Assembly: GCA_025943965.1 (NCBI GenBank)
Contig: JAPCWD010000004.1
Span: forward strand, 62,001 to 126,000
Direction of reading: 5' to 3'
Source of the DNA: Synergistaceae bacterium DZ-S4
GTDB lineage: Bacteria; Synergistota; Synergistia; Synergistales; Synergistaceae
Length of the DNA stretch: 64,000 bases
Each line of letters starts with the position of its first letter. The stretch's first letter is position 1. The notes beneath the pieces are model-generated. The model was given only the letters and a program-made list of their open reading frames with translations. It made no database searches and had not been told where the DNA came from. Below are positions 1 through 64,000 of the stretch, piece after piece. The position numbers and the translations under genes were made by a program.

Positions 1-413
1 TCGGGGGAGTGAAGGGGCATACGGAACCTTGCTCCCTTTGAATCGATCTCTTCTCCTACCGCTGCAACAAAGGTGATCCTCCATCCCTCCGGCACGGGGA
101 CGGCGCCACCCGCCACGGCCATTGCGCAGCAGGGGCCCTTTGCGTCAACGCTTCCGCGTCCCCGGATGACCTCGTCGCTTATCATGACCTCAGGCCCTCC
201 CGGCACTGTATCGATGTGGCTCAGCAGGACAAGCTCCTTATCCCCTGTTCCCCGCTCTGCGACAACACTGCCCGCTCCGTCAAGGTGCGAGCCGCTCCAT
301 CCAAAGCGAGGGAGCCTGTCTGCGAGCATCCTTGCAGCATCAGCCTCATGCCTGGTCGGACTGGGGACAGCTACAAGGTCTGCCAGGAGCCTGGCTGATT
401 CGGGAAGACCCAT
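1..413 (-). CDS. lysK: [LysW]-lysine/[LysW]-ornithine hydrolase, N-terminal part (cut by window edge)
   Basis: M20 metallopeptidase family. The 137 codons present show LLSHIDTVPG (first metal ligand His and Asp), RGSVDAKGPCCAM (bridging Asp) and VGEEIDSKGA (catalytic and metal Glu pair). LysK releases the finished lysine (or ornithine) from the C-terminal Glu of the carrier protein LysW. The ATG at 413 lies 1 nt after the lysJ stop, so it is the distal gene of the lys operon. The C-terminal half lies outside the window. ArgE/DapE-type peptidases share the fold; the LysW-pathway neighbours decide the call. Confidence 0.88.
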   Translation of the reverse strand, partial: MGLPESARLLADLVAVPSPTRHEADAARMLADRLPRFGWSGSHLDGAGSVVAERGTGDKELVLLSHIDTVPGGPEVMISDEVIRGRGSVDAKGPCCAMAVAGGAVPVPEGWRITFVAAVGEEIDSKGARFRMPLHSP

Positions 414-414
414 A

Positions 415-1545
415 TCAGAAACCCTCCAGCGTCCTTGCCAGTATAAGTGCCGCGTCTCCAAAGTCCTTTTCCTCTGCTGCAAATGAGGGCAGAAACCTTA
501 AAGTCCGGGGTCCTGCTGTAAGGGAAAGAAGACCGTTCTCCTGCAGTGCTTTGACCACACCCACGGATGGAATGTCCAATTCTATCCCGTTAAGCAGTCC
601 CATACCGCGGACATCTTTTATGTGGCTGCTTCCTATGGCAGATATTAGGGATCTGAAAAACTCACCTGATCTCGCAGCTTTCTCAGGAAGGTCACTGTGC
701 ATCACCATTGAAAGGACAGCCAGAGAAACTGTCGCGGTCAGCTCGTTCCCTCCGTATGTGGAGCCATGGCTGTGAGGGATAAAGTCTCCGAGCTCTTTTT
801 TCCACACCAGAGCCCCGGCAGGCATCCCGCCTGCAAGGCCCTTTGCCAGGCAGACCATGTCTGGAGCCAGCCCTGTAAGGCTGCTTGCAAGAGCAGCGCC
901 GCATCTTCCGAGGCCGCTCTGTATCTCATCGGATACGAGGAGAACAGAGTGTTTTCTGCACGCTTCGGTAATTTTATTTCCTCTTTCTGCAGGAAGGGCA
1001 AAGACCCCTCCCTCGCCCTGTACCGGTTCTATAAAGACAGCTGCCGTATCATCGTCGATATTTTCAGCGAGGTCTTCCATTGAAAAATGTTCCGCCTTTC
1101 CTATCAGCGGAATGAAAGGTTCCCTGTATTTGGGGTTGAAAGTTATCGAGAGAGCTCCGCAAGTACGTCCGTGGAATCCTCTTCTGCATGCGAGTATACG
1201 ACCGCGTCCCTTCCTCAGTGTCAGAACAAGTTTGAGCGCGGCTTCGATGGCTTCCGTACCGCTGTTGCAGAGGAAGACCCTTCCCTCTCCAAGCATCAGG
1301 CCAAGTTTATCAGCGAGCTTTTCACGGACAGGTGATTCAAATCCGGCTCCGCTCGTCCATATTCCCTTTGATGCATTTTCAAGGGCTTCGATCAGCAGCT
1401 GATGGGAGTGGCCGAAGAGGGAAGCCCCATGTCCGTTAAAAAAGTCGAGGTACTCCCTCCCGGCCGTATCAAAGACACGACTTCCTCTGCCGTGGGTCAG
1501 GGCGATCCCCCTTCCGCCGTAAAGGGCGCTTAGAGAGTCAGACAT
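415..1545 (-). CDS. lysJ: [LysW]-aminoadipate semialdehyde / glutamate semialdehyde aminotransferase
   Basis: Class III PLP aminotransferase of 376 residues, the usual length for the ArgD/LysJ family. Visible motifs are LCNSGTEA (phosphate binding), FIEPVQGEGG, VSDEIQSGLGR (Asp to the pyridine N) and the PLP-lysine segment LAKGLAGGMP near residue 235. It converts LysW-bound aminoadipate semialdehyde to LysW-bound lysine, and possibly the glutamate analogue to ornithine. The start overlaps the end of lysZ by 16 nt, so the two are probably translationally coupled. Sequence alone does not separate LysJ from ArgD; the lysW operon context does. Confidence 0.88.
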   Translation of the reverse strand: MSDSLSALYGGRGIALTHGRGSRVFDTAGREYLDFFNGHGASLFGHSHQLLIEALENASKGIWTSGAGFESPVREKLADKLGLMLGEGRVFLCNSGTEAIEAALKLVLTLRKGRGRILACRRGFHGRTCGALSITFNPKYREPFIPLIGKAEHFSMEDLAENIDDDTAAVFIEPVQGEGGVFALPAERGNKITEACRKHSVLLVSDEIQSGLGRCGAALASSLTGLAPDMVCLAKGLAGGMPAGALVWKKELGDFIPHSHGSTYGGNELTATVSLAVLSMVMHSDLPEKAARSGEFFRSLISAIGSSHIKDVRGMGLLNGIELDIPSVGVVKALQENGLLSLTAGPRTLRFLPSFAAEEKDFGDAALILARTLEGF

Positions 1546-2342
1546 GTTCCGTTCCCCTCTTCCGCGTTTTTCAAAGGCAGTGAGACTCTTCCGTCCGCAA
1601 GGTATATCGAAGGGACCCCGAGGTCAAAGGCCTCACGGCATGCCAGAAGCTTTCTCTTCATATTGCCGGCCGCATATTCTTCGAGTTTTTCCCAGGAACC
1701 CTCAGATGTACGGGTCCTTATGAGGGAATCCGGATCATTCACGTCCTTCATCAATCCGGGAACATTGGAGAGGATCACAAGGGTGTCGGCTCGGACCGAA
1801 CCGGCCACAGAAGCGGCAAGACGGTCGCCGTCAATGTTAAGCGAAAGTTTTGATGTGGTGTCAAGGCCCAGGGGAGGCAGGATAGGGATCCGGCCCTTTT
1901 CAGTCACGGCTAGTATCTTTTCCGAAGAGACGCCTGATATCGTCCCGCTGTAATTGCCCCGCAGAATACGGGTCCTCCCGCCGGAATATTCCCTGAGGAT
2001 GTCCTTTCTATCCGCAAAGACCTCTTCCGTCTTTTCCGGGTCGAGGAACTCCGATGAGGCACCGAATGAGGCGAGTGTCTCCGAGATATTTGCCCCATAG
2101 GCAAGGGCGGCCTCCCTGAATAGTTCCCTCTCTTTTTCTCCTACGTAACGGCTCCTGTAACCGGAAGGACTTGTCACTATCCTTATCTCGACGCCGCGTT
2201 CCCTGCAGAGCCTGTCCATTATTCCGCTTGCGCCGTGGACAAGTATCCACTTTTCGCCGACGGCCACCCTTGCAGCCAGCTCTGACATCAGCGATCCGAG
2301 TTCGTTGCCTTCCGCACCGCCGATCTTAACTACTCCGATCAT
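1530..2342 (-). CDS. lysZ: [LysW]-aminoadipate/[LysW]-glutamate kinase
   Basis: Amino-acid kinase family (ArgB/LysZ) of 270 residues. The N-terminal nucleotide-binding strand reads MIGVVKIGGAEGN, and a Gly-rich GASGIMD segment follows near residue 40. It phosphorylates the side-chain carboxylate of LysW-bound 2-aminoadipate. An in-frame start 13 codons upstream exists, but ATG at 2342 is chosen because GGAGGAGAGG sits just in front of it with a GGAGG spacing of 7 nt. It lies between lysY and lysJ in the lys operon. Confidence 0.88.
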   Translation of the reverse strand: MIGVVKIGGAEGNELGSLMSELAARVAVGEKWILVHGASGIMDRLCRERGVEIRIVTSPSGYRSRYVGEKERELFREAALAYGANISETLASFGASSEFLDPEKTEEVFADRKDILREYSGGRTRILRGNYSGTISGVSSEKILAVTEKGRIPILPPLGLDTTSKLSLNIDGDRLAASVAGSVRADTLVILSNVPGLMKDVNDPDSLIRTRTSEGSWEKLEEYAAGNMKRKLLACREAFDLGVPSIYLADGRVSLPLKNAEEGNGTCLTL

Positions 2343-2397
2343 TACCTCTCCTCCGTTTCCTTTCGATCTCTGTTCCGACACCCGAATATCAGGTCTT

Positions 2398-3447
2398 TTA
2401 AGCAGGGTAGAGGGGCATCATTTCAAGCCCGGCTTTTTCATCTGTTCCGCACATTATGTTTGCTGACTGTACTGCGGATCCCGCTGCGCCTTTGAGCAGG
2501 TTGTCTATTGCAGAAGCCGCGATAAGGCGCCTTCCGTCTTCGGCGAGGGCAAATCCCGTGAGGACCCTGTTGCTTCCAAGTACGAACCTGGGATCAGGTA
2601 TCCGGAAATGAGCCGGTTTTGCCGGTGAAACGGATACAAATGGCTCGTTTGCCCATTGTGAACGGTATAGTTTCCACAGATCAGCCTCTCTCACTGCTTT
2701 GCTCAGGGTCACATGAGCTATGCACTGTATCCCTCTTACAAGCTCAACGGCTGTCACGGTCATGCTTATGTTCTCTTCCTGCAGCCGGAGTTCCTGTATT
2801 ACCTCGGCCATGTGCCTGTGCAGGAAAGGAGAGATAACTCTGAGCGATCTGCTTCTCAGCGAATGGGAACTTCCCTCTTTGGCTTCGGCCCCTCCCTCGG
2901 AAGAGCCTACCCGGCATTCGATCCTTGCACTTTCAATAAGGCCTGTCTTTGCGATGGGAAGCAACGCGAAGATGGCTGATGTCGCATTGCATCCTACTCC
3001 GGATACAAGACTTGCATTTGACATTTCCTGCCTGTGAAGCTCAGGAAGGCCGTAGACTGCTCCTTCCAGCAGTTCGGGGCAGGGATGCTCTGTCTCGTAC
3101 CACCTTTTGTACTGTTCTTGATCCCTGAGCCTGAAATCAGCGGAAAGGTCGACGACCTTCTGCCCGGCAGAGAGCCTTTTCTTCGCTGTTTCTGCCGCGG
3201 CCTTGTGGGGCAGGGCCAAAAATACAAGCCCGGCATCGACATTTCCGCCTTCCTCCGGTGAGATGAAATTCACATCCGGATACGCAAAACGCAGGTGCGG
3301 ATGTATGGCCCCGATCGGTGTTCCGGCTTTGCTTCTTGAAACGGCACCGACGACTTCCATGTAAGGGTGGCGTGCGATTATCCTAAGCAGCTCTCCTCCG
3401 GTGAATCCCGTTGCTCCCCAAATGATCACAGGTATTTTCCTGTTCAT
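2398..3447 (-). CDS. lysY: [LysW]-aminoadipyl/[LysW]-glutamyl phosphate reductase
   Basis: ArgC/LysY family NADP-dependent reductase of 349 residues. N-terminal Rossmann motif is WGATGFTGGELLR; the catalytic Cys lies in SGVGCNAT near residue 153. It reduces the acyl phosphate made by LysZ to the semialdehyde used by LysJ. A GGGAGGG ribosome binding site precedes the ATG. It is separated from lysX by about 200 nt that hold a terminator-like hairpin and a short coupled ORF, so its expression may be attenuated relative to lysW-lysX. Confidence 0.88.
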   Translation of the reverse strand: MNRKIPVIIWGATGFTGGELLRIIARHPYMEVVGAVSRSKAGTPIGAIHPHLRFAYPDVNFISPEEGGNVDAGLVFLALPHKAAAETAKKRLSAGQKVVDLSADFRLRDQEQYKRWYETEHPCPELLEGAVYGLPELHRQEMSNASLVSGVGCNATSAIFALLPIAKTGLIESARIECRVGSSEGGAEAKEGSSHSLRSRSLRVISPFLHRHMAEVIQELRLQEENISMTVTAVELVRGIQCIAHVTLSKAVREADLWKLYRSQWANEPFVSVSPAKPAHFRIPDPRFVLGSNRVLTGFALAEDGRRLIAASAIDNLLKGAAGSAVQSANIMCGTDEKAGLEMMPLYPA

Positions 3448-3478
3448 TTCCGGTCCCTCCCATTTTTTATTTATGGCA

Positions 3479-3513
3479 ACAAAAAACCCGCTCCTCGTCA
3501 GGCAGCGGGCCGG
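3479..3513 (-). terminator. Rho-independent terminator / attenuator between lysX and lysY
   Basis: On the minus strand CCCGCT and AGCGGG pair around an 11-nt loop and are followed by six T residues. It stands upstream of lysY inside an otherwise co-directional operon, so a plain operon end is unlikely. GTGGGCC (3566-3572) can pair instead with GGCCCGC (3505-3511), which contains the 5' arm of the terminator; this would be an antiterminator. Confidence 0.7.
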
Positions 3514-3539
3514 TCTTTACAGAATGTCACAAATAACTG

Positions 3540-3659
3540 TTACTGACTGAACTGCAAAAGCAAACGGCCCACAATGCAACCACGCTTTATCCCGTGCTTG
3601 CATTTATTTACAGATATCTGTTTAGGATCAAGATGTTCTGCGGTCATCAAATTTTTCAT
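3540..3659 (-). CDS. Short ORF coupled to lysX (possible leader peptide)
   Basis: A 39-codon ORF whose ATG overlaps the lysX stop codon (ATGA). It begins MKNLMTAEHLDPKQ and contains five lysines but no run of them. A stem-loop (AATGCAA/TTGCATT, 3573-3604) lies within its second half, followed by the antiterminator and terminator arms. It resembles no family I recognise. Its position suggests translation could govern the attenuator in front of lysY. It may equally be chance coding; no conservation data are available here. Confidence 0.4.
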   Translation of the reverse strand: MKNLMTAEHLDPKQISVNKCKHGIKRGCIVGRLLLQFSQ

Positions 3660-4498
3660 CGGGAAGGTCTCCTTTCCCATGCAGCCCTTACAACTGCCGC
3701 AGGTATGTCTGTTCCTGTAGGTTCGATGGAATTTCTGAACTCTCCTCCGTCGTTGACCTCATTGACCAGCCATTCTCCCTCTTTCCTGAAGAGATCCACA
3801 GCCAGAAATTCTCCCCCGATCGCACTGTGTACTGATCTGAGTACGGAGCCTATCTCATCGTCAAGAGGAAGGTTCGAGGCTGCTCCGCCTCTTGCCGTGT
3901 TCGTGATCCAGTGGGAGCTCTTCCTGGTGATGGCGCAGATCGGATCTCCGCTCACAACAAAAGCCCTGACGTCATAATCGCCTTTTTCTATGTATTCCTG
4001 AATGTAAAATGTGTTGTGGATCGCTCCCAGCATTGACTTGTGCTCAAAGACAGCTTCTGCTGCCTCGCGGTCGTTGATCTTTGCCAGCAGCCTTCCCCAG
4101 CTTCCGCTTACGGGCTTGCATACTGCCGGGTATCCAAGGTCTTCAAGAGCTTCGATCGCAGCCTCGGGAGAAAATGCTGTCCTGAACTTAGGCTGGCTGA
4201 TCCCCGCTTTTGCAAGCGCTATGCTTGTGGTCAGCTTGTTTCCGCAGACCGCCATTACAGATGAAGGATTTACCACCCTGATCCTCTGTGATTCCAGTAT
4301 CTGTGCAACTGCCTCGTTCTGGTTGTGGGAGACGCACCTGGCAAGTACGACATCATCAGTGCCGCAGAAAGGCTCATCACCGTACCATACGTCGGATACG
4401 TTTATGAGTTCGCAGGGAATGTTTTGCTTCACCGCAGCTTCACGCAGAAGTTTCTCTTCCACTCGAAGCCTTGTGAATAGAATGCGCAGTGTAGACAA
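3656..4498 (-). CDS. lysX: [LysW]-aminoadipate/glutamate ligase (ATP-grasp)
   Basis: RimK/LysX-type ATP-grasp ligase of 280 residues. It joins the amino group of 2-aminoadipate (or glutamate) to the C-terminal Glu of LysW. ATP-grasp features visible are VCKPVSGSWGRLL (ATP lysine and Gly-rich loop), the YIQEYIEK segment, and the metal-binding VNEVNDGGEFRN near the C terminus. The start is taken as TTG at 4498, 2 nt past the lysW stop, because GGGGAG lies 7 nt upstream; a TTG five codons earlier is in frame but overlaps lysW. Confidence 0.9.
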   Translation of the reverse strand: MSTLRILFTRLRVEEKLLREAAVKQNIPCELINVSDVWYGDEPFCGTDDVVLARCVSHNQNEAVAQILESQRIRVVNPSSVMAVCGNKLTTSIALAKAGISQPKFRTAFSPEAAIEALEDLGYPAVCKPVSGSWGRLLAKINDREAAEAVFEHKSMLGAIHNTFYIQEYIEKGDYDVRAFVVSGDPICAITRKSSHWITNTARGGAASNLPLDDEIGSVLRSVHSAIGGEFLAVDLFRKEGEWLVNEVNDGGEFRNSIEPTGTDIPAAVVRAAWERRPSR

Positions 4499-4500
4499 GG

Positions 4501-4671
4501 CTACTCTCCCCAATCCTCCTGGACCTGAGGGGCTTCCTCAACCGTGATGGGATCAAGGGTGACAACCTCAAGCTCAGTCCCGCAGTCCCCGCAGATGAGC
4601 AGCTCGCCCTCAGAGCAGTCGTTCGGCAGATCGATCCTCGCTTCGCAGACAGTACATATTGCAGTCATCAT
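4501..4671 (-). CDS. lysW: LysW amino-group carrier protein
   Basis: 56-residue acidic carrier protein. Four Cys in two pairs (ICTVC and ICGDC) form the zinc-binding knuckle, and the protein ends with the hallmark EDWGE, whose last Glu carries the growing substrate. It protects the amino group of 2-aminoadipate during lysine synthesis. An AGGAGG box lies 6 nt before the first of two consecutive ATG codons (4671 or 4668). First gene of the lysW-X-Y-Z-J-K operon. Confidence 0.95.
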   Translation of the reverse strand: MMTAICTVCEARIDLPNDCSEGELLICGDCGTELEVVTLDPITVEEAPQVQEDWGE

Positions 4672-4702
4672 ATACAACCTCCTATAATTTATTTTTTTAT
4701 TT

Positions 4703-4726
4703 ATAAATCAACATGGGTTGATTTAT
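4703..4726. promoter_or_regulatory. Inverted repeat in the lysW leader (10-bp arms)
   Basis: ATAAATCAAC and GTTGATTTAT form a perfect 10-bp inverted repeat around ATGG, about 30 nt upstream of the lysW start. It could be an operator or an mRNA hairpin. No regulator is assigned. Confidence 0.5.
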
Positions 4727-4757
4727 GTCATTAAATTATCTGAATATAACCTTTGTT

Positions 4758-4769
4758 AAGTAATTACTT
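4758..4769. promoter_or_regulatory. 12-bp palindrome in the lysW leader
   Basis: AAGTAATTACTT is a perfect palindrome in the AT-rich untranslated leader of lysW. It has the form of a small dimeric repressor half-site pair, but in AT-rich DNA chance occurrence is possible. Confidence 0.35.
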
Positions 4770-4789
4770 ATTTCAATTTTGCCCAAAAA

Positions 4790-4815
4790 GTTCATTTTTA
4801 GATAAAAAAATGAAC
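4790..4815. promoter_or_regulatory. Inverted repeat in the lysW leader (10-bp arms, 6-nt loop)
   Basis: GTTCATTTTT and AAAAATGAAC form a perfect inverted repeat about 40 nt downstream of the predicted lysW transcription start. It is an operator or hairpin candidate. Confidence 0.45.
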
Positions 4816-4860
4816 AAACGACATTCATTAATATAAATTTGATTAATCGTATGCTGTGGA

Positions 4861-4888
4861 ATCATACTCTAAATTTCAGAAGTGTCAA
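4861..4888 (-). promoter_or_regulatory. Sigma70-type promoter of the lysW operon
   Basis: On the minus strand TTGACA (-35) and TATGAT (-10) are separated by 16 nt. Transcription would start near 4853, giving a 5' leader of about 180 nt before lysW. Confidence 0.75.
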
Positions 4889-4970
4889 TAGCCGAAGCAA
4901 AAAGTTTGTATTGTATTACAAAAATCATGTTTTTAAGTGTTCTTGAAAGGTTCTTTATGGATCTACGCGG

Positions 4971-5012
4971 AAAAAATGAGCCCGGGTCCTCATGCCGGAC
5001 TCAGGCTCATTC
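4971..5012 (-). terminator. Terminator of the hydrogenase gene
   Basis: ATGAGCC and GGCTCAT arms with further inner pairing (GAGTCC with GGACCC) are followed by a run of T residues on the minus strand, 20 nt after the hydrogenase stop codon. Confidence 0.8.
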
Positions 5013-5033
5013 GCGTTATGGATCAGACTTTGA

Positions 5034-6476
5034 TCATTTTTCAGTTTCAAGCTTTTTGGTCTCCAAGACGAGCTTCCTTATCTCTTCCCTTGCCTTTGAC
5101 TCCCTATTGATCACTCCCGCTCCGTTTACACACCCTCCCGAACAAGTCATGACCTCAAGCAGATCGAAGGGGCCGCCGTTTTTGGCGTAGGCTCTCATCC
5201 TTGCTATCTCAGACTTGCTCGTTCCGTTGATGCAGGCTGTCCTTATCTCCATTTCATCACCGACGGCGCTCTTTACGGCTGAAGCTACACCGCCGCTAAG
5301 CGCGAAGCCCCTTCCTTCTGCGGAGGCTTCGGTAAGATCTCTCTCTTCTTCGCATGCAGAGGGATCGATCCCGGCAGCCTCAAATACAGAGGCGAGCTCT
5401 TCGAAGGTCATGATGTAGTCGACGCATGAATCTTCCATTGCCTCCCGTCTCTTTGCGACACACGGCCCAATGAATACCGTCAGTGTCTGTGGATCCCGGG
5501 ATTTGACCATCTCGCCGGTGTAGTGCATTGGCGTCGGTGTGTCTGATATGTGCGGAAGCATCTCTGGCATGTGCCTCCTGACCGTTTGGATATAGGCGGG
5601 ACAGCATGAGGTAGTCATGAATGACTTATCCTTTGAAAGCCTCTCCATCAGTTCTTCCGCCTCTTCCCTGGCGGTCTTGTCCGCGCCGAGAGCTACCTCG
5701 GCCACATCTGCAAATCCAAGCTTTTTCATCGCGGTCACAAGTTTGCCGAGCGATGCACCGAACTGTCCCACTAGCGCAGGTGCGGTGATCGCGACGACCT
5801 TCCTGCCGCTCCTGAGCGCCTTTAAAATGTCTACGACCTGGCTACGTTCGAGTACCGCTCCAAATGGACATGCCGCAACGCAGCATCCGCAACTGATGCA
5901 TTTTGTAAAATCGATCTCTGCGACCCCATGCTCTCCCTTTGTTATTGCGTCAACCGGACAGTTTTCCTCGCAGGGGACGGAGACTTTGGAGATGGCGTGA
6001 TAGGGGCATGCATCCCTGCATTTTCCGCAGTTCCTGCATTTTTTCATGTCTATTGATGAATGGCCTTCTTTTACCGTAACAGCTCCGAACGGGCATACAG
6101 TTTCACATGGTCTGGCCAGACATCCCTGGCACAGTTCCGTGACAAAATATCTTGAGTTTACGCACCCCTTGCAGGCGATGTCGATGATCGTAAGGGGAGG
6201 ACCCTCAAGGCGCTTTCTCTTAATTGCGGCATCGGCGTATTCGAGAAGCGATGTCATTTCATCGTCGGCTTCTACGCTGAAGCCCAGCCCCGCAAGTACC
6301 CTGGATCTGACGACCGCGCGCTCCTTGTAGACGCAGCAGCGGTATCTTGCCTCCGAACCCGGCGGTATCCTTTCAAAGGGGAGACGTTTGATGCCCTGTC
6401 TGAAATTGTCACCCCAGAAAGATTCCGCAATTTTTCTGATTATCCATCTTTTCGTATTTACGAGATGATTCTTCAA
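5034..6476 (-). CDS. [FeFe] hydrogenase, group B-like monomeric enzyme
   Basis: 480 residues. The N-terminal half carries several Cys clusters for 4Fe-4S centres (CKGC, CQGCLARPCETVCP, CRNCGKCRDACP, CISCGCCVAACP). The C-terminal half is the H-cluster domain with TSCCPAY (L1), IGPCVAKR (L2) and EVMTCSGGCVNG (L3), so all H-cluster ligands are present. TSCCPAY instead of TSCCPGW is typical of group B enzymes. Probably disposes of electrons from ferredoxin as H2 during amino acid fermentation. The start is TTG at 6476, 9 nt after GGAGG. No maturases HydE/F/G are in the window. Confidence 0.85.
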   Translation of the reverse strand: MKNHLVNTKRWIIRKIAESFWGDNFRQGIKRLPFERIPPGSEARYRCCVYKERAVVRSRVLAGLGFSVEADDEMTSLLEYADAAIKRKRLEGPPLTIIDIACKGCVNSRYFVTELCQGCLARPCETVCPFGAVTVKEGHSSIDMKKCRNCGKCRDACPYHAISKVSVPCEENCPVDAITKGEHGVAEIDFTKCISCGCCVAACPFGAVLERSQVVDILKALRSGRKVVAITAPALVGQFGASLGKLVTAMKKLGFADVAEVALGADKTAREEAEELMERLSKDKSFMTTSCCPAYIQTVRRHMPEMLPHISDTPTPMHYTGEMVKSRDPQTLTVFIGPCVAKRREAMEDSCVDYIMTFEELASVFEAAGIDPSACEEERDLTEASAEGRGFALSGGVASAVKSAVGDEMEIRTACINGTSKSEIARMRAYAKNGGPFDLLEVMTCSGGCVNGAGVINRESKAREEIRKLVLETKKLETEK

Positions 6477-6674
6477 TTCACAATTCCTCCGTTTGATTTG
6501 CAAACATTCGCAGAATCCTATACCCAATTATTACAAAGCGCAATATGATCCCGCATATTTTGAAAAAAGACGGAAAAGTGTAAATTGTCAGAAGCGTTAT
6601 CTTTCACAAGTTTGCACATCTGCTGATACAATTAGTGCGGTCACTCAGATCACTTTTGACAGGGGGTGGGGCGC

Positions 6675-7343
6675 ATGCCTCTTTGGGATATCATCGGCCC
6701 TGTAATGATAGGGCCTTCTTCAAGCCATACGGCGGGAGCGGTGCGGATCGGCAGGATAGTGAGGCTCTGCTGGGGCAGCGATGTCAAAAACGCAAATATC
6801 TACATGAGGGGAAGCTTTGCGACCACAGGAGAGGGTCATGGGACCGACAAAGCCATCCTGGCCGGTCTGCTGGGGTACGCGCCCGACGACCCGGAGGTCA
6901 GGGACGGAAGGGAATTTGCGCTCAGGTCGGGGATGAATTTTAATTTTTATGAGGAAGACCTTGAGGGCGCCCATCCAAACTCAGTGAGGATAGAGTTATG
7001 GGATGACGGGGGAAGAAGGATGGATGCAACAGCCGCCTCCCTTGGAGGAGGTGCTGTGTCACTTCAGGAGCTTGATGGTTTCGAGGTCGATGTCTCCTGC
7101 CTGCTGCCCGTCATAATAATCATGAACAGGGATGTCCATGGAGTAGTCGGTGCGGTCACGACATACCTCTCCTCACATGGGATCAACATAGCGACGATGA
7201 AGCTCCACAGGGACAGCAGGGGAGGCCTTGCGACGATGGTCCTTGAACTTGACGGCAGGGAACCCGCAGTGACGCCTGAAGAGATAAAACATGTCCATCA
7301 GGCTATAGTCAGGGTGATTTCAATACCGGGGGTGGCGTTATGA
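6675..7343 (+). CDS. sdaAB: L-serine dehydratase, iron-sulfur-dependent, beta subunit
   Basis: 222 residues. The N terminus reads MPLWDIIGPVMIGPSSSHTAG, the SDH beta signature with the substrate-binding SSSHTAG loop, and an ACT-like domain occupies the C-terminal third (VHGVVGAVTTYLSSHGINI). Together with the alpha subunit it converts L-serine to pyruvate and ammonia. ATG at 6675 is preferred over an upstream GTG because AGGGGG lies 8 nt in front. It overlaps sdaAA by 4 nt (ATGA). Confidence 0.92.
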   Translation: MPLWDIIGPVMIGPSSSHTAGAVRIGRIVRLCWGSDVKNANIYMRGSFATTGEGHGTDKAILAGLLGYAPDDPEVRDGREFALRSGMNFNFYEEDLEGAHPNSVRIELWDDGGRRMDATAASLGGGAVSLQELDGFEVDVSCLLPVIIIMNRDVHGVVGAVTTYLSSHGINIATMKLHRDSRGGLATMVLELDGREPAVTPEEIKHVHQAIVRVISIPGVAL

Positions 7344-8218
7344 GATCATTGCAGGATCTTGCAAAATTGGCAGATGAACTTGATACGGATCTCCATGAGG
7401 CTGTCCTTGCCGCAGATTCTGAGGCAACGGGAGTTTCCCCGGATGAGATATTCGATATTATATCTTCAAGGCTCAAAGACATGCGCCGCTCTGCCGAAGA
7501 GGCGAGAAGGAACACCAACCCCTGCAGGCTGGTACGTGAAACGGGATCACTGATAAGGGAGTATTCCGACAAGGGCGGCATGTGCGGCGGTTTCCTTCTG
7601 AGAGCATCCGCGATAGCCCTTGAAGTTGCTTCATATAACGCCTCAATGGGAAGGATAGTGGCGGCTCCGACTGCCGGAAGCTGCGGCATACTGCCTGGGA
7701 TGCTCTTTTCGTGGGAGGAGTTCTACGGGAAGGATGTGGCTGACAAAGACAGAACGCTGACCGAAGCCCTTATCGTGGCGGGGGCTGTGGGGGAGATCAT
7801 AGCGAACAGGGCTACGCTCGCCGGCGCTGAGGGAGGGTGTCAGGCTGAGTGCGGGGCAGCAGCGGCAATGGGCTCCTCAGCTCTGGTCTATCTGAGGGGA
7901 GGAAGCTGCGACGCGGTGTCGAACGCTGTCGCACTTACGCTGAAATCAGTGCTTGGACTGGTCTGCGATCCTGTCGGAGGGCTAGTGGAGTCTCCCTGCA
8001 TAAAGAGGAACGGCCTCCTCGTGGCGGTTGGCGCGCTTGCCGCCGATATGGCCCTTGCCGGAGTAACTTCCCTGATCCCCGCAGACGAGGTCATCGACGC
8101 GATGGGCCAGATAGGAAGGTCGATCCCTCCTTCGCTCCGTGAGACTTCAAGAGGCGGCCTCGCAGTGACGCCTACAGCAAGGGCGCTCCTCAAAGAGGCA
8201 GGTAAAATAAAAAGTTAA
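7340..8218 (+). CDS. sdaAA: L-serine dehydratase, iron-sulfur-dependent, alpha subunit
   Basis: 292 residues, catalytic subunit holding an oxygen-labile 4Fe-4S cluster. Candidate cluster cysteines are in TAGSCGILPG, EGGCQAECGAAAAM and LVCDPVGGLVESPC. It is translationally coupled to sdaAB. The two-subunit form is typical of anaerobes and Firmicutes-like enzymes. Feeds pyruvate into fermentation. Confidence 0.92.
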   Translation: MRSLQDLAKLADELDTDLHEAVLAADSEATGVSPDEIFDIISSRLKDMRRSAEEARRNTNPCRLVRETGSLIREYSDKGGMCGGFLLRASAIALEVASYNASMGRIVAAPTAGSCGILPGMLFSWEEFYGKDVADKDRTLTEALIVAGAVGEIIANRATLAGAEGGCQAECGAAAAMGSSALVYLRGGSCDAVSNAVALTLKSVLGLVCDPVGGLVESPCIKRNGLLVAVGALAADMALAGVTSLIPADEVIDAMGQIGRSIPPSLRETSRGGLAVTPTARALLKEAGKIKS

Positions 8219-8222
8219 AAAA

Positions 8223-8251
8223 GGAGCCGGTCCCGAAATGAGACCGGCTCC
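8223..8251. terminator. Convergent terminator between sdaAA and livK
   Basis: GGAGCCGGTC and GACCGGCTCC pair around a 9-nt loop. A strong T run follows only on the minus strand (the livK side), so it mainly ends the liv operon; it may also serve sdaAA. Confidence 0.8.
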
Positions 8252-8272
8252 TGCTTCCTGTCCGTCGGCAGT

Positions 8273-9430
8273 TTATTTGTTGGGCGTGATAAGTTTCGGA
8301 TCCGTTATGACTCCGTAGTAACGGAAGAGGCCGTTCTTGACCGTCTGGACCTGGACCGGCTTTACGACTTCGCCTTCAGGTGTGAAGCCCTTGATGAGTC
8401 CTGTAAGGCCGTCATAGTTTGCTGTTTTTGCCAGGGCTTTCGCCACTGCAGGACCTTCAGTCGACTTGGCCTGCTTGATGGCGTTGACGAGGAGCATAAA
8501 TCCGTCGTATGCAGATGCACCGACCATGTCAGGCTCGATCTTGTGACGTTCACGGTATGCCTTCAGGAATTCCTGGACAAAGGGGCGTTTGTCATCCCTG
8601 TTGAGGTTTGTGACCATGATGAAACCTTCGGCTGCATCTCCGGCGATCTCTATCGTCTTTGGCGAGTCAGCCCCCTCTTCTCCTATGAACTGGACCTTTA
8701 TGCCCATCTCTTTTGCCTGCTTCATCGCAGGTCCTACCTGGAAATAGTATCCGCTGAAGAAGACCGCATCCGGCTCAGCTGCCTTCATCTTTGAAAGGTA
8801 GGGTTTGAAATCCTTTTCGCTCATCGGATATTTCTGGTGAGATACTATCTTGGCTTCGGGATGATCCTTCATGAACTCTTCGAAGCCCTGGGTGAGGGTA
8901 GTCCCAAAGTCATTGTCGCTGACGATCAGAGCGATCTTTTTTGCCTTCAGGAGGGTCACTGCTGTGTAAGCCGCCCCTTTTCCCTCAACTGTACCAAGGA
9001 ATCCGTTCCTGAAAGTAAAGTCTCCCTTGGTGATGTCGGGGTGGAGGGCATAGGCTGATACGAGCGGTATTTCTGCGTCATTAAAAATGGCGGATACGGC
9101 TCTTGTCGGAAGGCTGTATGATCCTGCAACGAACACCGCTACCCTGTCCTGTCCGATAAGTTTGTGCGCAAGGGGCACGGACTGTTTGGGGTCTGCTGCA
9201 TCGTCATAGCATATTAGCTCGACCTTTTTGCCAAGGACTCCGCCTCCGGCATTGACCTTTTCAACTGCAAGCTTCACTGACTCGTACGCGCTGAATCCGT
9301 CTGCAGCGGCGAATCCAGTAAGCGGGGCAAGCATGCCGACCTTAATTGTGTCTGCGGCAAATGCGGTCCCAGAGAAGCAAAGAACGGCAAGACATGAAAC
9401 GAGCGCGATCAATTTGAAAAATTTACTCAT
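8273..9430 (-). CDS. livK: Branched-chain amino acid ABC transporter, substrate-binding protein
   Basis: 385 residues. A signal peptide is visible (basic MSKFFK, hydrophobic core, cleavage near FSGTAFA-A), then a periplasmic-binding-protein type I fold starting IKVGMLAPLTG. It delivers Leu/Ile/Val or related amino acids to the LivHM-LivGF permease. It is the last gene of the livH-M-G-F-K operon. The exact ligand cannot be read from sequence; related proteins bind amides or other amino acids. Confidence 0.88.
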   Translation of the reverse strand: MSKFFKLIALVSCLAVLCFSGTAFAADTIKVGMLAPLTGFAAADGFSAYESVKLAVEKVNAGGGVLGKKVELICYDDAADPKQSVPLAHKLIGQDRVAVFVAGSYSLPTRAVSAIFNDAEIPLVSAYALHPDITKGDFTFRNGFLGTVEGKGAAYTAVTLLKAKKIALIVSDNDFGTTLTQGFEEFMKDHPEAKIVSHQKYPMSEKDFKPYLSKMKAAEPDAVFFSGYYFQVGPAMKQAKEMGIKVQFIGEEGADSPKTIEIAGDAAEGFIMVTNLNRDDKRPFVQEFLKAYRERHKIEPDMVGASAYDGFMLLVNAIKQAKSTEGPAVAKALAKTANYDGLTGLIKGFTPEGEVVKPVQVQTVKNGLFRYYGVITDPKLITPNK

Positions 9431-9491
9431 TTTGACTCCCCCTTTTGATTGATAAGGCAGGCTGCAAAAGGTCTGCCGAAATGCACAAATG

Positions 9492-10196
9492 CTATGAGCC
9501 CAGATACGCCTCCCTCACCCTGCTGTCGCTGATGAGGTCTGAAGACAATCCCTCTATTTCTATGTTTCCGGTTTCCAGAACGTATCCCCTGTCTGAGATC
9601 TTCAGCGACGAGAGTGCGTTCTGTTCGACCAGCAGTATCGTGAGTCCCTTCTCCTTATTGAGTGCCCGGAGGACCTCAAATACCTGGGCAGCAAGCTTGG
9701 GCATGAGGCCCATCGATACTTCGTCTACCAAAAGCAGCTTCGGGGAAGAGACGAGGGCACGAGAGATCGCAAGCTGCTGCTGCTCTCCGCCGGAAAGAGT
9801 GCTGGCATACTGCCTGCTCCTTTCCCTGAGCACAGGGAAAAGTTCGTATATGCCGTCAAGTTGCTTTTTGAGAGCAGCCTGTTCGCCGTATACGCCCATC
9901 CGCAAATTTTCGAATACCGTAAGCTGAGGGAAGCACCTTGCCCTTTCGGGGACGATCCTTATGCCAAGGCGTGCCCTTTTGTGAGCAGGCATATGAGTGA
10001 TGTCCCTTCCTTCAAAGGTTATCCTGCCAGACCTGACTTCCTGGACTCCCATGAGCGCCCTGAGCGTGGTCGACTTGCCTGCGCCGTTTGCCCCGATTAT
10101 CGAGATAAGTTCGCCCTTTTCGACATCGAAGCTTATGCCGTGGACCGCTTCTATGTCCCCGTATGAAATGGAGAGATCCTTGACCTCAAGCAACAT
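9492..10196 (-). CDS. livF: Branched-chain amino acid ABC transporter ATP-binding protein LivF
   Basis: 234 residues, one complete ABC domain: Walker A GANGAGKST, signature LSGGEQQQ, Walker B LLLVDE. It energises uptake with LivG. ATG at 10196 is taken as start because GGGAGAGG lies 6 nt upstream; the ATG lies inside the end of livG (11-nt overlap), which indicates translational coupling. Confidence 0.9.
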   Translation of the reverse strand: MLLEVKDLSISYGDIEAVHGISFDVEKGELISIIGANGAGKSTTLRALMGVQEVRSGRITFEGRDITHMPAHKRARLGIRIVPERARCFPQLTVFENLRMGVYGEQAALKKQLDGIYELFPVLRERSRQYASTLSGGEQQQLAISRALVSSPKLLLVDEVSMGLMPKLAAQVFEVLRALNKEKGLTILLVEQNALSSLKISDRGYVLETGNIEIEGLSSDLISDSRVREAYLGS

Positions 10197-10953
10197 CGGC
10201 ACCCTCTCCCTTCCCCAGATATGCTTCTATGACTGCAGGATCGGAAGATACCTGCGCCGGAGTGCCCTCTGCGAGTTTCCTCCCGTGATCCAGCACGACC
10301 ACCCGGTCGGAAAGCCCCATGGCGACACGCATGTTGTGTTCGATCAGAAGTATCGAGACTCCCTGTTCCCTTATCTTTTTTATCAGATCCTCGATCACTT
10401 TTATCTCTTCGTGTCTCAGGCCTGAAAAGCATTCGTCAAGAAGAAGGAGCGCGGGCTTAAGTGCGAGAGCCCTTGCTATCTCAAGTTTTCGCAGATTTCC
10501 CAGGGGGAGCAGTCCCGCCTTTGTTGAAGCTTCCCGTTCCAACCCAACGGTTTTAAGGATGTCATTGGCCGCCATGACGTTGGCTTTGGTATGCCAGAAT
10601 CTGCATGAACGTATGAAATTCTTATAATTGGGCATTCCAAGCGAGACTATGACATTTTGTCCGACACTGAGCCCGCTGAATGGTTTGACCACCTGGAATG
10701 TCCTTCCTACTCCAAGTGAGGCCATCTGATGTGCAGGCAGGCCGTCAGTCCGCCTTCCGTTGAGCCATATCTCTCCCGAGGTCGGCTTGTAGACCCCCGA
10801 TATCATGTTGAAACAGGTAGTTTTGCCTGCCCCGTTAGGGCCGAGCAGCCCAAGGATCTCCTGCCTGCCGATCTCAAAGCTGACATTGTCCACCGCTTTG
10901 AGTCCCCCGAAATTTATGGACAGGTCCTTTACAGAGAGGATCTTATCGGTCAA
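10186..10953 (-). CDS. livG: Branched-chain amino acid ABC transporter ATP-binding protein LivG
   Basis: 255 residues, ABC domain with Walker A GPNGAGKTT and Walker B LLLLDE. The signature motif is the divergent LPLGNLRKLEIARAL seen in LivG-type proteins rather than LSGGQ. Translation starts at TTG (10953) after AAAGGAGGGG and overlaps the livM stop by 4 nt. Confidence 0.9.
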   Translation of the reverse strand: MTDKILSVKDLSINFGGLKAVDNVSFEIGRQEILGLLGPNGAGKTTCFNMISGVYKPTSGEIWLNGRRTDGLPAHQMASLGVGRTFQVVKPFSGLSVGQNVIVSLGMPNYKNFIRSCRFWHTKANVMAANDILKTVGLEREASTKAGLLPLGNLRKLEIARALALKPALLLLDECFSGLRHEEIKVIEDLIKKIREQGVSILLIEHNMRVAMGLSDRVVVLDHGRKLAEGTPAQVSSDPAVIEAYLGKGEGADVA

Positions 10954-11852
10954 CTTTTATCCCCTCCTTTAGTTGCTGCCGCTTTTCTTTTTCTGAGGTT
11001 CTTTACAGAAAGAAGGTCGGAGCTGCCGAGGAGCCCGCCCGGCAGGAATCTTATCATCATGAGAAGGAGTGCTGCGTAAAGAAACATCCTGTAATCGACA
11101 AGGGGCCTGAAGACCTCGGGAAGAATACCAAGTACCACCGCACCTACAACCGGCCCCCAGAAAGTCCCGAGCCCGCCGACGACAGTTATCGAGAGAAGCG
11201 TGACCGAGAAGGGGAAGGTGAAGGAATCGGCGCTGATAAACTTCATGTAGTGGGCGTAAAGTATGCCTGAAAGGCCTGCCATCAGTGTTCCCAGTACGAA
11301 GGCGGAGAGTTTGGCCCTTACCGGTGATACGCCCATGCTCGATGCCGCTGTCTCATCCTCCCTTATCGCAAAGCAGGAGAGTCCGAGCCACGATTTTGTG
11401 AAAAGCCTGGATATTGCCAGTACAAGAGCCAGGCAGCAAAAGCAGAGCCAGAAAAAGGGCCTTGCCTTTATGGTCATGCCGAAAAACTCGACATTTGGTA
11501 TCCCGCCTATTCCGAGCGCGCCGCCCAATGCCGGAGTGTATTGGAAGACAGCTACTACGATGAAGTTTATTCCAATGGTAGTGATAGCCAGAAAATCTTC
11601 CTTTACCCTCAGGCTCGGAAGGCCGCATAGAAGTCCTACTATGCCGACTATCAGAAGCGACACCGGGAGGGCCTGCCAGAAGGTAAGGCCTCCCGCGGTC
11701 GTGAGCATCGCGTTCGAGTATGCTCCTATCCCGACAAAAGCCGCATGACCCAGAGATATCTGTCCGGCGTGGCCTACTATGATGTTAAGGCCGCATGCGG
11801 CAATGGCCTGGATGATTATCTGTGTTGCCACATTTATCATGTAGATGCTCAT
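10950..11852 (-). CDS. livM: Branched-chain amino acid ABC transporter permease LivM
   Basis: 300-residue inner-membrane permease with about eight hydrophobic segments and the family motif GHAGQISLGHAAFVGIGAY near residue 25. It forms the channel with LivH. The gene follows livH after 10 nt. Confidence 0.9.
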   Translation of the reverse strand: MSIYMINVATQIIIQAIAACGLNIIVGHAGQISLGHAAFVGIGAYSNAMLTTAGGLTFWQALPVSLLIVGIVGLLCGLPSLRVKEDFLAITTIGINFIVVAVFQYTPALGGALGIGGIPNVEFFGMTIKARPFFWLCFCCLALVLAISRLFTKSWLGLSCFAIREDETAASSMGVSPVRAKLSAFVLGTLMAGLSGILYAHYMKFISADSFTFPFSVTLLSITVVGGLGTFWGPVVGAVVLGILPEVFRPLVDYRMFLYAALLLMMIRFLPGGLLGSSDLLSVKNLRKRKAAATKGGDKS

Positions 11853-11862
11853 GACGCGCCCC

Positions 11863-12726
11863 CTATCTCTTTCCCATAAGTCCGGTCGGACGCCACATCA
11901 GTATGATTATCATGGCTATGAAGGCGAGGGCATCCCTCGGCATCGGAATGTTCGCGTAACCTATGAGGAAGGTCTCGGCGAGTCCGAGGAGCATTGAGGC
12001 AAGCACCGCTCCGGGAGCCGATCCCATGCCGCCGACAACTATGAAAGCCAGAGTTTTGTATGCAGGCACCTGTCCCATCATCGGATAGACCTGGTTGTAG
12101 TAGATCCCCACAAGTATCCCCGCCACGGCTGCTATGGCCGATCCTATGACAAATGTAAGGGCTATGGTCACCTGGGTATTGACACCGAAAGAGGAGGCCG
12201 TTTCCATGTCCTGTGATACCGCCCTCATCGCGAGTCCCAGTTCTGTTTTTGTCATAAGCAGCCACAGGATTAGGAGTACGGTAAAGGAGATGCAATATAT
12301 GGCGGTCAGGGTGGACGATATGGCAACTCCGAATACTGAGAGCGAAGGGAAAGGGAGTTCTGCCGGGAATGTGCGAACCTCGGGGCCTGCAACCAGCCTG
12401 CATAGCTCCTCGATGGCGATCAGCAGCGCTATGCTGCTGATAAGCGGCACATAGGGCGGATATTTCAGGAGCGGGTAGTAAATGAGCCGTTCGATCAGTA
12501 CGCCGATAACTGCGCAGAAAACCATCGATCCGGCAAAAGCGAGCAGCATGCTGCCCGTGGAGGTGTAGATATAGAGTCCCGTATATGCGCCGGCTGTATA
12601 GACTGAAGCATGGGCGACGTGAAGTATCTTCATTACTCCGTATATAAGAGCAAGGCCCAGTGTGATAAGGGCGTACATGGATCCGGCAGCGAGACCGTTG
12701 AGAAGCTGTTCAATGAAAAGCTGCAT
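11863..12726 (-). CDS. livH: Branched-chain amino acid ABC transporter permease LivH
   Basis: 287-residue inner-membrane permease beginning MQLFIEQLLNGLAAGSMYAL, the usual LivH N terminus, with YGVMKILHVAHASVY and about eight membrane segments. First gene of the liv operon; GAGAGGG lies 9 nt before the ATG and a good promoter 40 nt upstream. Confidence 0.9.
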   Translation of the reverse strand: MQLFIEQLLNGLAAGSMYALITLGLALIYGVMKILHVAHASVYTAGAYTGLYIYTSTGSMLLAFAGSMVFCAVIGVLIERLIYYPLLKYPPYVPLISSIALLIAIEELCRLVAGPEVRTFPAELPFPSLSVFGVAISSTLTAIYCISFTVLLILWLLMTKTELGLAMRAVSQDMETASSFGVNTQVTIALTFVIGSAIAAVAGILVGIYYNQVYPMMGQVPAYKTLAFIVVGGMGSAPGAVLASMLLGLAETFLIGYANIPMPRDALAFIAMIIILMWRPTGLMGKR

Positions 12727-12765
12727 TTTATCAAACCCTCTCAGAAAGTTTGCATCAACCCGATA

Positions 12766-12794
12766 ATTTTAATCCCCTTTGGTCGTGTTGTAAA
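12766..12794 (-). promoter_or_regulatory. Sigma70-type promoter of the liv operon
   Basis: TTTACA (-35) and TAAAAT (-10) with a 17-nt spacer on the minus strand, each one base from consensus. The predicted start near 12759 gives a leader of about 33 nt before livH. Confidence 0.65.
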
Positions 12795-12873
12795 ATGTTT
12801 TATTTGTAAGTACTTTTTTTGAACAGAAAGTGCAATTTAATATGAAAAGATGCTTGAGCTTTAGAATAAATAG

Positions 12874-12905
12874 AAAAAAGGTGACAGGGCATTTACCCTG
12901 TCACC
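12874..12905 (-). terminator. Terminator of the arn-ugd-dehydratase operon
   Basis: GGTGACAGGG and CCCTGTCACC form a perfect 10-bp stem with a 6-nt loop followed by TTTTTT on the minus strand. The dehydratase stop codon lies inside the hairpin loop. Confidence 0.9.
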
Positions 12906-14590
12906 TGACCTTCTGTTTCGACCGTATCGTCTATTATCGCGCCGAGATGGGCCTGCAAGGCCGTTTTGGCGTAAATGCCAAGGATCCCCTTTGATTTTTT
13001 GAGGGGGAGCTTCCAGTTCAAAAGCCTCTCTTTTATCGTCTCCTCAGGAAGCAGCAGATCTATTCTCCGTCCGGGGATGTCGACCCTGATCATGTCTTCA
13101 TCCTCCACTACTGCTATGATGCCGCCTGCCGCGGCTTCAGGCGAAATGTGCCCTACAGCCGCGCCCTCGGTGAAACCTGAGAAGCGTCCGTCGGTAAGGA
13201 CAAAAACGTCCTGGCCCATTCCGATGCCTACAAGGGCGTCCGTAGTCATCATCATCTCCCTCATCCCGGGTGCTCCTCTTGGTCCTTCGTAACGTATGAC
13301 AACTACGTCTCCCTTTTTGATCCTGCCTGAGACGACAGCGGAATGAGCTTCCTCATCTGAGTGGAATACCCTTGCCGGGCCTTCAAATACCCTGATCGCC
13401 TCAGATATAGTTGTGGTCCTGCATATCGCGCCGTTCGGGGAAAGGTTGCCTTTGATGACAGCTATGCCTCCGTTTGCGAAGACCGGTTCTTTTGCCGTCG
13501 TGAGCACAGCGTGGTCAGATGACCTCCTCAGCTCGCAGATATCTCCGACAGAGTGTCCTGATACGGTGAGGGCCTCCCTGTTAAGGAAGTCTTTCATCTC
13601 GCCCATTACAGCGGGTACGCCGCCTGCGTTGTAAAGGTCGATCACGGTCGCTTTACCGGTAGGGATCACTCGGCTGATCACGGGGACAGTCTCAGAGAGC
13701 TTGTCAAAATCATCCAGAGTAAGTTCAACTCCTACTTCCCTCGCTATGCTGAGGAGATGGAGCACCGCATTGGTGGAGCCGGCCAGCGCCATGGTCAGGA
13801 TGACTCCGTTGAGGAGCGCCTCCCTTGTGAGAATGTCTTTCGGCTTGATGTTTTCCTTTACCAGCTCGACTATCCGTCTTCCCGTCTGGGTTGCGTATCT
13901 CTCTTTTTCCGCTGATACAGCAGGAACTGTCGAGGACCCGGGAAGTGCCATGCCAAGGCCTTCGGCCAGTATCTGCATCGTGTTGGCCGTACCCATGAGG
14001 GAGCATGCACCCGGTCCGGGGCATACGTGGTCTTCCAGGTATTTGATCTTTTCGCGTGCTTCGTCGTTTGCGTAGTCTGCTCCGAAAACAAGCTGGTCCA
14101 GCTCGCTCATAACTACGCTGCGCCCCTCGCTTTTGCAGACTTCCTGCGGGCCTCCTGTGAGCATTATGCAGGGAACGTCGGACCTTATGCCTCCGATGAG
14201 TACGCCCGGTATTATGCTGTCGCATGAGGCCAGCAGAACAAGGCCGTCAAGGAGCTGCACCCCCGTCATTATCTCTACCGATGAAGCGATGACGTCCCTT
14301 ATCACCAGTTCATACCTGAAGTGGGGCATCCCGATCGGCACCGCGCCGCATGTTGCTATCGTGCCGAATTCAAAGGGCGTCCCTCCGGCCTGGAGGATCC
14401 CTGCCCTGACACGGTTTGCCAGCCTGTCAAGATGTACATGCCCGAGGCCCGCGTCGTTGGCAGTGTTTACTATTCCTATCAGCGGTTTGCTAAGGTCTCC
14501 GTCATCGTAGCCGCAGCCCTTGTAGATGGCCCTTCGTGAAGAAGATCCCTTGCCTGAAAAGAGTCCGAGTTCTTTTGAACGGTATGTCAT
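12893..14590 (-). CDS. IlvD/Edd-family dehydratase, atypical metal and cluster ligands
   Basis: 565 residues, full length for dihydroxy-acid/sugar-acid dehydratases. The fold is clear (CPGPGACSLMGTANTM, GCIRSD-like GGIRSD, C-terminal GRFSG and HISPEAA motifs). The usual first cluster segment TPCNxHL is here AGLGHVHL without Cys. The usual CDKTxPG, whose Lys is a metal ligand, is CDSIIPG, and the usual SDGI Asp position reads TCGA. It is therefore unlikely to be a standard DHAD for Ile/Val synthesis and may dehydrate another polyol acid. ATG at 14590 lies 1 nt past the ugd stop; an in-frame ATG eight codons upstream overlaps ugd. Distal gene of the arn operon. Confidence 0.7.
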   Translation of the reverse strand: MTYRSKELGLFSGKGSSSRRAIYKGCGYDDGDLSKPLIGIVNTANDAGLGHVHLDRLANRVRAGILQAGGTPFEFGTIATCGAVPIGMPHFRYELVIRDVIASSVEIMTGVQLLDGLVLLASCDSIIPGVLIGGIRSDVPCIMLTGGPQEVCKSEGRSVVMSELDQLVFGADYANDEAREKIKYLEDHVCPGPGACSLMGTANTMQILAEGLGMALPGSSTVPAVSAEKERYATQTGRRIVELVKENIKPKDILTREALLNGVILTMALAGSTNAVLHLLSIAREVGVELTLDDFDKLSETVPVISRVIPTGKATVIDLYNAGGVPAVMGEMKDFLNREALTVSGHSVGDICELRRSSDHAVLTTAKEPVFANGGIAVIKGNLSPNGAICRTTTISEAIRVFEGPARVFHSDEEAHSAVVSGRIKKGDVVVIRYEGPRGAPGMREMMMTTDALVGIGMGQDVFVLTDGRFSGFTEGAAVGHISPEAAAGGIIAVVEDEDMIRVDIPGRRIDLLLPEETIKERLLNWKLPLKKSKGILGIYAKTALQAHLGAIIDDTVETEGQVTG

Positions 14591-14591
14591 C

Positions 14592-15977
14592 TCATCTCTG
14601 TCCTTTTTTGTCATTTATATTTTTTGTGCAGCCGCGCTGGTCAAACTGCATCTGGGGCCTGCAGTTCCTTCCTATGCAGTAATACTCAAAGCCCTTGCCC
14701 TTCATTTCTGCCGGGGCATAGAGGTTCCTGCCGTCGAATACGATCCTGCACTTCATCAATGGCGCAAGGTTGTCCCAGTCGAGGGACCTGAACTCCGGCC
14801 ACTCGGTCACCAGAACTGCCGCGTCCACGCCGTCGACCAGAGTTTCGATGCCGTCGGCAAACGTTACATCCTTGGGGAGCAGCATGCCTGCCTGTTCCAT
14901 GGCTATGGGGTCATATGCCCTCACTGATGCTCCGCAGTCTATGAGGCCTCTGATCAGAGAGATCGAGGGAGCCTCTCTCATGTCGTCGGTATGGGGCTTG
15001 AAGGCAAGGCCCATAACTGCGATGGTAAGGCCTTCCATATCGCTGCCGAACCTTTCCCTTATCATCAGCTGAAGCAGCTCTTTCTGCTTGCGGTTTACTT
15101 TGTCTATTGCCGAAACCATTGTCATATCAAGTCCCTGTCCCTCTCCAATGTGGCAAAGGGCCTGTACGTCTTTAGGGAAGCATGAGCCACCGTAGCCGCA
15201 GCCGGCGTTCAGAAAAAAGCTTCCTATGCGCCTGTCCGAGGCTATGCCCTCCTTTACAGAGAGGACGTCCGCCCCAACTTTGTCGCAGAGCTGAGCGATC
15301 TCGTTCATGAAGCTGATCCTTGAGGCCAGCATCGCGTTTGCCGCGTATTTAGTTATCTCTGCCGAAGAGGGGTCCATAAGGAACAAACGGTCTTCAGTAA
15401 CAAATGGCGCATATAGTTCGCGCATTATCGAACGGGCTTCTTCAGAGACTGCTCCCACAACTACCCTGTCAGGGTGTAGGCAGTCTTCAATTGCCATCCC
15501 TTCCTTTAGGAATTCGGGGTTTGAAAGGACTTCGAGGTTTATCTTCTCAAGCCCTCTTTCATGCATGTGGGCTCTTATGCGCTTCCAGAGGAGTGTGCCT
15601 GTGCCTACCGGCACTGTTGACTTGACAACTATGAAGCATGAATGGTCAATGCACGAGCCTATACTGTCCAGTGCGTTGAGTACCTGTGCAAGGTCAGCGC
15701 TTCCGTCGCTTGAGGGTGGTGTCCCGACAGCAATGAAGCAGAGCTGGGCGTTTTCAAGCCCTTCTTTGATGTCTGTTGAAAAGGTCAGTCTGCCTTCATT
15801 CATGTTTTTCTTCACAAGATCTCCAAGTCCGGGCTCGTATATGGGTATTATTCCTCGCTTGAGGTCTTCGATCCTTTTTTTGTCGATGTCGACGCAGCAG
15901 ACATCATTGCCCTTTTCAGCAAAGCAGGTCCCCGTTACGAGACCCACATAGCCGGTGCCAACAAAACAGATCCTCAT
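14592..15977 (-). CDS. ugd: UDP-glucose 6-dehydrogenase
   Basis: 461 residues. N-terminal Rossmann motif FVGTGYVGLVTG; catalytic Cys in GCGYGGSCFPKD near residue 265; C-terminal UDP-binding domain with AYDP. It makes UDP-glucuronate, the first committed precursor for UDP-L-Ara4N, which fits its place in the arn operon between the flippase-like gene and the dehydratase. Confidence 0.93.
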   Translation of the reverse strand: MRICFVGTGYVGLVTGTCFAEKGNDVCCVDIDKKRIEDLKRGIIPIYEPGLGDLVKKNMNEGRLTFSTDIKEGLENAQLCFIAVGTPPSSDGSADLAQVLNALDSIGSCIDHSCFIVVKSTVPVGTGTLLWKRIRAHMHERGLEKINLEVLSNPEFLKEGMAIEDCLHPDRVVVGAVSEEARSIMRELYAPFVTEDRLFLMDPSSAEITKYAANAMLASRISFMNEIAQLCDKVGADVLSVKEGIASDRRIGSFFLNAGCGYGGSCFPKDVQALCHIGEGQGLDMTMVSAIDKVNRKQKELLQLMIRERFGSDMEGLTIAVMGLAFKPHTDDMREAPSISLIRGLIDCGASVRAYDPIAMEQAGMLLPKDVTFADGIETLVDGVDAAVLVTEWPEFRSLDWDNLAPLMKCRIVFDGRNLYAPAEMKGKGFEYYCIGRNCRPQMQFDQRGCTKNINDKKGQR

Positions 15978-15992
15978 ATCAAAAGATCCCCC

Positions 15993-16364
15993 TCAACTTT
16001 TTATCGTAAGCATCGTAATACCCAGGAGGATAGCTCCGATGCCCATTATCCTCAGCACTGTGATTTTTTCTTTAAAAATGAAGAAGCCGACGAACAGCAG
16101 GATGATATAAACAAGTCCGGACATCATTGGGTATGCAAGAGTAAGATCAGTCCTGGAGAGCGCCGCAGCCATAAAAAAGAACGATACCCCGAACATCCCG
16201 AGCCCGATGATTATCCAGGGGTTGAGAAGGATCTTGAGTATGCCTGTGATAAGTCCGGAAGAGACAATAGAGGTGTCGCCTCCGTAGGCGTGCTTCATGA
16301 CAGTGCTGCCCAGAGCATTTGTCATTGCTGAGGCAATAAGGAGCAAAAGGCTTATCCTGTCCAT
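15993..16364 (-). CDS. Small EamA/ArnE-like membrane protein, probable Ara4N-lipid flippase subunit
   Basis: 123 residues with four hydrophobic helices, the size and pattern of SMR/EamA half-transporters such as ArnE and ArnF. By position it should move undecaprenyl-phosphate-Ara4N across the inner membrane. Enterobacteria use an ArnE-ArnF heterodimer; only one gene is present here, so it may form a homodimer or pair with a protein encoded elsewhere. It ends 2 nt before the region of the ugd ribosome binding site and follows arnD by 2 nt. Confidence 0.75.
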   Translation of the reverse strand: MDRISLLLLIASAMTNALGSTVMKHAYGGDTSIVSSGLITGILKILLNPWIIIGLGMFGVSFFFMAAALSRTDLTLAYPMMSGLVYIILLFVGFFIFKEKITVLRIMGIGAILLGITMLTIKS

Positions 16365-16366
16365 AT

Positions 16367-17251
16367 TTATTTCTCCTCCTGTAGTGCGAGAGTACCCGCC
16401 CGTCCGGTCATAGTGCCTATCCTGATGTTTTCTTCCATAGGGGCCGAGTCTCTTGCGTAGTCCGCCAAAGTATGGAATACTGCCCCGTTTTCCTTTGCCT
16501 TGACAATAAATTTCTCAAAGACACCTATTTTTGAAAGCCCTTCCATCTCAGCGTGTACAGTGAGAACGTTCCACTCTTTGTCCATGCCTTTAAGCCACAC
16601 ATCCCCTATGGAATCGTCGTCTATACCGGGAAGTCCCAGTATCTCGTCCATCGTTGGAAGTGTAGTGGGGATCTGTACAGGTGAATATGTCCTTCCCCTG
16701 AATACAGGGATGAAGGGAGAGTGCCCCCTCGTGTCGCTGCAGTATTCAAGTCCTGCTTCCTCCTGTACTTCAAGGCTGACGGGGGATATCTGCCATCCCG
16801 GCGCTGCACAGGAAAGGGGTTTTTTGCCTGAGAGTCGTTCAAACATCTCAGAGGATCTTTCAAAAAGCGAAAGGAATTCGCTTTTGCCGATCCCCGGCAG
16901 CTCATCCTGTACATAGACGTGATCCCAGGCGTGTACACCGCAGTCATGTCCCTCATCAGAGGCACGGACAAAGATATCAGGTGCGGAAGGGACTATCATC
17001 GGCGCAGGAAGGAGAGTCCCGTACATCAGCGTCTTGATCCCGTAGGTGGAAGGAGCTTTTGTCCTCATCATTTTGGAAACAAAGCCCTTTCGGAATATCC
17101 TTCTGATCGCTTTTCCTGAATTGTCCGGCCCGAATGAGAAAAATATCGATGCCCTTATACCATGTTTTTTAAAGAGGTCAAGCATCTGAGGGACACCTTC
17201 CCGGTATCCCCGCAAAGTATCTATGTCGACTTTGATCGCGAGCTTTTTCAA
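16367..17251 (-). CDS. arnD: 4-deoxy-4-formamido-L-arabinose-phosphoundecaprenol deformylase
   Basis: 294 residues, NodB-like polysaccharide deacetylase. The N terminus KLAIKVDIDTLRGYREGVP is the ArnD signature, with the metal/catalytic Asp pair in VDID, the His pair in HAWDH near residue 130, and a further catalytic segment AAPGWQ. It removes the formyl group after ArnC has moved the sugar to undecaprenyl phosphate. Overlaps the preceding decarboxylase gene by 4 nt. Confidence 0.9.
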   Translation of the reverse strand: MKKLAIKVDIDTLRGYREGVPQMLDLFKKHGIRASIFFSFGPDNSGKAIRRIFRKGFVSKMMRTKAPSTYGIKTLMYGTLLPAPMIVPSAPDIFVRASDEGHDCGVHAWDHVYVQDELPGIGKSEFLSLFERSSEMFERLSGKKPLSCAAPGWQISPVSLEVQEEAGLEYCSDTRGHSPFIPVFRGRTYSPVQIPTTLPTMDEILGLPGIDDDSIGDVWLKGMDKEWNVLTVHAEMEGLSKIGVFEKFIVKAKENGAVFHTLADYARDSAPMEENIRIGTMTGRAGTLALQEEK

Positions 17252-18276
17252 TCCAGGTTTTCTCTGTCCGCGTACCAGCTGATCGTTCGGTTCAGAAGCT
17301 CACGCATTCCGGTCCGCGGTTTCCATCCAAGGAGGGTCTCCATTTTTTCCACTGATGGGAGTCGGTTCTGCATGTCGTCATATGTCTTTCCGTAATAGGC
17401 ATCCGCTGATATGATCTCAAGCTCTGCCTTTTCAGCTTTTTCACGGTAGACCGGGAATTTTTTCATCTCGTTGATAAGCATCTCGGCAAGCTCCCTGATC
17501 GAGTAGTTGTTGTCCGGGTTGCCAATGTTGAATATCTGGCCTTCCGCCTTGTTGTCCTTATTCTCAATTATCGCGGCAAGTCCCTCGATCCCGTCGCCTA
17601 CCCAGGTAAAGCTCCTTCTCTGTTCGCCTCCGTTGACAAGAGAGATCTTTCCGCTGTTAAGGACGTTGTATATCATCTGTGTTACGGAACGTGCCTTATT
17701 TTCGCTTGCGTCCCTGAACGTATCAAGTCGGGGGCCGACCCAGTTGAAAGGCCTGAAGAGGGTGAAACTGAGTCCTTCCTCCTGCCCGTATGCGAATATG
17801 AGCCTGTCCATCATCTGCTTGCTGCAGCTGTATATCCATCTCATTTTGTTTATCGGGCCTGTGATCAGGGGACTTTCGTCCTCTTTAAGGCTGCTGTCTC
17901 CGCTCATTCCGTAGACTTCTGAAGTGGAGGGAAAAATTATTCTTTTTTTATATTTTGAACATAGCCTTACCATTTTCAGGTTCTGCTCAAAATCAAGTTC
18001 GAATGTCCAGATCGGTTTCTGCAGATAATAGGCAGGTTTTGCAATGCCGGCCAGCGGCAATACTATATCTGACGATCCCACCTGCTCTTCGAGCCATTTT
18101 CCGTCTTTGAAGATGTCTCCTGCTGTGAATTTGAAATTTGGATGATCCATGAAAGGTCCTAGGTTGTCAGACCTGAGGTCAAAGCCCTGGACTTCCCATT
18201 TGCCGTCCCTGCAGAGGGCTTCAAGCAGATGAGTTCCGATGAAGCCGTTTATTCCGGTAATAAGTATTTTTTTCAT
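17248..18276 (-). CDS. UDP-glucuronate C4-oxidising decarboxylase (stand-alone ArnA C-terminal domain)
   Basis: 342-residue short-chain dehydrogenase/epimerase. Rossmann motif ITGINGFIGTHLLE and the catalytic tyrosine/lysine segment YSCSKQMMDRL; PFNWVGPRLD is typical of ArnA decarboxylase. It converts UDP-glucuronate to UDP-4-keto-pentose. In enterobacteria this is the C-terminal half of bifunctional ArnA; here it is a separate gene directly downstream of the formyltransferase. Start ATG at 18276 follows AAAGGG; an ATG four codons earlier overlaps the formyltransferase gene. Confidence 0.88.
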   Translation of the reverse strand: MKKILITGINGFIGTHLLEALCRDGKWEVQGFDLRSDNLGPFMDHPNFKFTAGDIFKDGKWLEEQVGSSDIVLPLAGIAKPAYYLQKPIWTFELDFEQNLKMVRLCSKYKKRIIFPSTSEVYGMSGDSSLKEDESPLITGPINKMRWIYSCSKQMMDRLIFAYGQEEGLSFTLFRPFNWVGPRLDTFRDASENKARSVTQMIYNVLNSGKISLVNGGEQRRSFTWVGDGIEGLAAIIENKDNKAEGQIFNIGNPDNNYSIRELAEMLINEMKKFPVYREKAEKAELEIISADAYYGKTYDDMQNRLPSVEKMETLLGWKPRTGMRELLNRTISWYADRENLD

Positions 18277-18280
18277 ATTT

Positions 18281-19165
18281 TTAAGCATCCCTTTCAGGTC
18301 CGCCCTCAGGCTGTATCCTAAGCACCCTCAGCAATCCGCTGCCGGTGCCTACAAGCATCGGCGACTCTGATTTTATTTTTCCCGGCTCAAATATGCCCTC
18401 GGCCGGGAGAGCTTTCCATATAAAAAACTTTTTGCCTTCCCAGTGCGTAAATGCACCCGGGAAAGGATGTGTAAGCGCTCTTACAAAGTTATATATTTCA
18501 CCGGCAGATCTATTCCAGTCAATTTCTCCGTCTTCAGGCCTGCGTCTTCCGAATTTTGTCGCCTTAGACTCATCCTGAGGGTATCTTTTTGCAGTCCCTT
18601 TTTCAAGTGAGTGAAGTGAGGAGAGCAATATTTCCCGTGATGCTTCTGTAACCTTGAGAAAAACATCGTGAGCGGTGTCCTCAAAATTTATCGGGACAGA
18701 CTTTTGCGCTATTATGTCTCCCCTGTCGGCAAACTCCGTCATTACGTGTAGGGTAGCCCCTGTTTCCTTTTCTCCGTTTATCACTGCCCAGTTCACGCAG
18801 GCGCGCCCCCTGTATTTAGGGAGGAGTGCGCCGTGGATATTGTAAGCCCCAAGCCTGGGTATATCCAGCACCTCTTTGGGTATCATCGCCCTGTAGTAGA
18901 ATGAGAAGATCAGTTCAGGCCCTATCTGTCTCAAATGATCTGTCTCCATGCTGTCGATCTTTGAAGGAATTCGGACTTCTATGGAATTATTGAGGGCCGT
19001 CTCTTTTACCGAGCGGAACCATATCTCTTCGCCTGGATCGTCCTCGTGAGTATACACAACAACGACATTCGCATCGTCTTTTATAAGGTCATCAAGACAG
19101 GCACTTCCGACCTCGCTGTATGCAAATACCGCTATCCTGGGCCTGCTGTTATTCTCCGGCTTCAT
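18281..19165 (-). CDS. UDP-Ara4N formyltransferase (stand-alone ArnA N-terminal domain)
   Basis: 294 residues of the Fmt/ArnA-N family. Catalytic residues are visible in YNIHGALLPKYRG (Asn and His) and in the segment GDIIAQK (Asp). It formylates UDP-Ara4N using 10-formyl-tetrahydrofolate. It overlaps the arnC stop by 17 nt. Separate from the decarboxylase gene, unlike the fused ArnA of E. coli. The start chosen is the ATG within the end of arnC; longer in-frame starts would overlap arnC deeply. Confidence 0.87.
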   Translation of the reverse strand: MKPENNSRPRIAVFAYSEVGSACLDDLIKDDANVVVVYTHEDDPGEEIWFRSVKETALNNSIEVRIPSKIDSMETDHLRQIGPELIFSFYYRAMIPKEVLDIPRLGAYNIHGALLPKYRGRACVNWAVINGEKETGATLHVMTEFADRGDIIAQKSVPINFEDTAHDVFLKVTEASREILLSSLHSLEKGTAKRYPQDESKATKFGRRRPEDGEIDWNRSAGEIYNFVRALTHPFPGAFTHWEGKKFFIWKALPAEGIFEPGKIKSESPMLVGTGSGLLRVLRIQPEGGPERDA

Positions 19166-20087
19166 GCTCAAATATCTTCCTGACAGAGTACCTGGGTCTC
19201 CGGCTAACTTCCCGGTAGATCCTGCCCACATATTCGCCGGTTATCCCAAGGCTGAAAAGCGTTATGCCGGTCAGCATGAACTGTATTGCCATGAGTGTGA
19301 AGAGCCCTTCCGCTTCAGGTCCGATGAAGAGACGCCTGATAAGCATGTAAAGGACTAGGAGGGAAGAGAGCAGGGAGATGAGCATGCCTGCCATCGTAAC
19401 GAACTGGAGCGGTACTATCGAGAAGCTTGTCATAAGGTCAAAATTGAGCCTTATGAGCTGGAAGATCCCGTACTTTGATGTGCCCATCTCGCGCTCCCTG
19501 TGCGCCACCGGTATCTCTATCGGGTTGGCTGCGAACTTCTGCCCGAGCGCCGGTATGAAGGTGGTAGACTCCCTGCTTATATTTATTATCTCAACGATCC
19601 TTCTGCTGTACCCTCTCAGCATGCAGCCATAGTCTCTGATGTTCAGTCTTGCGATCCTGTTGGTGATCCTGTTGACCATTTTGGATGCCACTTTTCTGAA
19701 GAGGGGATCCTGTCTTCCTTTCCTGTATGTTCCGACTAGGTCATGCCCCTCGTCCATTTTGGCAACTATATTGGGTATCTCTTCAGGTGGGTTCTGGAGG
19801 TCTGCGTCGAGGGTTATAACAATGTCCCCCCGCACATGCTCGAATCCTGCCATTATCGCCATGTGCTGTCCGAAGTTTCCGTTGAGGTCTATCACTCTGA
19901 CTTCAGGATGTGAAACATATAGGTCGTACAGTATTCCAAGCGTCGAATCCTTGCTTCCGTCGTTTATGAAAATAATTTCGAAGGGCCTGCCCATGTCCGT
20001 CATGACAGGGTAGAGGCTCCCGAACAGCGGGTGGAGCGATTCTTCTTCGTTATAGGCAGGTATTACAATTGATATCTCAGGTTTCAT
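19149..20087 (-). CDS. arnC: Undecaprenyl-phosphate 4-deoxy-4-formamido-L-arabinose transferase
   Basis: 312 residues. Family-2 glycosyltransferase domain (SIVIPAYNEEESL, then DADLQNPPEEI as the DXD-containing metal site) followed by two C-terminal membrane helices near residues 228-250 and 262-285. It transfers Ara4FN from UDP to undecaprenyl phosphate at the cytoplasmic face. Lies 3 nt after arnB. Confidence 0.92.
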   Translation of the reverse strand: MKPEISIVIPAYNEEESLHPLFGSLYPVMTDMGRPFEIIFINDGSKDSTLGILYDLYVSHPEVRVIDLNGNFGQHMAIMAGFEHVRGDIVITLDADLQNPPEEIPNIVAKMDEGHDLVGTYRKGRQDPLFRKVASKMVNRITNRIARLNIRDYGCMLRGYSRRIVEIINISRESTTFIPALGQKFAANPIEIPVAHREREMGTSKYGIFQLIRLNFDLMTSFSIVPLQFVTMAGMLISLLSSLLVLYMLIRRLFIGPEAEGLFTLMAIQFMLTGITLFSLGITGEYVGRIYREVSRRPRYSVRKIFEHEAGE

Positions 20088-20090
20088 ATA

Positions 20091-21260
20091 TCAGCTCTTC
20101 TTTCCGCAGACTTCGAAAATGGCCTCGACAACGTCCCTCGCGTCTTTGTCTGTCATTGCAGGGAAGAGAGGGAGCGAAACTATCCTGTCGGAGACGTACT
20201 CGGCCTCAGGCAGGCTTCCCCTGTCCAGTCCGGTCGCTTCCTTGTAACAGGTGAAAAGATGTATTGCCTGATAGTGGAGGGCCGTTCCTATATTTCTCTT
20301 TTTCATTTCAGACATGAAATCGTCCCTGGACATCTCCAGGCTGTCGATATCAATGAAGGGAGTGAAAATGTGCCAGCTGTGCTCGTGCTCCCATGGTGCA
20401 GGTTTTGGAAGGATCAGTCCTTTGGCTTTTGGAAGTTCTTCCATATAGAAAGAGACGATCTCTTTTCTTCTTGAATTGAATGACGCGAGTTCTCTCAGCT
20501 GTGAATCTCCTATAGCTGCCTGGATGTCCATCATCGTATATTTCAGACCCGGGAAGAATATGTCGTAGTTGGCACTTCCCTTTGCCGCGTACCTGTTCCA
20601 GGCCCCTTTGGACATACCGTTTTGCCTCAGGACGGCTGCTTTTTCAGCCATTTCTTCGTCTCCGGTGCAAATCATGCCGCCTTCGCCCGTAGTTATGTTT
20701 TTCGTGGGGTGAAAGCTGAATACCGATGCCCTGCGTTTTCCCCTGTCTGCACCGATCATTCTGCCCTTGTAAGATGCTCCCAGGGCATGTGCGGCGTCTT
20801 CTATCACAGCGAGGTCATATTTTTCTGCAATTGCTTCTATCCTGTCCATGTCGCACGGCATTCCCGCGAAATGTACAGGTATTATCGCCTTTGTATTTTT
20901 AGTAACTGCCTTTTCGATTCTGTCAGGGTCAATGTTCAGTGTGTTCCTGTCGATGTCTGCCAGGACGGGCTTCGCTCCCACGAACATTATCGTGTTCACT
21001 GTAGCCGCGAACGTCATCGGGGTGGTTATCACCTCGTCGCCCGGTCCTATGCCAAGGGCAAGCAAGACTGTGTGAAGTCCGGCTGTGGCTGAATTTACCG
21101 ACAGGGACCACGAAGCACCGGTGTATTTTGAAAAGTTTTCTTCGAAACGGATAGTTTTGGGACCCATTGCGAGCCAGCCCGAACGTATAGACTCCACTAC
21201 CTCATTTATTGCATCTTCTGCTATTGATGGTTTTGCAAAAGGGAGGAAATCGTTTCTCAT
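20091..21260 (-). CDS. arnB: UDP-4-amino-4-deoxy-L-arabinose--oxoglutarate aminotransferase
   Basis: 389 residues, DegT/DnrJ/EryC1 PLP aminotransferase. The PLP lysine lies in FSFHPTKNITTGEGG near residue 188; VIEDAAHALGA holds the PLP Asp. It aminates the UDP-4-keto-pentose. Second gene of the operon, 3 nt after arnT. Confidence 0.92.
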   Translation of the reverse strand: MRNDFLPFAKPSIAEDAINEVVESIRSGWLAMGPKTIRFEENFSKYTGASWSLSVNSATAGLHTVLLALGIGPGDEVITTPMTFAATVNTIMFVGAKPVLADIDRNTLNIDPDRIEKAVTKNTKAIIPVHFAGMPCDMDRIEAIAEKYDLAVIEDAAHALGASYKGRMIGADRGKRRASVFSFHPTKNITTGEGGMICTGDEEMAEKAAVLRQNGMSKGAWNRYAAKGSANYDIFFPGLKYTMMDIQAAIGDSQLRELASFNSRRKEIVSFYMEELPKAKGLILPKPAPWEHEHSWHIFTPFIDIDSLEMSRDDFMSEMKKRNIGTALHYQAIHLFTCYKEATGLDRGSLPEAEYVSDRIVSLPLFPAMTDKDARDVVEAIFEVCGKKS

Positions 21261-21263
21261 TTT

Positions 21264-22925
21264 TTAGGGCCTCCTGTTGAAAAGAATAATATAGTCATCA
21301 TGCTCGATTTTTTTTGTTTCATAGGTCTTCCCATCTTCAAAAAGACCATGGAGCCTCTCTTTTTCTATTACAAGTACAAATTCGCGCTTTTTAGACTTCC
21401 ATTCAGGCAGGAACTCTTCAGCGGTGGGGAACCAGCCCTTACCTTCCGGTTTTCCTGCGCCAAACTCAAGCTCTCCCATACTGTCTATGAGCATTACGCG
21501 CTGTTTGGTATAAAAGGGTATCCCCTGGAGGATCTCGCCGTAAACAGCGATGGTCTCGTCAGGAAGCTTTTCCTTCATTATCACTTCAGAGATGCCTTTG
21601 GTGGAACGTGAATGTCCCATCATGTCGTATATGCCGTAGTGAGCAGCGATATAGACCACGGCAGAGAGACACAGAGCTGTTACAGCCTTTTCGTAGGCAG
21701 TTCTGTCTCCCTTTCTTGTTAAAAAAATTGCGAGGAGCGGTCCAATGAGCAGGCCCGCAGAAATCGCAAGAGCTACCGGCAGTGCCTCGTATTGATCAAC
21801 TCTGCCTCCGACAAACGTATATACGATCAAAGCGGCGGAAAAGAGACCTCCGGAGACAATGGCGAAAATCAGCGCTTTCCCGTGCCATTTCCTGCGTTCG
21901 ATCATCCTGTCGATATCAGATGCTATGAGTATAGCAAGAGGAGGGAAGCAGGGGACGATGTAGGGGATAAGTTTTGAACTTGAAAGTGAGAAAAACACAA
22001 AGATGACCGTGAACCATGACAGCATATAAATATTTGCATCCTTCATTTTTTTGTCTGAAGGAGACCTCAGAACGCTCTCTTTGCTGAAAAGGGAGAAGAA
22101 AAACCCGGTCCAGGGCATCAGACCTAAGGGGATCATCGGTATGAAAAACCAGAATGGCTCATAGCGGCTGTGTATTTTTGTCGCATAGCGCAGGAAATGT
22201 TCCCTTACAAAGAAGAAATAAAGGAAATCAGGGTTCTCACGGCTGACCATGTAAAACCAGGGGAAAGCTATTAAGAAAAAGAGCGCTATTCCGGGCAGGT
22301 AAAGTGCATCAAGGATAAGGCGCCATTTTTTTGTAAAAATGATGTACCAGAAAATTATCCCGGCCGGCAGGACTATCGCGACCAGCCCTTTTGCAAGCAA
22401 TCCCAGTGCCACAGATGCGTAAAAGGCGAGGAACCACCTTTTGTCGTTTTTGATATGCCCATAATAAAAGGCAGAAAGCGCCGCAGTTAAAAAAAGCGAG
22501 AGAGGCATGTCGGTAAGCGTTATAGTCCCGATGGCAAAATATAAAAGGGAGAGTGCGGTCACTGCACCTGCTATCGCACCGGCCCTTCTGCCAAAGACTG
22601 CAGAACAGAGAAGGGCAGTTACAAGCGCTCCCAGAACTCCGCTGAGAGCAGTAGGAAAGCGGGCAGCAAACTCATTCTCGCCCAAAGCCATAAAGCTTGC
22701 GGCATTCATCCAATATAGGAGTATAGGTTTTTCAAAATATTTTACGTAGTTCAGCCTGGGAGTTACAAAATCCCCCGATTCGACCATTTCCCTGGGGATC
22801 TCGGGGTACCTTCCTTCATCCGGCTCAAGGAGTCCGTGCCATCCCAGAGGAACAAAATATACCGTTAGGATAAGAATGGCTATTCCAATGACAATGAACC
22901 TCTTTTTTTTCTGTGAAAATTCCAT
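21264..22925 (-). CDS. arnT: Lipid A Ara4N transferase, GT-C/family 39 glycosyltransferase
   Basis: 553 residues. The N-terminal GLLEPDEGRYPEIPREM contains the acidic catalytic motif in the first periplasmic loop, and about twelve membrane helices follow, with a periplasmic C-terminal domain. This matches ArnT, which adds L-Ara4N to lipid A phosphates and confers resistance to polymyxins and cationic peptides. It is the first gene of the eight-gene arn set. No PmrAB/PhoPQ-like regulator is adjacent. Confidence 0.88.
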   Translation of the reverse strand: MEFSQKKKRFIVIGIAILILTVYFVPLGWHGLLEPDEGRYPEIPREMVESGDFVTPRLNYVKYFEKPILLYWMNAASFMALGENEFAARFPTALSGVLGALVTALLCSAVFGRRAGAIAGAVTALSLLYFAIGTITLTDMPLSLFLTAALSAFYYGHIKNDKRWFLAFYASVALGLLAKGLVAIVLPAGIIFWYIIFTKKWRLILDALYLPGIALFFLIAFPWFYMVSRENPDFLYFFFVREHFLRYATKIHSRYEPFWFFIPMIPLGLMPWTGFFFSLFSKESVLRSPSDKKMKDANIYMLSWFTVIFVFFSLSSSKLIPYIVPCFPPLAILIASDIDRMIERRKWHGKALIFAIVSGGLFSAALIVYTFVGGRVDQYEALPVALAISAGLLIGPLLAIFLTRKGDRTAYEKAVTALCLSAVVYIAAHYGIYDMMGHSRSTKGISEVIMKEKLPDETIAVYGEILQGIPFYTKQRVMLIDSMGELEFGAGKPEGKGWFPTAEEFLPEWKSKKREFVLVIEKERLHGLFEDGKTYETKKIEHDDYIILFNRRP

Positions 22926-23081
22926 TAAGGCCGCAGCACCTTCCTGTTTGATTTGAATGCAGTCTTAAATAATGCCGTGTATGTGATGAACGTCGATTTT
23001 TTTTGCCAGATCTGCTTTTAAGATGGGACACCCGAATAACAATTATAGTTTAAAGAGGGGATTAATTAAATATCAGAATGC

Positions 23082-23119
23082 AAAATTTCGGGACCCCCGA
23101 AACATAGGGATCCCGAAAT
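23082..23119 (-). terminator. Terminator of the NCS2 permease gene
   Basis: ATTTCGGGA and TCCCGAAAT arms with additional inner C/G pairs, followed by TTTTG on the minus strand. The 22926-23081 stretch beyond it holds the arnT upstream region: a TATAAT box at about 23042-23047 lacks a convincing -35. Confidence 0.75.
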
Positions 23120-23147
23120 GATCTTATGTGATCTCTGCTGTCTTAAC

Positions 23148-24524
23148 TTATTGTTTTTTGATCCCGCGCTCTTCGTCGGTCCCGGGGATGATGTTGTCGC
23201 ATATTGCGGCAAGGACTCCTGCAACAGCCATCGGTGTCTTCATGATAGCCCAGATCATGCCCCCGAAGGTACTGCCGAGCGCTCCGGTGAAAAGGGCCTG
23301 GTTCGGCTCGACCCAGCCGGGCAGTCCAAGCGCCATCAGGAAGGAGAATCCTACGATAAGGACGTTCCTCTGGCTTCCCATATCCGCCCTCATGAGGTTC
23401 TGGATCCCGAGCGCACCGATCGTGCCGAAGAGGGTTATGTACGCTCCGCCTATTACAGGGGAGGGCATTGTCGCTATTAGGGCTCCCAGTTTTCCGACGA
23501 GTGAGAGGAGGATCAGGATCACAGCCCCGGCCCTTACCACGTGTCTGCTGGCGACTCCGGTGAGCCCTATCAGTCCGATGTTTTCAGTGTAGGAGGTGGT
23601 GCCGACGGACCCTAAAATTCCTGAGATGGCGCAGCCTATCCCTTCGGCGCCGATGCCTCTGTTGATCTGTTCAGGAGTCGGATCGTCTATTCCCGCCGCG
23701 AAGGAGCAGTTATGGTAGTCTCCTATCGATTCGATCATTACGCAGAAAAATCCCGCAGAGATTGCTCCGACTGCCAAGCCGGAGAACTTTGGGACTCCCC
23801 ACGGCATGAAGAGTTTGTAGCGGATCCAGGGGGCCGATGCCACACTGCTTAGGTTGACGTAAGCTGGGTGACCTTCAGCGAATATCCCCGCAAGCGAAAG
23901 CGTCAGGCATATTGCGTATGCGATCGCAATTGAACCAAGTACGGCGAATATGTTGCAGTACTTGTTTTTGCTGCAGAGGCTGAAGAAGAATACAAGCGCC
24001 ACGACGAGAAGGGAAATGGGCCAGAAGTTGGCCGCGTTGAACTGTATCGCTACAGGCGCAAGGGTAAAACCTATCGCCATGATCGTCGGACCTATTACCA
24101 CAGGCGTTATCAGTTTTCTGACATGGCCGATCAGTTTGCTGTAACCGAGCAGCGAAAGGACCAGGCCTCCGATCAGGAGGGATCCTCCGATATACTGCAT
24201 TACAATGTCGGGGCCCATTGCCTTGTATGCCCCTATTATAGTCATGATCGGCGGGATGAAGCTAAAGCTGGAGCCCTGAACTATGGGCAGTCCGGATCCA
24301 AGTTTCGGGTGGGTCTGTATGAGGGTGGCTATACCCATTGAAAAGTAAACACATCCGATAAAAGCGCCTATCTGCTGCGTTGTCATTCCCATTGCCGGTC
24401 CGAAGATCAGCGGAACAAGAGTCGTTGCCCCGAAGAGCGTAAGGACATGCTGGGCACCCGCAAGAATAAGTATTGGTGTCGGCGGACGATCCTCAACACC
24501 GTAAACTAACTGTTTTTTAGCCAT
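23148..24524 (-). CDS. NCS2-family purine/xanthine (or uracil) permease
   Basis: 458 residues with about 12-14 membrane segments. NCS2 motifs seen are GAQHVLTLFGATTLVP, IVQGSSFSFIPP, the substrate-site ESIGDYHNCS near residue 265, and VGTTSYTENIGLIGLTG. The neighbouring mocA-like and yqeC genes favour xanthine or urate over uracil, since selenium-dependent molybdenum hydroxylases act on purines; this is inference from context. Confidence 0.8.
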   Translation of the reverse strand: MAKKQLVYGVEDRPPTPILILAGAQHVLTLFGATTLVPLIFGPAMGMTTQQIGAFIGCVYFSMGIATLIQTHPKLGSGLPIVQGSSFSFIPPIMTIIGAYKAMGPDIVMQYIGGSLLIGGLVLSLLGYSKLIGHVRKLITPVVIGPTIMAIGFTLAPVAIQFNAANFWPISLLVVALVFFFSLCSKNKYCNIFAVLGSIAIAYAICLTLSLAGIFAEGHPAYVNLSSVASAPWIRYKLFMPWGVPKFSGLAVGAISAGFFCVMIESIGDYHNCSFAAGIDDPTPEQINRGIGAEGIGCAISGILGSVGTTSYTENIGLIGLTGVASRHVVRAGAVILILLSLVGKLGALIATMPSPVIGGAYITLFGTIGALGIQNLMRADMGSQRNVLIVGFSFLMALGLPGWVEPNQALFTGALGSTFGGMIWAIMKTPMAVAGVLAAICDNIIPGTDEERGIKKQ

Positions 24525-24627
24525 GATACACCTCCAGGGGATTTAGCAGAGCAGGATCTCTGCAATCGGTTGCAAAAAACTTTCAGGGATATTATAAGCT
24601 GATTATCCCCAAAAATCCATAGATGGA

Positions 24628-25206
24628 TCAGCTTTTATTTACTAATTTTTCATAATCGTCAGGTGTATCGATGTCACGGAAGTGACAGTCAGACGTTTCG
24701 GCAGCCATGATTTCATCTTTGTGCTCCCTGAGGATGTTCCTTCCCCCGGCGTCTCCCTGTGCGGCTTTGAATCTCTCTTTCCATATCGCACGGTAAAACA
24801 TCGGGTGCCCGAAGACGCCGTTCCTGCAGGGGGTAAAGACTGTCCTGTCCTCCGGTATGCCAGAGAAGCGATCCTTAAGCTTTATCATTTCATCCTTCCC
24901 GACCAGGGGGAGATCTCCGAGCATTATGCAGAAATCCTCGCCGTCGGGCAGCATTTCAAGCGCAATAGAAAGGGAACTTGACTGTCCTCTTTCGGGTGCA
25001 GGGTTTACAGCAGCACGGATGCCATCTCCCAAATCTCCCAGGACATCATGAACTTCACTGGAAAAAACCGCGATGATCTCTGAGAAACCTGCTCCCCGCA
25101 TATTTTCGAGTACTGTCTCTATCACAGTGCTATCACCGAAGGGGAGAAGAAGCTTCTGGACCCCCATCCTTTTTGATAGTCCGGCAGCAAGAAGTATCGC
25201 CTTCAT
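24628..25206 (-). CDS. MobA-like nucleotidyltransferase (probable molybdopterin cytidylyltransferase)
   Basis: 192 residues of the MobA/MocA NTP-transferase fold: LLAAGLSKRMGVQKLLLPFG at the N terminus, metal-binding LGDLPLV, and GHPMFYR. MocA-type enzymes attach CMP to molybdopterin for the xanthine dehydrogenase family. It overlaps yqeC by 4 nt, a pairing typical of selenium-dependent molybdenum hydroxylase maturation clusters. Confidence 0.8.
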   Translation of the reverse strand: MKAILLAAGLSKRMGVQKLLLPFGDSTVIETVLENMRGAGFSEIIAVFSSEVHDVLGDLGDGIRAAVNPAPERGQSSSLSIALEMLPDGEDFCIMLGDLPLVGKDEMIKLKDRFSGIPEDRTVFTPCRNGVFGHPMFYRAIWKERFKAAQGDAGGRNILREHKDEIMAAETSDCHFRDIDTPDDYEKLVNKS

Positions 25207-26003
25207 CTTTTCAGTTTCCTCGCCTTATAGATGGCATCCATTTTAAGCGATCCCATTACCAGATAGTCGTAACCCTTAAGCAAAAGTGGAATTTTTTCAT
25301 ATATATTGTCAATTGCTTCGTCAGTGAACAGGTCGCACTTATTGATGAAGAGGATCCTCATTGCTGCTTCAGGAGAGTTCTTGAGATATTCTTCCCTGTT
25401 TGAGAGCAGCGCAGCACAGTTGGCCAAGGATATCATTTCGCCTGCCTGAAGAGAAAACTTTTCCTTGATGATGTCAAAGCGGAAGGCATTGGCAGGAGAG
25501 AGGGGAGATGTGAAGATGTCCGCGCCTGCAACAATAAAGTGGCAGTCCGTAACAGCCGGAACAGGGGGTTCCCACGCCTCATACGCCTTCAGGGAGAGGC
25601 CTCTGGAACCGTCAGCCTCGACTATGATCCTGCCGACCGGGCACCCTGATGCGATTTCCGCAATTTCTTCCGGATCGTATCCGTTAAGCTTCTCTCCTAC
25701 CTTCCCCTTGGCCGCTGTCACCATGGATGCCGAGGGTCCGATACCGGACAGAGTTCTGATGAGGTCCTCGGTCCCCGCAGTCATTGCGAAGAGAGATCCA
25801 TCCTTTTGGGGAGGAAATATCTTAGTCGTAGTGGTAAGAATAGTGAAGGTATCCTTTGAGGAGTGCCGTCCCAGTGCGAACATAAGGGATGTCTTGCCCC
25901 CTCCGCCGGTGATCGATATAACTTTGTATTTCGCAAGACCGAGGCTTTCAAAAATCACTGCAGCCGCGTTCTCTCCGTTCGATGGTGCTTCCAAAATCAC
26001 CAC
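25203..26003 (-). CDS. yqeC: YqeC-family selenium-dependent hydroxylase accessory protein
   Basis: 266 residues. A P-loop (ISITGGGGKTSL), TTTTKIFPP and VEADGSRGLSLKAY match the YqeC family, which co-occurs with selenium-dependent molybdenum hydroxylases (established association; biochemical role unclear). The start is uncertain: GTG at 26003, GTG at 26000 and TTG at 25994 are all possible, with only AAAGGA nearby. The hydroxylase subunits themselves are not in this window. Confidence 0.82.
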   Translation of the reverse strand: MVILEAPSNGENAAAVIFESLGLAKYKVISITGGGGKTSLMFALGRHSSKDTFTILTTTTKIFPPQKDGSLFAMTAGTEDLIRTLSGIGPSASMVTAAKGKVGEKLNGYDPEEIAEIASGCPVGRIIVEADGSRGLSLKAYEAWEPPVPAVTDCHFIVAGADIFTSPLSPANAFRFDIIKEKFSLQAGEMISLANCAALLSNREEYLKNSPEAAMRILFINKCDLFTDEAIDNIYEKIPLLLKGYDYLVMGSLKMDAIYKARKLKR

Positions 26004-26132
26004 TTCCTTTGCATGGGTAAAATCATAGCAGAGAAAGTCCGGATGTGAAGGATCATTTGTCAGAAATATTATTTTTGAGTTATTTTTTTAAATAAAGTAA
26101 GATCTTAAAAAATATCGGGACCGGGATCAGTA

Positions 26133-26161
26133 TTGACAAATAAATGTTTTGATGGTAATTT
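26133..26161 (+). promoter_or_regulatory. Probable promoter of the T-box/ECF operon
   Basis: TTGACA (-35) followed 17 nt later by a weak -10 (TAATTT). The predicted start near 26168 lies just before the folded T-box leader. Confidence 0.5.
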
Positions 26162-26167
26162 GCACCC

Positions 26168-26450
26168 CAATATAACCAATATCCAAACTGATGAAGTGGA
26201 AATCAAACCGTTTCGTGCGCCTACAGAGAGCGGGGGATGATGAGAACCCTGCGGAAATGCAGATCGGCAAATGGACCACAGAGGGCGAGGCCAAAGGCTA
26301 GAGCCGAGTATCCGAGACGTACGCCGGCGTAAACGGCAGGATGTGTGACTGCACATCCGTCAGAGCGGGTCCTTTACGGACCAATTAAGGTGGTACCGCA
26401 GATGCGTTATATCTGTCCTTTGAAATTTCAAAGGGCAGATTTTTTTATAC
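26168..26450 (+). ncRNA. T-box riboswitch leader, tryptophan (UGG) specifier
   Basis: The T-box core AAGGTGGTACCGCA lies at 26388-26401. Stem I can be drawn from GTGG/CCAC (26196-26199 with 26276-26279) and CCG/CGG (26208-26210 with 26265-26267), which bracket a specifier loop whose 3' strand is CAAATGGA: the codon TGG (26272-26274) followed by a purine. The AG-rich GAGAGC and the distal loop GATGATGAGAACCC are present. A terminator (ATCTG...CAGAT with a CTTTGAAA/TTTCAAAG core, 26411-26440, then seven T) ends the leader. Uncharged tRNA-Trp should permit read-through into the downstream transporter genes. The UGGU bulge would need a U-G pair if this tRNA-Trp has discriminator G. Confidence 0.85.
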
Positions 26451-26527
26451 AGGGAATCATCGCGCGGAAGACAGCACAAAGCAAGAAGAGAAGAGAGAAG
26501 AGTCAGGACGAGAAAGGAATGGTGGAT

Positions 26528-27097
26528 ATGGAACAGAGAGCGGAGCTAAGAGAGCAGAGAGTTGCGGCAGCAGAGAAGAAAGAGGGTCTTTCAATATCGG
26601 ATGTTATCCTTGTCGGAGTACTCCTTGCGGCAGGGGCGGTCCTCAAGTTTTTTGTGGGTTCGATGTTTTCTATGGGAATGAAACCGAACTTCATCATCGC
26701 TATGTACTGCCTTTCAATACTTATCATAAGGCCGAAATTCAAAGAAGCGGCCGTCATCGGCCTTCTGGCGGGGGCGATATGCCAGTTTTTCCCCGGAACG
26801 CCTTACCTCAATTTTATAAGTGAGCTTGTGGGCGCACTTGTGATGGCTGCCTTCATGTACATACCTACAAGACAGGGCAGATTTTCTCCGCTGCCTGTCA
26901 TAAGCACGTTCATAAGCACTCTTGCCAGCGGTTTCACCTTCATTGCCGCCATGTATCTGATCTTCTATGCCGGAGCTGATGTAAAGCCAGTCCCGCTCGC
27001 GATATTCCTTGGCATAATTTTCGGCACCGCGGCTATAAATTCTGTGATCGTACAGATACTTTATGTCCCGCTGAAGCTCGCGCTGAAAAAAGGCTAG
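26528..27097 (+). CDS. ECF transporter substrate-binding S component, probably for tryptophan
   Basis: 189 residues. A charged N terminus precedes about five or six membrane helices, starting ISDVILVGVLLAAGAVLKF; the GMKPNFIIAMYCLSILIIRP segment resembles TrpP-type proteins. S components capture the substrate and dock on the EcfA-EcfA'-EcfT module, encoded here by the next three genes. The tryptophan T-box in front supports tryptophan as substrate. ATG at 26528 is chosen (AAGGA 9 nt upstream); ATG at 26519 is the alternative. Confidence 0.78.
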   Translation: MEQRAELREQRVAAAEKKEGLSISDVILVGVLLAAGAVLKFFVGSMFSMGMKPNFIIAMYCLSILIIRPKFKEAAVIGLLAGAICQFFPGTPYLNFISELVGALVMAAFMYIPTRQGRFSPLPVISTFISTLASGFTFIAAMYLIFYAGADVKPVPLAIFLGIIFGTAAINSVIVQILYVPLKLALKKG

Positions 27098-27106
27098 GAA
27101 GCAACA

Positions 27107-27946
27107 ATGATAAGGATCAGGGGACTCTCCTTCAAATATAAAGGAGGCAGGGAAGAGGCACTGAAAGAGATAGACCTCACTGTCAAGAGGGGGGACTTCC
27201 TAGGGATCATCGGGAGCAGCGGCGCCGGAAAGACGACGCTGCTCCATGCGGTCAACGGTATAGTTCCCCACAACTTCCGTGGAGAGTTCTACGGTTCTGT
27301 CGAGGTGGACGGCTCAGACACCATAGAGAACAGGCCTGAGGCCCTGGCCCGGAAGGTGGGGAGCGTACGCCAGGATTTTGAAAGCCAGATGGTCTCTTCC
27401 GTGGTGGAGGACGAGATGCTGTTCGGTCTTGAAAATTTCTCTGTTCCGCGTGATGAGATCGAAAAGAGGGTCACTGATGCCCTGGACAAGACGGGCATCA
27501 GAAACCTCAGGGAGAGAAACATAGCGACCTTGAGCGGAGGGCAGAAGCAGAAAGTAGCGATAGCGGCGATCATTGCCCTTATGCCCGAAATACTTATCCT
27601 GGACGAACCGACCGGTGAGCTGGATCCGAGGAGCAGCCGTCAGATATTCCTTCTCCTTAAGGAGCTAAATGAAAAACACGGTATCACCGTCGTGGTAGTC
27701 GAGCAGAAAATAATGCTGCTGTGCGAATTTGCAGGCAGTCTTGCAGTGATGGACAGGGGAAGGATCATTCTGGAAGGACCGGTGGCAGAGGTCCTGACAA
27801 ACAGCAGGGAGATGGAGAGGGCCGGAGTCAACTGCCCCAGGGTAGTGACGCTGGCCGACAGGCTGAGGGAGGAAAGGCTGTACGACGGGCCGATCCCCGT
27901 CAGTATCCCTGAGGCAGAAGCTATGGTGAGGAGCATAACGGGATGA
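27107..27946 (+). CDS. ecfA1: ECF transporter ATP-binding protein 1
   Basis: 279 residues: Walker A GSSGAGKTT, Q-loop VRQDFESQM, signature LSGGQKQK, Walker B ILILDEPTGELDP. One of the two ATPases of the energy-coupling module. It overlaps the second ATPase gene by 4 nt and follows the S component after 9 nt. Confidence 0.88.
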   Translation: MIRIRGLSFKYKGGREEALKEIDLTVKRGDFLGIIGSSGAGKTTLLHAVNGIVPHNFRGEFYGSVEVDGSDTIENRPEALARKVGSVRQDFESQMVSSVVEDEMLFGLENFSVPRDEIEKRVTDALDKTGIRNLRERNIATLSGGQKQKVAIAAIIALMPEILILDEPTGELDPRSSRQIFLLLKELNEKHGITVVVVEQKIMLLCEFAGSLAVMDRGRIILEGPVAEVLTNSREMERAGVNCPRVVTLADRLREERLYDGPIPVSIPEAEAMVRSITG

Positions 27947-28749
27947 TACTTTTTGATAACGTTTCGTACTCCGCAGGCGGCATGCGGATAATCAACGGCG
28001 TATCTTTTGAGATAAAGAGGGGAGATTTTACGGCCCTGATCGGAGCCAACGGCGCCGGAAAGTCGACCCTGGCAAGGCTGTGCATCGGTCTTCTGAAGCC
28101 AGTCTCCGGCACAGTGCGGGCAGGCGGCTTTGATACAGCTTCGGTCAGGACGAGCCGTATAGCAAAATTTGCAGGATTCCTCTTCCAGGATCCGGACAGG
28201 CAGATATGCAAAAACAGTGTGCGTGATGAGATAAGGTTCAGCCTGGAGTGCGTTATGGAAGACAGAGATGAGATCGAGATGAGATGTGAGAGGGCTATAA
28301 GTGAATTTTCCCTTGACGGTGAGAGAGAGCCCTTCAGCATGAGCAGAGGGGAGCGGCAAAGGCTTGTCCTGGCCTCCATTCTGGCTGCGGAACCGGAACT
28401 GCTTATCCTTGACGAACCCACCACGGGCCTCGACTACAGGGAGTGCATGCATATAATGGACTGCATAAGCGAGATCAACAGAAAGGGAGCGACCGTGCTG
28501 ATGATATCCCACGATATGGAGATAGTTCAGGATTTTGCAAAAGATGTAATGGTGCTGAACGACGGTGTGCTGCTGGCACACGGCAGTACGAAGGAGATCA
28601 TAAGGGAGAGGGAACTCCTTGCACGGGCCTCACTCCTTCCTCCTCAGATAACCGACCTTGCCCTCGTTCTTGGTGAGGGATATGAGAGCGCGGTCACAGT
28701 CGAGGATATGGTATCGGCTGTCAGGGAAAAGAGCGGGAATCCAAGGTAA
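27943..28749 (+). CDS. ecfA2: ECF transporter ATP-binding protein 2
   Basis: 268 residues: Walker A GANGAGKST, Q-loop LFQDPDRQI, signature MSRGERQR (Ser-Arg in place of Ser-Gly), Walker B LLILDEPTTGLD. The FQDPDxQ stretch is characteristic of ECF ATPases. Its last base is shared with the start of ecfT. Confidence 0.88.
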   Translation: MILFDNVSYSAGGMRIINGVSFEIKRGDFTALIGANGAGKSTLARLCIGLLKPVSGTVRAGGFDTASVRTSRIAKFAGFLFQDPDRQICKNSVRDEIRFSLECVMEDRDEIEMRCERAISEFSLDGEREPFSMSRGERQRLVLASILAAEPELLILDEPTTGLDYRECMHIMDCISEINRKGATVLMISHDMEIVQDFAKDVMVLNDGVLLAHGSTKEIIRERELLARASLLPPQITDLALVLGEGYESAVTVEDMVSAVREKSGNPR

Positions 28750-29516
28750 TGGGCGGCTTTCTCGACTACTCACCGGGAGATTCCTTCCTTCACAGGCTCA
28801 ATCCGCTTGCCAAGCTTTTTTTATCACTGATGCTCTGTGTCTCATGCTTCGTGACGGACAGTCTTTATTTTTGCCTCTTCATCATCCTTCTTGACCTGGC
28901 AATGGCGGCTTCGGCCGGAATATCAGGCAGAGCTCTCGCTATGCTGAAAGCCCTGATGAAGCTGAGTGCACTCCTCTTCCTTATCCAGGTATTTTTTATA
29001 AGAGAGGGAAACATCATCCTTTCACTCCCTCTGAATATCCGGGTCACTGACAAGGGAGTCCTTTTTTCGCTGATGATGGTGCTCAGGCTGATCGGAGCTA
29101 CTATGCCCCTTGCCCTGATGCTATCCATTACTAAGATGAACGATCTGTCAAACGTTCTTGTCGGGACGTTAGGAATACCCTACAAGTATGCCTTCTCGCT
29201 GACTACCGCGATAAGGTTCATTCCCGTATTCACTGCCGCAATGTCAGGGATAATGGAAGCTCAGACAGCTCGGGGAGTATCTTTCGATACAAGAAACATA
29301 TTCAAAAAGATAAGGCTGATCTTCCCGCTTTGCGTGCCACTGCTCGTGACATCGGTGAGGAAGATCGAGGGCGCGGCAATATCGGCCGAACTTCGCGGCT
29401 TCAACCTCCGAACGAGGAAGAGCGGATACAAAAACTATCCGATCAGTGTGGCTGACATTGGAATTTTCCTGTTCTCCGTCACTGTTGCGGCCCTTGGCGC
29501 CTTCATTCCTTTTTAA
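28749..29516 (+). CDS. ecfT: ECF transporter transmembrane protein EcfT
   Basis: 255 residues, about five or six membrane helices, beginning GGFLDYSPGDSFLHRLNPLAK, the usual EcfT N terminus. Two coupling motifs are visible: QTARGVSFDTR and the C-terminal SAELRGFNLR. The gene overlaps ecfA2 by 1 nt and its stop overlaps the convergent helicase gene by 4 nt. Confidence 0.88.
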   Translation: MGGFLDYSPGDSFLHRLNPLAKLFLSLMLCVSCFVTDSLYFCLFIILLDLAMAASAGISGRALAMLKALMKLSALLFLIQVFFIREGNIILSLPLNIRVTDKGVLFSLMMVLRLIGATMPLALMLSITKMNDLSNVLVGTLGIPYKYAFSLTTAIRFIPVFTAAMSGIMEAQTARGVSFDTRNIFKKIRLIFPLCVPLLVTSVRKIEGAAISAELRGFNLRTRKSGYKNYPISVADIGIFLFSVTVAALGAFIPF

Positions 29517-31786
29517 TATTCAAGAAGATCATCAAGCAGTTCTTTTGCCATATCCTTTGCCCTCACGCCATTCGTGCCGTGCCCGATACAGGAGGGACAC
29601 CCCTCCCTGCACCTGCATGAGTCGAGTCGGTCTCTGCAGGCCCTTAGGATCAGTCTGACGGAGCCGTAGGCTCCTTCCGCAAGCCCTACACCTCCGGGAA
29701 ACGCATCCGAGAGAAATATGGCGGGCTCTCCGAGGCTGAGTTCGCTGACGGAGGTGTTTACATAAATGTCGCTGCTGTCGCACATCAGGAAAAGGGGAGC
29801 CAGGTTTTTTAGGAGGTTTGCCACACCTTCCATCGCAGTCTGAAGGCCGGGCCTTGATATAGCCTCAGCGGGCATTTTTATCCAAAGCGAAGTGGTCTCC
29901 ATGCTTTCATCGGGGAACTCTGCCTTTCCGTGTCCCATGACTTTTCGGGTCCCGATGTCAATGATTTTGTAGATGCCTGACAGGACCGTTACCCTGGTAT
30001 CACCCCAGGCAAACAGGCCGGATGATTCGGTCTGTTCGGCTATAACGGTTCTTACGAAGAGTTTCGCCTCCGTATATGTGTTCGTGCATGATCTTCTGAC
30101 GAAACATTTCATATCGCCGTGGTCGACCTTTTCAACAGAATAACTCGTTCCGTTGTGAAAATATACGGCTCCCGGAAAGATCATTGACGCTGCCGAGTGC
30201 CTGTCCACCGTCCCGATCATCCGCGGTCTGTGCGGAGGATCTGTCTCGATGATGTCATATTTTTCTCCAGAGGCGCTCCTTATTGAAAAGGATGAGGCAG
30301 GGTACAGGTCTGAATTCCATGAGTAGATCCTGCATCCATGGTCTTCGTATGCGTCTATTGCCCCGTTCCTGAACAGGAATTCCAGGATGGCTGAGATGTT
30401 TTCTCCTCCGAAGGCCTCATCCTCCCTGAAAGGCAGTTCGTATATTGAACATTTGATATGTTCAAGCCTGATATACGGATTTGTCGGGTCTATCCTCGCC
30501 CTCTCGGGGGATGCTCCGAGGAGCCATTCCGGCCTCTCTGCGAGAAACCGGTCTGCGGGAAGGGCTGACGGGATTATGACTGCAGCTGAGACGCTGTTCC
30601 GTCTTCCTGCCCTGCCTATCTGCTGCCAGACGGAGGCTATGCTCCCCGGAAATCCGTGTATAAGGACAAGGTCGAGGGAGCCTATGTCTATGCCCAGTTC
30701 CAGCGCGTTAGTGCTTACCACGGCTTTGAGTTTTCCGTTCCGGAGATCCCTTTCCGTCTCTCTTCTTTCAGCAGGAAGGTACCCTGATCTGTATCCTCTT
30801 ACTGAATCGGGATTTTTGCCGTCTGCATACAGCTGCCTTTTCAGGCTTTCTACCAGAAGTTCCGCATTTATCCTGGACCTGGTGAACAGTATTGAACTGA
30901 TCCCGCACGATATAGCCCTGTAGGCCAGCCTTCCTGACTCATAGAGCGAAGATCTTCTTATCTCCCGTCTTTTGTCGGTAATCCCAGGGTCGTATATGAT
31001 CAGTTCCTTTTGAGCAGAGGGCGCACCGTTTTGGTCAATAAGCACGGCGGCCCTTCCAGTAAGCAGCGCGGCATGTTCTGCCGGATTGGCTATCGTTGCG
31101 GAACAGCATATGAAGACAGGGTCTGACCCATAATGGCGGCAAATACGGAGCAGCCGGACGAAGAGGTTTGCAAGATGGGAACCAAGCACGCCTCTGTATG
31201 TGTGAAGTTCGTCGACAACTATGAAGTTAAGTTCCCTGAAAAATTCGGCCCAGGACTGATGGTGCGGCAATATTGCCGTATTGAGCATATCTGGGTTTGT
31301 TATTACTATGTTCGCATAATTTTTTATTTCTTTTCTCTTGGAAGGGGGAGTGTCTCCGTCATAGGTGAAGGACTTTATATCGACAGTCAGTCCGCTGCAC
31401 AGTTCTCTGAGTTCGGTAAGCTGGTCTTGGGCGAGGGCCTTTGTCGGGAAAAGATAGAGCGCCCTTCCTGAGTGGTCTTTAAGGATGGAGTCAACTACCG
31501 GGATGTCATAGCAGAAGGTCTTTCCTGATGCCGTGGGGGTGACCACAACGATGTCCCTCCCCGAGGATGCCAGTCTGAATGCGCTGCTCTGATGCGACCA
31601 CAGTTTTTTTATGCCTCTTTTGTTCAGTATCTCCACGATCTCGGGATCCAGATCTCCGAATCCGCCATAACTCGGCTCCCTGGGTTTTATGGTGTGGGCT
31701 GACCTGATGTCACCATCCTGTCTTCTGAGCCATCTTAAAAAACCTTCGACACCGTCTCTTTTTCCGCTGAAAAAAAATCGCATCAT
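29513..31786 (-). CDS. DEAD/DEAH-box helicase with C-terminal DUF1998 zinc domain (MrfA-like)
   Basis: 757 residues. Superfamily 2 motifs: Walker A TPTASGKT, motif II VVDELH, motif III CSATIANP, motif VI QQIGRAGRR. The C terminus ends with four cysteines (CRCREGCPSC), the hallmark of the DUF1998 region. In Bacillus the homologue MrfA repairs mitomycin-type DNA damage (established for that protein). It is not within an evident defence island here. Confidence 0.82.
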   Translation of the reverse strand: MMRFFFSGKRDGVEGFLRWLRRQDGDIRSAHTIKPREPSYGGFGDLDPEIVEILNKRGIKKLWSHQSSAFRLASSGRDIVVVTPTASGKTFCYDIPVVDSILKDHSGRALYLFPTKALAQDQLTELRELCSGLTVDIKSFTYDGDTPPSKRKEIKNYANIVITNPDMLNTAILPHHQSWAEFFRELNFIVVDELHTYRGVLGSHLANLFVRLLRICRHYGSDPVFICCSATIANPAEHAALLTGRAAVLIDQNGAPSAQKELIIYDPGITDKRREIRRSSLYESGRLAYRAISCGISSILFTRSRINAELLVESLKRQLYADGKNPDSVRGYRSGYLPAERRETERDLRNGKLKAVVSTNALELGIDIGSLDLVLIHGFPGSIASVWQQIGRAGRRNSVSAAVIIPSALPADRFLAERPEWLLGASPERARIDPTNPYIRLEHIKCSIYELPFREDEAFGGENISAILEFLFRNGAIDAYEDHGCRIYSWNSDLYPASSFSIRSASGEKYDIIETDPPHRPRMIGTVDRHSAASMIFPGAVYFHNGTSYSVEKVDHGDMKCFVRRSCTNTYTEAKLFVRTVIAEQTESSGLFAWGDTRVTVLSGIYKIIDIGTRKVMGHGKAEFPDESMETTSLWIKMPAEAISRPGLQTAMEGVANLLKNLAPLFLMCDSSDIYVNTSVSELSLGEPAIFLSDAFPGGVGLAEGAYGSVRLILRACRDRLDSCRCREGCPSCIGHGTNGVRAKDMAKELLDDLLEY

Positions 31787-31787
31787 C

Positions 31788-32546
31788 TTAACGGAATGCG
31801 TCCAGGAGCATTTTGACCGAACTGACCAAGACAGCTGACGTCAGTATCCATCTCGTATAACGCATGTCAGCGCTCAGGTTGAACCTCGCCCCAACATTGC
31901 CTCCGGCCGCAGATCCGATGGCAAGCGTGAAAGCTGTTTTCCAGTCGACCATCCCGAATGATGCAAAAAGTGCCAGGCTAGCCATGGTGTAAAAAGCTAC
32001 GACCACTATCTTAAGTATGTTTGCCTCTTTAAGGTTTTTCCTGCAGCCTCCCGAAATGGCCCAGATGAGGAGAAAGCCTACTCCGGCCTGTAGGAACCCC
32101 CCGTAGATACCTACGGCGAAGAGGGCCGCACTCCTCATCGGCATTGATAGCGGTTCGCCCTTCGGCTCATCCCACATCTTTGGCTTAGCGGCGAGTAGGT
32201 ATCCCATAGAAAAGATCGAAAGTGCAGCAATTATCCGGAATGTCTTTGAGGGCATGTATACTGCCGTCAGGGTCCCCGCTGCTGCCCCTGCTGCTGCAGG
32301 GATGACATAGGAGAGGGCATCCCTGAAGTCTATCTCCCCCTTTGAATGGTAATGCCTCATCGCGGACAGGTTCTGGACCAGTATCGAGACCCTGTTGGTG
32401 GCGTTTGCCACACCTAGATCAAGTCCAATGAAGTTTAAGATCGGAAGGGTAAGGAGGCTGCCGCCGCCGGCCGTGACGTTCAGAAAGCCGGCTGCCAGGC
32501 CTGTAAGCATTGCAAGTGTCAGCTGATAAATATCACTCAGAACCAT
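31788..32546 (-). CDS. TauE/SafE-family membrane permease
   Basis: 252 residues, about eight membrane helices with the duplicated Gly-rich motifs TGLAAGFLNVTAGGGSLLTLP at the N terminus and IYGGFLQAGVGFLL in the middle. The family exports sulfite, organosulfonates or other anions; the substrate cannot be read. It starts 1 nt beyond the end of the helicase gene in the transcript and is divergent from the MBL-fold gene. Confidence 0.82.
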   Translation of the reverse strand: MVLSDIYQLTLAMLTGLAAGFLNVTAGGGSLLTLPILNFIGLDLGVANATNRVSILVQNLSAMRHYHSKGEIDFRDALSYVIPAAAGAAAGTLTAVYMPSKTFRIIAALSIFSMGYLLAAKPKMWDEPKGEPLSMPMRSAALFAVGIYGGFLQAGVGFLLIWAISGGCRKNLKEANILKIVVVAFYTMASLALFASFGMVDWKTAFTLAIGSAAGGNVGARFNLSADMRYTRWILTSAVLVSSVKMLLDAFR

Positions 32547-32593
32547 AAGCGGATGACCTCCGTATCATGTAAAATCATCAGGGGGTGGTCGGT

Positions 32594-33415
32594 ATGCTGA
32601 AGTTGAAGGTACTGGTAGACAATAATACACTCATTGACAGATATTTTACAGCCGAACCGGGTCTCAGTTTCTGGATAGAGTCCGATGGAAAGAAGATACT
32701 GTTCGATGCGGGCTATTCTGACGTCTTGATCAATAATGCCCGTATAATGGGTACAGACCTGAACGGGATGGATATTGCGGTACTCTCGCACGGGCATAAC
32801 GACCACACATGGGGACTCAACCACCTGGTACAGCACTTTGACAGAACAATGAAGACGGGCAGACCGAGGCTTATCGCCCATCCGGGAGCTTTTGAAAGAA
32901 AGCGCTGCGGCAGCCTGGAGATCGGGATGACATTAAGAGAAGACGTACTCAGTGAGTATTTCAACATTACAAAATGCTCAGCTCCGGTCAGGATAACGGA
33001 AAGGCTGCTCTGGCTCGGGGAGATACCGGCAAAGGACGGCACCAGGAGAACAATAGGCAAAACGCTGATAGACGGCGAATGGGTCCCGGATGCATGTTCT
33101 GACGACTCAGCGCTGGTATACGAAGCTGAAGCGGGAATTGTCATAATAACGGGGTGCTCACACTCCGGTATCTGTAATGTGATCGACTATGCCGTAAAGC
33201 TGACCGGAGCGACGAGGATCCTGGACGTCATAGGAGGGTTCCACCTGCAGAACGCAGACGAAGAGATAATGAAAAGGACGGTAAAGGGACTCACAAAGGC
33301 AGCACCGGAGACGATCCGCCCTTGCCATTGCACCGACCTGAAGGCTAAAATGAAGCTCGGTGCATCGCTTAAGGTCGAAGAAGTCGGCGCAGGCCTTGAA
33401 CTTGACTACGAATGA
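32594..33415 (+). CDS. Metallo-beta-lactamase-fold hydrolase (MptA/dihydropterin-synthase-like subgroup)
   Basis: 273 residues. The metal motif is SHGHNDH near residue 70, with a further His in TGCSHSGICN and another in IGGFHL. This arrangement fits the MBL subgroup annotated as 7,8-dihydropterin-6-yl-methyl-4-aminobenzene phosphate synthase; most members have no proven function. ATG at 32594 is taken, 8 nt after AGGGGG. The next gene, a metal-type regulator, starts 13 nt after it. Confidence 0.8.
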   Translation: MLKLKVLVDNNTLIDRYFTAEPGLSFWIESDGKKILFDAGYSDVLINNARIMGTDLNGMDIAVLSHGHNDHTWGLNHLVQHFDRTMKTGRPRLIAHPGAFERKRCGSLEIGMTLREDVLSEYFNITKCSAPVRITERLLWLGEIPAKDGTRRTIGKTLIDGEWVPDACSDDSALVYEAEAGIVIITGCSHSGICNVIDYAVKLTGATRILDVIGGFHLQNADEEIMKRTVKGLTKAAPETIRPCHCTDLKAKMKLGASLKVEEVGAGLELDYE

Positions 33416-33428
33416 GAGGTTGGACGGA

Positions 33429-33794
33429 ATGCAGGAATCAGGCGAAAACTATCTTGAGACTATACTGATCCTAAGGGAGAGGAACGGTACAGTCCGTTCC
33501 ATAGATATTGCGAATGAACTCGGGTATGCCAAGCCGAGCGTCAGCAGGGCGGTCAAACTCCTTGTAAAAAGGGGCCTGATAGTGATGGAACACAGCGGGG
33601 AACTTGTTCTGACCGAAAAGGGCCTTGTGATGGCAAATGCGATCTATGAGAGACACAAGATAATCTCGAAATTTTTCGTGGACATGCTCGGAGTCGAGAA
33701 GAAGACAGCTGACACGGACGCCTGCCGGATAGAGCATGTCATAAGCGAAGCCACTTTTGAAAAAATTAAGGAATATATCAGCAAGGGAGCTTAG
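33429..33794 (+). CDS. DtxR/MntR-family transcriptional regulator
   Basis: 121 residues, short for the family (MntR about 142). A winged helix-turn-helix domain (SIDIANELGYAKPSVSRAVKLL) is followed by the first part of the metal-binding dimerisation domain (YERHKIISKFF, CRIEHVIS) containing the His, Glu and Cys residues typical of Mn/Fe sensing. No FeoA-like domain. Start at ATG 33429 (GAGAGG 9 nt upstream). Target genes are not evident from position. Confidence 0.8.
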   Translation: MQESGENYLETILILRERNGTVRSIDIANELGYAKPSVSRAVKLLVKRGLIVMEHSGELVLTEKGLVMANAIYERHKIISKFFVDMLGVEKKTADTDACRIEHVISEATFEKIKEYISKGA

Positions 33795-33795
33795 C

Positions 33796-34356
33796 TCAGA
33801 TACCAGAAAATACTGTGGTCTTCCTGATCCTGAGAACAATTACAGAAGATATGAAGGCCTTGATAATATCCCCTCCGATCGTGCTGAAAAAACCGACGGA
33901 GAGGACCTTCATGAGAGGCATGCCATTTCCCGGCATCCAAAAATTCACTATCAAATAAAGGTGAACAAGACCGAAAATATATACAGCAGCTACACCTGCA
34001 AGAGCTGCTGCTGCGTATTCCTTTGCCGACGGCGCGCGTCCGTCTGCAGACATTCTCTGCGTTAGTGTTCCGGTCACCCATGCGCATGCAACGAACCCCA
34101 CAACATATCCAAAAGAGGGCATAAAGATGGACGAAAGTCCCCCTCCTCCTGTGAAGACAGGTATCCCCACAAGCCCCATCAGCATATACAGCCCCTGTGA
34201 GGCAGCCCCGTACTTGGGCCCCAGAAGCAGTCCGGCGAGCATGCAGAACATCGTTTGCAGCGTAAAGGGCACAAGGGGAAGTGGAATTGCGATCCTGGCT
34301 CCTATTGCAGTGAGTATGGCAAATATTGAGATGTATATTATCCGGCGTGTTTTCAT
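33796..34356 (-). CDS. bioY: Biotin ECF transporter S component BioY
   Basis: 186 residues, six membrane helices; IPLPLVPFTLQTMFCMLAG and GPKYGAASQGLYMLMGLVGIPVF are BioY hallmarks. ATG at 34356 is used although it lacks a clear Shine-Dalgarno sequence; a TTG twelve codons upstream overlaps the palindromic operator. The ecfA/ecfT module encoded nearby could be shared, or BioY may act alone. A BirA-type operator precedes it. Confidence 0.88.
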   Translation of the reverse strand: MKTRRIIYISIFAILTAIGARIAIPLPLVPFTLQTMFCMLAGLLLGPKYGAASQGLYMLMGLVGIPVFTGGGGLSSIFMPSFGYVVGFVACAWVTGTLTQRMSADGRAPSAKEYAAAALAGVAAVYIFGLVHLYLIVNFWMPGNGMPLMKVLSVGFFSTIGGDIIKAFISSVIVLRIRKTTVFSGI

Positions 34357-34374
34357 GGAGGAGATGATATCTTC

Positions 34375-34428
34375 AAACGGGAGACTTGTCAACTAATATT
34401 ATTTCAACAGTTGACAAGTCTCCCGTTT
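34375..34428 (-). promoter_or_regulatory. BirA-type biotin operator inside a perfect 20-bp inverted repeat
   Basis: TTGTCAAC (34386-34393) and GTTGACAA (34410-34417) are separated by 16 nt, matching the BirA operator arrangement. The symmetry continues outward so that the arms are 20 bp each, perfect, with a 14-nt AT-rich centre. It lies immediately upstream of bioY. No T run follows it, so it is not a standard terminator. Confidence 0.75.
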
Positions 34429-34464
34429 GTCTCCTGATATCTGGGGCGATGCCGTCTGTGGCCG

Positions 34465-35166
34465 TCAGCTGAAAAATTGTAAAAGAAGGACAGCTATGAC
34501 AAGGCCGGGAAGCATGTTCATTACACGGATCCTCATGAATCCCAGAAGATTGATCCCGATCCCTACGAGCATCAGGCCTCCTGTGGCGCTCATTTCCAGG
34601 ACCGCAGCTTCGGACATGAAGGGCTGTATCCAGACTGCCGCGAGGGTCATGGCTCCCTGGTAGAGAAACACCGGAACAGATGCAAATATGACTCCGAACC
34701 CAAGGGAAGCGGCCAGCGCTATCGATGTCAGTCCGTCGATGAGGCCCTTTGCCAGCAGCAGAGAGGGATACCCTCCAAGTCCCTCTTCAAAGGAACCCAG
34801 GACTGCCATGGATCCGGTGCAGTAGATAAGGCTTGCCGCGATGAAACCTGAAGAAAAGCCCTTTGCGCTCTCACCGAACCTGCATTCCAAAGCAGCACAG
34901 CCTCTTTCCAGCTTTCCTTCAAGGTCAAGAAGTTCTCCCAGAACAGATCCCGCCGCAATGCTTGCGATAACTATAAGGGGCTGTTTTGTGCCGATCGACA
35001 TGGAAAATCCCAGCGATACGACAAATATCGCCATTCCCTGTACGGGCAATTCAAGTATTTTGGGGGGAAGCTTTTTCCTTACGGCAAGGCCGATGAGGGC
35101 TCCGCATATAATAAATAATGCGTTTGCTATGCTCCCAAAAAGAGGGATACCTTTCATGAACTCCAA
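34465..35166 (-). CDS. DUF554 family membrane protein
   Basis: 233 residues, about six or seven hydrophobic segments, Gly-rich, matching the DUF554 (YqgA/YdfK-like) family of unknown function. Start is TTG at 35166, 7 nt after AAGGAG. Its stop lies about 37 nt upstream of the bioY operator. Confidence 0.75.
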   Translation of the reverse strand: MEFMKGIPLFGSIANALFIICGALIGLAVRKKLPPKILELPVQGMAIFVVSLGFSMSIGTKQPLIVIASIAAGSVLGELLDLEGKLERGCAALECRFGESAKGFSSGFIAASLIYCTGSMAVLGSFEEGLGGYPSLLLAKGLIDGLTSIALAASLGFGVIFASVPVFLYQGAMTLAAVWIQPFMSEAAVLEMSATGGLMLVGIGINLLGFMRIRVMNMLPGLVIAVLLLQFFS

Positions 35167-35228
35167 TAAAATTCTCCTTTTTTGTAAAAACTGATCATGA
35201 ATTTTACTACGAGCAGCTTACAGTGTAC

Positions 35229-35268
35229 ACAAAAGAAAGAGAGGCCGGCTGATCCGGCCGGCCTCTCT
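35229..35268 (-). terminator. Terminator after the acidic hypothetical gene
   Basis: AGAGAGGCCGGC and GCCGGCCTCTCT form a 12-bp stem followed by TTTCTTTT on the minus strand. Confidence 0.8.
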
Positions 35269-35281
35269 GCGATTTGGACCT

Positions 35282-35683
35282 CTAACCCAGGATGACTCGT
35301 TCGTTGTTGATGTAATCCCTGAGTTCCCTGCGCAGATACTCGTGGACCATCTCGTCAGCCTTTTTCTGCAGCTCTTCCTTCTTTTCCTCGAAGAACTTGG
35401 CGCAGGCATCTTCATCAAACTCTTCTTCATGTCCCTCGGCCAGTTCCTCAACGAGGCATTCAATGCAGTCCGCACCCAACTCAGGCAGAGAGGCCCAGCG
35501 TATCGAGTCCTCCTCCATGGCTCCGCGGCTGTTGAGCACTGACTCAACTACACTGTAAGTCCCGCTGTTTGTTGCCGCCATCTCCTCAGCATAGTTCGCT
35601 GCATCCGCCTCACTGTCAAATACGCTCGCATCAGTAACTTCCAACCCCTGTATGTGAGTTACCACCCAAACTTTTTCCTGCAT
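35282..35683 (-). CDS. Acidic hypothetical protein
   Basis: 133 residues, rich in Glu and Asp, no signal peptide or membrane segment. The C-terminal half (EEEFDEDACAKFFEEKKEEL onwards) looks helical and coiled-coil-prone; two Cys form DCIEC near residue 83. I do not recognise a family. It is a single-gene unit with its own terminator, and codon usage resembles its neighbours. Probably real because of a terminator exactly behind it and a GGGGGG-containing box before the ATG. Confidence 0.6.
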   Translation of the reverse strand: MQEKVWVVTHIQGLEVTDASVFDSEADAANYAEEMAATNSGTYSVVESVLNSRGAMEEDSIRWASLPELGADCIECLVEELAEGHEEEFDEDACAKFFEEKKEELQKKADEMVHEYLRRELRDYINNERVILG

Positions 35684-35790
35684 ATGAAACGCCCCCCATA
35701 ATGATTATCTTAGAATGGCAATTACTATAGACATAAAATCAACGCTTGTACAGTAAAAACGACCGGTTTTCTGAACATTGACCGCCTTTG

Positions 35791-35819
35791 TTGACTTTAT
35801 TATAGGTGAAGATTAGAAT
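35791..35819 (+). promoter_or_regulatory. Sigma70-type promoter of metY
   Basis: TTGACT (-35) and TAGAAT (-10) with a 17-nt spacer. Transcription would start near 35826, leaving a leader of about 160 nt with a TCCGC/GCGGA hairpin and a larger stem (GAGAC...GTCTC, 35928-35963) just before the ribosome binding site. No known SAM riboswitch consensus is recognised. Confidence 0.65.
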
Positions 35820-35988
35820 TTCCGCTAATATCGCGGACTGAATTTGAGTATGTTCCCTGCCGGACGCCATTCTTCAGCAATAAATCCAAGAAAAGCCAGC
35901 TGTCTGATCGTCGGGGGAAAACTATGACTGAGACAGGGCCTGCTCATTATGAGCCCCGGTCTCTATTCTCCAAAGGGGAGGAATGGGT

Positions 35989-37296
35989 ATGTCGGAAAAA
36001 AAGAAAAACTTCGGAATGATGACCAAAGCACTGCACAGCGGATGGAAGTGTGACCCCGCCACAGGAGCGTCGGGACTCCCGATCTACATGACCTCTGCGT
36101 ATCAGTTCAGGGATACGGACCACGCCGCGAGACTCTTCAGCCTGGCTGAAGAAGGGCATATCTACTCCAGGCTTTCCAACCCTACTGTATCCGCTTTTGA
36201 AGAGGGACTCAACTCGCTTGAGGGAGGGAGCGGATGCGTAGCGCTATCGTCGGGGCAGTCAGCCTTTACTCATCTCATAGCCGCCCTCTGTTCCAAAGGA
36301 GACAACGTGGTCGTTTCAAGAAAGATATACGGGGGCACTCTTACCCTTTTGCAGAACGTCTTCTCGAGGTTCGGCATCGAAACCATACTCGTTGACAGCG
36401 ACCATCCCTGCCAGGTGGAACAGGCGATAAACGACGGAACAAGAGGGATAATAACAGAGACCATAGGCAATCCGATGATGAACGTGGCACCTTTGGAAGC
36501 ACTTGCCAGGATAGCTAAAAGGCAGGGAGTCCCGCTGATAATCGACAACACATTTGCCTCACCCGTCCTCTGCAGGCCGATAGAGTGGGGTGCAAATGCT
36601 GTTATACACTCGACAACAAAATATATTTCCGGCAACGGCAACGTTATTGGAGGGGCGATAATAGACGGAGGCAATTTCGACTGGTCGGCATACCCAGACA
36701 AATTTCCAGGGATAACAAAGCCTGATCCTGCCTACCATGATATAGTATTCGCCGATAAGTTCGGACCCTCTGCCCTTTATGCGAAGCTGCACATGGCGCT
36801 GATCCGCGACCTTGGAGGGTGTCAGTCGGCCTTTGACGCATACCTTCTCCATCTTTCGCTGGGCACTCTGCCGCTCAGGATGGAGAGGCACAGCAATAAT
36901 GCTGTGGAAGTCGCTGAGTACCTGGAAAAACACCCCTCGGTCGAATGGGTAAGATATCCCGGTCTCGCAAGCCACCCTCAGAATGATATGGCAAAGGTAT
37001 ACCTGAAGAATGGCTGCGGCGGCATGATGGCCTTCTCGATCAGGGGAGGAGTCCGGGCAGGAAAGAGGTTTATTGAGAGCCTTGACCTGATAGGGCATAT
37101 GGCCAATCTCGGGGACTCCAGGACTATCGTCATCCATCCTGCCAGTACTACCCACAGCCAGCTTACACCTGAACAGAGGGCGGCTGCGGGGATAGGCGAG
37201 GGCCTTATAAGACTGAGCGTGGGCCTTGAGGATTTCAAGGACATCAGGGAAGACCTGGCATCGGCACTCTCTGCTGCATCGGCGCAGAATGGGTGA
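35989..37296 (+). CDS. metY: O-acetylhomoserine sulfhydrylase-type PLP enzyme
   Basis: 435 residues, Cys/Met metabolism PLP family, about the MetY length. Substrate and cofactor motifs: YSRLSNPTV, SSGQSAF, DNTFASPVLCRP, and the PLP lysine in HSTTKYISGNG near residue 210; C-terminal RLSVGLED. It makes homocysteine from O-acetylhomoserine and sulfide, though methionine gamma-lyase activity cannot be excluded. ATG at 35989 is chosen (AGGGGAGG 7 nt upstream); ATG at 35983 is the alternative. Confidence 0.85.
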   Translation: MSEKKKNFGMMTKALHSGWKCDPATGASGLPIYMTSAYQFRDTDHAARLFSLAEEGHIYSRLSNPTVSAFEEGLNSLEGGSGCVALSSGQSAFTHLIAALCSKGDNVVVSRKIYGGTLTLLQNVFSRFGIETILVDSDHPCQVEQAINDGTRGIITETIGNPMMNVAPLEALARIAKRQGVPLIIDNTFASPVLCRPIEWGANAVIHSTTKYISGNGNVIGGAIIDGGNFDWSAYPDKFPGITKPDPAYHDIVFADKFGPSALYAKLHMALIRDLGGCQSAFDAYLLHLSLGTLPLRMERHSNNAVEVAEYLEKHPSVEWVRYPGLASHPQNDMAKVYLKNGCGGMMAFSIRGGVRAGKRFIESLDLIGHMANLGDSRTIVIHPASTTHSQLTPEQRAAAGIGEGLIRLSVGLEDFKDIREDLASALSAASAQNG

Positions 37297-37393
37297 GCGG
37301 GTGAGCGCCTTTAAAGGCCGCAGCATCGTCATCCTTGCAGGATGCTAATGTTATGAGGCAGGGACAGAGTGCTAAGCTTTAATAATTTTTATG

Positions 37394-37440
37394 AAAAAAA
37401 AGATGAGGATACGGGGGTCTCCACCGTATCCTCATCTTTA
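37394..37440. terminator. Convergent terminator between metY and ppnP
   Basis: AAAGATGAGGATACGG and CCGTATCCTCATCTTT pair as a 16-bp stem. A run of eight T follows on the minus strand (ppnP side). metY itself has no other evident terminator. Confidence 0.85.
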
Positions 37441-37481
37441 AAGGATCTCGTTCAGTACCGGTAATTTAGCCTTGTGCCCGT

Positions 37482-37805
37482 TCAGCTGAGTGGTATGTAG
37501 GAACACACGTACTGGACAGGTACGTAGCAGCGGAACCCGAACTTGCTGTTGCCTGGCAGGTTGAAAGTCTCGCCTGCCTTGATCTCCATATATTCTGTTG
37601 TTCCGGGAAGGCGTACCTGACAAACACCGTCGATGATCTCCATGATCTCCGCGTCGCCTGTTCCGAATTCGTAATCGCCGGGGAGGAAAAGTCCGAGTGT
37701 CTTGCGGTCGCCCTCTGCAGTGTAGATGGTGTGGCTTACTACCTTACCGTCAAAGTATACGTTCGCCTTGGCAATTGCTGTAACATTTTCGAGCTTTTCT
37801 ATCAT
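37482..37805 (-). CDS. ppnP: Pyrimidine/purine nucleoside phosphorylase PpnP (DUF1255)
   Basis: 107 residues, small single-domain cupin. VYFDGKVVSHT, GDYEFGTGDAEIMEIIDG and LPGTTEYMEIKAGETFNLPGNS align with PpnP/YaiE, slightly longer at the N terminus. PpnP cleaves nucleosides phosphorolytically. Single gene with AGGAGG upstream. Confidence 0.85.
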   Translation of the reverse strand: MIEKLENVTAIAKANVYFDGKVVSHTIYTAEGDRKTLGLFLPGDYEFGTGDAEIMEIIDGVCQVRLPGTTEYMEIKAGETFNLPGNSKFGFRCYVPVQYVCSYIPLS

Positions 37806-37924
37806 CTGGTAACGACCTCCTGAAAATTGAATGTTTGATTATGATAGTGTCATTTTGCACATACGTCTAGTACAATGGGGGCAGTTTGGGAGAAACAACA
37901 TAAACAGACTCTGGAGGATGCGTC

Positions 37925-38689
37925 TTGAGCAAATATTATATTTTCTGCAATGGGAAGATCCTGCTGAAAAGCGGAGGCAAAGAGCTTCCTGATACGGTAT
38001 CAGACAGGGAACTGGAACCCTTTTTCAAGGCGAGCGGAAGTGTTGACAGGGAACATCCGGATATGGATAGGTGGGCGGAGATCGATCCGGAGTCAGAGCT
38101 GTCCGACAGATACGTAATAATGGAGAGAAGATCGATCTGGCCGACCTTTGAGGAGAGGGAATTTTTCAGGGCGGGCAAGGCATTCCACCTGATGGACTGG
38201 CAAAGGACCAACAGATACTGCGGAGTCTGCGGGACCGGAACTGAATATGATCCGGCAGAAGGAGCCATGAGATGTCCGGCCTGTGGTGAGATATATTATC
38301 CGGTGATCTCCCCTGCGATAATAGTGGCGGTCGAACGGGAAGGAAAACTTCTGATGGGTCACGGAGTCAATTTCCCTCCGGGCAGGTTCAGCGTCCTGGC
38401 CGGGTTCGTCGAACCGGGTGAGAGCCTTGAGGAATGCGTGAAAAGGGAAGTGTATGAGGAGACAAGGATCAGAGTCAGAAATATCAGATATTTTGGCAGC
38501 CAGCCCTGGCCCTTCCCGAGATCACTTATGCTTGGCTTTACAGCGGAATGGGAGAGCGGGGAGATAGAAGTCGACGGCAGGGAAGTCACCGAAGCAGCAT
38601 GGTTCGCACCTGACGAGATCACGGATGTATTCCGTGGACTGAGCATTTCATGGAAGCTGATAGAGAATTTTATCAAAAAGCATTCGTAA
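37925..38689 (+). CDS. nudC: NAD(H) pyrophosphatase / RNA decapping Nudix hydrolase NudC
   Basis: 254 residues. Zinc ribbon CGVCG...CPACG around residues 98-122, Nudix box GFVEPGESLEECVKREVYEE near residues 160-180, and the NudC-specific SQPWPFP motif. It hydrolyses NAD(H) and can remove NAD caps from RNA. The start is TTG at 37925, 7 nt after GGAGG. Confidence 0.9.
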   Translation: MSKYYIFCNGKILLKSGGKELPDTVSDRELEPFFKASGSVDREHPDMDRWAEIDPESELSDRYVIMERRSIWPTFEEREFFRAGKAFHLMDWQRTNRYCGVCGTGTEYDPAEGAMRCPACGEIYYPVISPAIIVAVEREGKLLMGHGVNFPPGRFSVLAGFVEPGESLEECVKREVYEETRIRVRNIRYFGSQPWPFPRSLMLGFTAEWESGEIEVDGREVTEAAWFAPDEITDVFRGLSISWKLIENFIKKHS

Positions 38690-38725
38690 ACTACCGATGC
38701 GGCGACAGCCTTATCAGATGACAAT

Positions 38726-38753
38726 ATTGACAATATGTGTGTAAAAATTATGC
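38726..38753 (+). promoter_or_regulatory. Promoter of the M48 protease-cobO genes
   Basis: TTGACA and TATGCT separated by 16 nt, 24 nt upstream of the M48 protease ATG. Confidence 0.6.
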
Positions 38754-38777
38754 TTTTAGGGCACGGAGGCGAAATTA

Positions 38778-39587
38778 ATGGCATTTACCGATAAAAATAA
38801 ATTGCTTGCAGTTTTAGCGGTTTCTGTGCTCTTGTTGCTTACCCCCGGCCTTTCAGAGGCAAAACTGAGCGCCGAGGATGCCAAAGCCGTATGGTCTCGC
38901 GTTGCAAAGGCGACAGAACTTAACGGACTTCCTTTTAACGTGAAGGAGGAAAAGATCCCCAACGCTTGGGTCACGAATGGCAGCTCAGTAACAGTAACGA
39001 CCGGACTGCTTCAGATCCTTGACACCCAGGCCGAATTGTACGGGGTGCTGGCCCATGAAGCCGGGCATGCAAAGCTTGACCACTATGAAGACACAGTAAA
39101 GAGAGGGGTAGGACTTTCAGTAGCCGCCACTCTGCTTGGCAAGCTGCTCGGGGGAGGCATCGCTGAGACTGCGGCAGGGGTAGGCGCAAACCTGGCTTAC
39201 TCCGGCTGGAGCAGGGAACAGGAAGTTGAAGCGGATGACTATTCTGTCCGCCTTGCCCACAGGATGGGAGAGGATCCGGTAGGGCTTTACAGCGCGTTGC
39301 TCAAGCTTTCAAAAGTTGGCAGCAGGCCTCAGCCAAGCGGATTCAATTCACACCCTCCTGATGACCGGAGGCTTCTGCACCTCAGAAACGAGATACTCGG
39401 CCTTGATCCAAAAGCCAAGTTCCCTGACGGTTCCGAGAAGGGTACAGTAATTCAGCCGAAATCGGAGATAGAAAGCGAAACGGACGGAACTGTTGCCAAA
39501 AAGGGCGGTTATGACATAGACGCCGCCATAGAAAGACTGAAGAGGGAAGAGGCTGCAAAGGCGCAGGCCGGAGGACAGAGCAGCTGA
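38778..39587 (+). CDS. Periplasmic M48-family metalloprotease
   Basis: 269 residues. Signal peptide (hydrophobic core LLAVLAVSVLLLLTPGL, cleavage near SEA-K), zinc motif HEAGH near residue 95, and the third ligand in EQEVEADDYSVRL near residue 152. Similar in outline to BepA/LoiP-type outer-membrane quality-control proteases but without their TPR domain. It shares one base with cobO. Confidence 0.82.
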   Translation: MAFTDKNKLLAVLAVSVLLLLTPGLSEAKLSAEDAKAVWSRVAKATELNGLPFNVKEEKIPNAWVTNGSSVTVTTGLLQILDTQAELYGVLAHEAGHAKLDHYEDTVKRGVGLSVAATLLGKLLGGGIAETAAGVGANLAYSGWSREQEVEADDYSVRLAHRMGEDPVGLYSALLKLSKVGSRPQPSGFNSHPPDDRRLLHLRNEILGLDPKAKFPDGSEKGTVIQPKSEIESETDGTVAKKGGYDIDAAIERLKREEAAKAQAGGQSS

Positions 39588-40114
39588 TGTTCGGCGAAAG
39601 GGGCCTTGTCCACATATATTCCGGAGATGGAAAGGGAAAGACCACATCAGCGCTTGGACTCGCGATGAGGGCACTGGGGCACGGAGCCCGTGTAAAAGTG
39701 ATCCAGTTTATGAAGGGCTGGAATAGTTACGGAGAACTTAATACGGCACTGAAGCTTGAAGGGCTGGAGATCATCCAGACCGGCAGATCCGACTACGTCT
39801 ACAAAGGCAGGGAACAGCCGGAGGACTATGAAGAGGCTGAAAGGGGCATGGAAAAAGCGCGCGAAGTCATAAACGGAGGCTGCTGCGACATGCTCATACT
39901 TGATGAAATTAATGTTGCGATCGATTACGGACTTGTTTCCCCTGGATCTGTAGCCGAACTTGTAAAAAACAGACCTTTCGGAATGGAACTTGTCCTGACC
40001 GGAAGAGGAATGCATCAGGAGCTTATTGCCCTTGCAGATCTTGTTACAGAGATGAGGGAGATCAAACACCCCTACAACAGGGGGGTCCTGGCAAGAAAAG
40101 GGGTAGAATTCTAG
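39587..40114 (+). CDS. cobO: Corrinoid adenosyltransferase (CobA/CobO/BtuR type)
   Basis: 175 residues. P-loop SGDGKGKTTSALGLAMRALGH, VIQFMKGW, and the LILDEINVAIDYGL motif identify the family. It adds the 5'-deoxyadenosyl group to cobalamin precursors. B12-dependent enzymes are common in amino acid fermenters. Start overlaps the protease stop (TGATG). Confidence 0.92.
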   Translation: MFGERGLVHIYSGDGKGKTTSALGLAMRALGHGARVKVIQFMKGWNSYGELNTALKLEGLEIIQTGRSDYVYKGREQPEDYEEAERGMEKAREVINGGCCDMLILDEINVAIDYGLVSPGSVAELVKNRPFGMELVLTGRGMHQELIALADLVTEMREIKHPYNRGVLARKGVEF

Positions 40115-40147
40115 TTGACATTGACCTTATTATGGGTTAACCTAAAA
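40114..40147 (+). promoter_or_regulatory. Promoter region of rubrerythrin
   Basis: Two overlapping -35 candidates, TTGACA (40114) and TTGACC (40120); the second is 16 nt from TAAAAT (40142-40147). Confidence 0.6.
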
Positions 40148-40208
40148 TCGTTTTAAATTAAATCGGAAGACTAAAAATAATATAAATACCAATAGGAGGA
40201 AAAGATCA

Positions 40209-40703
40209 ATGAAGACAAATGAAAATCTCGCAACTGCATTTGCAGGTGAATCACAGGCCAACAGAAAGTATCTCTGCTTCGCGGCACAGGCGGAAAAAGA
40301 GGGTTTCACCAGTGCGGCAAGACTTTTCCGGGCTACGGCTGAGGCCGAGACCATACACGCTTTTGCGGAGTTCAAAGCGAAGGGCGGAATAGGAACAACA
40401 GCCGAGAACCTTGTTGCGGCAAAAGAGGGTGAAACATATGAATTCACCGAAATGTATCCCCCGATGATCGAGGATGCGAAGGCAGAGGGAAACAACGAAG
40501 CAGCCCGTATTTTCCATTACGCCAACGAAGCCGAAAAAGTACATGCGCGCCTCTACGATGAAGCGCTGGCAAATCTCGGAAATGAACCGGAGGGACAGGA
40601 TTACTATCTTTGCCCGATATGCGGCTATATCCACAAGGGTAAAGAGTCGACAAGCCCCTGCCCGATCTGCGGAGCCAAACCTTCAATATTCAAGAAATTC
40701 TAG
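40209..40703 (+). CDS. rbr: Rubrerythrin
   Basis: 164 residues. N-terminal ferritin-like di-iron domain with ESQANRKY and EAETIHA, EAEKVHA motifs, and a C-terminal rubredoxin-like domain with two Cys pairs (CPICGYIH and CPICGAKP). It reduces hydrogen peroxide in anaerobes. AGGAGG lies in front, with its own promoter and terminator. Confidence 0.93.
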   Translation: MKTNENLATAFAGESQANRKYLCFAAQAEKEGFTSAARLFRATAEAETIHAFAEFKAKGGIGTTAENLVAAKEGETYEFTEMYPPMIEDAKAEGNNEAARIFHYANEAEKVHARLYDEALANLGNEPEGQDYYLCPICGYIHKGKESTSPCPICGAKPSIFKKF

Positions 40704-40740
40704 AGAAATTTTCAAAACAGAAGGTAAAGAGGACATATTC

Positions 40741-40780
40741 AGGGCCGTTAAGCGTAAAGCTCCAGCGGCCCTTTTGGTTT
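40741..40780 (+). terminator. Terminator of rubrerythrin
   Basis: AGGGCCG and CGGCCCT stem followed by TTTTGGTTTTT. Confidence 0.75.
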
Positions 40781-40904
40781 TTCCTTATCAAATAAAGAGA
40801 AAAGAGGTGAAATGTTTAAACTGCTCAACGTCAGAGGTTTTTAGCCGCTGTTGTCCATGCTATAATAAACCATTATCTTCTTTTTGGGGAATGAGGAATG
40901 CTCA

Positions 40905-43049
40905 ATGTGGCTTATGATAGTTAAGTTTTTTCTGAATCTTTTTTTTCGGATAGAGATCAAGGGATGGGAGAACTGGGAAAAAGCAGGAGACGGAGTGTTG
41001 ATAGCTCCAAATTATGTCTCATTCATAGACCCTCTTATTTTGGCAGTATGCCTTCCTGAAAAGGTCCCTTTTGCAATAGAGCGAAGGCTGACAAAAAAAC
41101 GATTCATAAGCCTTTTCCTTCCGCTGGCAGAGACTCATATACTTGACGCAGACGCACCGCTGACACTGAAGTATTTCCTGAATCACCTCAAGAATGGGGG
41201 AAGATGCGTTATCTTCCCTGAACTCCAGCCCACCACGATAGGCAATCCGATGAAAGTTTCACAGGGCGTCGCAATGATAGCCGACCACACAAAGGCAAAG
41301 ATCCTTCCGATAAACATAAAAGGCACTGAACTTACCCCCTTTTCACGCATCCAGCACAAACCCGGCCTGCGTTTTTTTTCCAAAGTCACCATAACGATCC
41401 TTCCGGCAACACAAATAGATATTCCTGATGACATGTCAGGTCCTAAAAGGGCCGCAGCCGCCGGCAGGGCCCTTGAAAAGATCATGGATGAGGCATCTCT
41501 CGCAGCAAGAGTGAAGGAAAAGCCCTTCTTTGACGTTCTCCTCGACGCAAGAAAACAATACGGAGGCAAGTTCAGGATCTTCTGCGACCATGGGCAGAGG
41601 CCTATAACGTACAACGGATTTATAACCAGGGTGCTTCTCATCGAAGATGTGCTGAAAAATGCAGACATGGCGGGCGACAATATCGGAGTGCTTCTGCCGA
41701 CTTCTCTGGGAGGGGTAGTTACAATGTACTCACTCCAGAAAATGGGGAAGATACCTGCAATGCTGAATTTTTCTCTTGGCGGCCGCTCATTGGTGAACTG
41801 CTGCCGAACTGCCTGCGTAAAGACGGTAGTCACGTCAAGAAAGTTTATTGATCTTGGAAAACTTGAAGCTCTCATAACCGCAGTTGAAGAGGAGGGTCTG
41901 AGGGTCATATGGCTGGAGGACCTGGCTCCCTCGATAACCAAATTTAAAAAGATATCCGCTGCGTTAAAAACTATTTTTATTAGATCGAACCCGGTAGTAG
42001 AAGGAGAAACGGACAAGCCGGCAATAATCCTCTTCACATCCGGATCGGAAGGGGCGCCCAAAGGCGTTGTGCTGAGCTACAAAAACCTTCACACCAACCA
42101 TGCGCAGATGTACACCAGGGTCGACTTCTACCGGTCAGACAGGATACTCAACACCATGCCTATTTTTCATTCATTCGGGCTCTGCGGAGTGTTCATGCCT
42201 GTGACTCTCGGAATATTCGTCTACTTCTATCCCTCTCCGCTGCATTACAAAACGATATCGACCATCTGTTACGATGAACGGATAACTTTCCTTTTCGCCA
42301 CGGATACCTTCCTTGGAGGCTATGCGAAGGCGGCATCGGACAACTATGACTTCGCGACGATACGCATGCTTGTGCAGGGAGGTGAGAAGCTGAGGCACTC
42401 AACACAGGAGATATGGTTCGAAAGGTTCAGCATAAGGATAACTGAAGGATACGGGGTCACAGAGGCATCTCCGGTCGTTGCCAACAACTACTACGCTCAC
42501 CACAGGAGCGGTACCGTCGGACAATTCGTTGCGGGAATAGAATACAGGATAGAGCCGGTAGAGGGAGTGCACGAAGGGGGAAGGCTCTGGATCAAGGGAC
42601 CCAACGTGATGCTCGGTTACCTCAGGGCAACGGACCCTGGCGTTATAGATCCTCCGAAAGACGGCTGGTATGATACCGGAGACATAGTCAGCGTCGATGA
42701 AGACGGGTTCGTCAGGATACTGGGCAGGGCGAAAAGGTTTGCTAAGATAGGCGGCGAGATGATATCTCTCGCTGCAGTGGAGGAGGTCCTCTCTGAAGTA
42801 TGGCCGGAAGACAAGCACGCCGTGGTTATGATAAAGGGAGGCCCGAGAGGTGAGACGCTCTCGCTGGTGACCTCAAAGCCTGAACTGAAGAGGGACGAAC
42901 TGCGCCAGACGCTTTCGGATCTCGGAGTCGCAGAGATAGCGGTACCCAAAAAAATACTGACGATGGAAAATATCCCCTTGCTTTCAACGGGAAAGATAGA
43001 CTATGTCTCCCTTGAAGAGATCCTTAAAGACATTGACCCCGATTCCTGA
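40905..43049 (+). CDS. Aas-like fusion: acyltransferase domain plus acyl-ACP/CoA synthetase
   Basis: 714 residues. Residues 1-200 are a PlsC-type glycerophospholipid acyltransferase domain; residues 220-714 are an AMP-binding acyl synthetase (FTSGSEGAPKG near residue 385, YGVTEASP near 520, GWYDTGD near 585). This architecture matches Aas, which re-acylates lysophospholipids. Oddly, the HX4D catalytic motif reads YVSFID, with Tyr (TAT) in place of the catalytic His, while FPE and the Asp remain. The acyltransferase half may be inactive or altered. ATG at 40905 is chosen (GAGG 8 nt upstream). Confidence 0.82.
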   Translation: MWLMIVKFFLNLFFRIEIKGWENWEKAGDGVLIAPNYVSFIDPLILAVCLPEKVPFAIERRLTKKRFISLFLPLAETHILDADAPLTLKYFLNHLKNGGRCVIFPELQPTTIGNPMKVSQGVAMIADHTKAKILPINIKGTELTPFSRIQHKPGLRFFSKVTITILPATQIDIPDDMSGPKRAAAAGRALEKIMDEASLAARVKEKPFFDVLLDARKQYGGKFRIFCDHGQRPITYNGFITRVLLIEDVLKNADMAGDNIGVLLPTSLGGVVTMYSLQKMGKIPAMLNFSLGGRSLVNCCRTACVKTVVTSRKFIDLGKLEALITAVEEEGLRVIWLEDLAPSITKFKKISAALKTIFIRSNPVVEGETDKPAIILFTSGSEGAPKGVVLSYKNLHTNHAQMYTRVDFYRSDRILNTMPIFHSFGLCGVFMPVTLGIFVYFYPSPLHYKTISTICYDERITFLFATDTFLGGYAKAASDNYDFATIRMLVQGGEKLRHSTQEIWFERFSIRITEGYGVTEASPVVANNYYAHHRSGTVGQFVAGIEYRIEPVEGVHEGGRLWIKGPNVMLGYLRATDPGVIDPPKDGWYDTGDIVSVDEDGFVRILGRAKRFAKIGGEMISLAAVEEVLSEVWPEDKHAVVMIKGGPRGETLSLVTSKPELKRDELRQTLSDLGVAEIAVPKKILTMENIPLLSTGKIDYVSLEEILKDIDPDS

Positions 43050-43168
43050 TACAGCTCTTTTTATTTGTAACGGGAAGTGATATAAGTATCTTTGACGATA
43101 CCAAGATGAGTATCAGGTGTAGAATGCTTCTGTCCTGAACTTACAGAAATTTCCGGAGGTGCGTCCTG

Positions 43169-44299
43169 TTGGATCTCTTTTCAAATATGATCGCGGCGGT
43201 CACATGGCAGAACATGGTAATGATGCTTGTCGGCGCGTTCCTGCTTTACCTTTCGATAGAGAAGAACTTTGAACCGACCCTTCTTCTGCCAATGGGATTC
43301 GGGACCCTTCTTGTCAATCTGCCGCTGTCATCGGCACTTGACCAGATGGCCGGAACAGAGATGGTGGAGGGCGCGCTCTCCATGCTCTTCAGGCTCGGCA
43401 TCGCGACTGAGATACTTCCCCTGCTGATACTTATAGCGGTCGGCGCCATGTGCGACTTCGGACCTCTTTTGGCGAACCCGAAAGTCTTTCTTTTCGGACT
43501 AGCGGCACAGATGGGGATATTCCTCACGATGGGTATAGCGCTCCTCCTCGGCTTCAACGTCTATGAAGCTGCTTCGATCGGAATAATAGGAGCTGCGGAT
43601 GGCCCAACGTCGATATATGTCTCGACCAGATTCGCTCCCCATCTGCTGGGTCCGATATCCGTGGCCGCATATACTTACATGGCGCTGGTGCCTATGATCC
43701 AGCCCCCGGTCATACTGGCCATCACGTCCGAAAAGGAACGGCGAATGAGGATGCCGGCCCCAACAAGGACTGTGACGAAAAGGGCAAGGATAATCTTCCC
43801 GATAGCCGTTACGATGCTCGGCGGGATAATTGCGCCCGCTTCAGTATCGCTGCTTGGCTTTGTTATGTTCGGTAACCTCCTCAGGGAGAGCGGAGTCACG
43901 GAAAGGCTTTCACAGGCGGCCCAGAACGAGCTCGCAAATATTGTGACCATCCTGCTTGGTTTTTCTATCGCCGCAACTATGACGGGTGAGAAATTCGTAA
44001 ACGTAAGCACCATGATAATAATAGCGATGGGCCTTGTCGCCTTTGTCCTCGATACTGCAGGCGGGGTCATGACCGCAAAGGTGCTGAACCTTTTCCTTCC
44101 GGAAGGCAAAAAGATCAACCCAATGGTAGGAGCCGCAGGGATCTCTGCCTTTCCGATGTCGGCAAGGACGATCCAGAAGCTAGGGCAGAAAGCTGACCCC
44201 TCAAACCATCTCCTGATGCATGCAGTCGGTGCGAATGTCGCAGGTCAGATCGGCTCCGTGCTTGCGGGCGGAGTGCTCCTGGCGTATCTCGGCGGCTGA
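43169..44299 (+). CDS. Na+-translocating decarboxylase beta subunit (OadB/GcdB/MmdB family)
   Basis: 376 residues, about nine to eleven membrane helices. The Na+ channel motif GIIGAADGPTSIYVSTRFAP near residue 140 is diagnostic. Beta subunits couple carboxybiotin decarboxylation to sodium export. Alpha, gamma and biotin-carrier genes are absent on both sides, so the partners must lie elsewhere. Start TTG at 43169, 9 nt after GGAGG. Confidence 0.87.
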   Translation: MDLFSNMIAAVTWQNMVMMLVGAFLLYLSIEKNFEPTLLLPMGFGTLLVNLPLSSALDQMAGTEMVEGALSMLFRLGIATEILPLLILIAVGAMCDFGPLLANPKVFLFGLAAQMGIFLTMGIALLLGFNVYEAASIGIIGAADGPTSIYVSTRFAPHLLGPISVAAYTYMALVPMIQPPVILAITSEKERRMRMPAPTRTVTKRARIIFPIAVTMLGGIIAPASVSLLGFVMFGNLLRESGVTERLSQAAQNELANIVTILLGFSIAATMTGEKFVNVSTMIIIAMGLVAFVLDTAGGVMTAKVLNLFLPEGKKINPMVGAAGISAFPMSARTIQKLGQKADPSNHLLMHAVGANVAGQIGSVLAGGVLLAYLGG

Positions 44300-44337
44300 C
44301 ATAGCCCGGATCCAAAACTTTCTGCAGCTTTTATCTG

Positions 44338-44375
44338 CCGGTCCCTTCTGTATTGGGACCGGTATTTTGTTTTTG
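44338..44375 (+). terminator. Terminator of the decarboxylase beta subunit gene
   Basis: CCGGTCCC and GGGACCGG stem with a 9-nt loop followed by TATTTTGTTTTT. Confidence 0.85.
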
Positions 44376-44452
44376 GGTAAATTTTAAATATTATTATGAA
44401 TTTTTTTTGTTTATCGTGTCTGATTATTCTGATATAATTCACAAATAAGGAG

Positions 44453-45805
44453 GTGGAGCGATTCCCTAAAACAGCCAGAAACATTTCCCTCTTCGTGATC
44501 CCTTCTGCATTTGGTGTCTGTGCTTTTTTAGTCCCTTTTGAATGGCACGGAAATGTCAACACGCTTATCGGACACTGCAAAGAATATTTACTGGCACTGC
44601 TGAAGGATGATCTCGGCGGTCTGGTCGTAGCTATCTCTCTTGTCACTGTGATACTCAGCGTAACAGCGACGGCAATAAGACCGGAGTGGATCATGAGGAA
44701 TCAGATCTTCAGGGAAAACCTCATCTGCAATCCCTTCTGGTTCATAGCGAGGTTTTCAAGCATCCCAATAGCAATGGCAGCTGCGTGGGGGAACACCGAC
44801 ATCTTCGGTTTCGTCATCAGGGATGCACAGCTGATAGTCCTCAACCTTGCCCCCAAACTTATTATTCTGACTTTTATAATTGCCATGGCGGTGCCCATGC
44901 TGCTTGACTTTGGCCTGGTGCAGTTTGTAGCCGTTTACGCGAGCCCTGTCATGAGGCCGCTCTTCAAAGTCCCGGGACGTTCAGCTGTAGACTGCATCGC
45001 TTCCTGGCTCGGGAGCAGTTCGATGGCTGTAGTGATCACGGCAAAAATGCATCACTCCGGCTATTACAACGACAGGGAAGCTGCAGTGATGGTTACAAGC
45101 TTTTCCCTCACTGGGATATACAACATTTACGCCATCGCGACCCTTCTGGATTTCAGATATGCCTTCCCTCAGATAATATTCTCCGTTTACCTGACAATGT
45201 TTTTCCTGGCGGTATTGCTCCCAAGAATATGGCCCTTGAGATCGATCACCGAGAATTACCACGGGGGGATCGAGACGTACGATGTATTGCCGACAGAAGA
45301 AAGACATGGGCATTCCCTGTTCGCCTGGGCGCTTCTGAGAGGGGTAAACAAGGCGCGCCATATGACTTTGAAAATGTATTTTAACGAGACGCTTTCAGTT
45401 GCTGTGCCCCTCCTCTTCGGTACTGTCCCTCTAATGATAACTTTCGGCACTGTACTCATGGCTGTAGCGGACATGACCCCCATCGTCGATATGATCGCGT
45501 ATCCTTTCTCATGGCTGATCGGCCTGTTGGGTGTACCGGAAGCAAAAATCCTTGGCGGAGCAACTGTATTCGCCTTTGTTGATCAATATCTTGCTGTAGC
45601 CTACGGACAGATGCTTTTTTCAGAACAGGCCAGATTTCTCTGCATCTGCCTGACCGCAACAGGACTGATAAACCTGACTGAGATCGGGCTGCACGTGTGG
45701 CACTCTTCAATTCCGGTAACATTCCTGCAGATGTCGGTCATCTATCTGATCCGGATAGTGATCTCTCTTTTCATACTGATACCTCTCGCATTATTATTTT
45801 TCTGA
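44453..45805 (+). CDS. YjiH-family membrane protein (nucleoside-recognition/Gate domain)
   Basis: 450 residues with about ten membrane helices; LGSSSMAVVITAKMHHSGYY and the C-terminal Gate-like repeats match YjiH proteins, whose function is unproven. Start at GTG 44453 is weakly supported, because AAGGAG directly abuts it; no better downstream start was seen. A TATAAT box lies at 44433-44438 without a good -35. Single gene. Confidence 0.72.
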   Translation: MERFPKTARNISLFVIPSAFGVCAFLVPFEWHGNVNTLIGHCKEYLLALLKDDLGGLVVAISLVTVILSVTATAIRPEWIMRNQIFRENLICNPFWFIARFSSIPIAMAAAWGNTDIFGFVIRDAQLIVLNLAPKLIILTFIIAMAVPMLLDFGLVQFVAVYASPVMRPLFKVPGRSAVDCIASWLGSSSMAVVITAKMHHSGYYNDREAAVMVTSFSLTGIYNIYAIATLLDFRYAFPQIIFSVYLTMFFLAVLLPRIWPLRSITENYHGGIETYDVLPTEERHGHSLFAWALLRGVNKARHMTLKMYFNETLSVAVPLLFGTVPLMITFGTVLMAVADMTPIVDMIAYPFSWLIGLLGVPEAKILGGATVFAFVDQYLAVAYGQMLFSEQARFLCICLTATGLINLTEIGLHVWHSSIPVTFLQMSVIYLIRIVISLFILIPLALLFF

Positions 45806-45926
45806 AGTGATCCGTGTCCCATTTAAAGTCATTCCGTGAACAACGACCGGAGCTTATCATATATATCCGGCTTGTATCGGAGGGGAAAAATGTATACAAT
45901 ATATCAATTTGGCAGGGGGTGCCGGA

Positions 45927-46862
45927 ATGCCTTTATGGGGTTTTCTTCTTAGTTTCGTTGTCGCTATAATGTGGGCCGCTTCGCCGATAATGGTGGCCCG
46001 GGGCATGGCGCTGTCGAAATGTACCTCCAACGAGATAAATCCCATCAGGTCAATATCATTTTTTGTTTTCACCCTGGCTCTCGCCCTGATACATACAAAC
46101 GGAAGCATACCGATAATCCTCTCTCCAAAAGCGCTGCTTTACATAGGCGGCAATGTGCTTCTGGGATATCTTGTAGGAGACGTGCTCTACTTCATCGCTA
46201 TAAAAAAGATAGGAATAAGTCTTGCAGTGCCGGTTTCCAACTCATACCCCATGCTTGTCGTCCTTACGTCATGGCTTTTGCTTGGCGAACCGATAACAGT
46301 ACAGATCGTCACAGGGATAATCGTAGTCATAACCGGTCTTCTCCTGCTGAGATTCGGAGGAGTGAAGGAAAAAGAGAATGAAGGTGCCCCTGCCCCTGAT
46401 GAGATCGGCCTCTCAAACCTGATGAAAGGGTTCCTATTTGCCATCGGAGCCGGACTTGCGTGGGCGATCGGAGCTCCTCTGACAAAAATGGCCATGGAGG
46501 CTTCCGGACTCGGCCCTGTCGAGATATCCTTCTACAGGGCGGCCGCACTGCTGATAATGGCTTGGGGATACAGGCTCATCCTTGTAAAATTCCGGCCCGC
46601 AGTCCTGATGCCTCTGAAAGCAGTCCCCCTCAAAGCGTGGGGCTACATGCTGGCAGCCGCTGTGATCGGTCTTGCAATGGGTTCTATACTCTACACCACA
46701 TGCATCAGGGTAATGCCTGTCGCAGTTGTTACCGCCATCACCTCGACCAGCCCGTTCATAGCGGCTCTCTTCGGTCACTTTGTGCTTAAGGAAAGCCTGA
46801 CAAGGCTTCAATGGGCAGGGGTGATGCTGATAATTACCGGCTCCATAACAGTGAGTATTTAG
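45927..46862 (+). CDS. EamA/DMT-family permease
   Basis: 311 residues, ten membrane helices in two EamA repeats (first repeat to about residue 140, second from about 170). Substrate unknown; many members export amino acids or metabolites. ATG at 45927 is chosen, 7 nt after AGGGGG. It begins a run of three exporter-type genes (EamA-MFS-EamA). Confidence 0.8.
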   Translation: MPLWGFLLSFVVAIMWAASPIMVARGMALSKCTSNEINPIRSISFFVFTLALALIHTNGSIPIILSPKALLYIGGNVLLGYLVGDVLYFIAIKKIGISLAVPVSNSYPMLVVLTSWLLLGEPITVQIVTGIIVVITGLLLLRFGGVKEKENEGAPAPDEIGLSNLMKGFLFAIGAGLAWAIGAPLTKMAMEASGLGPVEISFYRAAALLIMAWGYRLILVKFRPAVLMPLKAVPLKAWGYMLAAAVIGLAMGSILYTTCIRVMPVAVVTAITSTSPFIAALFGHFVLKESLTRLQWAGVMLIITGSITVSI

Positions 46863-46872
46863 GATAGTCTCT

Positions 46873-48147
46873 GTGAAGATGGTCGTCCCCGATTCTCTTC
46901 GGGCACTTAGAAGCAGGAACTACAGGCTTTTTTTCATGGCCCAGGCGATATCGCTGACGGGCCTCTGGATGCACCGTGTAGCCATGGGGTGGCTGGTATT
47001 CAGGCTGACGGGACTTAACAGCGCTCTTGGGATAATTGATTTTGCTGCCTCCATATCAGTCTTTTTATTTGCTCCGTTTGCAGGGGCTTTGATAGAGAGA
47101 TGGGATCTGAGGAAAACATTGTTCTGCTGTCAGGCAGGATGCATGATAATAGCATTCATACTGGCCTTTCTTACCCTTACAGGCCTTGTGACTTTCCACA
47201 TAGTGGTATTCATGAGCCTGATGCTGGGCCTTGTAGATGCCTTTGAACTGCCATGCAGATATTCACTTGTCTCTTACATGGTAGACAGAAAAGAAGATGT
47301 ATCAAACGGGGTAGCTCTTAACTCAATGAATTTTAATATCGCCAGAATGATCGGACCATCGATAGCCGGATTTGTGATACATGCCGTCGGTGAGGGTGTT
47401 TGCTTTCTTGTAAACGGTTTTGCCTATTCCTCGACTCTTTTGGCTGTAAAAAAGATGAAGATGGGCCGTCCTCCGATCGGGAAAAATGACGGAAGCAGAT
47501 CAAGGCCCTTGAAAGATACTGTCGAGGGCTTAAAGATGGCCAGGAAATTTGAGCCCAGCCGATATCTGCTGATCCTTATCGCTTCTACCGGTTTCTTTTG
47601 TTTTCCAAGCATAGTCCTGATGCCTGCAATGGCAAAAAGTGTGCTGGGCGGGAACTCCGAGACTCTGGGATTTTTGCTGATGGGGGTAGCGATAGGGGCG
47701 CTTTTGGGATCATTTATAATGGCATCGCTGAAATCTTCGCAAAGGTTGTACTGGTGGTGTACCAGGGCATGCCTTGCTTTTGGAGTTTCAGTTATCCTTT
47801 TTTCGTTTTCAGGAAACATATACGCCGGGATAGCGCTTGCCGCTCCTGTCGGATTTTGTATGGTGACAAGCACTATTTCGTGTAATACACTGCTTCAGTC
47901 TATGGCACCTGCCGCGAACAGGAGCAGGATAATGGCGCTTTATACCATGGCTATCCTGGGGATCCCGCCATTTGGCAGTTTGCTTTCGGGAAGGCTGGCT
48001 GACCATCTCGGTACTGACTGGGCACTTTTTATATGCGGATCGATAAGCGCAGTGATAGCATTTTACTTTATGAAGAAGATCGACAGGGTCAGAGATCAGA
48101 TTTCAGAAGCTCTGGAAGACCCGGAGGCAGTTCAATGGGAGAACTAA
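46873..48147 (+). CDS. MFS transporter (EntS/MFS_3-like)
   Basis: 424 residues, twelve predicted helices, beginning ALRSRNYRLFFMAQAISLTGLWM, typical of the MFS_3 group that includes enterobactin exporter EntS. The loop-2 motif APFAGALIERWDLRK is present. Substrate unknown. GTG start with AGGA 8 nt upstream; overlaps the next gene by 13 nt. Confidence 0.8.
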   Translation: MKMVVPDSLRALRSRNYRLFFMAQAISLTGLWMHRVAMGWLVFRLTGLNSALGIIDFAASISVFLFAPFAGALIERWDLRKTLFCCQAGCMIIAFILAFLTLTGLVTFHIVVFMSLMLGLVDAFELPCRYSLVSYMVDRKEDVSNGVALNSMNFNIARMIGPSIAGFVIHAVGEGVCFLVNGFAYSSTLLAVKKMKMGRPPIGKNDGSRSRPLKDTVEGLKMARKFEPSRYLLILIASTGFFCFPSIVLMPAMAKSVLGGNSETLGFLLMGVAIGALLGSFIMASLKSSQRLYWWCTRACLAFGVSVILFSFSGNIYAGIALAAPVGFCMVTSTISCNTLLQSMAPAANRSRIMALYTMAILGIPPFGSLLSGRLADHLGTDWALFICGSISAVIAFYFMKKIDRVRDQISEALEDPEAVQWEN

Positions 48148-49049
48148 AAACAGAATTCAATGCGAAACAGATATTGATGGCAGATATGCTTTTGGTGCTT
48201 GTCGCCCTGATATGGGGTGCCGGCATTCCTATGAGCGCATTGCTAGCCAGAACGATCACCCCTCTGTGGGCAGTCGCGCTAAGGATGCTTTTGGCTGCTT
48301 TTTTTCTTATATTGATCTTTCCTCAGAAAATAATAACATCCACAAGACGGGACTGGGCGATATCTTCAATTCTTACAGCTGTCCTCACCGGAGTATTTAT
48401 ATCCATGACCTTTGGTCTGGTTTACAGCACTGCAAGCAAGCAGGCCTTTATTGGCGGGCTGAACGTAATTCTAGTTCCTGTCTTTGTCTGGATCATCTAT
48501 AAGACAAAACCAAGTTTGTGGATATTTGCAGGTGCGGGCATAACCACCCTGGGACTGCTAGTAATGGGCTTTACCCCCGGGATGGAATTCAACAGCGGAG
48601 ATTTTCTTTCTTTCATAATGGCGATCTTTTATGCGTTCCAGGTCCTGGCTGCAGGATTCGGCGCAAGAAGGGTCGAGCCATACCGTCTCGTTGCCCTTCA
48701 CATAATAATGCTTGCAGCAGTCATGACAATATTAGCCTGCATATTTGAGCCACTGCCTGAAATTGGATCATTCAGCATCAAGATATGGGCGACTCTGCTC
48801 TGTGTTTCTCTTGGAAACACGATATTGTGTTTTATTATCCAGTTCAAAGCCCAGAGGATCACTCCTGAGTCACACGTCGCAGTCATCTTTTCGCTGGAGG
48901 GCCTTTTCGGGTATATGGTCGCAGTGCTGAGCGGGCAGGACCCATTCCATCTCCAGGGAGCATTTGGAGGTATGTTGGTCATAGCCGGAATGATGCTGAC
49001 TGAAACCGAAACTTTTCTTAAACAGAGGAGATCCCCGAAGCAACTTTAA
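48135..49049 (+). CDS. EamA/DMT-family permease
   Basis: 304 residues, ten helices; ALIWGAGIPMSALLARTITPLW and GFTPGMEFNSGDFLS are EamA landmarks. ATG at 48135 follows GGAGG by 7 nt and lies in the end of the MFS gene. Not closely similar to the EamA gene at 45927. Confidence 0.8.
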   Translation: MGELKTEFNAKQILMADMLLVLVALIWGAGIPMSALLARTITPLWAVALRMLLAAFFLILIFPQKIITSTRRDWAISSILTAVLTGVFISMTFGLVYSTASKQAFIGGLNVILVPVFVWIIYKTKPSLWIFAGAGITTLGLLVMGFTPGMEFNSGDFLSFIMAIFYAFQVLAAGFGARRVEPYRLVALHIIMLAAVMTILACIFEPLPEIGSFSIKIWATLLCVSLGNTILCFIIQFKAQRITPESHVAVIFSLEGLFGYMVAVLSGQDPFHLQGAFGGMLVIAGMMLTETETFLKQRRSPKQL

Positions 49050-49129
49050 CAAAAGTTTTTTCCGGACCCGCCTATTGCATTATTAATTGACCGTTTTACC
49101 CTGTACCGGTGTACTTATAAAACATAATG

Positions 49130-49162
49130 AAAGGACCGGTCGATGGAAATGCCGGTCCTTAG
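49130..49162. terminator. Hairpin between the convergent permease and racemase genes
   Basis: AAGGACCGG and CCGGTCCTT pair around a 12-nt loop; T content downstream is modest on both strands, so strength is uncertain. Confidence 0.5.
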
Positions 49163-49200
49163 TCTAAATATAAATCAGAATTATAAGCGAAGCTTTTCAA

Positions 49201-49950
49201 TTACATCCGGTAGTCCGGTCCGCAGTATTTTGTCGGGTTCAAAGCTGACTCCACGTGTCTTATCATCGTTATGAAATCAAATACAGGCAGTCCGGTGTGT
49301 GCGTGTACTGCTGCAGCAAAGGGAGGAAGATCACTGCATTCGAGCTGTATAGCCGCCACTTCGGGGTGGTCTTTGAGCATCTGATTACATACTTCGAGTA
49401 TCTCTTTCTCTATTACGTCGGTATCCATTGTGCCTTTTTCTTCCAGAACAGAGGAACGGAATTCGTATTTCCCCTCCATGCCGTAAAGCACTACCGGCAT
49501 ATCGGGCGTAATGCCCACATTTCTTAGATGCTGATCAGTCATTACAGAAGCGTTTGCCGAGATTATCCCGACTTTCTGCCCACGCTTTAAAGTTCTTGTA
49601 ATAAACGGGACCTGAAGCATGCTTGACATGAAGACAGGGATGTCGACCGCGTCGGCGATCTCCTGCTGGAAAAGGGCCATAAAGCCGCATGCGCCTGTTA
49701 TTGCGCGAACCCCTTCGGCTTCGAGCTTTCTCGCGCCTTCAAGGAAGGGTTCCAGAAGGGTAAGGTCCCTCTGATTCAGAAGCCTTTCGATCGAGGCTCC
49801 CTTTACTTCATGGTAGCGGACAGGAAATGGATAGGTCGTAGCATTTCCGACGTTTCCCGGAACGCAGGGATATGCAGCATCGAGTATGAGGATACCTATG
49901 GGTTCACCGTCCCACGAGCGCGATTTGCTTCTGATCTTGTAAAAAGGCAT
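49201..49950 (-). CDS. Aspartate/glutamate racemase family protein
   Basis: 249 residues. Two candidate catalytic Cys are present, one in ITGACGFMALF near residue 86 and one in IQLECSDLPPF near residue 205. The family includes amino acid racemases, hydantoin racemases and arylmalonate decarboxylases; the exact substrate cannot be read. ATG at 49950 is chosen, with GGGGGGAG 5 nt upstream. Single gene. Confidence 0.72.
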   Translation of the reverse strand: MPFYKIRSKSRSWDGEPIGILILDAAYPCVPGNVGNATTYPFPVRYHEVKGASIERLLNQRDLTLLEPFLEGARKLEAEGVRAITGACGFMALFQQEIADAVDIPVFMSSMLQVPFITRTLKRGQKVGIISANASVMTDQHLRNVGITPDMPVVLYGMEGKYEFRSSVLEEKGTMDTDVIEKEILEVCNQMLKDHPEVAAIQLECSDLPPFAAAVHAHTGLPVFDFITMIRHVESALNPTKYCGPDYRM

Positions 49951-50113
49951 ACTTACTCCCCCCAAATGGAATGTAATCATAGTATTGAAAATAACAGTGA
50001 CATGACCTAACTGTCAAGGAGACATCAAAATAGTTCAATTTTTAAAGCAGTTTTAAAAATACGCCGCATCACGTAGGACAGCAGTAAAATTTAAATATAG
50101 AATGATAAAATAA

Positions 50114-50283
50114 TAATGTAAATCAACTTTCCCACCGTTTTTCCCGCATGCTTCTAAGCGGGAAACCAGTGGCTTCAGTATTTTGGAGCAATTGGGGCTC
50201 CGCTAAAAAACATGCGGTCGAGGCGAAAGAAGGGATTTAGTTCTACTTACTCGAACTGGTGGGAAAGTTCAGTAATGTAAATC
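50114..50283. mobile_element. MITE-like palindromic element with flanking direct repeats
   Basis: Perfect 12-bp terminal inverted repeats AACTTTCCCACC (50125-50136) and GGTGGGAAAGTT (50258-50269) bound about 145 nt with no ORF. Internal hairpins TTTCCCGC/GCGGGAAA and GGAGC/GCTCC are visible. The 11-bp direct repeat TAATGTAAATC occurs at 50114-50124 and 50273-50283, as expected for a target-site duplication, though 3 nt separate it from the right arm. A structured RNA is the alternative. The rest of 49951-50304 shows nothing else. Confidence 0.5.
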
Positions 50284-50304
50284 GAAAAATGGGAGAGATG
50301 CAAC

Positions 50305-50808
50305 ATGAAGAAGTCGATTCTGACCATTGCCGCAGCTTTTGTTCTGATATTCAGCTTTACACAGGCTGTTTGTGCCCTCGAACCGGGCACTGCAGTAAGC
50401 GACTTTGAACTGAAGGACATAGAGGGGAAGGCGGTAAGGCTGGGTGACTACAAAGGAAAGACAGTCGTGATCAATTTCTGGGCCACGTGGTGTCCGCCGT
50501 GTAAAAAAGAGATGCCCGACTTCGACCTCCTTGACAAGGAACTTAAAAAGAGCAAGCAGGCGGTGCTCCTTGCCGTGAATATGACTGACGGGAAGAGAGA
50601 CACCAAAAGCAAAGTCGAGGCATTCATAAAGGAAAATAATTTCGGCATGAAGGTACTCCTCGATACAGAGGGAAAAGCCGCCAAGCTTTTTGATATAAGA
50701 TGGCTTCCCACTACAGTTGTAGTTGATGGCAAAGGCATACTTCGCTGGCAGGTCCTCGGGGAAACCACCAAAGAGGATGTTCTGAAGGCAGTCAGGGATA
50801 TTAAGTAA
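50305..50808 (+). CDS. TlpA/ResA-like periplasmic thiol-disulfide oxidoreductase
   Basis: 167 residues. Signal peptide or N-terminal anchor (MKKSILTIAAAFVLIFSFTQ, cleavage near VCA-L), then a thioredoxin fold with active site WATWCPPCKKEMP near residue 65 and cis-Pro in WLPTTVVV. It reduces disulfides outside the cytoplasm and receives electrons from the adjacent CcdA; the ccdA ATG follows the stop directly (TAAATG). Confidence 0.88.
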   Translation: MKKSILTIAAAFVLIFSFTQAVCALEPGTAVSDFELKDIEGKAVRLGDYKGKTVVINFWATWCPPCKKEMPDFDLLDKELKKSKQAVLLAVNMTDGKRDTKSKVEAFIKENNFGMKVLLDTEGKAAKLFDIRWLPTTVVVDGKGILRWQVLGETTKEDVLKAVRDIK

Positions 50809-51483
50809 ATGTGGGCAGACCTTCCGCTCCTATTCCTTGAAGGCTTTCTTGCCTTCATCTCTCCATGCATGCTTCCGATGCTGCCTGTATACCTGATGTA
50901 CCTTGCGGCAGAAACAGAGCATGGAAAGAGGGCCAGCATCGTAAACACGATAGGATTCGTCTGCGGGTTCACTGTGGTCTTTATGGCGCTCGGAGCCACT
51001 GCTACCGCGATAGGATCGCTGATGAATGAACACAGGATGCTTCTGCAGAGAGTCAGCGGAGCGATCATCCTGGTCTTCGGACTGCACTTTCTCGGTATCC
51101 TGAAGATAGGCTTCCTTGATGTTGAAAAGAAGATAGATCTGGGTCTGAAGAAGCGAGGAGGCTTCATAGGAGCCCTGCTCTTCGGCTCAGCTTTTTCGCT
51201 TGGGTGGTCGCCATGCCTTGGACCCTTCCTGGGTTCGGCCCTCATGCTTGCTGGGAGCGGCAAAACAGTTATGCAGGGTGTATTTTACCTGTTTGTGTTC
51301 TCAATGGGGCTGGGAGTGCCCTATTTGCTTGCGGCTGTATTTTTCACGAACATAAAGGGTGTCTTCCAGTGGCTGAAAAAACATGGCAGGCAGATAAAGA
51401 CCGTATCCGGCTTTGTCCTTGTACTTGCGGGACTGATGATGCTCTTTGACCTTTTCGGTTATTGGGCAGGACTCTTTGCCTGA
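50809..51483 (+). CDS. ccdA: Cytochrome c biogenesis/thiol electron transfer protein CcdA
   Basis: 224 residues, six membrane helices. The two conserved redox Cys lie in AFISPCMLPMLPVY and LGWSPCLGPFLGS. CcdA passes electrons from cytoplasmic thioredoxin to extracytoplasmic partners such as the TlpA-like protein encoded immediately upstream. Confidence 0.9.
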   Translation: MWADLPLLFLEGFLAFISPCMLPMLPVYLMYLAAETEHGKRASIVNTIGFVCGFTVVFMALGATATAIGSLMNEHRMLLQRVSGAIILVFGLHFLGILKIGFLDVEKKIDLGLKKRGGFIGALLFGSAFSLGWSPCLGPFLGSALMLAGSGKTVMQGVFYLFVFSMGLGVPYLLAAVFFTNIKGVFQWLKKHGRQIKTVSGFVLVLAGLMMLFDLFGYWAGLFA

Positions 51484-51502
51484 TTTGAAAAGACAACAGA
51501 TA

Positions 51503-51543
51503 AAACTGAACCGGAAAGACGGGCGTCTCCGGCTCAGTTTTGG
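51503..51543 (+). terminator. Terminator of resA-ccdA
   Basis: AAACTGA-CCGGA and TCCGG-TCAGTTT arms around a loop, followed by T-rich sequence. Confidence 0.7.
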
Positions 51544-51572
51544 TGGTTTTTCTTCTTAGTAATTGTGTATCC

Positions 51573-52133
51573 TCAGCAGTCTCCAGAGGCTTTGGAGCAT
51601 CCCCTGCCCAGCAGGATAAGGCTCATCCCGCTGAAGACAAGATTTATCCCGAGTATGATCCCTATCATCGCGGCTCCTGTGAAAAGGTTTTTCCACATCA
51701 TGACGGAGAGGATGATCCCGAGAAATCCGGAGACGAGGATCCAGATCGAGCCCTCTATCTCCCTTACTCGGAAATACTCAATGACCTTGGTGGCCCCGTC
51801 AGCCATAAAATATGCCGCAAGTATTATGCTTAGGGTCATAACTCCTGCCATGGGATGGACCAGGAATATGAAACCGGACGCCATGGCGGCCACAGCCATT
51901 ATCGTCTCCTGCCACGGGATCCCGCCGTCACTGAAGCCTCTGAAGGCACTCCACCCCTGACTGAAGGCTACTGCTATCAAAAGCATGCCGACAATAGTTT
52001 CAACTGCGAACGATGCGATAAGAGGCATTGAAAGAGAGATGAGTCCCAGGAGAAGCATAAGCCCTCCTATAAAGTAGAACCGCCTCTTGTTTTTTTTGAG
52101 GTCCTCTTTGGAAAACTTTCCGGTAAAGAGCAT
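51573..52133 (-). CDS. HdeD-family (DUF308) membrane protein
   Basis: 186 residues with six hydrophobic helices in the repeated pattern of HdeD proteins (FIGGLMLLLGLISLSMPLIA, GFIFLVHPMAGVMTL, GFLGIILSVMMW). E. coli HdeD is linked to acid stress; role here unknown. GAGGAGG lies 7 nt before the ATG. The small UGA-containing ORF ends 14 nt upstream and is probably co-transcribed. Confidence 0.82.
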   Translation of the reverse strand: MLFTGKFSKEDLKKNKRRFYFIGGLMLLLGLISLSMPLIASFAVETIVGMLLIAVAFSQGWSAFRGFSDGGIPWQETIMAVAAMASGFIFLVHPMAGVMTLSIILAAYFMADGATKVIEYFRVREIEGSIWILVSGFLGIILSVMMWKNLFTGAAMIGIILGINLVFSGMSLILLGRGCSKASGDC

Positions 52134-52147
52134 TGTATCGCCTCCTC

Positions 52148-52291
52148 TTATTCTTTTTCCTCAGATCCCTTTGAGCCTTTTGCAAAATCTTTTATTTTCG
52201 ATACGATCCATGAGAATGACGCGGCGACCGCCACGATCGGCAGAAGCAATATTCAGGGAGGACATCCCCCGCGACGTTTTTTTAATGTCAA
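52148..52291 (-). CDS. Candidate small membrane selenoprotein with CPPU motif
   Basis: A 47-codon ORF if the single in-frame TGA (52253-52255) is read as selenocysteine. It starts at TTG 52291, 8 nt after GGAGG. The product begins MTLKKRRGGCPPU, has one hydrophobic span (ILLLPIVAVAASFSWIV) and a hydrophilic Lys/Glu-rich tail ending EEKE. Basic residues before the span suggest the N terminus, and so the CPPU pair, faces the cytoplasm near the membrane. CPPU mirrors a thioredoxin CPPC site with Sec in place of the second Cys. A SECIS-like hairpin follows the UGA. I do not recognise the family. The alternative is a chance ORF or a nonsense-mutated gene. Confidence 0.6.
52218..52238 (-). promoter_or_regulatory. 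Bacterial SECIS-like hairpin after the in-frame UGA
   Basis: On the minus strand GATCGTGGC pairs with GCCGCGTC, leaving one bulged U in the 5' arm, around a GGUC apical loop. Eight base pairs form (one G-U). The loop starts 23 nt after the UGA. A bulged U and a GGUC loop are the SelB-contact features of the E. coli fdhF SECIS. Confidence 0.6.
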
Positions 52292-52408
52292 TTCGAACAC
52301 CTCCGGTCATTGATATTGGATCGATCGTCTCACACCTATACCCTAAACGGGAGGGGGTAATTACTGTATTATCTGTAATCATTCTATTTTACATATGATC
52401 CGGAGGTC

Positions 52409-53491
52409 TTAATTTCCGACAAACTCACCGCTTGGGTAATTTCTTGGTTTCTCTTCCTTCATAAGCACCCTTTCTGCGCCTTTGAAGAGGGCCTCAAGTT
52501 CGTTTTCTCCTGGCACGACTCTTATAGGGGCAAGGAATCTGATCTTTTTGATAAGCATTCCGGTCAGGATGTCGGAGTATGCCATCCCGCCGGTGAGTAT
52601 TATCGAGTCGATGTCTCCGTCGAGGACGGTGGACATCTCCCCGATACCCTTGGCTATCTGATAGGCCATGGCCTCTAGGACAAGTTTTGCATTAGGGTCA
52701 TGTTCAGCAATTTTACCGGCCTCCCTAATGTCCCTTGTTCCCAGATATGCCACCATGCCCCACCCCGAAAGAAGTTTTTTCTTGAGTTCAGCCTCACTGT
52801 ATATCCCGCTGAAGATGAGGTCGACCAGTTCCCCCACCGGAAGCCCGCCCGCCCGTTCGGGAGAGAAGGGTCCGTCAGCCTTTGCGCCGACCACGTCAAC
52901 TATTTTACCGCCGCAGTGAGCTCCGATCGTTATACCGGTACCCAGGTGGGCAACGACGAATCTGCAGTCTTCATATTTTTTCCCGAGTTCAGCCGCCGCT
53001 TTTCTTGCCACTGCTTTCTGGTTGAGGGCATGGACGAGGCTTGACCTTTTTATTTCAGGTGCACCTGAGATCCTTGCTACTTCAGTCAGTTCGTCCACAG
53101 AGACCGGATCGACTATGAAAGCCCGGCAGCCCGACATCTCTGCGAATCTTTTGGCGATGAATGCTCCCAGGTTTGATGCATGTTCCCCGCGCGGAGCCTC
53201 TGCCAGGTAATCCGTCATCTCTTTTGTGACAAGGTATGTGCCGCTGGGGATCGGAGCAAGTATGCCGCCTCTTCCGACAACGGCATCAAAGCTCTCCGGC
53301 AGAATGCCTTTCTCGAGAAGGGTTTGCCTTATTAGTTCGAATCTATGGTCAAGCTGATCCAGAACGCATTTATATGCAGAGATAAGGTCTTGGTCGACAG
53401 GTATGTTTTCCTTAAGGATCTCTTTACCGTCCTCGTAAACCGCTATTTTTGTAGAGGTCGATCCGGGGTTTACTGCCAGGATCCTGCTCAT
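52409..53491 (-). CDS. buk: Butyrate kinase (or branched-chain acyl kinase)
   Basis: 360 residues of the acetate/butyrate kinase family: NPGSTSTKIAVYEDG at the N terminus, VGRGGILAPIPSGTY, VAHLGTGITIGAH and LTGGMAYS. It forms ATP from acyl phosphates produced by the upstream phosphotransacylase, the last step of fermentation of amino-acid-derived acyl-CoAs. The start is ATG at 53491, just after the ptb stop. The region 52292-52408 between it and the small ORF holds no clear terminator. Confidence 0.88.
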   Translation of the reverse strand: MSRILAVNPGSTSTKIAVYEDGKEILKENIPVDQDLISAYKCVLDQLDHRFELIRQTLLEKGILPESFDAVVGRGGILAPIPSGTYLVTKEMTDYLAEAPRGEHASNLGAFIAKRFAEMSGCRAFIVDPVSVDELTEVARISGAPEIKRSSLVHALNQKAVARKAAAELGKKYEDCRFVVAHLGTGITIGAHCGGKIVDVVGAKADGPFSPERAGGLPVGELVDLIFSGIYSEAELKKKLLSGWGMVAYLGTRDIREAGKIAEHDPNAKLVLEAMAYQIAKGIGEMSTVLDGDIDSIILTGGMAYSDILTGMLIKKIRFLAPIRVVPGENELEALFKGAERVLMKEEKPRNYPSGEFVGN

Positions 53492-53493
53492 GG

Positions 53494-54408
53494 CTATTTC
53501 ATCCCGCCGGAAATAATGCATGCAAGGGCCATGCTGAGGAATTTTGATTCAGGCGGATCAGACCTTGATACCAGAACTATGGGCACCATTGCCCCAAGGA
53601 CCAGTCCTGCCATCTGAGCGTGACAATAGTGGACAAGGGTCTTGCAGTGGACATTGCCGCACTCGATGTTCGGAACCAGTGTAAGGTCGACCTTGCCTGC
53701 TATCTTGCTCTTTATCCCCTTGTGTTCCGCATATTTTTGGGATGCCACGACATCGATCGCCATAGGACCTTCGACCGTGCATGTGCAGGGCAGGTCGTTG
53801 AACTCGCCCTCTTCCCATGCCTTTACTATCCCGGCTGCATCGACGGTAGACTGTATGTTGGGATCCACTTTTTCGTTAGCTGCCAGGCATGCCGCGTTTA
53901 CATGGTCGTATCCGAGAGCGCTTATAGCTTCAAGTGCGTTTCTCAGTATCTGTTTCTTCTGGTCAAGGTTAGGTGCGACGTTGAAGCCGCTGTCCGTACA
54001 GAAAGAGAGGTGGTTTTCACCTGGTATCTCCATTATCGCCAGGTGGCTCAGCAGGCGTCCTGTCCGAAGGCCGTTTTCCCTGTCAAGGATAGCCTTCAGA
54101 AAATCGGAAGTGTTGATGAGTCCCTTCATGAGGGCATCGCCCATTCCGTCCCTTACGCTCTGCACCGCGATAGCCGCTGCCGCAGGCAGTGAGCCTGCGT
54201 GGATGATATCCACCTTGTCCGAGATGCCCGCTTCCTTTACCTCAGGCAAGATCACTTCGCTGTCTCCGGTCAGTATCGCCCTTCCGAGCCCCCTCTGCAT
54301 GGCAAGCCTTATGGCCTCTATGCTTTCATGATCCGCCGCAGCAAGGACAACTTTGCTTCCTGCAAGACAACCGCTGCTGTTCATTATCTCTATAAACCTT
54401 TTATACAT
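53494..54408 (-). CDS. ptb: Phosphate butyryltransferase
   Basis: 304 residues of the phosphotransacylase family: AADHESIEAIRLAMQRGL, ALMKGLINTSDFLKAIL and ADLVLVPNIECGN-like VDLTLVPNIECGN motifs. Converts butyryl- or branched-chain acyl-CoA to acyl phosphate. ATG at 54408 lies after AAAGGGGG. Forms an operon with buk. The 86-nt gap to the divergent MATE gene contains two TATAAT boxes without clear -35 elements. Confidence 0.88.
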   Translation of the reverse strand: MYKRFIEIMNSSGCLAGSKVVLAAADHESIEAIRLAMQRGLGRAILTGDSEVILPEVKEAGISDKVDIIHAGSLPAAAAIAVQSVRDGMGDALMKGLINTSDFLKAILDRENGLRTGRLLSHLAIMEIPGENHLSFCTDSGFNVAPNLDQKKQILRNALEAISALGYDHVNAACLAANEKVDPNIQSTVDAAGIVKAWEEGEFNDLPCTCTVEGPMAIDVVASQKYAEHKGIKSKIAGKVDLTLVPNIECGNVHCKTLVHYCHAQMAGLVLGAMVPIVLVSRSDPPESKFLSMALACIISGGMK

Positions 54409-54494
54409 AAACACACCCCCTTTACGTAACATTATAATATCTTGAACCGTTTTTGCATTATAATGGACCGAACATTTTTGCAAGGGGAATCCAA

Positions 54495-55913
54495 ATGAAA
54501 TTTATGAAGGCCATTATGAGGATGACCAGGCTCAGAGGCAAGGCAGATCTGGGTAAAGGCCCTGTCCTGGGTACACTTATAAAACTGTCGATACCATCCA
54601 TAGCGATGGTGCTCTTCCATACCCTTTTCCATCTTGTTGATACGGTCTTTATCTCATGGCTTGGTGAGAGCCACATGGTGGCGATATCCTACACCTTCCC
54701 CGTTCAGATAGGAGTATTCGCTATCCTCGAAGGGGTCGGCAACGGTATGACGTCTCTCTGCGGAAGAAGGCTGGGTGAAGGCAACCTTGAAGAGGCAAGA
54801 AACACCGCGCTCGCTGCCATGGGCTTTGCTTACCTGCTCTGTTTGATATGGATACCATTCCTCTTCCCATACACCTCGAACATCTTTTTCAGGACGCTTG
54901 GCGCATCTGACCCGGATACCCTGCGGCAGGCCTGGCTTTACAATATGTGGATACCGCCGACTTTCATCCTTATCAGCTTCTCGTATGTAGTGAACTCGGT
55001 CTTCAGGTGTCAGGGAAACACGATGATACCCCTCAAATATTTCCTGATCGCCAACGGCCTTAATATCGTCCTTGACCCGATATTCATTTTCACTTTCGGG
55101 TGGGGGATAACGGGCGCTGCCGCTGCGACATTCGTGGGCAGGGCGGCCGGGATCGTCTATCTTATAAAAAAATTAAAAACGGACAGTGAAATACAGCTGC
55201 CTTTCAAGCCCTGCATAAAACTTTCGATGATGCCCCTGTGGGGAAAGATCTCAGCAATAGGATTCCCCGTCACCCTTTCTACAGCAAGCGTAGCCCTGGG
55301 GATGGGAAGCGTAAACAACATACTCTCAGGCACCTTCGGACCTCAGGCTGTGGCTGCATGGATGGTGGGGCTTAGGGTCGAGGACCTGGCCTTCAATACT
55401 TTAATGGGAATAAACGACGCGCTTGTCCCTTTCCTCTCGTTCAACTACGGCAGGCGCGACCTTAAGAGAATGAAGAGGGGAATAAGGTCCGGACTTATAA
55501 TAAGTACCGTGATCACCGGCGGGCTCGGACTGATCGTCTGTCTCTTCCCCTTCCCTGTCATTCAGCTTTTTCGGCCTTCGGAGGATATAGCAAGGATCGC
55601 CGCAAATGCGATACGGATAACCATATCAGGATATCCCATGGTCATTTACAGCGTCATATACAACGCTCTTTTTGTCGCGACCGGGTTTTCGACATTCGGG
55701 CTGCTTACTCAGATATTCCGTTCCCTGATGATCAGGGTCCCTGCGGCTCACTTTTTGTCGGGCATACTTACCATTGACCATATTTGGTGGTTCCAGCCGA
55801 TATCATTTTTGGGAGCAGCTTTAATAACAGGACTTTTTTCATGGATACTTCTGCGCAAGTTAAAGCGGGATATGGATGATCCCAAGGTTTCCCCCAGTGT
55901 AAAGATTTTTTGA
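54495..55913 (+). CDS. MATE-family efflux pump
   Basis: 472 residues with twelve membrane helices. ISWLGESHMVAISYTFP in helix 2 and repeated half patterns (GKISAIGFPVTLSTAS) mark the MATE family; drugs or metabolites are exported by Na+ or H+ antiport. ATG at 54495 follows AAGGGG by 7 nt. Divergent from ptb-buk. Confidence 0.87.
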   Translation: MKFMKAIMRMTRLRGKADLGKGPVLGTLIKLSIPSIAMVLFHTLFHLVDTVFISWLGESHMVAISYTFPVQIGVFAILEGVGNGMTSLCGRRLGEGNLEEARNTALAAMGFAYLLCLIWIPFLFPYTSNIFFRTLGASDPDTLRQAWLYNMWIPPTFILISFSYVVNSVFRCQGNTMIPLKYFLIANGLNIVLDPIFIFTFGWGITGAAAATFVGRAAGIVYLIKKLKTDSEIQLPFKPCIKLSMMPLWGKISAIGFPVTLSTASVALGMGSVNNILSGTFGPQAVAAWMVGLRVEDLAFNTLMGINDALVPFLSFNYGRRDLKRMKRGIRSGLIISTVITGGLGLIVCLFPFPVIQLFRPSEDIARIAANAIRITISGYPMVIYSVIYNALFVATGFSTFGLLTQIFRSLMIRVPAAHFLSGILTIDHIWWFQPISFLGAALITGLFSWILLRKLKRDMDDPKVSPSVKIF

Positions 55914-55914
55914 C

Positions 55915-55942
55915 TTGACTTTATTTATTAAAATGATATAAA
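55915..55942 (+). promoter_or_regulatory. Promoter of the iorA-iorB operon
   Basis: TTGACT and TATAAA with a 16-nt spacer, directly after the MATE stop codon. Transcription would start near 55949, leaving a leader of about 165 nt. Confidence 0.65.
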
Positions 55943-56002
55943 CATTCTGGCAGGAAGAGGGGAGCCTTTTCCGGCGAGAGAAGAGCAAAGATGAAGCTCC
56001 AC

Positions 56003-56030
56003 AGAATAGAATAGAATAGAATAGAATAGA
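56003..56030 (+). repeat. Pentanucleotide tandem repeat (AGAAT)5
   Basis: Five perfect copies of AGAAT plus AGA in the untranslated leader of iorA. Such a repeat may vary in copy number by slippage. Confidence 0.9.
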
Positions 56031-56061
56031 CAAGGCAAGGAAAACTCTTAAACTTATCAGG

Positions 56062-56092
56062 AGCCTGTCATTTCTATGGCGGGCTTCTTTTG
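56062..56092 (+). terminator. Terminator-like hairpin in the iorA leader (possible attenuator)
   Basis: AGCCTGTCAT pairs with ATGGCGGGCT (two G-U) around a 4-nt loop, then TCTTTTG. It stands 21 nt upstream of iorA and downstream of the promoter, so it may attenuate. GCTCC (55996-56000) could pair with GGAGC at 55961-55965 or with GGAGCC at 56060-56065, which would disrupt the hairpin. Confidence 0.55.
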
Positions 56093-56112
56093 TACATTGA
56101 GGAGGGCTGTTA

Positions 56113-57906
56113 ATGTCCAAACGAGTTTGTATGGGTAACGAGGCGATAGCACTCGGAGCTGCGAGGGCGGGGGTCAGCGTCGTATCGGGCTACCCCGGCA
56201 CTCCGTCGACCGAAATTATTGAGACTTTGATCCGCGAAAAGATACCCGGTATTGAAGTCCAGTGGTCAACAAACGAAAAAACAGCTTTGGAAGTGGCTGC
56301 GGGAGCCGCATACTCCGGGATCAGATCGATGGTCACGATGAAGCAGGTCGGACTGAACGTCGCTGCAGATCCTTTGATGAGCCTTTCGTACGTTGGTGTT
56401 GAAGGCGGGATGGTAGTCGTAGTCGCGGACGATCCGGGTCCGTGGTCCTCACAGACCGAGCAGGATACCAGGCATTTTGCCAAATATGCGAACTTGCCTG
56501 TATTTGACCCGTCATCGCCTGAAGAGGCATATGAGATGGTCTCATATGCATTCGGCCTCTCCGAGGAATTCAGGCTGCCCGTGTTCCTGAGACCGACCAC
56601 GAGGGTCTGCCATGCCAGCGCCACAGTGGATTTGGCGGATGTACCTGCCCCTAAGCCCGCCTCAGGTTTTGTTAAACGATCCGACTGGATCATTTTTCCC
56701 GCGCTTTCTTACAGAAAACATGGCGAACTTGAACAAAAGCAAAAACTGATATCTGAAAAATTAGGGACCCTTCCCTTTAACAGGGTCATAAAAGGCGGAA
56801 GGATAGGCATAGCCGTATCGGGAATATCCTATCTCTACCTGATGGAAGTCATAAAGGAGTTCGGACTGGACCTTACAGTATTCAAGGTCGGCACCCCCTA
56901 TCCGATCCCGGCAGAGCCGGCAGAGGAATTCTTATCATTAGTCGACCGGGTCATGGTGATCGAAGAACTGGATCCGGTGATTGAGGAACAGCTCTTGCTG
57001 CTCTCTGCAGGCAAAAAGGAGATACTGGGCAAAATGACCGCCCATCTTCCCTGCAACGGCGAATACGGTTTTGAACTGATCAGGGATACAGTTCTCAAAT
57101 TTGCTGGAGTCAAGGGTGAAGATCCACTGATGGCAGAAATCCCTGTACTTCCCGTCAGACCGCCGGTGCTCTGCGCCGGGTGTCCCCACAGGGCATCCTT
57201 CTATGCGGCCAAGACAGCTGCCAAAAACTTTGAAAAGACAGTCTACTGCGGCGATATAGGCTGTTACACCCTTGGCAACGCCGCGCCGCTCAACACGGTC
57301 GACACTTGTCTCTGCATGGGCGCAGGAATAACGATAGCACAGGGGATAAAGCTGGCGGAAAAAGAGACCAAGTGCATTGCCTTCATAGGTGACTCGACCT
57401 TTTTCCATACCGGGATACCCGGAGTTATAAACGCAGTTTATCAGAACACCGACATAACGATAGCGGTGCTCGACAACCACACGACTGCAATGACAGGAGG
57501 CCAGCCGCACCCCGGAACGGGAAGGACCGCGATGGGCATGCCGGCAAAGCCGCTTGATATAGAAAAAATCTTGAGGGCATGCGGAGTGGAGCACATATCG
57601 ACAGTTGACCCGTTCAAATACGATGATACTGTCGATGCCTTCAAAAACGCTCTTGAGCACACAGGGCCTTCGGCTGTTATTGCAAAAGCGCCCTGCATTG
57701 CCCTCATAAGGCTTCCGAAAACCGTACGAAGAGTCAACGGAGCCTGCATTGGCTGTCTCAAATGCATAAAGCAGCTGGGGTGTCCCGCAATGTCTGCAGG
57801 TGAAGACGGAAAAGTGTCGATCAATGAGCCCATATGTACAGACTGCTCCCTTTGCGTGAATGTCTGCCCCGTGGGTGCCATAAAGAGGGTGGACAGAGAT
57901 GCTTAG
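56113..57906 (+). CDS. iorA: Indolepyruvate:ferredoxin oxidoreductase, alpha subunit
   Basis: 597 residues. N-terminal pyrimidine-binding domain (GYPGTPSTEIIE, WSTNEKTALEVAAGAA), thiamine-diphosphate domain in the middle (GDSTFFHTGIPGVINAVY, LDNHTTAMTGGQPHPG), and a C-terminal ferredoxin domain with two 4Fe-4S motifs (CIGCLKCIKQLGCP and CTDCSLCVNVCP). It oxidatively decarboxylates aryl-pyruvates from Trp, Phe and Tyr to aryl-acetyl-CoA, reducing ferredoxin. Overlaps iorB by 8 nt. Confidence 0.93.
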   Translation: MSKRVCMGNEAIALGAARAGVSVVSGYPGTPSTEIIETLIREKIPGIEVQWSTNEKTALEVAAGAAYSGIRSMVTMKQVGLNVAADPLMSLSYVGVEGGMVVVVADDPGPWSSQTEQDTRHFAKYANLPVFDPSSPEEAYEMVSYAFGLSEEFRLPVFLRPTTRVCHASATVDLADVPAPKPASGFVKRSDWIIFPALSYRKHGELEQKQKLISEKLGTLPFNRVIKGGRIGIAVSGISYLYLMEVIKEFGLDLTVFKVGTPYPIPAEPAEEFLSLVDRVMVIEELDPVIEEQLLLLSAGKKEILGKMTAHLPCNGEYGFELIRDTVLKFAGVKGEDPLMAEIPVLPVRPPVLCAGCPHRASFYAAKTAAKNFEKTVYCGDIGCYTLGNAAPLNTVDTCLCMGAGITIAQGIKLAEKETKCIAFIGDSTFFHTGIPGVINAVYQNTDITIAVLDNHTTAMTGGQPHPGTGRTAMGMPAKPLDIEKILRACGVEHISTVDPFKYDDTVDAFKNALEHTGPSAVIAKAPCIALIRLPKTVRRVNGACIGCLKCIKQLGCPAMSAGEDGKVSINEPICTDCSLCVNVCPVGAIKRVDRDA

Positions 57907-58492
57907 CAGTATAGTCATAGCAGGTGTGGGCGGCCAGGGAACGCTGCTTGCCTCGAGAATACTTTCGGAGGCGGCACAGAGAAGGGGCCTATTTGTCCGG
58001 ACTTCGGAAACTATAGGGATGGCGCAGAGGGGCGGATGTGTCTCCAGCCACCTTAGGATAGGCTCTGAAGAGATCTCGCCCGTAATACCGCTCCGTCATG
58101 CCGACATCCTTATAGGATTTGAGCCTGCCGAAGCAGCAAGACAGATCAACAGGCTTAAGCCCGGCGCATCGGCTGTAGTGAACACAGACTGCATAGTCCC
58201 TACAAATGTTGCCCTGCGCCTGGGAGAGTATAACTGTGATCAATACATAGATGCCATCAAAAGGAATATCAGGCGGGTATTTTTTATTAATGCCGCCTCC
58301 CTGGCGATCAAAGCGGGAGACGCAAAGACCCTCAACATGGTGCTCCTAGGACTTTCATCCGGCGCTGGCATGCTTCCGTTCAGCGATTCAGAGATAGCCG
58401 CGGCTATGAAGTGCTGCATCAAACCGGGGCTGCTTGAAATGAACAGAAAGGCCTTCATGCTGGGGGCTGAGACGGCGGGAAATCTGACATGA
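57899..58492 (+). CDS. iorB: Indolepyruvate:ferredoxin oxidoreductase, beta subunit
   Basis: 197 residues, the gamma-type 2-oxoacid oxidoreductase domain starting IVIAGVGGQGTLLASRILSEAA, with SETIGMAQRGGCVSSHLRIG. Partner of IorA. Length matches the family. Confidence 0.92.
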   Translation: MLSSIVIAGVGGQGTLLASRILSEAAQRRGLFVRTSETIGMAQRGGCVSSHLRIGSEEISPVIPLRHADILIGFEPAEAARQINRLKPGASAVVNTDCIVPTNVALRLGEYNCDQYIDAIKRNIRRVFFINAASLAIKAGDAKTLNMVLLGLSSGAGMLPFSDSEIAAAMKCCIKPGLLEMNRKAFMLGAETAGNLT

Positions 58493-58567
58493 GAGGTATA
58501 TGCATTAAATAAATAAAAATTAGAATTAAGAAGAAACAGTATCAAAAGAAGAGCGGAGCTGAGAGCA

Positions 58568-59797
58568 ATGAACGAATTGTCAATAATGAGCCAGTGTTTT
58601 GCCCAGGTGAGAAGAGTTGCGAGATGCAGTCCGATGTATATCGAAAAGTTTAAGGATATCCCCGTCGATACCATGATGACGAAGGACCAGTTCGAGACGC
58701 TGCCTTTCACCACAAAACAGGACCTCCGGGACGCATATCCGATGGGGATGCAGTGTGTCCCCAACGGACAGATCGTGAGGGTGCATTCTTCATCCGGAAC
58801 TACGGGCGTTCCTGTGATCATTCCTTACAGCAGCCAGGATATTGAGGATTGGGCGGTAATGATGGAAAGGTGTTACCAGTTCGCAGGAGTCACAAGGGAA
58901 GACAGGGTCCAGGTCACGCCCGGATTTGGCCTGTGGACGGCCGGGCTGGGTTTTCAGGCAGGTGCGGAACGTCTGGGAGCCATGGTCATCCCGACCGGAA
59001 GCGGAAACACGGACAGGCAGCTCCAGCTGATGCGGGACCTTCAGTCGTCAGTTCTTATCGGTACATCGTCCTACGGACTCCTTATCGCCGAAGAGGTCGA
59101 CCGCAGGGAGATGAGAGACGACATTAAACTGAAAAAGGGCATTTTCGGATCCGAAAGATGGGGAGACAAGGTGAGGGAACGTATCTACAGGAGCCTGGGC
59201 ATAGAGTTTTTCGACATCTACGGCCTTACAGAGATATACGGACCCGGCATAGCCATAGATTGTCCGGAACATACAGGTATGCACTACTTCAGTGATTTCA
59301 TCTACTGTGAGATCATCGATCCGGCAACAGGCAGGGTGCTGTCTGACGGAGAGCAGGGGGAGATCGTGATCACTACCTTCAGGAAGGAAGCTGCTCCGCT
59401 CATACGTTACCGGACCCACGATATTTCACGCATCGTCCCGGGAACCTGTCCCTGCGGTTCGCCGTACCCCAGGCTTGACAGGATAGTCGGCAGAAGCGAC
59501 GACATGATCAAGGTAAAGGGTACGAACATTTACCCGGCGCAGGTGGAGGCAATACTTAGAAATATTGACGGCTTCTCGAGTGAATACAGGATAATCCTCG
59601 ACAACGAAGACCTGAGGGACAGGATGATCGTTCAGGCCGAAGCTTTTGACGGGACCGAGACGGAAGAGCTCGAGAGGGAGCTGGAAAGAGCCTGTAAATC
59701 GGGTCTGGGGATCAAGATCATACCTGAGGTCATGAAGATAGGAGACCTCCCGAGGAGCGAGAAGAAGACCAAAAGGGTGATAGACAACAGGGGATAG
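58568..59797 (+). CDS. paaK: Phenylacetate/aryl-acetate CoA ligase
   Basis: 409 residues of the adenylate-forming PaaK group: AMP-binding loop HSSSGTTGVPVIIPY near residue 80, YGLTEIYGPG near 220, TYRTHD-like IRYRTHDIS and the C-terminal RSDDMIKVKGTNIYP hinge. Beside iorAB it probably runs in reverse, making ATP from aryl-acetyl-CoA. It is 75 nt after iorB, probably the same operon. Confidence 0.88.
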   Translation: MNELSIMSQCFAQVRRVARCSPMYIEKFKDIPVDTMMTKDQFETLPFTTKQDLRDAYPMGMQCVPNGQIVRVHSSSGTTGVPVIIPYSSQDIEDWAVMMERCYQFAGVTREDRVQVTPGFGLWTAGLGFQAGAERLGAMVIPTGSGNTDRQLQLMRDLQSSVLIGTSSYGLLIAEEVDRREMRDDIKLKKGIFGSERWGDKVRERIYRSLGIEFFDIYGLTEIYGPGIAIDCPEHTGMHYFSDFIYCEIIDPATGRVLSDGEQGEIVITTFRKEAAPLIRYRTHDISRIVPGTCPCGSPYPRLDRIVGRSDDMIKVKGTNIYPAQVEAILRNIDGFSSEYRIILDNEDLRDRMIVQAEAFDGTETEELERELERACKSGLGIKIIPEVMKIGDLPRSEKKTKRVIDNRG

Positions 59798-59805
59798 CGC
59801 CAGGC

Positions 59806-59864
59806 AGAAAAAAACAACATATGCGGACCCCGGGGCAGTTGGTGGAATCAGCCCGGGGTCCGCT
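59806..59864. terminator. Convergent terminator between paaK and the RNase H gene
   Basis: GCGGACCCCGGG and CCCGGGGTCCGC form a 12-bp stem; a TTTTTTT run lies 9 nt beyond on the minus strand. Confidence 0.7.
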
Positions 59865-59882
59865 GAGATATAATAATAAAAA

Positions 59883-60275
59883 TCACTTTGCCCCGTCGAT
59901 GCCTTCATTGGATAACATGTCGGCACGCTTGTTCTCTTCCCTGGGTATCCAGTTGTAGGATATATCCATCCCCTCGGCAAGATCCCACGCTTCCCGCGCA
60001 AGGAGCCTGAGGTGAGGAAGGTTTATCTTCCACTGCCGCGAGATCTGGCTGACTACAAGCTTGCTGTCCCCGAAAACCCTAAGGGAGCTCACCCCGTGAT
60101 TTTTTGCCGCTTTGAGCAGCATTATCAGAGCCATGTACTCGGCTTCGTTGTTGGTCTTATCACCAAGGAAACATGATGCCTCCCATACGACCTTTCCCTC
60201 TTCATTTATCAAAAGCGCTCCGGCTCCTGCTTTTCCGGGGTTGCCTCTTGAGGCACCGTCAAAATAACCTTCCAT
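59883..60275 (-). CDS. rnhA: Ribonuclease HI-family protein
   Basis: 130 residues. The four acidic catalytic residues are visible: YFDGASRGNPG, NNEAEYMAL, FGDSKLV and ENKRADMLSN. The protein is short, lacks the basic protrusion of E. coli RNase HI and resembles the RnhA-like group of Gram-positives. It removes RNA from RNA-DNA hybrids. ATG at 60275 is chosen over the adjacent TTG. Confidence 0.87.
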   Translation of the reverse strand: MEGYFDGASRGNPGKAGAGALLINEEGKVVWEASCFLGDKTNNEAEYMALIMLLKAAKNHGVSSLRVFGDSKLVVSQISRQWKINLPHLRLLAREAWDLAEGMDISYNWIPREENKRADMLSNEGIDGAK

Positions 60276-60348
60276 CAATATCCCTCTCCCACACTCAGAT
60301 AGATGCGCTATACTTTATTATTATATATTACTGCATCGGGGGAATAAT

Positions 60349-60828
60349 ATGGCTTCTCTTAAAAAGACAAACGCTGTAAGGATCCTGGAAAACGCAAAGA
60401 TCCCCTTTGAACTGATCGAGTACGAGGTCGATGAAAGCTCGCTCTCGGCGGAGGATGCTGCCTTAAAAACAGGTGTTCCGGAGGAACAGACGTTCAAGAC
60501 GCTTTGCGCAAGGGGTGACAGGACGGGTGTTATGATGGTATGCCTGCCCGCCGGCAGGGAACTGGACTTCAAGGCTCTCTCCGCTGCAAGCGGCAACAAA
60601 AGCTCCGAACTCGTTCCGCTAAAGGAAGTACAGCCGTTAACCGGCTACATCAGGGGAGGCTGTTCGCCTCTCGGGACAAAAAAGAAGTATCCTGTTTTTA
60701 TCGACGAAAGCGCCTGCATGTTTGACTATATAACAGTAAACGCAGGACAGAAGGGGCTTCTTTTTAAGATAAGTCCCAAAGACCTTATCGCAGCCACCGA
60801 AGCAAAAACAGCCGAGATAACAAGATAA
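60349..60828 (+). CDS. ybaK: Cys-tRNA(Pro)/Cys-tRNA(Cys) deacylase YbaK
   Basis: 159 residues of the YbaK/ProX editing fold: ALKTGVPEEQTFKTLCARGD and IRGGCSPLGTKKKYPVFID are family landmarks. It hydrolyses mischarged Cys-tRNA(Pro). Single gene. Confidence 0.9.
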   Translation: MASLKKTNAVRILENAKIPFELIEYEVDESSLSAEDAALKTGVPEEQTFKTLCARGDRTGVMMVCLPAGRELDFKALSAASGNKSSELVPLKEVQPLTGYIRGGCSPLGTKKKYPVFIDESACMFDYITVNAGQKGLLFKISPKDLIAATEAKTAEITR

Positions 60829-60835
60829 AAAATCA

Positions 60836-60866
60836 GATGGCCGGCCATCGCTGAATGCCGGCCATC
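60836..60866. terminator. Convergent terminator between ybaK and the Fe-ADH gene
   Basis: GATGGCCGGC and GCCGGCCATC form a 10-bp stem with an 11-nt loop; TTTTTT follows on the minus strand and TGATTTG on the plus strand. Confidence 0.8.
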
Positions 60867-60898
60867 TGATTTGAATGCTGCATATGACTTCTTGCCCG

Positions 60899-62086
60899 TC
60901 ACCAGGCCTTTTCATATATGGCCCTTACTGATTCAAAATCAAGCGGGCGGGGATTGTTTGACATCAGCCTGACCTCCCGTAGGGCAGCCTTTGCCATCTC
61001 CGGTGCCGCATCCCTGGGTATCCCGAACTCCCTTAGCCTTGTCTTTACCCCTATCTTTTCACCGAGCTCGACTATTCCCCGGAGCGCCGCGTTGGCTGCG
61101 TCGCAGGCTGTCATCCCGTATGAGCGCAGACCCATCGCCTCCGCTATCGGGATGAACTTTTCCTCGCAGCCTTCCAGGCTGTACTCCATGACCCATCTCA
61201 GAAGTGCTGTATTTGCTTCGCCGTGCGGCACATGGTACTGCCCGCCGAGAGGGTATGCCATCGCATGTACCCCCGCTGTCCCGGACATAGAAAAAGCCAT
61301 CCCCGCCGTCATGCTTCCGTAGGACTGGGCCTCTCTTGCATAGAGGTTATGTCCGTTGAGGACGCACTCTGTGAGGTTGGAATAAATGTTTTTTATTGCG
61401 ATCAGTGCCAGGTCCTGCGTGAAACGATTAGTTCCGAGGGAGAGAAAAGCTTCGACGCCGTGAACTAGGGCGTCCATCCCCGATGCCGCAGTTATATGCG
61501 GAGGAAGGTCAAGGGTAAGTTCAGGGTCAACAATTGCAATGTCTGCGACCAGGAACCTGCTGGATATTCCCTTTTTCATCTTCTCCTCAGCGAATGAAAA
61601 AACGGCAACGGCGGATACCTCCGATCCGCTCCCCGATGTAGTCGGTATCATTATTGTCGGGAGACCTTTTCGGGGGATCTTCTCGCTCCCTACCATCTCA
61701 GAGACTTCTATATCAGGATTTTCTGCCATCACGGCAGCCATTTTTGCAAAGTCCATGGAACTTCCGCCCCCAAAGGCGATAAGAGAGTCGAAAGAACCTT
61801 CTCTGATGTAAGAGACGGCATCTTCCAGAAGTTCCACAGGGGGCTCCGGTTCCACCCTGTCCCAGTGCCCCGGCATCATCCCAAGTTCAGAGCACCCTTC
61901 CATCAGGCATGCGAGACGGCTGCTTTTTGCCATCTGTGTGCCGGTTATGAAGAGCGGCCTTTTCGACCCGAGTCGCAAAGCTTTTTCAGGCGCCTGACGC
62001 GAAGAGCCTGACTCAAAGATCACTTCCTGCGGCATCCTGAATCTGAACGGTTTCATTAAATTTGTGTCACAAGCCGAAAGAACCAT
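60899..62086 (-). CDS. Iron-containing alcohol dehydrogenase
   Basis: 395 residues of the Fe-ADH family III: NAD motif GGGSSMDFAK near residue 98, PTTSGSGSEVS, metal ligands Asp in DPELT/GMDALVHGVEAFLS and His in HAMAYPLGGQYHVPHGEAN. Substrate unknown (butanol, propanediol or 4-hydroxybutyrate-type enzymes share the motifs). ATG at 62086 follows AGGGGTG by 8 nt; longer starts overlap the prepilin peptidase. Confidence 0.83.
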   Translation of the reverse strand: MVLSACDTNLMKPFRFRMPQEVIFESGSSRQAPEKALRLGSKRPLFITGTQMAKSSRLACLMEGCSELGMMPGHWDRVEPEPPVELLEDAVSYIREGSFDSLIAFGGGSSMDFAKMAAVMAENPDIEVSEMVGSEKIPRKGLPTIMIPTTSGSGSEVSAVAVFSFAEEKMKKGISSRFLVADIAIVDPELTLDLPPHITAASGMDALVHGVEAFLSLGTNRFTQDLALIAIKNIYSNLTECVLNGHNLYAREAQSYGSMTAGMAFSMSGTAGVHAMAYPLGGQYHVPHGEANTALLRWVMEYSLEGCEEKFIPIAEAMGLRSYGMTACDAANAALRGIVELGEKIGVKTRLREFGIPRDAAPEMAKAALREVRLMSNNPRPLDFESVRAIYEKAW

Positions 62087-62102
62087 GTAATTTACACCCC
62101 TG

Positions 62103-62879
62103 TCATATATTGGACCAGGGCCAGCCGAGGCTGAAACCCAGGTATTCAAAGATAAACCGCCCTGTGAATATTGCCAGGATGCATCCGGCTGCCAGATAAG
62201 GGCCAAGTGCCACCGCATCCTTCCTGCTGAGTTTTTTCGCGGCCAGTAGCGGGATCACTATCGCTCCGCTTGACATAAAGCCAAGATAGAGGCTGAGAAT
62301 GGTAAGCTTCCATCCCAGAAGGGCTCCGACCCCAAGCATCATCATCGCGTCTCCCATGCCCATGCCGCCGCGGCTCAGCAAAACGATAGCATAAATAAAG
62401 AGAAATCCCAGCGCTGCTCCCATCGCTCCGTCGATCAGGGCGGAAAATCCTCCCGAAAGCCTTGCAAGCATTGAGACAGCGGTCATTGCGAGGGCCCACG
62501 GATCGTAGATGTAGCCGCTTTCGATGTCTGTGAGAGAGTGGAAGAGCATAAAGAAGAGAGCAATGAAAGAGAAGAGCAAAGGTGTATCGATGCCCCAGTA
62601 CCATACCGAGAGCGCTCCTATAACCCCTCCTGTAAGCTCGGATATGAAATGCCGCGGAGGTATCGGGCTCCTGCAGGTACGGCAGTGTCCGGCAAGCACC
62701 AGGTAGGAAATTATGGGAATAAGGTCGAAGAAATTAAGCTTTCTTCCGCACTTGTCGCAGACGGAGCGCTCGTTGCCCCACCATTTTTTCTCTGACACAG
62801 TACGCATAGCCGCGGCATTGATGAAAGAACCTATGACCGCCCCTGCGGCAAAACCCATGAATATGGTTATACTTTCCAT
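62103..62879 (-). CDS. Prepilin peptidase / N-methyltransferase (A24 family)
   Basis: 258 residues, seven or so membrane helices. The N-terminal Cys-rich cytoplasmic loop has CDKCG and CRTC pairs; the two catalytic Asp are in LTDIESGYIYD and GMGDAMMM. It processes type IV prepilins or type II pseudopilins. No pilus genes are in the window. Confidence 0.87.
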   Translation of the reverse strand: MESITIFMGFAAGAVIGSFINAAAMRTVSEKKWWGNERSVCDKCGRKLNFFDLIPIISYLVLAGHCRTCRSPIPPRHFISELTGGVIGALSVWYWGIDTPLLFSFIALFFMLFHSLTDIESGYIYDPWALAMTAVSMLARLSGGFSALIDGAMGAALGFLFIYAIVLLSRGGMGMGDAMMMLGVGALLGWKLTILSLYLGFMSSGAIVIPLLAAKKLSRKDAVALGPYLAAGCILAIFTGRFIFEYLGFSLGWPWSNI

Positions 62880-62958
62880 GTGGACACCCCTCTTGGCGGA
62901 GGTTAAAATAAGCCTGCAAGCGCAAGATCATAACTACATTCTGCAGGAGATGAAAGCC

Positions 62959-63171
62959 ATGCCCATCGTAGTAGTGAACATCAAAGAGGGTCGCACACTG
63001 GAACAGAAGCGCGACATGGTGACGAAAGTCACCGATGCTCTTTGTGAGACTATGGAGGTCCCTAAAACGTCAGTCCGCATAATCATCAACGAAATGGCAA
63101 ACGACAATTTTGCGATCGCCGGCACCCTTATATGCGACAACCCGGATGCCCAGGTCAAGAAAAAGAGTTAG
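62959..63171 (+). CDS. 4-oxalocrotonate tautomerase family protein
   Basis: 70 residues beginning MPIVVVNIKEGRTLEQKRD; after Met removal Pro1 is the catalytic base. VRIIINEM is the conserved second strand with Arg near residue 40. Substrate unknown. GGAG lies 9 nt before the ATG. The stop overlaps the end of the convergent acyltransferase gene by 4 nt. Confidence 0.85.
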   Translation: MPIVVVNIKEGRTLEQKRDMVTKVTDALCETMEVPKTSVRIIINEMANDNFAIAGTLICDNPDAQVKKKS

Positions 63172-63989
63172 CCGGAAAAGAGCTCCTTGAACCGCTTGTG
63201 CTGCCATAGGTACTGTTCAGGCGCTCTGCGAATAATTTTTTCCAGCTCCAGATTCACTTTGGCTGTAAGTGATCTAAGCGTTGCCTCCCGGTCCTTTGTT
63301 TTTTCCCATTCGATCGGGGGGCCTATCACCAGTTTGAAACGGAACGGCTCTATCCTGATACACTGGTACGGCAGAATGGGAGCTCCCGATATCCAGGCAA
63401 ATACTGCAGCTCCCTGAAAAGTGCTCGTCTCGTGTCCGAAGAAGGGGACCAAGATCCCGTCTCCCCCGCCGTGTTGGTCTGCCGCAAGACCTATCAGTTC
63501 ATTTTTCCTAAGTATGCCGACAGCTCTCGTCATCGGCTCATCTTTCCCCAGTGTACGAAGACCGCCGTTTCGTCTCAGCGTATCTATAAGCTCCCGCTGG
63601 AAGGGATCGTCGGAATGACGGACCACGCCTACGCCCCTGCAGTTCCTTCCCAGCCAGGCCGCGGCATGTTCCCAGTTTCCGCAGTGGGCTGAGACAACAA
63701 TTACTCCTCTGTCGCCGGCAAAAGCCCGGTCCATGTGTTCTCTTCCTTCGATCTCAACGATCCATTTGTCAACGAGGGAGGGATCTCTCTGCCATGAGAG
63801 CATTTCTATGCCTGTCCATATCATGCTCCTGTAAGATCCGTCAAGCATCTTCCTTTTTTCGGCGTCAGTTTTTTCCGGGAAAACGAGTTCGATGTTTTTT
63901 TGTGCGACCTTTTTCCTTGGCGCGATGAGCCTGACAGGGATGAAAAGGAAATAAAAAAGAGCCGTGGCTCTCCATCCCGGTTTTATCAT
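63168..63989 (-). CDS. LpxL/HtrB-type lipid A acyltransferase
   Basis: 273 residues to the first ATG inside the window; the reading frame stays open to the window edge, so the true start may lie beyond 64000. Motifs: HCGNWEHA (HX4E catalytic) near residue 101, DQHGG near 170, and FQGAAVFAWISGAPILP. It adds a secondary acyl chain to lipid A, consistent with the Gram-negative envelope implied by the arn genes. Confidence 0.85.
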   Translation of the reverse strand: MIKPGWRATALFYFLFIPVRLIAPRKKVAQKNIELVFPEKTDAEKRKMLDGSYRSMIWTGIEMLSWQRDPSLVDKWIVEIEGREHMDRAFAGDRGVIVVSAHCGNWEHAAAWLGRNCRGVGVVRHSDDPFQRELIDTLRRNGGLRTLGKDEPMTRAVGILRKNELIGLAADQHGGGDGILVPFFGHETSTFQGAAVFAWISGAPILPYQCIRIEPFRFKLVIGPPIEWEKTKDREATLRSLTAKVNLELEKIIRRAPEQYLWQHKRFKELFSG

Positions 63990-64000
63990 TTTTGCAAAAC

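Follow-up and report, generated by a model that had tools for sequence, protein, structure and literature searches.

A selenoprotein of 47 residues is very probably encoded on the minus strand at positions 52148-52291 of the window, that is, of the 64,000-nt stretch of the Synergistaceae bacterium DZ-S4 genome (G000; 2.15 Mb in 41 contigs) that was analysed. This judgement rests on comparisons of sequences alone; there is no protein or selenium evidence for it. The gene has a TTG start codon (52291-52289), and 12 codons, ending in GGCPP, run up to a single in-frame TGA (52253-52255), after which a further 34 codons lead to a TAA stop (52150-52148). The predicted product reads L/MTLKKRRGGCPPU-ILLLPIVAVAASFSWIV-SKIKDFAKGSKGSEEKE. 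A ribosome binding site, GGAGGTG (52298-52304), lies ahead of the start, with its GGAGG (52304-52300) 8 nt from the start codon; either GGAGGTG or GAGGTG was found at this place in all relatives of the same genus. On the same strand, 14 nt downstream of the gene, an hdeD-like gene for a membrane protein (DUF308; 51573-52133) begins with an ATG at 52133 preceded by its own GAGGAGG (52141-52147), and ends in an ordinary TGA. This whole layout had been proposed in a preliminary description, and all of its elements were present in the sequence with exact coordinates. Normal gene finders overlook such a gene because its internal stop codon is read as selenocysteine (Sec).

When 61 relatives were searched, the peptide was recovered from all seven genomes of the genus and from five others of the family (E values of 4e-10 to 2e-7), each copy having one TGA, at the same codon. 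Profile searches in which TGA was allowed were run on 188 Synergistota genomes, other phyla being outside their scope, and with the second profile homologues were found in 25 genomes belonging to 11 genera and three families. A 26th match of that profile, in G187, had no TGA and was excluded from membership. The G078 member, found by the second profile only (MTWKKWIGRCPPULFLHLLLALVLGIMYIMRFFKS), is an independent confirmation of the family. Members are 34-49 residues long. The TGA occupied the same codon in 25/25 member genomes, among which neither a Cys, Trp or other sense codon nor a TAA or TAG was seen at that position, and no Cys homologue was found in the 188 Synergistota genomes. The C, P, P and U of the CPPU motif (52253-52264, minus strand), together with one Ala, were invariant in the 24 aligned sequences. 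A search of 1.80 Mb (strands counted separately) for C-x-x-TGA followed by a hydrophobic stretch rendered 24 members of the CPPU family and one other match; the occurrence of the family is well beyond chance. No homologue of the peptide was found in plasmids, phages or viral contigs. Outside Synergistota, Cys forms were sought only with the strict pattern [KR]R[PR]G[GF]CPPC, and the sole match in the contig scan, from Acidobacteria, reads LYKRRGGCPPCSRIPPL and then stops, so it was put down to chance, as were a second TGA match in G003 (L029) and two TAA-containing matches (L016 and L017).

The codons beyond the TGA bear the marks of a translated sequence. Within the genus, dN was 0.099 and dS 0.42 over 20 codons past the TGA (dN/dS of about 0.24), and the variable columns were concentrated at third positions (7, 4 and 13 at codon positions 1, 2 and 3, respectively). 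The corresponding post-TGA values were 0.30 and 1.20 across the family, and 0.27 and 0.80 in family f3. Judged by these substitution patterns, the codons past the TGA are under purifying selection, which would not be expected if the UGA were a stop, since the sequence would then be untranslated.

A hairpin of the bacterial SECIS type was predicted at 52218-52238 (minus strand). Its core (52235-52220) consists of a 6-bp stem (52235-52230 with 52225-52220) closed by a GGUC loop (52229-52226) that begins 23 nt past the UGA; a bulged U (52236) and two lower pairs are optional parts present in the window. The 63 nt starting at the TGA align without gaps in 23 sequences, and from these RNAalifold, unprompted, returned a single hairpin of six pairs (columns 21-26 with 31-36), 94.9% of cells being paired. 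Three pairs had changed on both sides, pair 21-36 occurring as C-G, U-A, A-U and G-C; the covariation score was reached by none of 500 shuffles, and slid controls scored clearly lower. The loop varied (GGUC, AGUU, AGGU, GGGC, AGGC or CGUU), always with G as its second base. Synonymous divergence in the genus was 0.28 in the hairpin codons, about half the 0.46 and 0.60 of the flanking ones, and in f3 it was 0.31 against 1.29 and 2.2. Such a lowering of synonymous change is the mark of an RNA element lying within a coding region.

The published bSECIS rule demands a loop of 3-9 nt, a stem of 4-16 bp, a G in the first two loop positions, a spacing of 16-37 nt and an MFE ≤ -7.5 kcal/mol (PMC13188914). 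Every one of these criteria was satisfied by the window hairpin. The rule was passed by 19 of 24 members in exact register and by 21 of 24 in any register, with G001, G002 and G080 failing it in its strict form; random TGAs of the window passed in 0.09% of cases in exact register and in 6.9% in any register. A covariance model of the hairpin scored well in the window at this site only, the model having been built partly from the same sequence. Taken by itself, the window hairpin did not stand out in energy (z = -0.15), and the case for a SECIS element therefore rests on covariation. The Rfam gathering scan of the window gave no match, nor did a search of the DZ-S4 genome with Rfam SECIS_1 (RF00031), which matched no control genome either. 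Likeness to the E. coli fdhF SECIS, which the preliminary description had drawn from the hairpin, the 23-nt distance, the GGUC loop and the bulged U, proved partial. What is shared with fdhF is the hairpin just past the UGA, the G found in every loop and, in many members, a loop of the GGUC type, but the bulged U is not conserved: it is present in the window and its close relatives, and is a C in G050, g36 and g43, while the two pairs below it are kept in 15/23 and 11/23 sequences. In fdhF, moreover, the bulged U lies nearer to the loop than in the window, where it is 6 bp below it.

The machinery for Sec insertion is encoded in the same genome: selB (C13:2961-4838; 355 bits) adjoins selA (C13:4903-6267; 546 bits), and a tRNA-Sec gene was found at C8:33433-33525 (77 bits). 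The genome also has a grdA with an in-frame TGA, in the motif ECFVU. Most other carriers of the CPPU gene have the machinery too, and gaps were mainly in G014, G005 and G019, which are metagenome-assembled genomes of 65-66% completeness. In G090 no tRNA-Sec was found and selA was, in G089 the reverse was seen, and G085 has a partial selA. Presence of the gene was not statistically tied to that of selB (Fisher p = 0.49), as selB occurs in most genomes of the set. On the reading preferred here, ribosomes would start at the TTG at 52291 and reach the UGA at codon 13, where SelB charged with Sec-tRNA, bound to the hairpin, the loop of which begins 23 nt further on, would allow Sec to be inserted instead of translation being terminated. 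As a separate observation, in G050 (locus L092, G050:C21) the tRNA-Sec gene (24719-24812) is followed on the same strand, some 750 nt downstream, by the CPPU gene, which starts at about 25572.

The product would be a single-pass membrane peptide with a short basic N-terminus, a helix capped at its N-end by a C-P-P-Sec group, and a polar tail. The hydrophobic helix, ILLLPIVAVAASFSWIV (52202-52252, minus strand), is placed directly after Sec by hydropathy (the 19-residue Kyte-Doolittle maximum, 2.28, starts at the Sec) and by AlphaFold2, which gave one helix from the Sec residue on (mean pLDDT 73; core 83-91). These models make it probable that the CPPU pair lies at the surface of the membrane and at the N-terminal end of the helix, a position in which, it is inferred, a selenolate would be stabilised. 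Positive residues flank the helix on both sides, and charge-based topology left its orientation undecided. No thioredoxin fold or domain was detected in these 47 residues, which form one helix and contain no Pfam domain above threshold. Eukaryotes have SELENOK and SELENOS, small selenoproteins that cross the membrane once and in which Sec lies outside it, near the C-terminus and after the helix. The CPPU peptide resembles them in size and in its single pass, no homology being claimed, but its Sec is at the N-end of the helix, as a cap, and its SECIS lies within the coding region. It can likewise be likened to TlpA/ResA in having a C-P-P-C/U motif followed by a helix, a comparison of how the two might work and no more, because a thioredoxin fold needs more than 47 residues.

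As far as the searched databases and the open-access literature show, this family of selenoproteins is undescribed, which agrees with the preliminary description, where no such family was known. NCBIfam held no match to it at E ≤ 10, and Pfam gave only stray weak matches of single members, none above threshold. No paper joining CPPU with a selenoprotein was found in open-access full text, and the families of prokaryotic selenoproteins tabulated in 2026 (PMC13188914, Table 1) include nothing of this shape to the extent that this source was available; subject to the same restriction, the deep-Sep analysis of Aminobacterium sp. MB27-C1 found 13 known genes and reports no new family of this kind. 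Bacterial CxxU families in the accessible part of that table (GrdA, SELENOW-like, DUF1858, AhpD-like) are alike in their in-frame UGA within CxxU, in a bSECIS hairpin right after the UGA and in their dependence on SelA, SelB and tRNA-Sec. In contrast to them, the CPPU peptides are of 34-49 residues, with a single membrane helix and without a soluble domain, have no detectable sequence similarity to these families, and no Cys homologue of them was found. Bacterial selenoproteins are for the most part sought through Cys homologues, through Sec homologues already known or through known domains (PMC13188914, PMC12013277). That no Cys homologue was found, although nearly all selenoprotein families have one without its being a requirement, would explain why methods based on Cys/Sec pairs miss this family. 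If the assignment is true and there is no Cys form, Sec chemistry would have to be indispensable in the family, which would be among the smallest known selenoproteins. Since micro-proteins that exist only in a Sec form escape both the usual selenoprotein searches and ordinary gene callers, a class of them under 50 residues may be going unseen. The CPPU peptide also offers a minimal system in which to study what one selenol does when placed at the surface of a membrane.

The preliminary description had suggested a link to HdeD or to the TlpA-CcdA thiol system nearby. The former holds in the window's family: in 13/13 carriers 0-21 nt separate the CPPU gene from hdeD downstream, and a common mRNA probably serves both proteins. 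It does not hold in the two other families, where a terminator-like stretch or unrelated genes, and not hdeD, come after the gene; the peptide thus cannot be solely an accessory of HdeD. Ten genomes of the window's family have a close hdeD with no CPPU peptide upstream. At their C-terminus the HdeD-like proteins of this family carry a conserved GRGC(S) motif, the Cys of which was kept in every peptide-linked copy whose C-terminus was available, and was lost only in three unlinked copies, of genus g8. It was mostly kept in the unlinked copies, and was for that reason rejected as a clean marker of partnership. HdeD is inferred to be the likeliest partner in the window's family, perhaps through its C-terminal Cys, on what is only a weak hint; a membrane protein of unclear mechanism thereby gains a possible partner. 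The next gene upstream on the same strand encodes butyrate kinase (52409-53521), taken as context only; a butyrate kinase gene is upstream in g1, g10 and g14, and in g5 the upstream gene is on the other strand and of the kind found at 56113-57906 of the window. The TlpA-CcdA link is patchy: genes for a TlpA/ResA-like thioredoxin with WCPPC (50305-50808, plus strand) and a CcdA-like protein (50809-51483, plus strand), both convergent with hdeD and likewise regarded as context, occur nearby in the window's genus and a few other genera and are absent elsewhere. The best NCBIfam match of the CcdA-like protein, below the cut-off, was the DsbD-like part of selenoprotein TsoB.

The closeness of hdeD raises the possibility that the gene is a selenium-sensing leader, in which readthrough to the TAA in the presence of selenium would permit a restart at hdeD, while in its absence ribosomes would stop some 120 nt upstream and less HdeD would be made, the peptide itself being unimportant. 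The short gap in 13/13 genomes does make translational coupling likely. This explanation is nevertheless very improbable: hdeD is not the next gene in two families, amino acids beyond the hairpin are under purifying selection, and CPPU is invariant though the hairpin does not require those codons. The good ribosome binding site, and the use of UGA as a normal stop by most genes, would also suit a conventional leader peptide of 12 codons with an open frame downstream of its stop by chance. Such a leader can hardly be entertained, however, with the post-TGA frame and its amino acids conserved over three families at a dN/dS well below 1, a TGA never replaced by TAA or TAG, and a hairpin that covaries. 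Nor is there more to be said for a UGA read as Trp or through near-cognate suppression, even if readthrough of single UGA codons does occur in bacteria. TGA is the stop of hdeD, from which it follows that it is not generally reassigned, and in G015 it also ends the CPPU gene. Neither TGG nor another sense codon occurs at the site in any member, the SECIS-type hairpin and its invariant loop G are conserved, and Sec machinery is present. What the comparisons do show is selection for the UGA, for the codons past it and for the hairpin. The preliminary description would have given up its selenoprotein reading of the hidden frame if codons after the TGA were not conserved in related genomes, if other stops replaced the TGA or if selA, selB and selC were absent; none of this was observed. 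It had also proposed checking whether homologues keep U or have C and whether they keep the hairpin: U was retained throughout, and a hairpin with a 6-bp stem, a 4-nt loop and compensatory changes is conserved. The selenoprotein reading thus emerges strongly supported by the conserved TGA, the post-TGA selection, the hairpin and the Sec machinery.

What the selenoprotein does is much less certain, as there are no functional data. In f3 the CPPU gene stands alone and, in g36, g43 and g52, lies near arsenic-type genes in varying sets: arsM (NF008823), arsN2 fusions, arsR, ArsP_1-type permeases and a membrane-fusion protein. It follows arsM at a distance of 58-98 nt in several g43 genomes, and a gene for an ArgZ-like dihydrolase in g37. 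Because it is kept amid such different neighbours, the peptide must act itself, an argument against its being a mere leader. Redox exchange by the selenol/thiol pair at the membrane face is a plausible inference to which we give a little under even weight. Another function for the same selenoprotein, in which Cys-Pro-Pro-Sec would bind arsenic or soft metal(loid)s or hand them over to a membrane efflux pump and would have no part in general thiol redox, remains possible but is the weaker inference; it is favoured by the company of arsM/arsN2, arsR, ArsP_1-type permeases and the efflux-type fusion protein in three f3 genera, but the window's family has no arsenic genes near the CPPU gene, and genomes with neither context (the Aminobacterium type, G050) still keep it. 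The remaining weight goes to structural or unknown roles. Taken broadly, we lean towards regarding these proteins as Sec-only, single-pass membrane selenoproteins of Synergistota providing a stand-alone C-P-P-Sec redox or metalloid centre, its partner being HdeD or arsenic methylation/efflux depending on the lineage.

Some further features of the f3 loci were recorded. Near the CPPU gene in L089 and L096, an ArsM-like methyltransferase is fused to an ArsN2-type acetyltransferase domain. In L087, L089, L090 and L096 an ArsP_1-like permease is apparently split into two half-size genes beside a membrane fusion protein, and the two halves from L087 fell just below the Pfam cut-off. In genera g36, g40 and g43 the palindrome ATACCCCNAGGGGGTG, or a close variant, was seen upstream of the CPPU gene (L086, L088-L090 and L093-L096), overlapping both the -10 box and the ribosome binding site. 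No regulon sharing it emerged; elsewhere in the f3 genomes it had scattered single-mismatch matches, and it looks specific to the CPPU gene. It could be an operator, with the look of one for a metal or persulfide sensor, or just a strong ribosome binding site.
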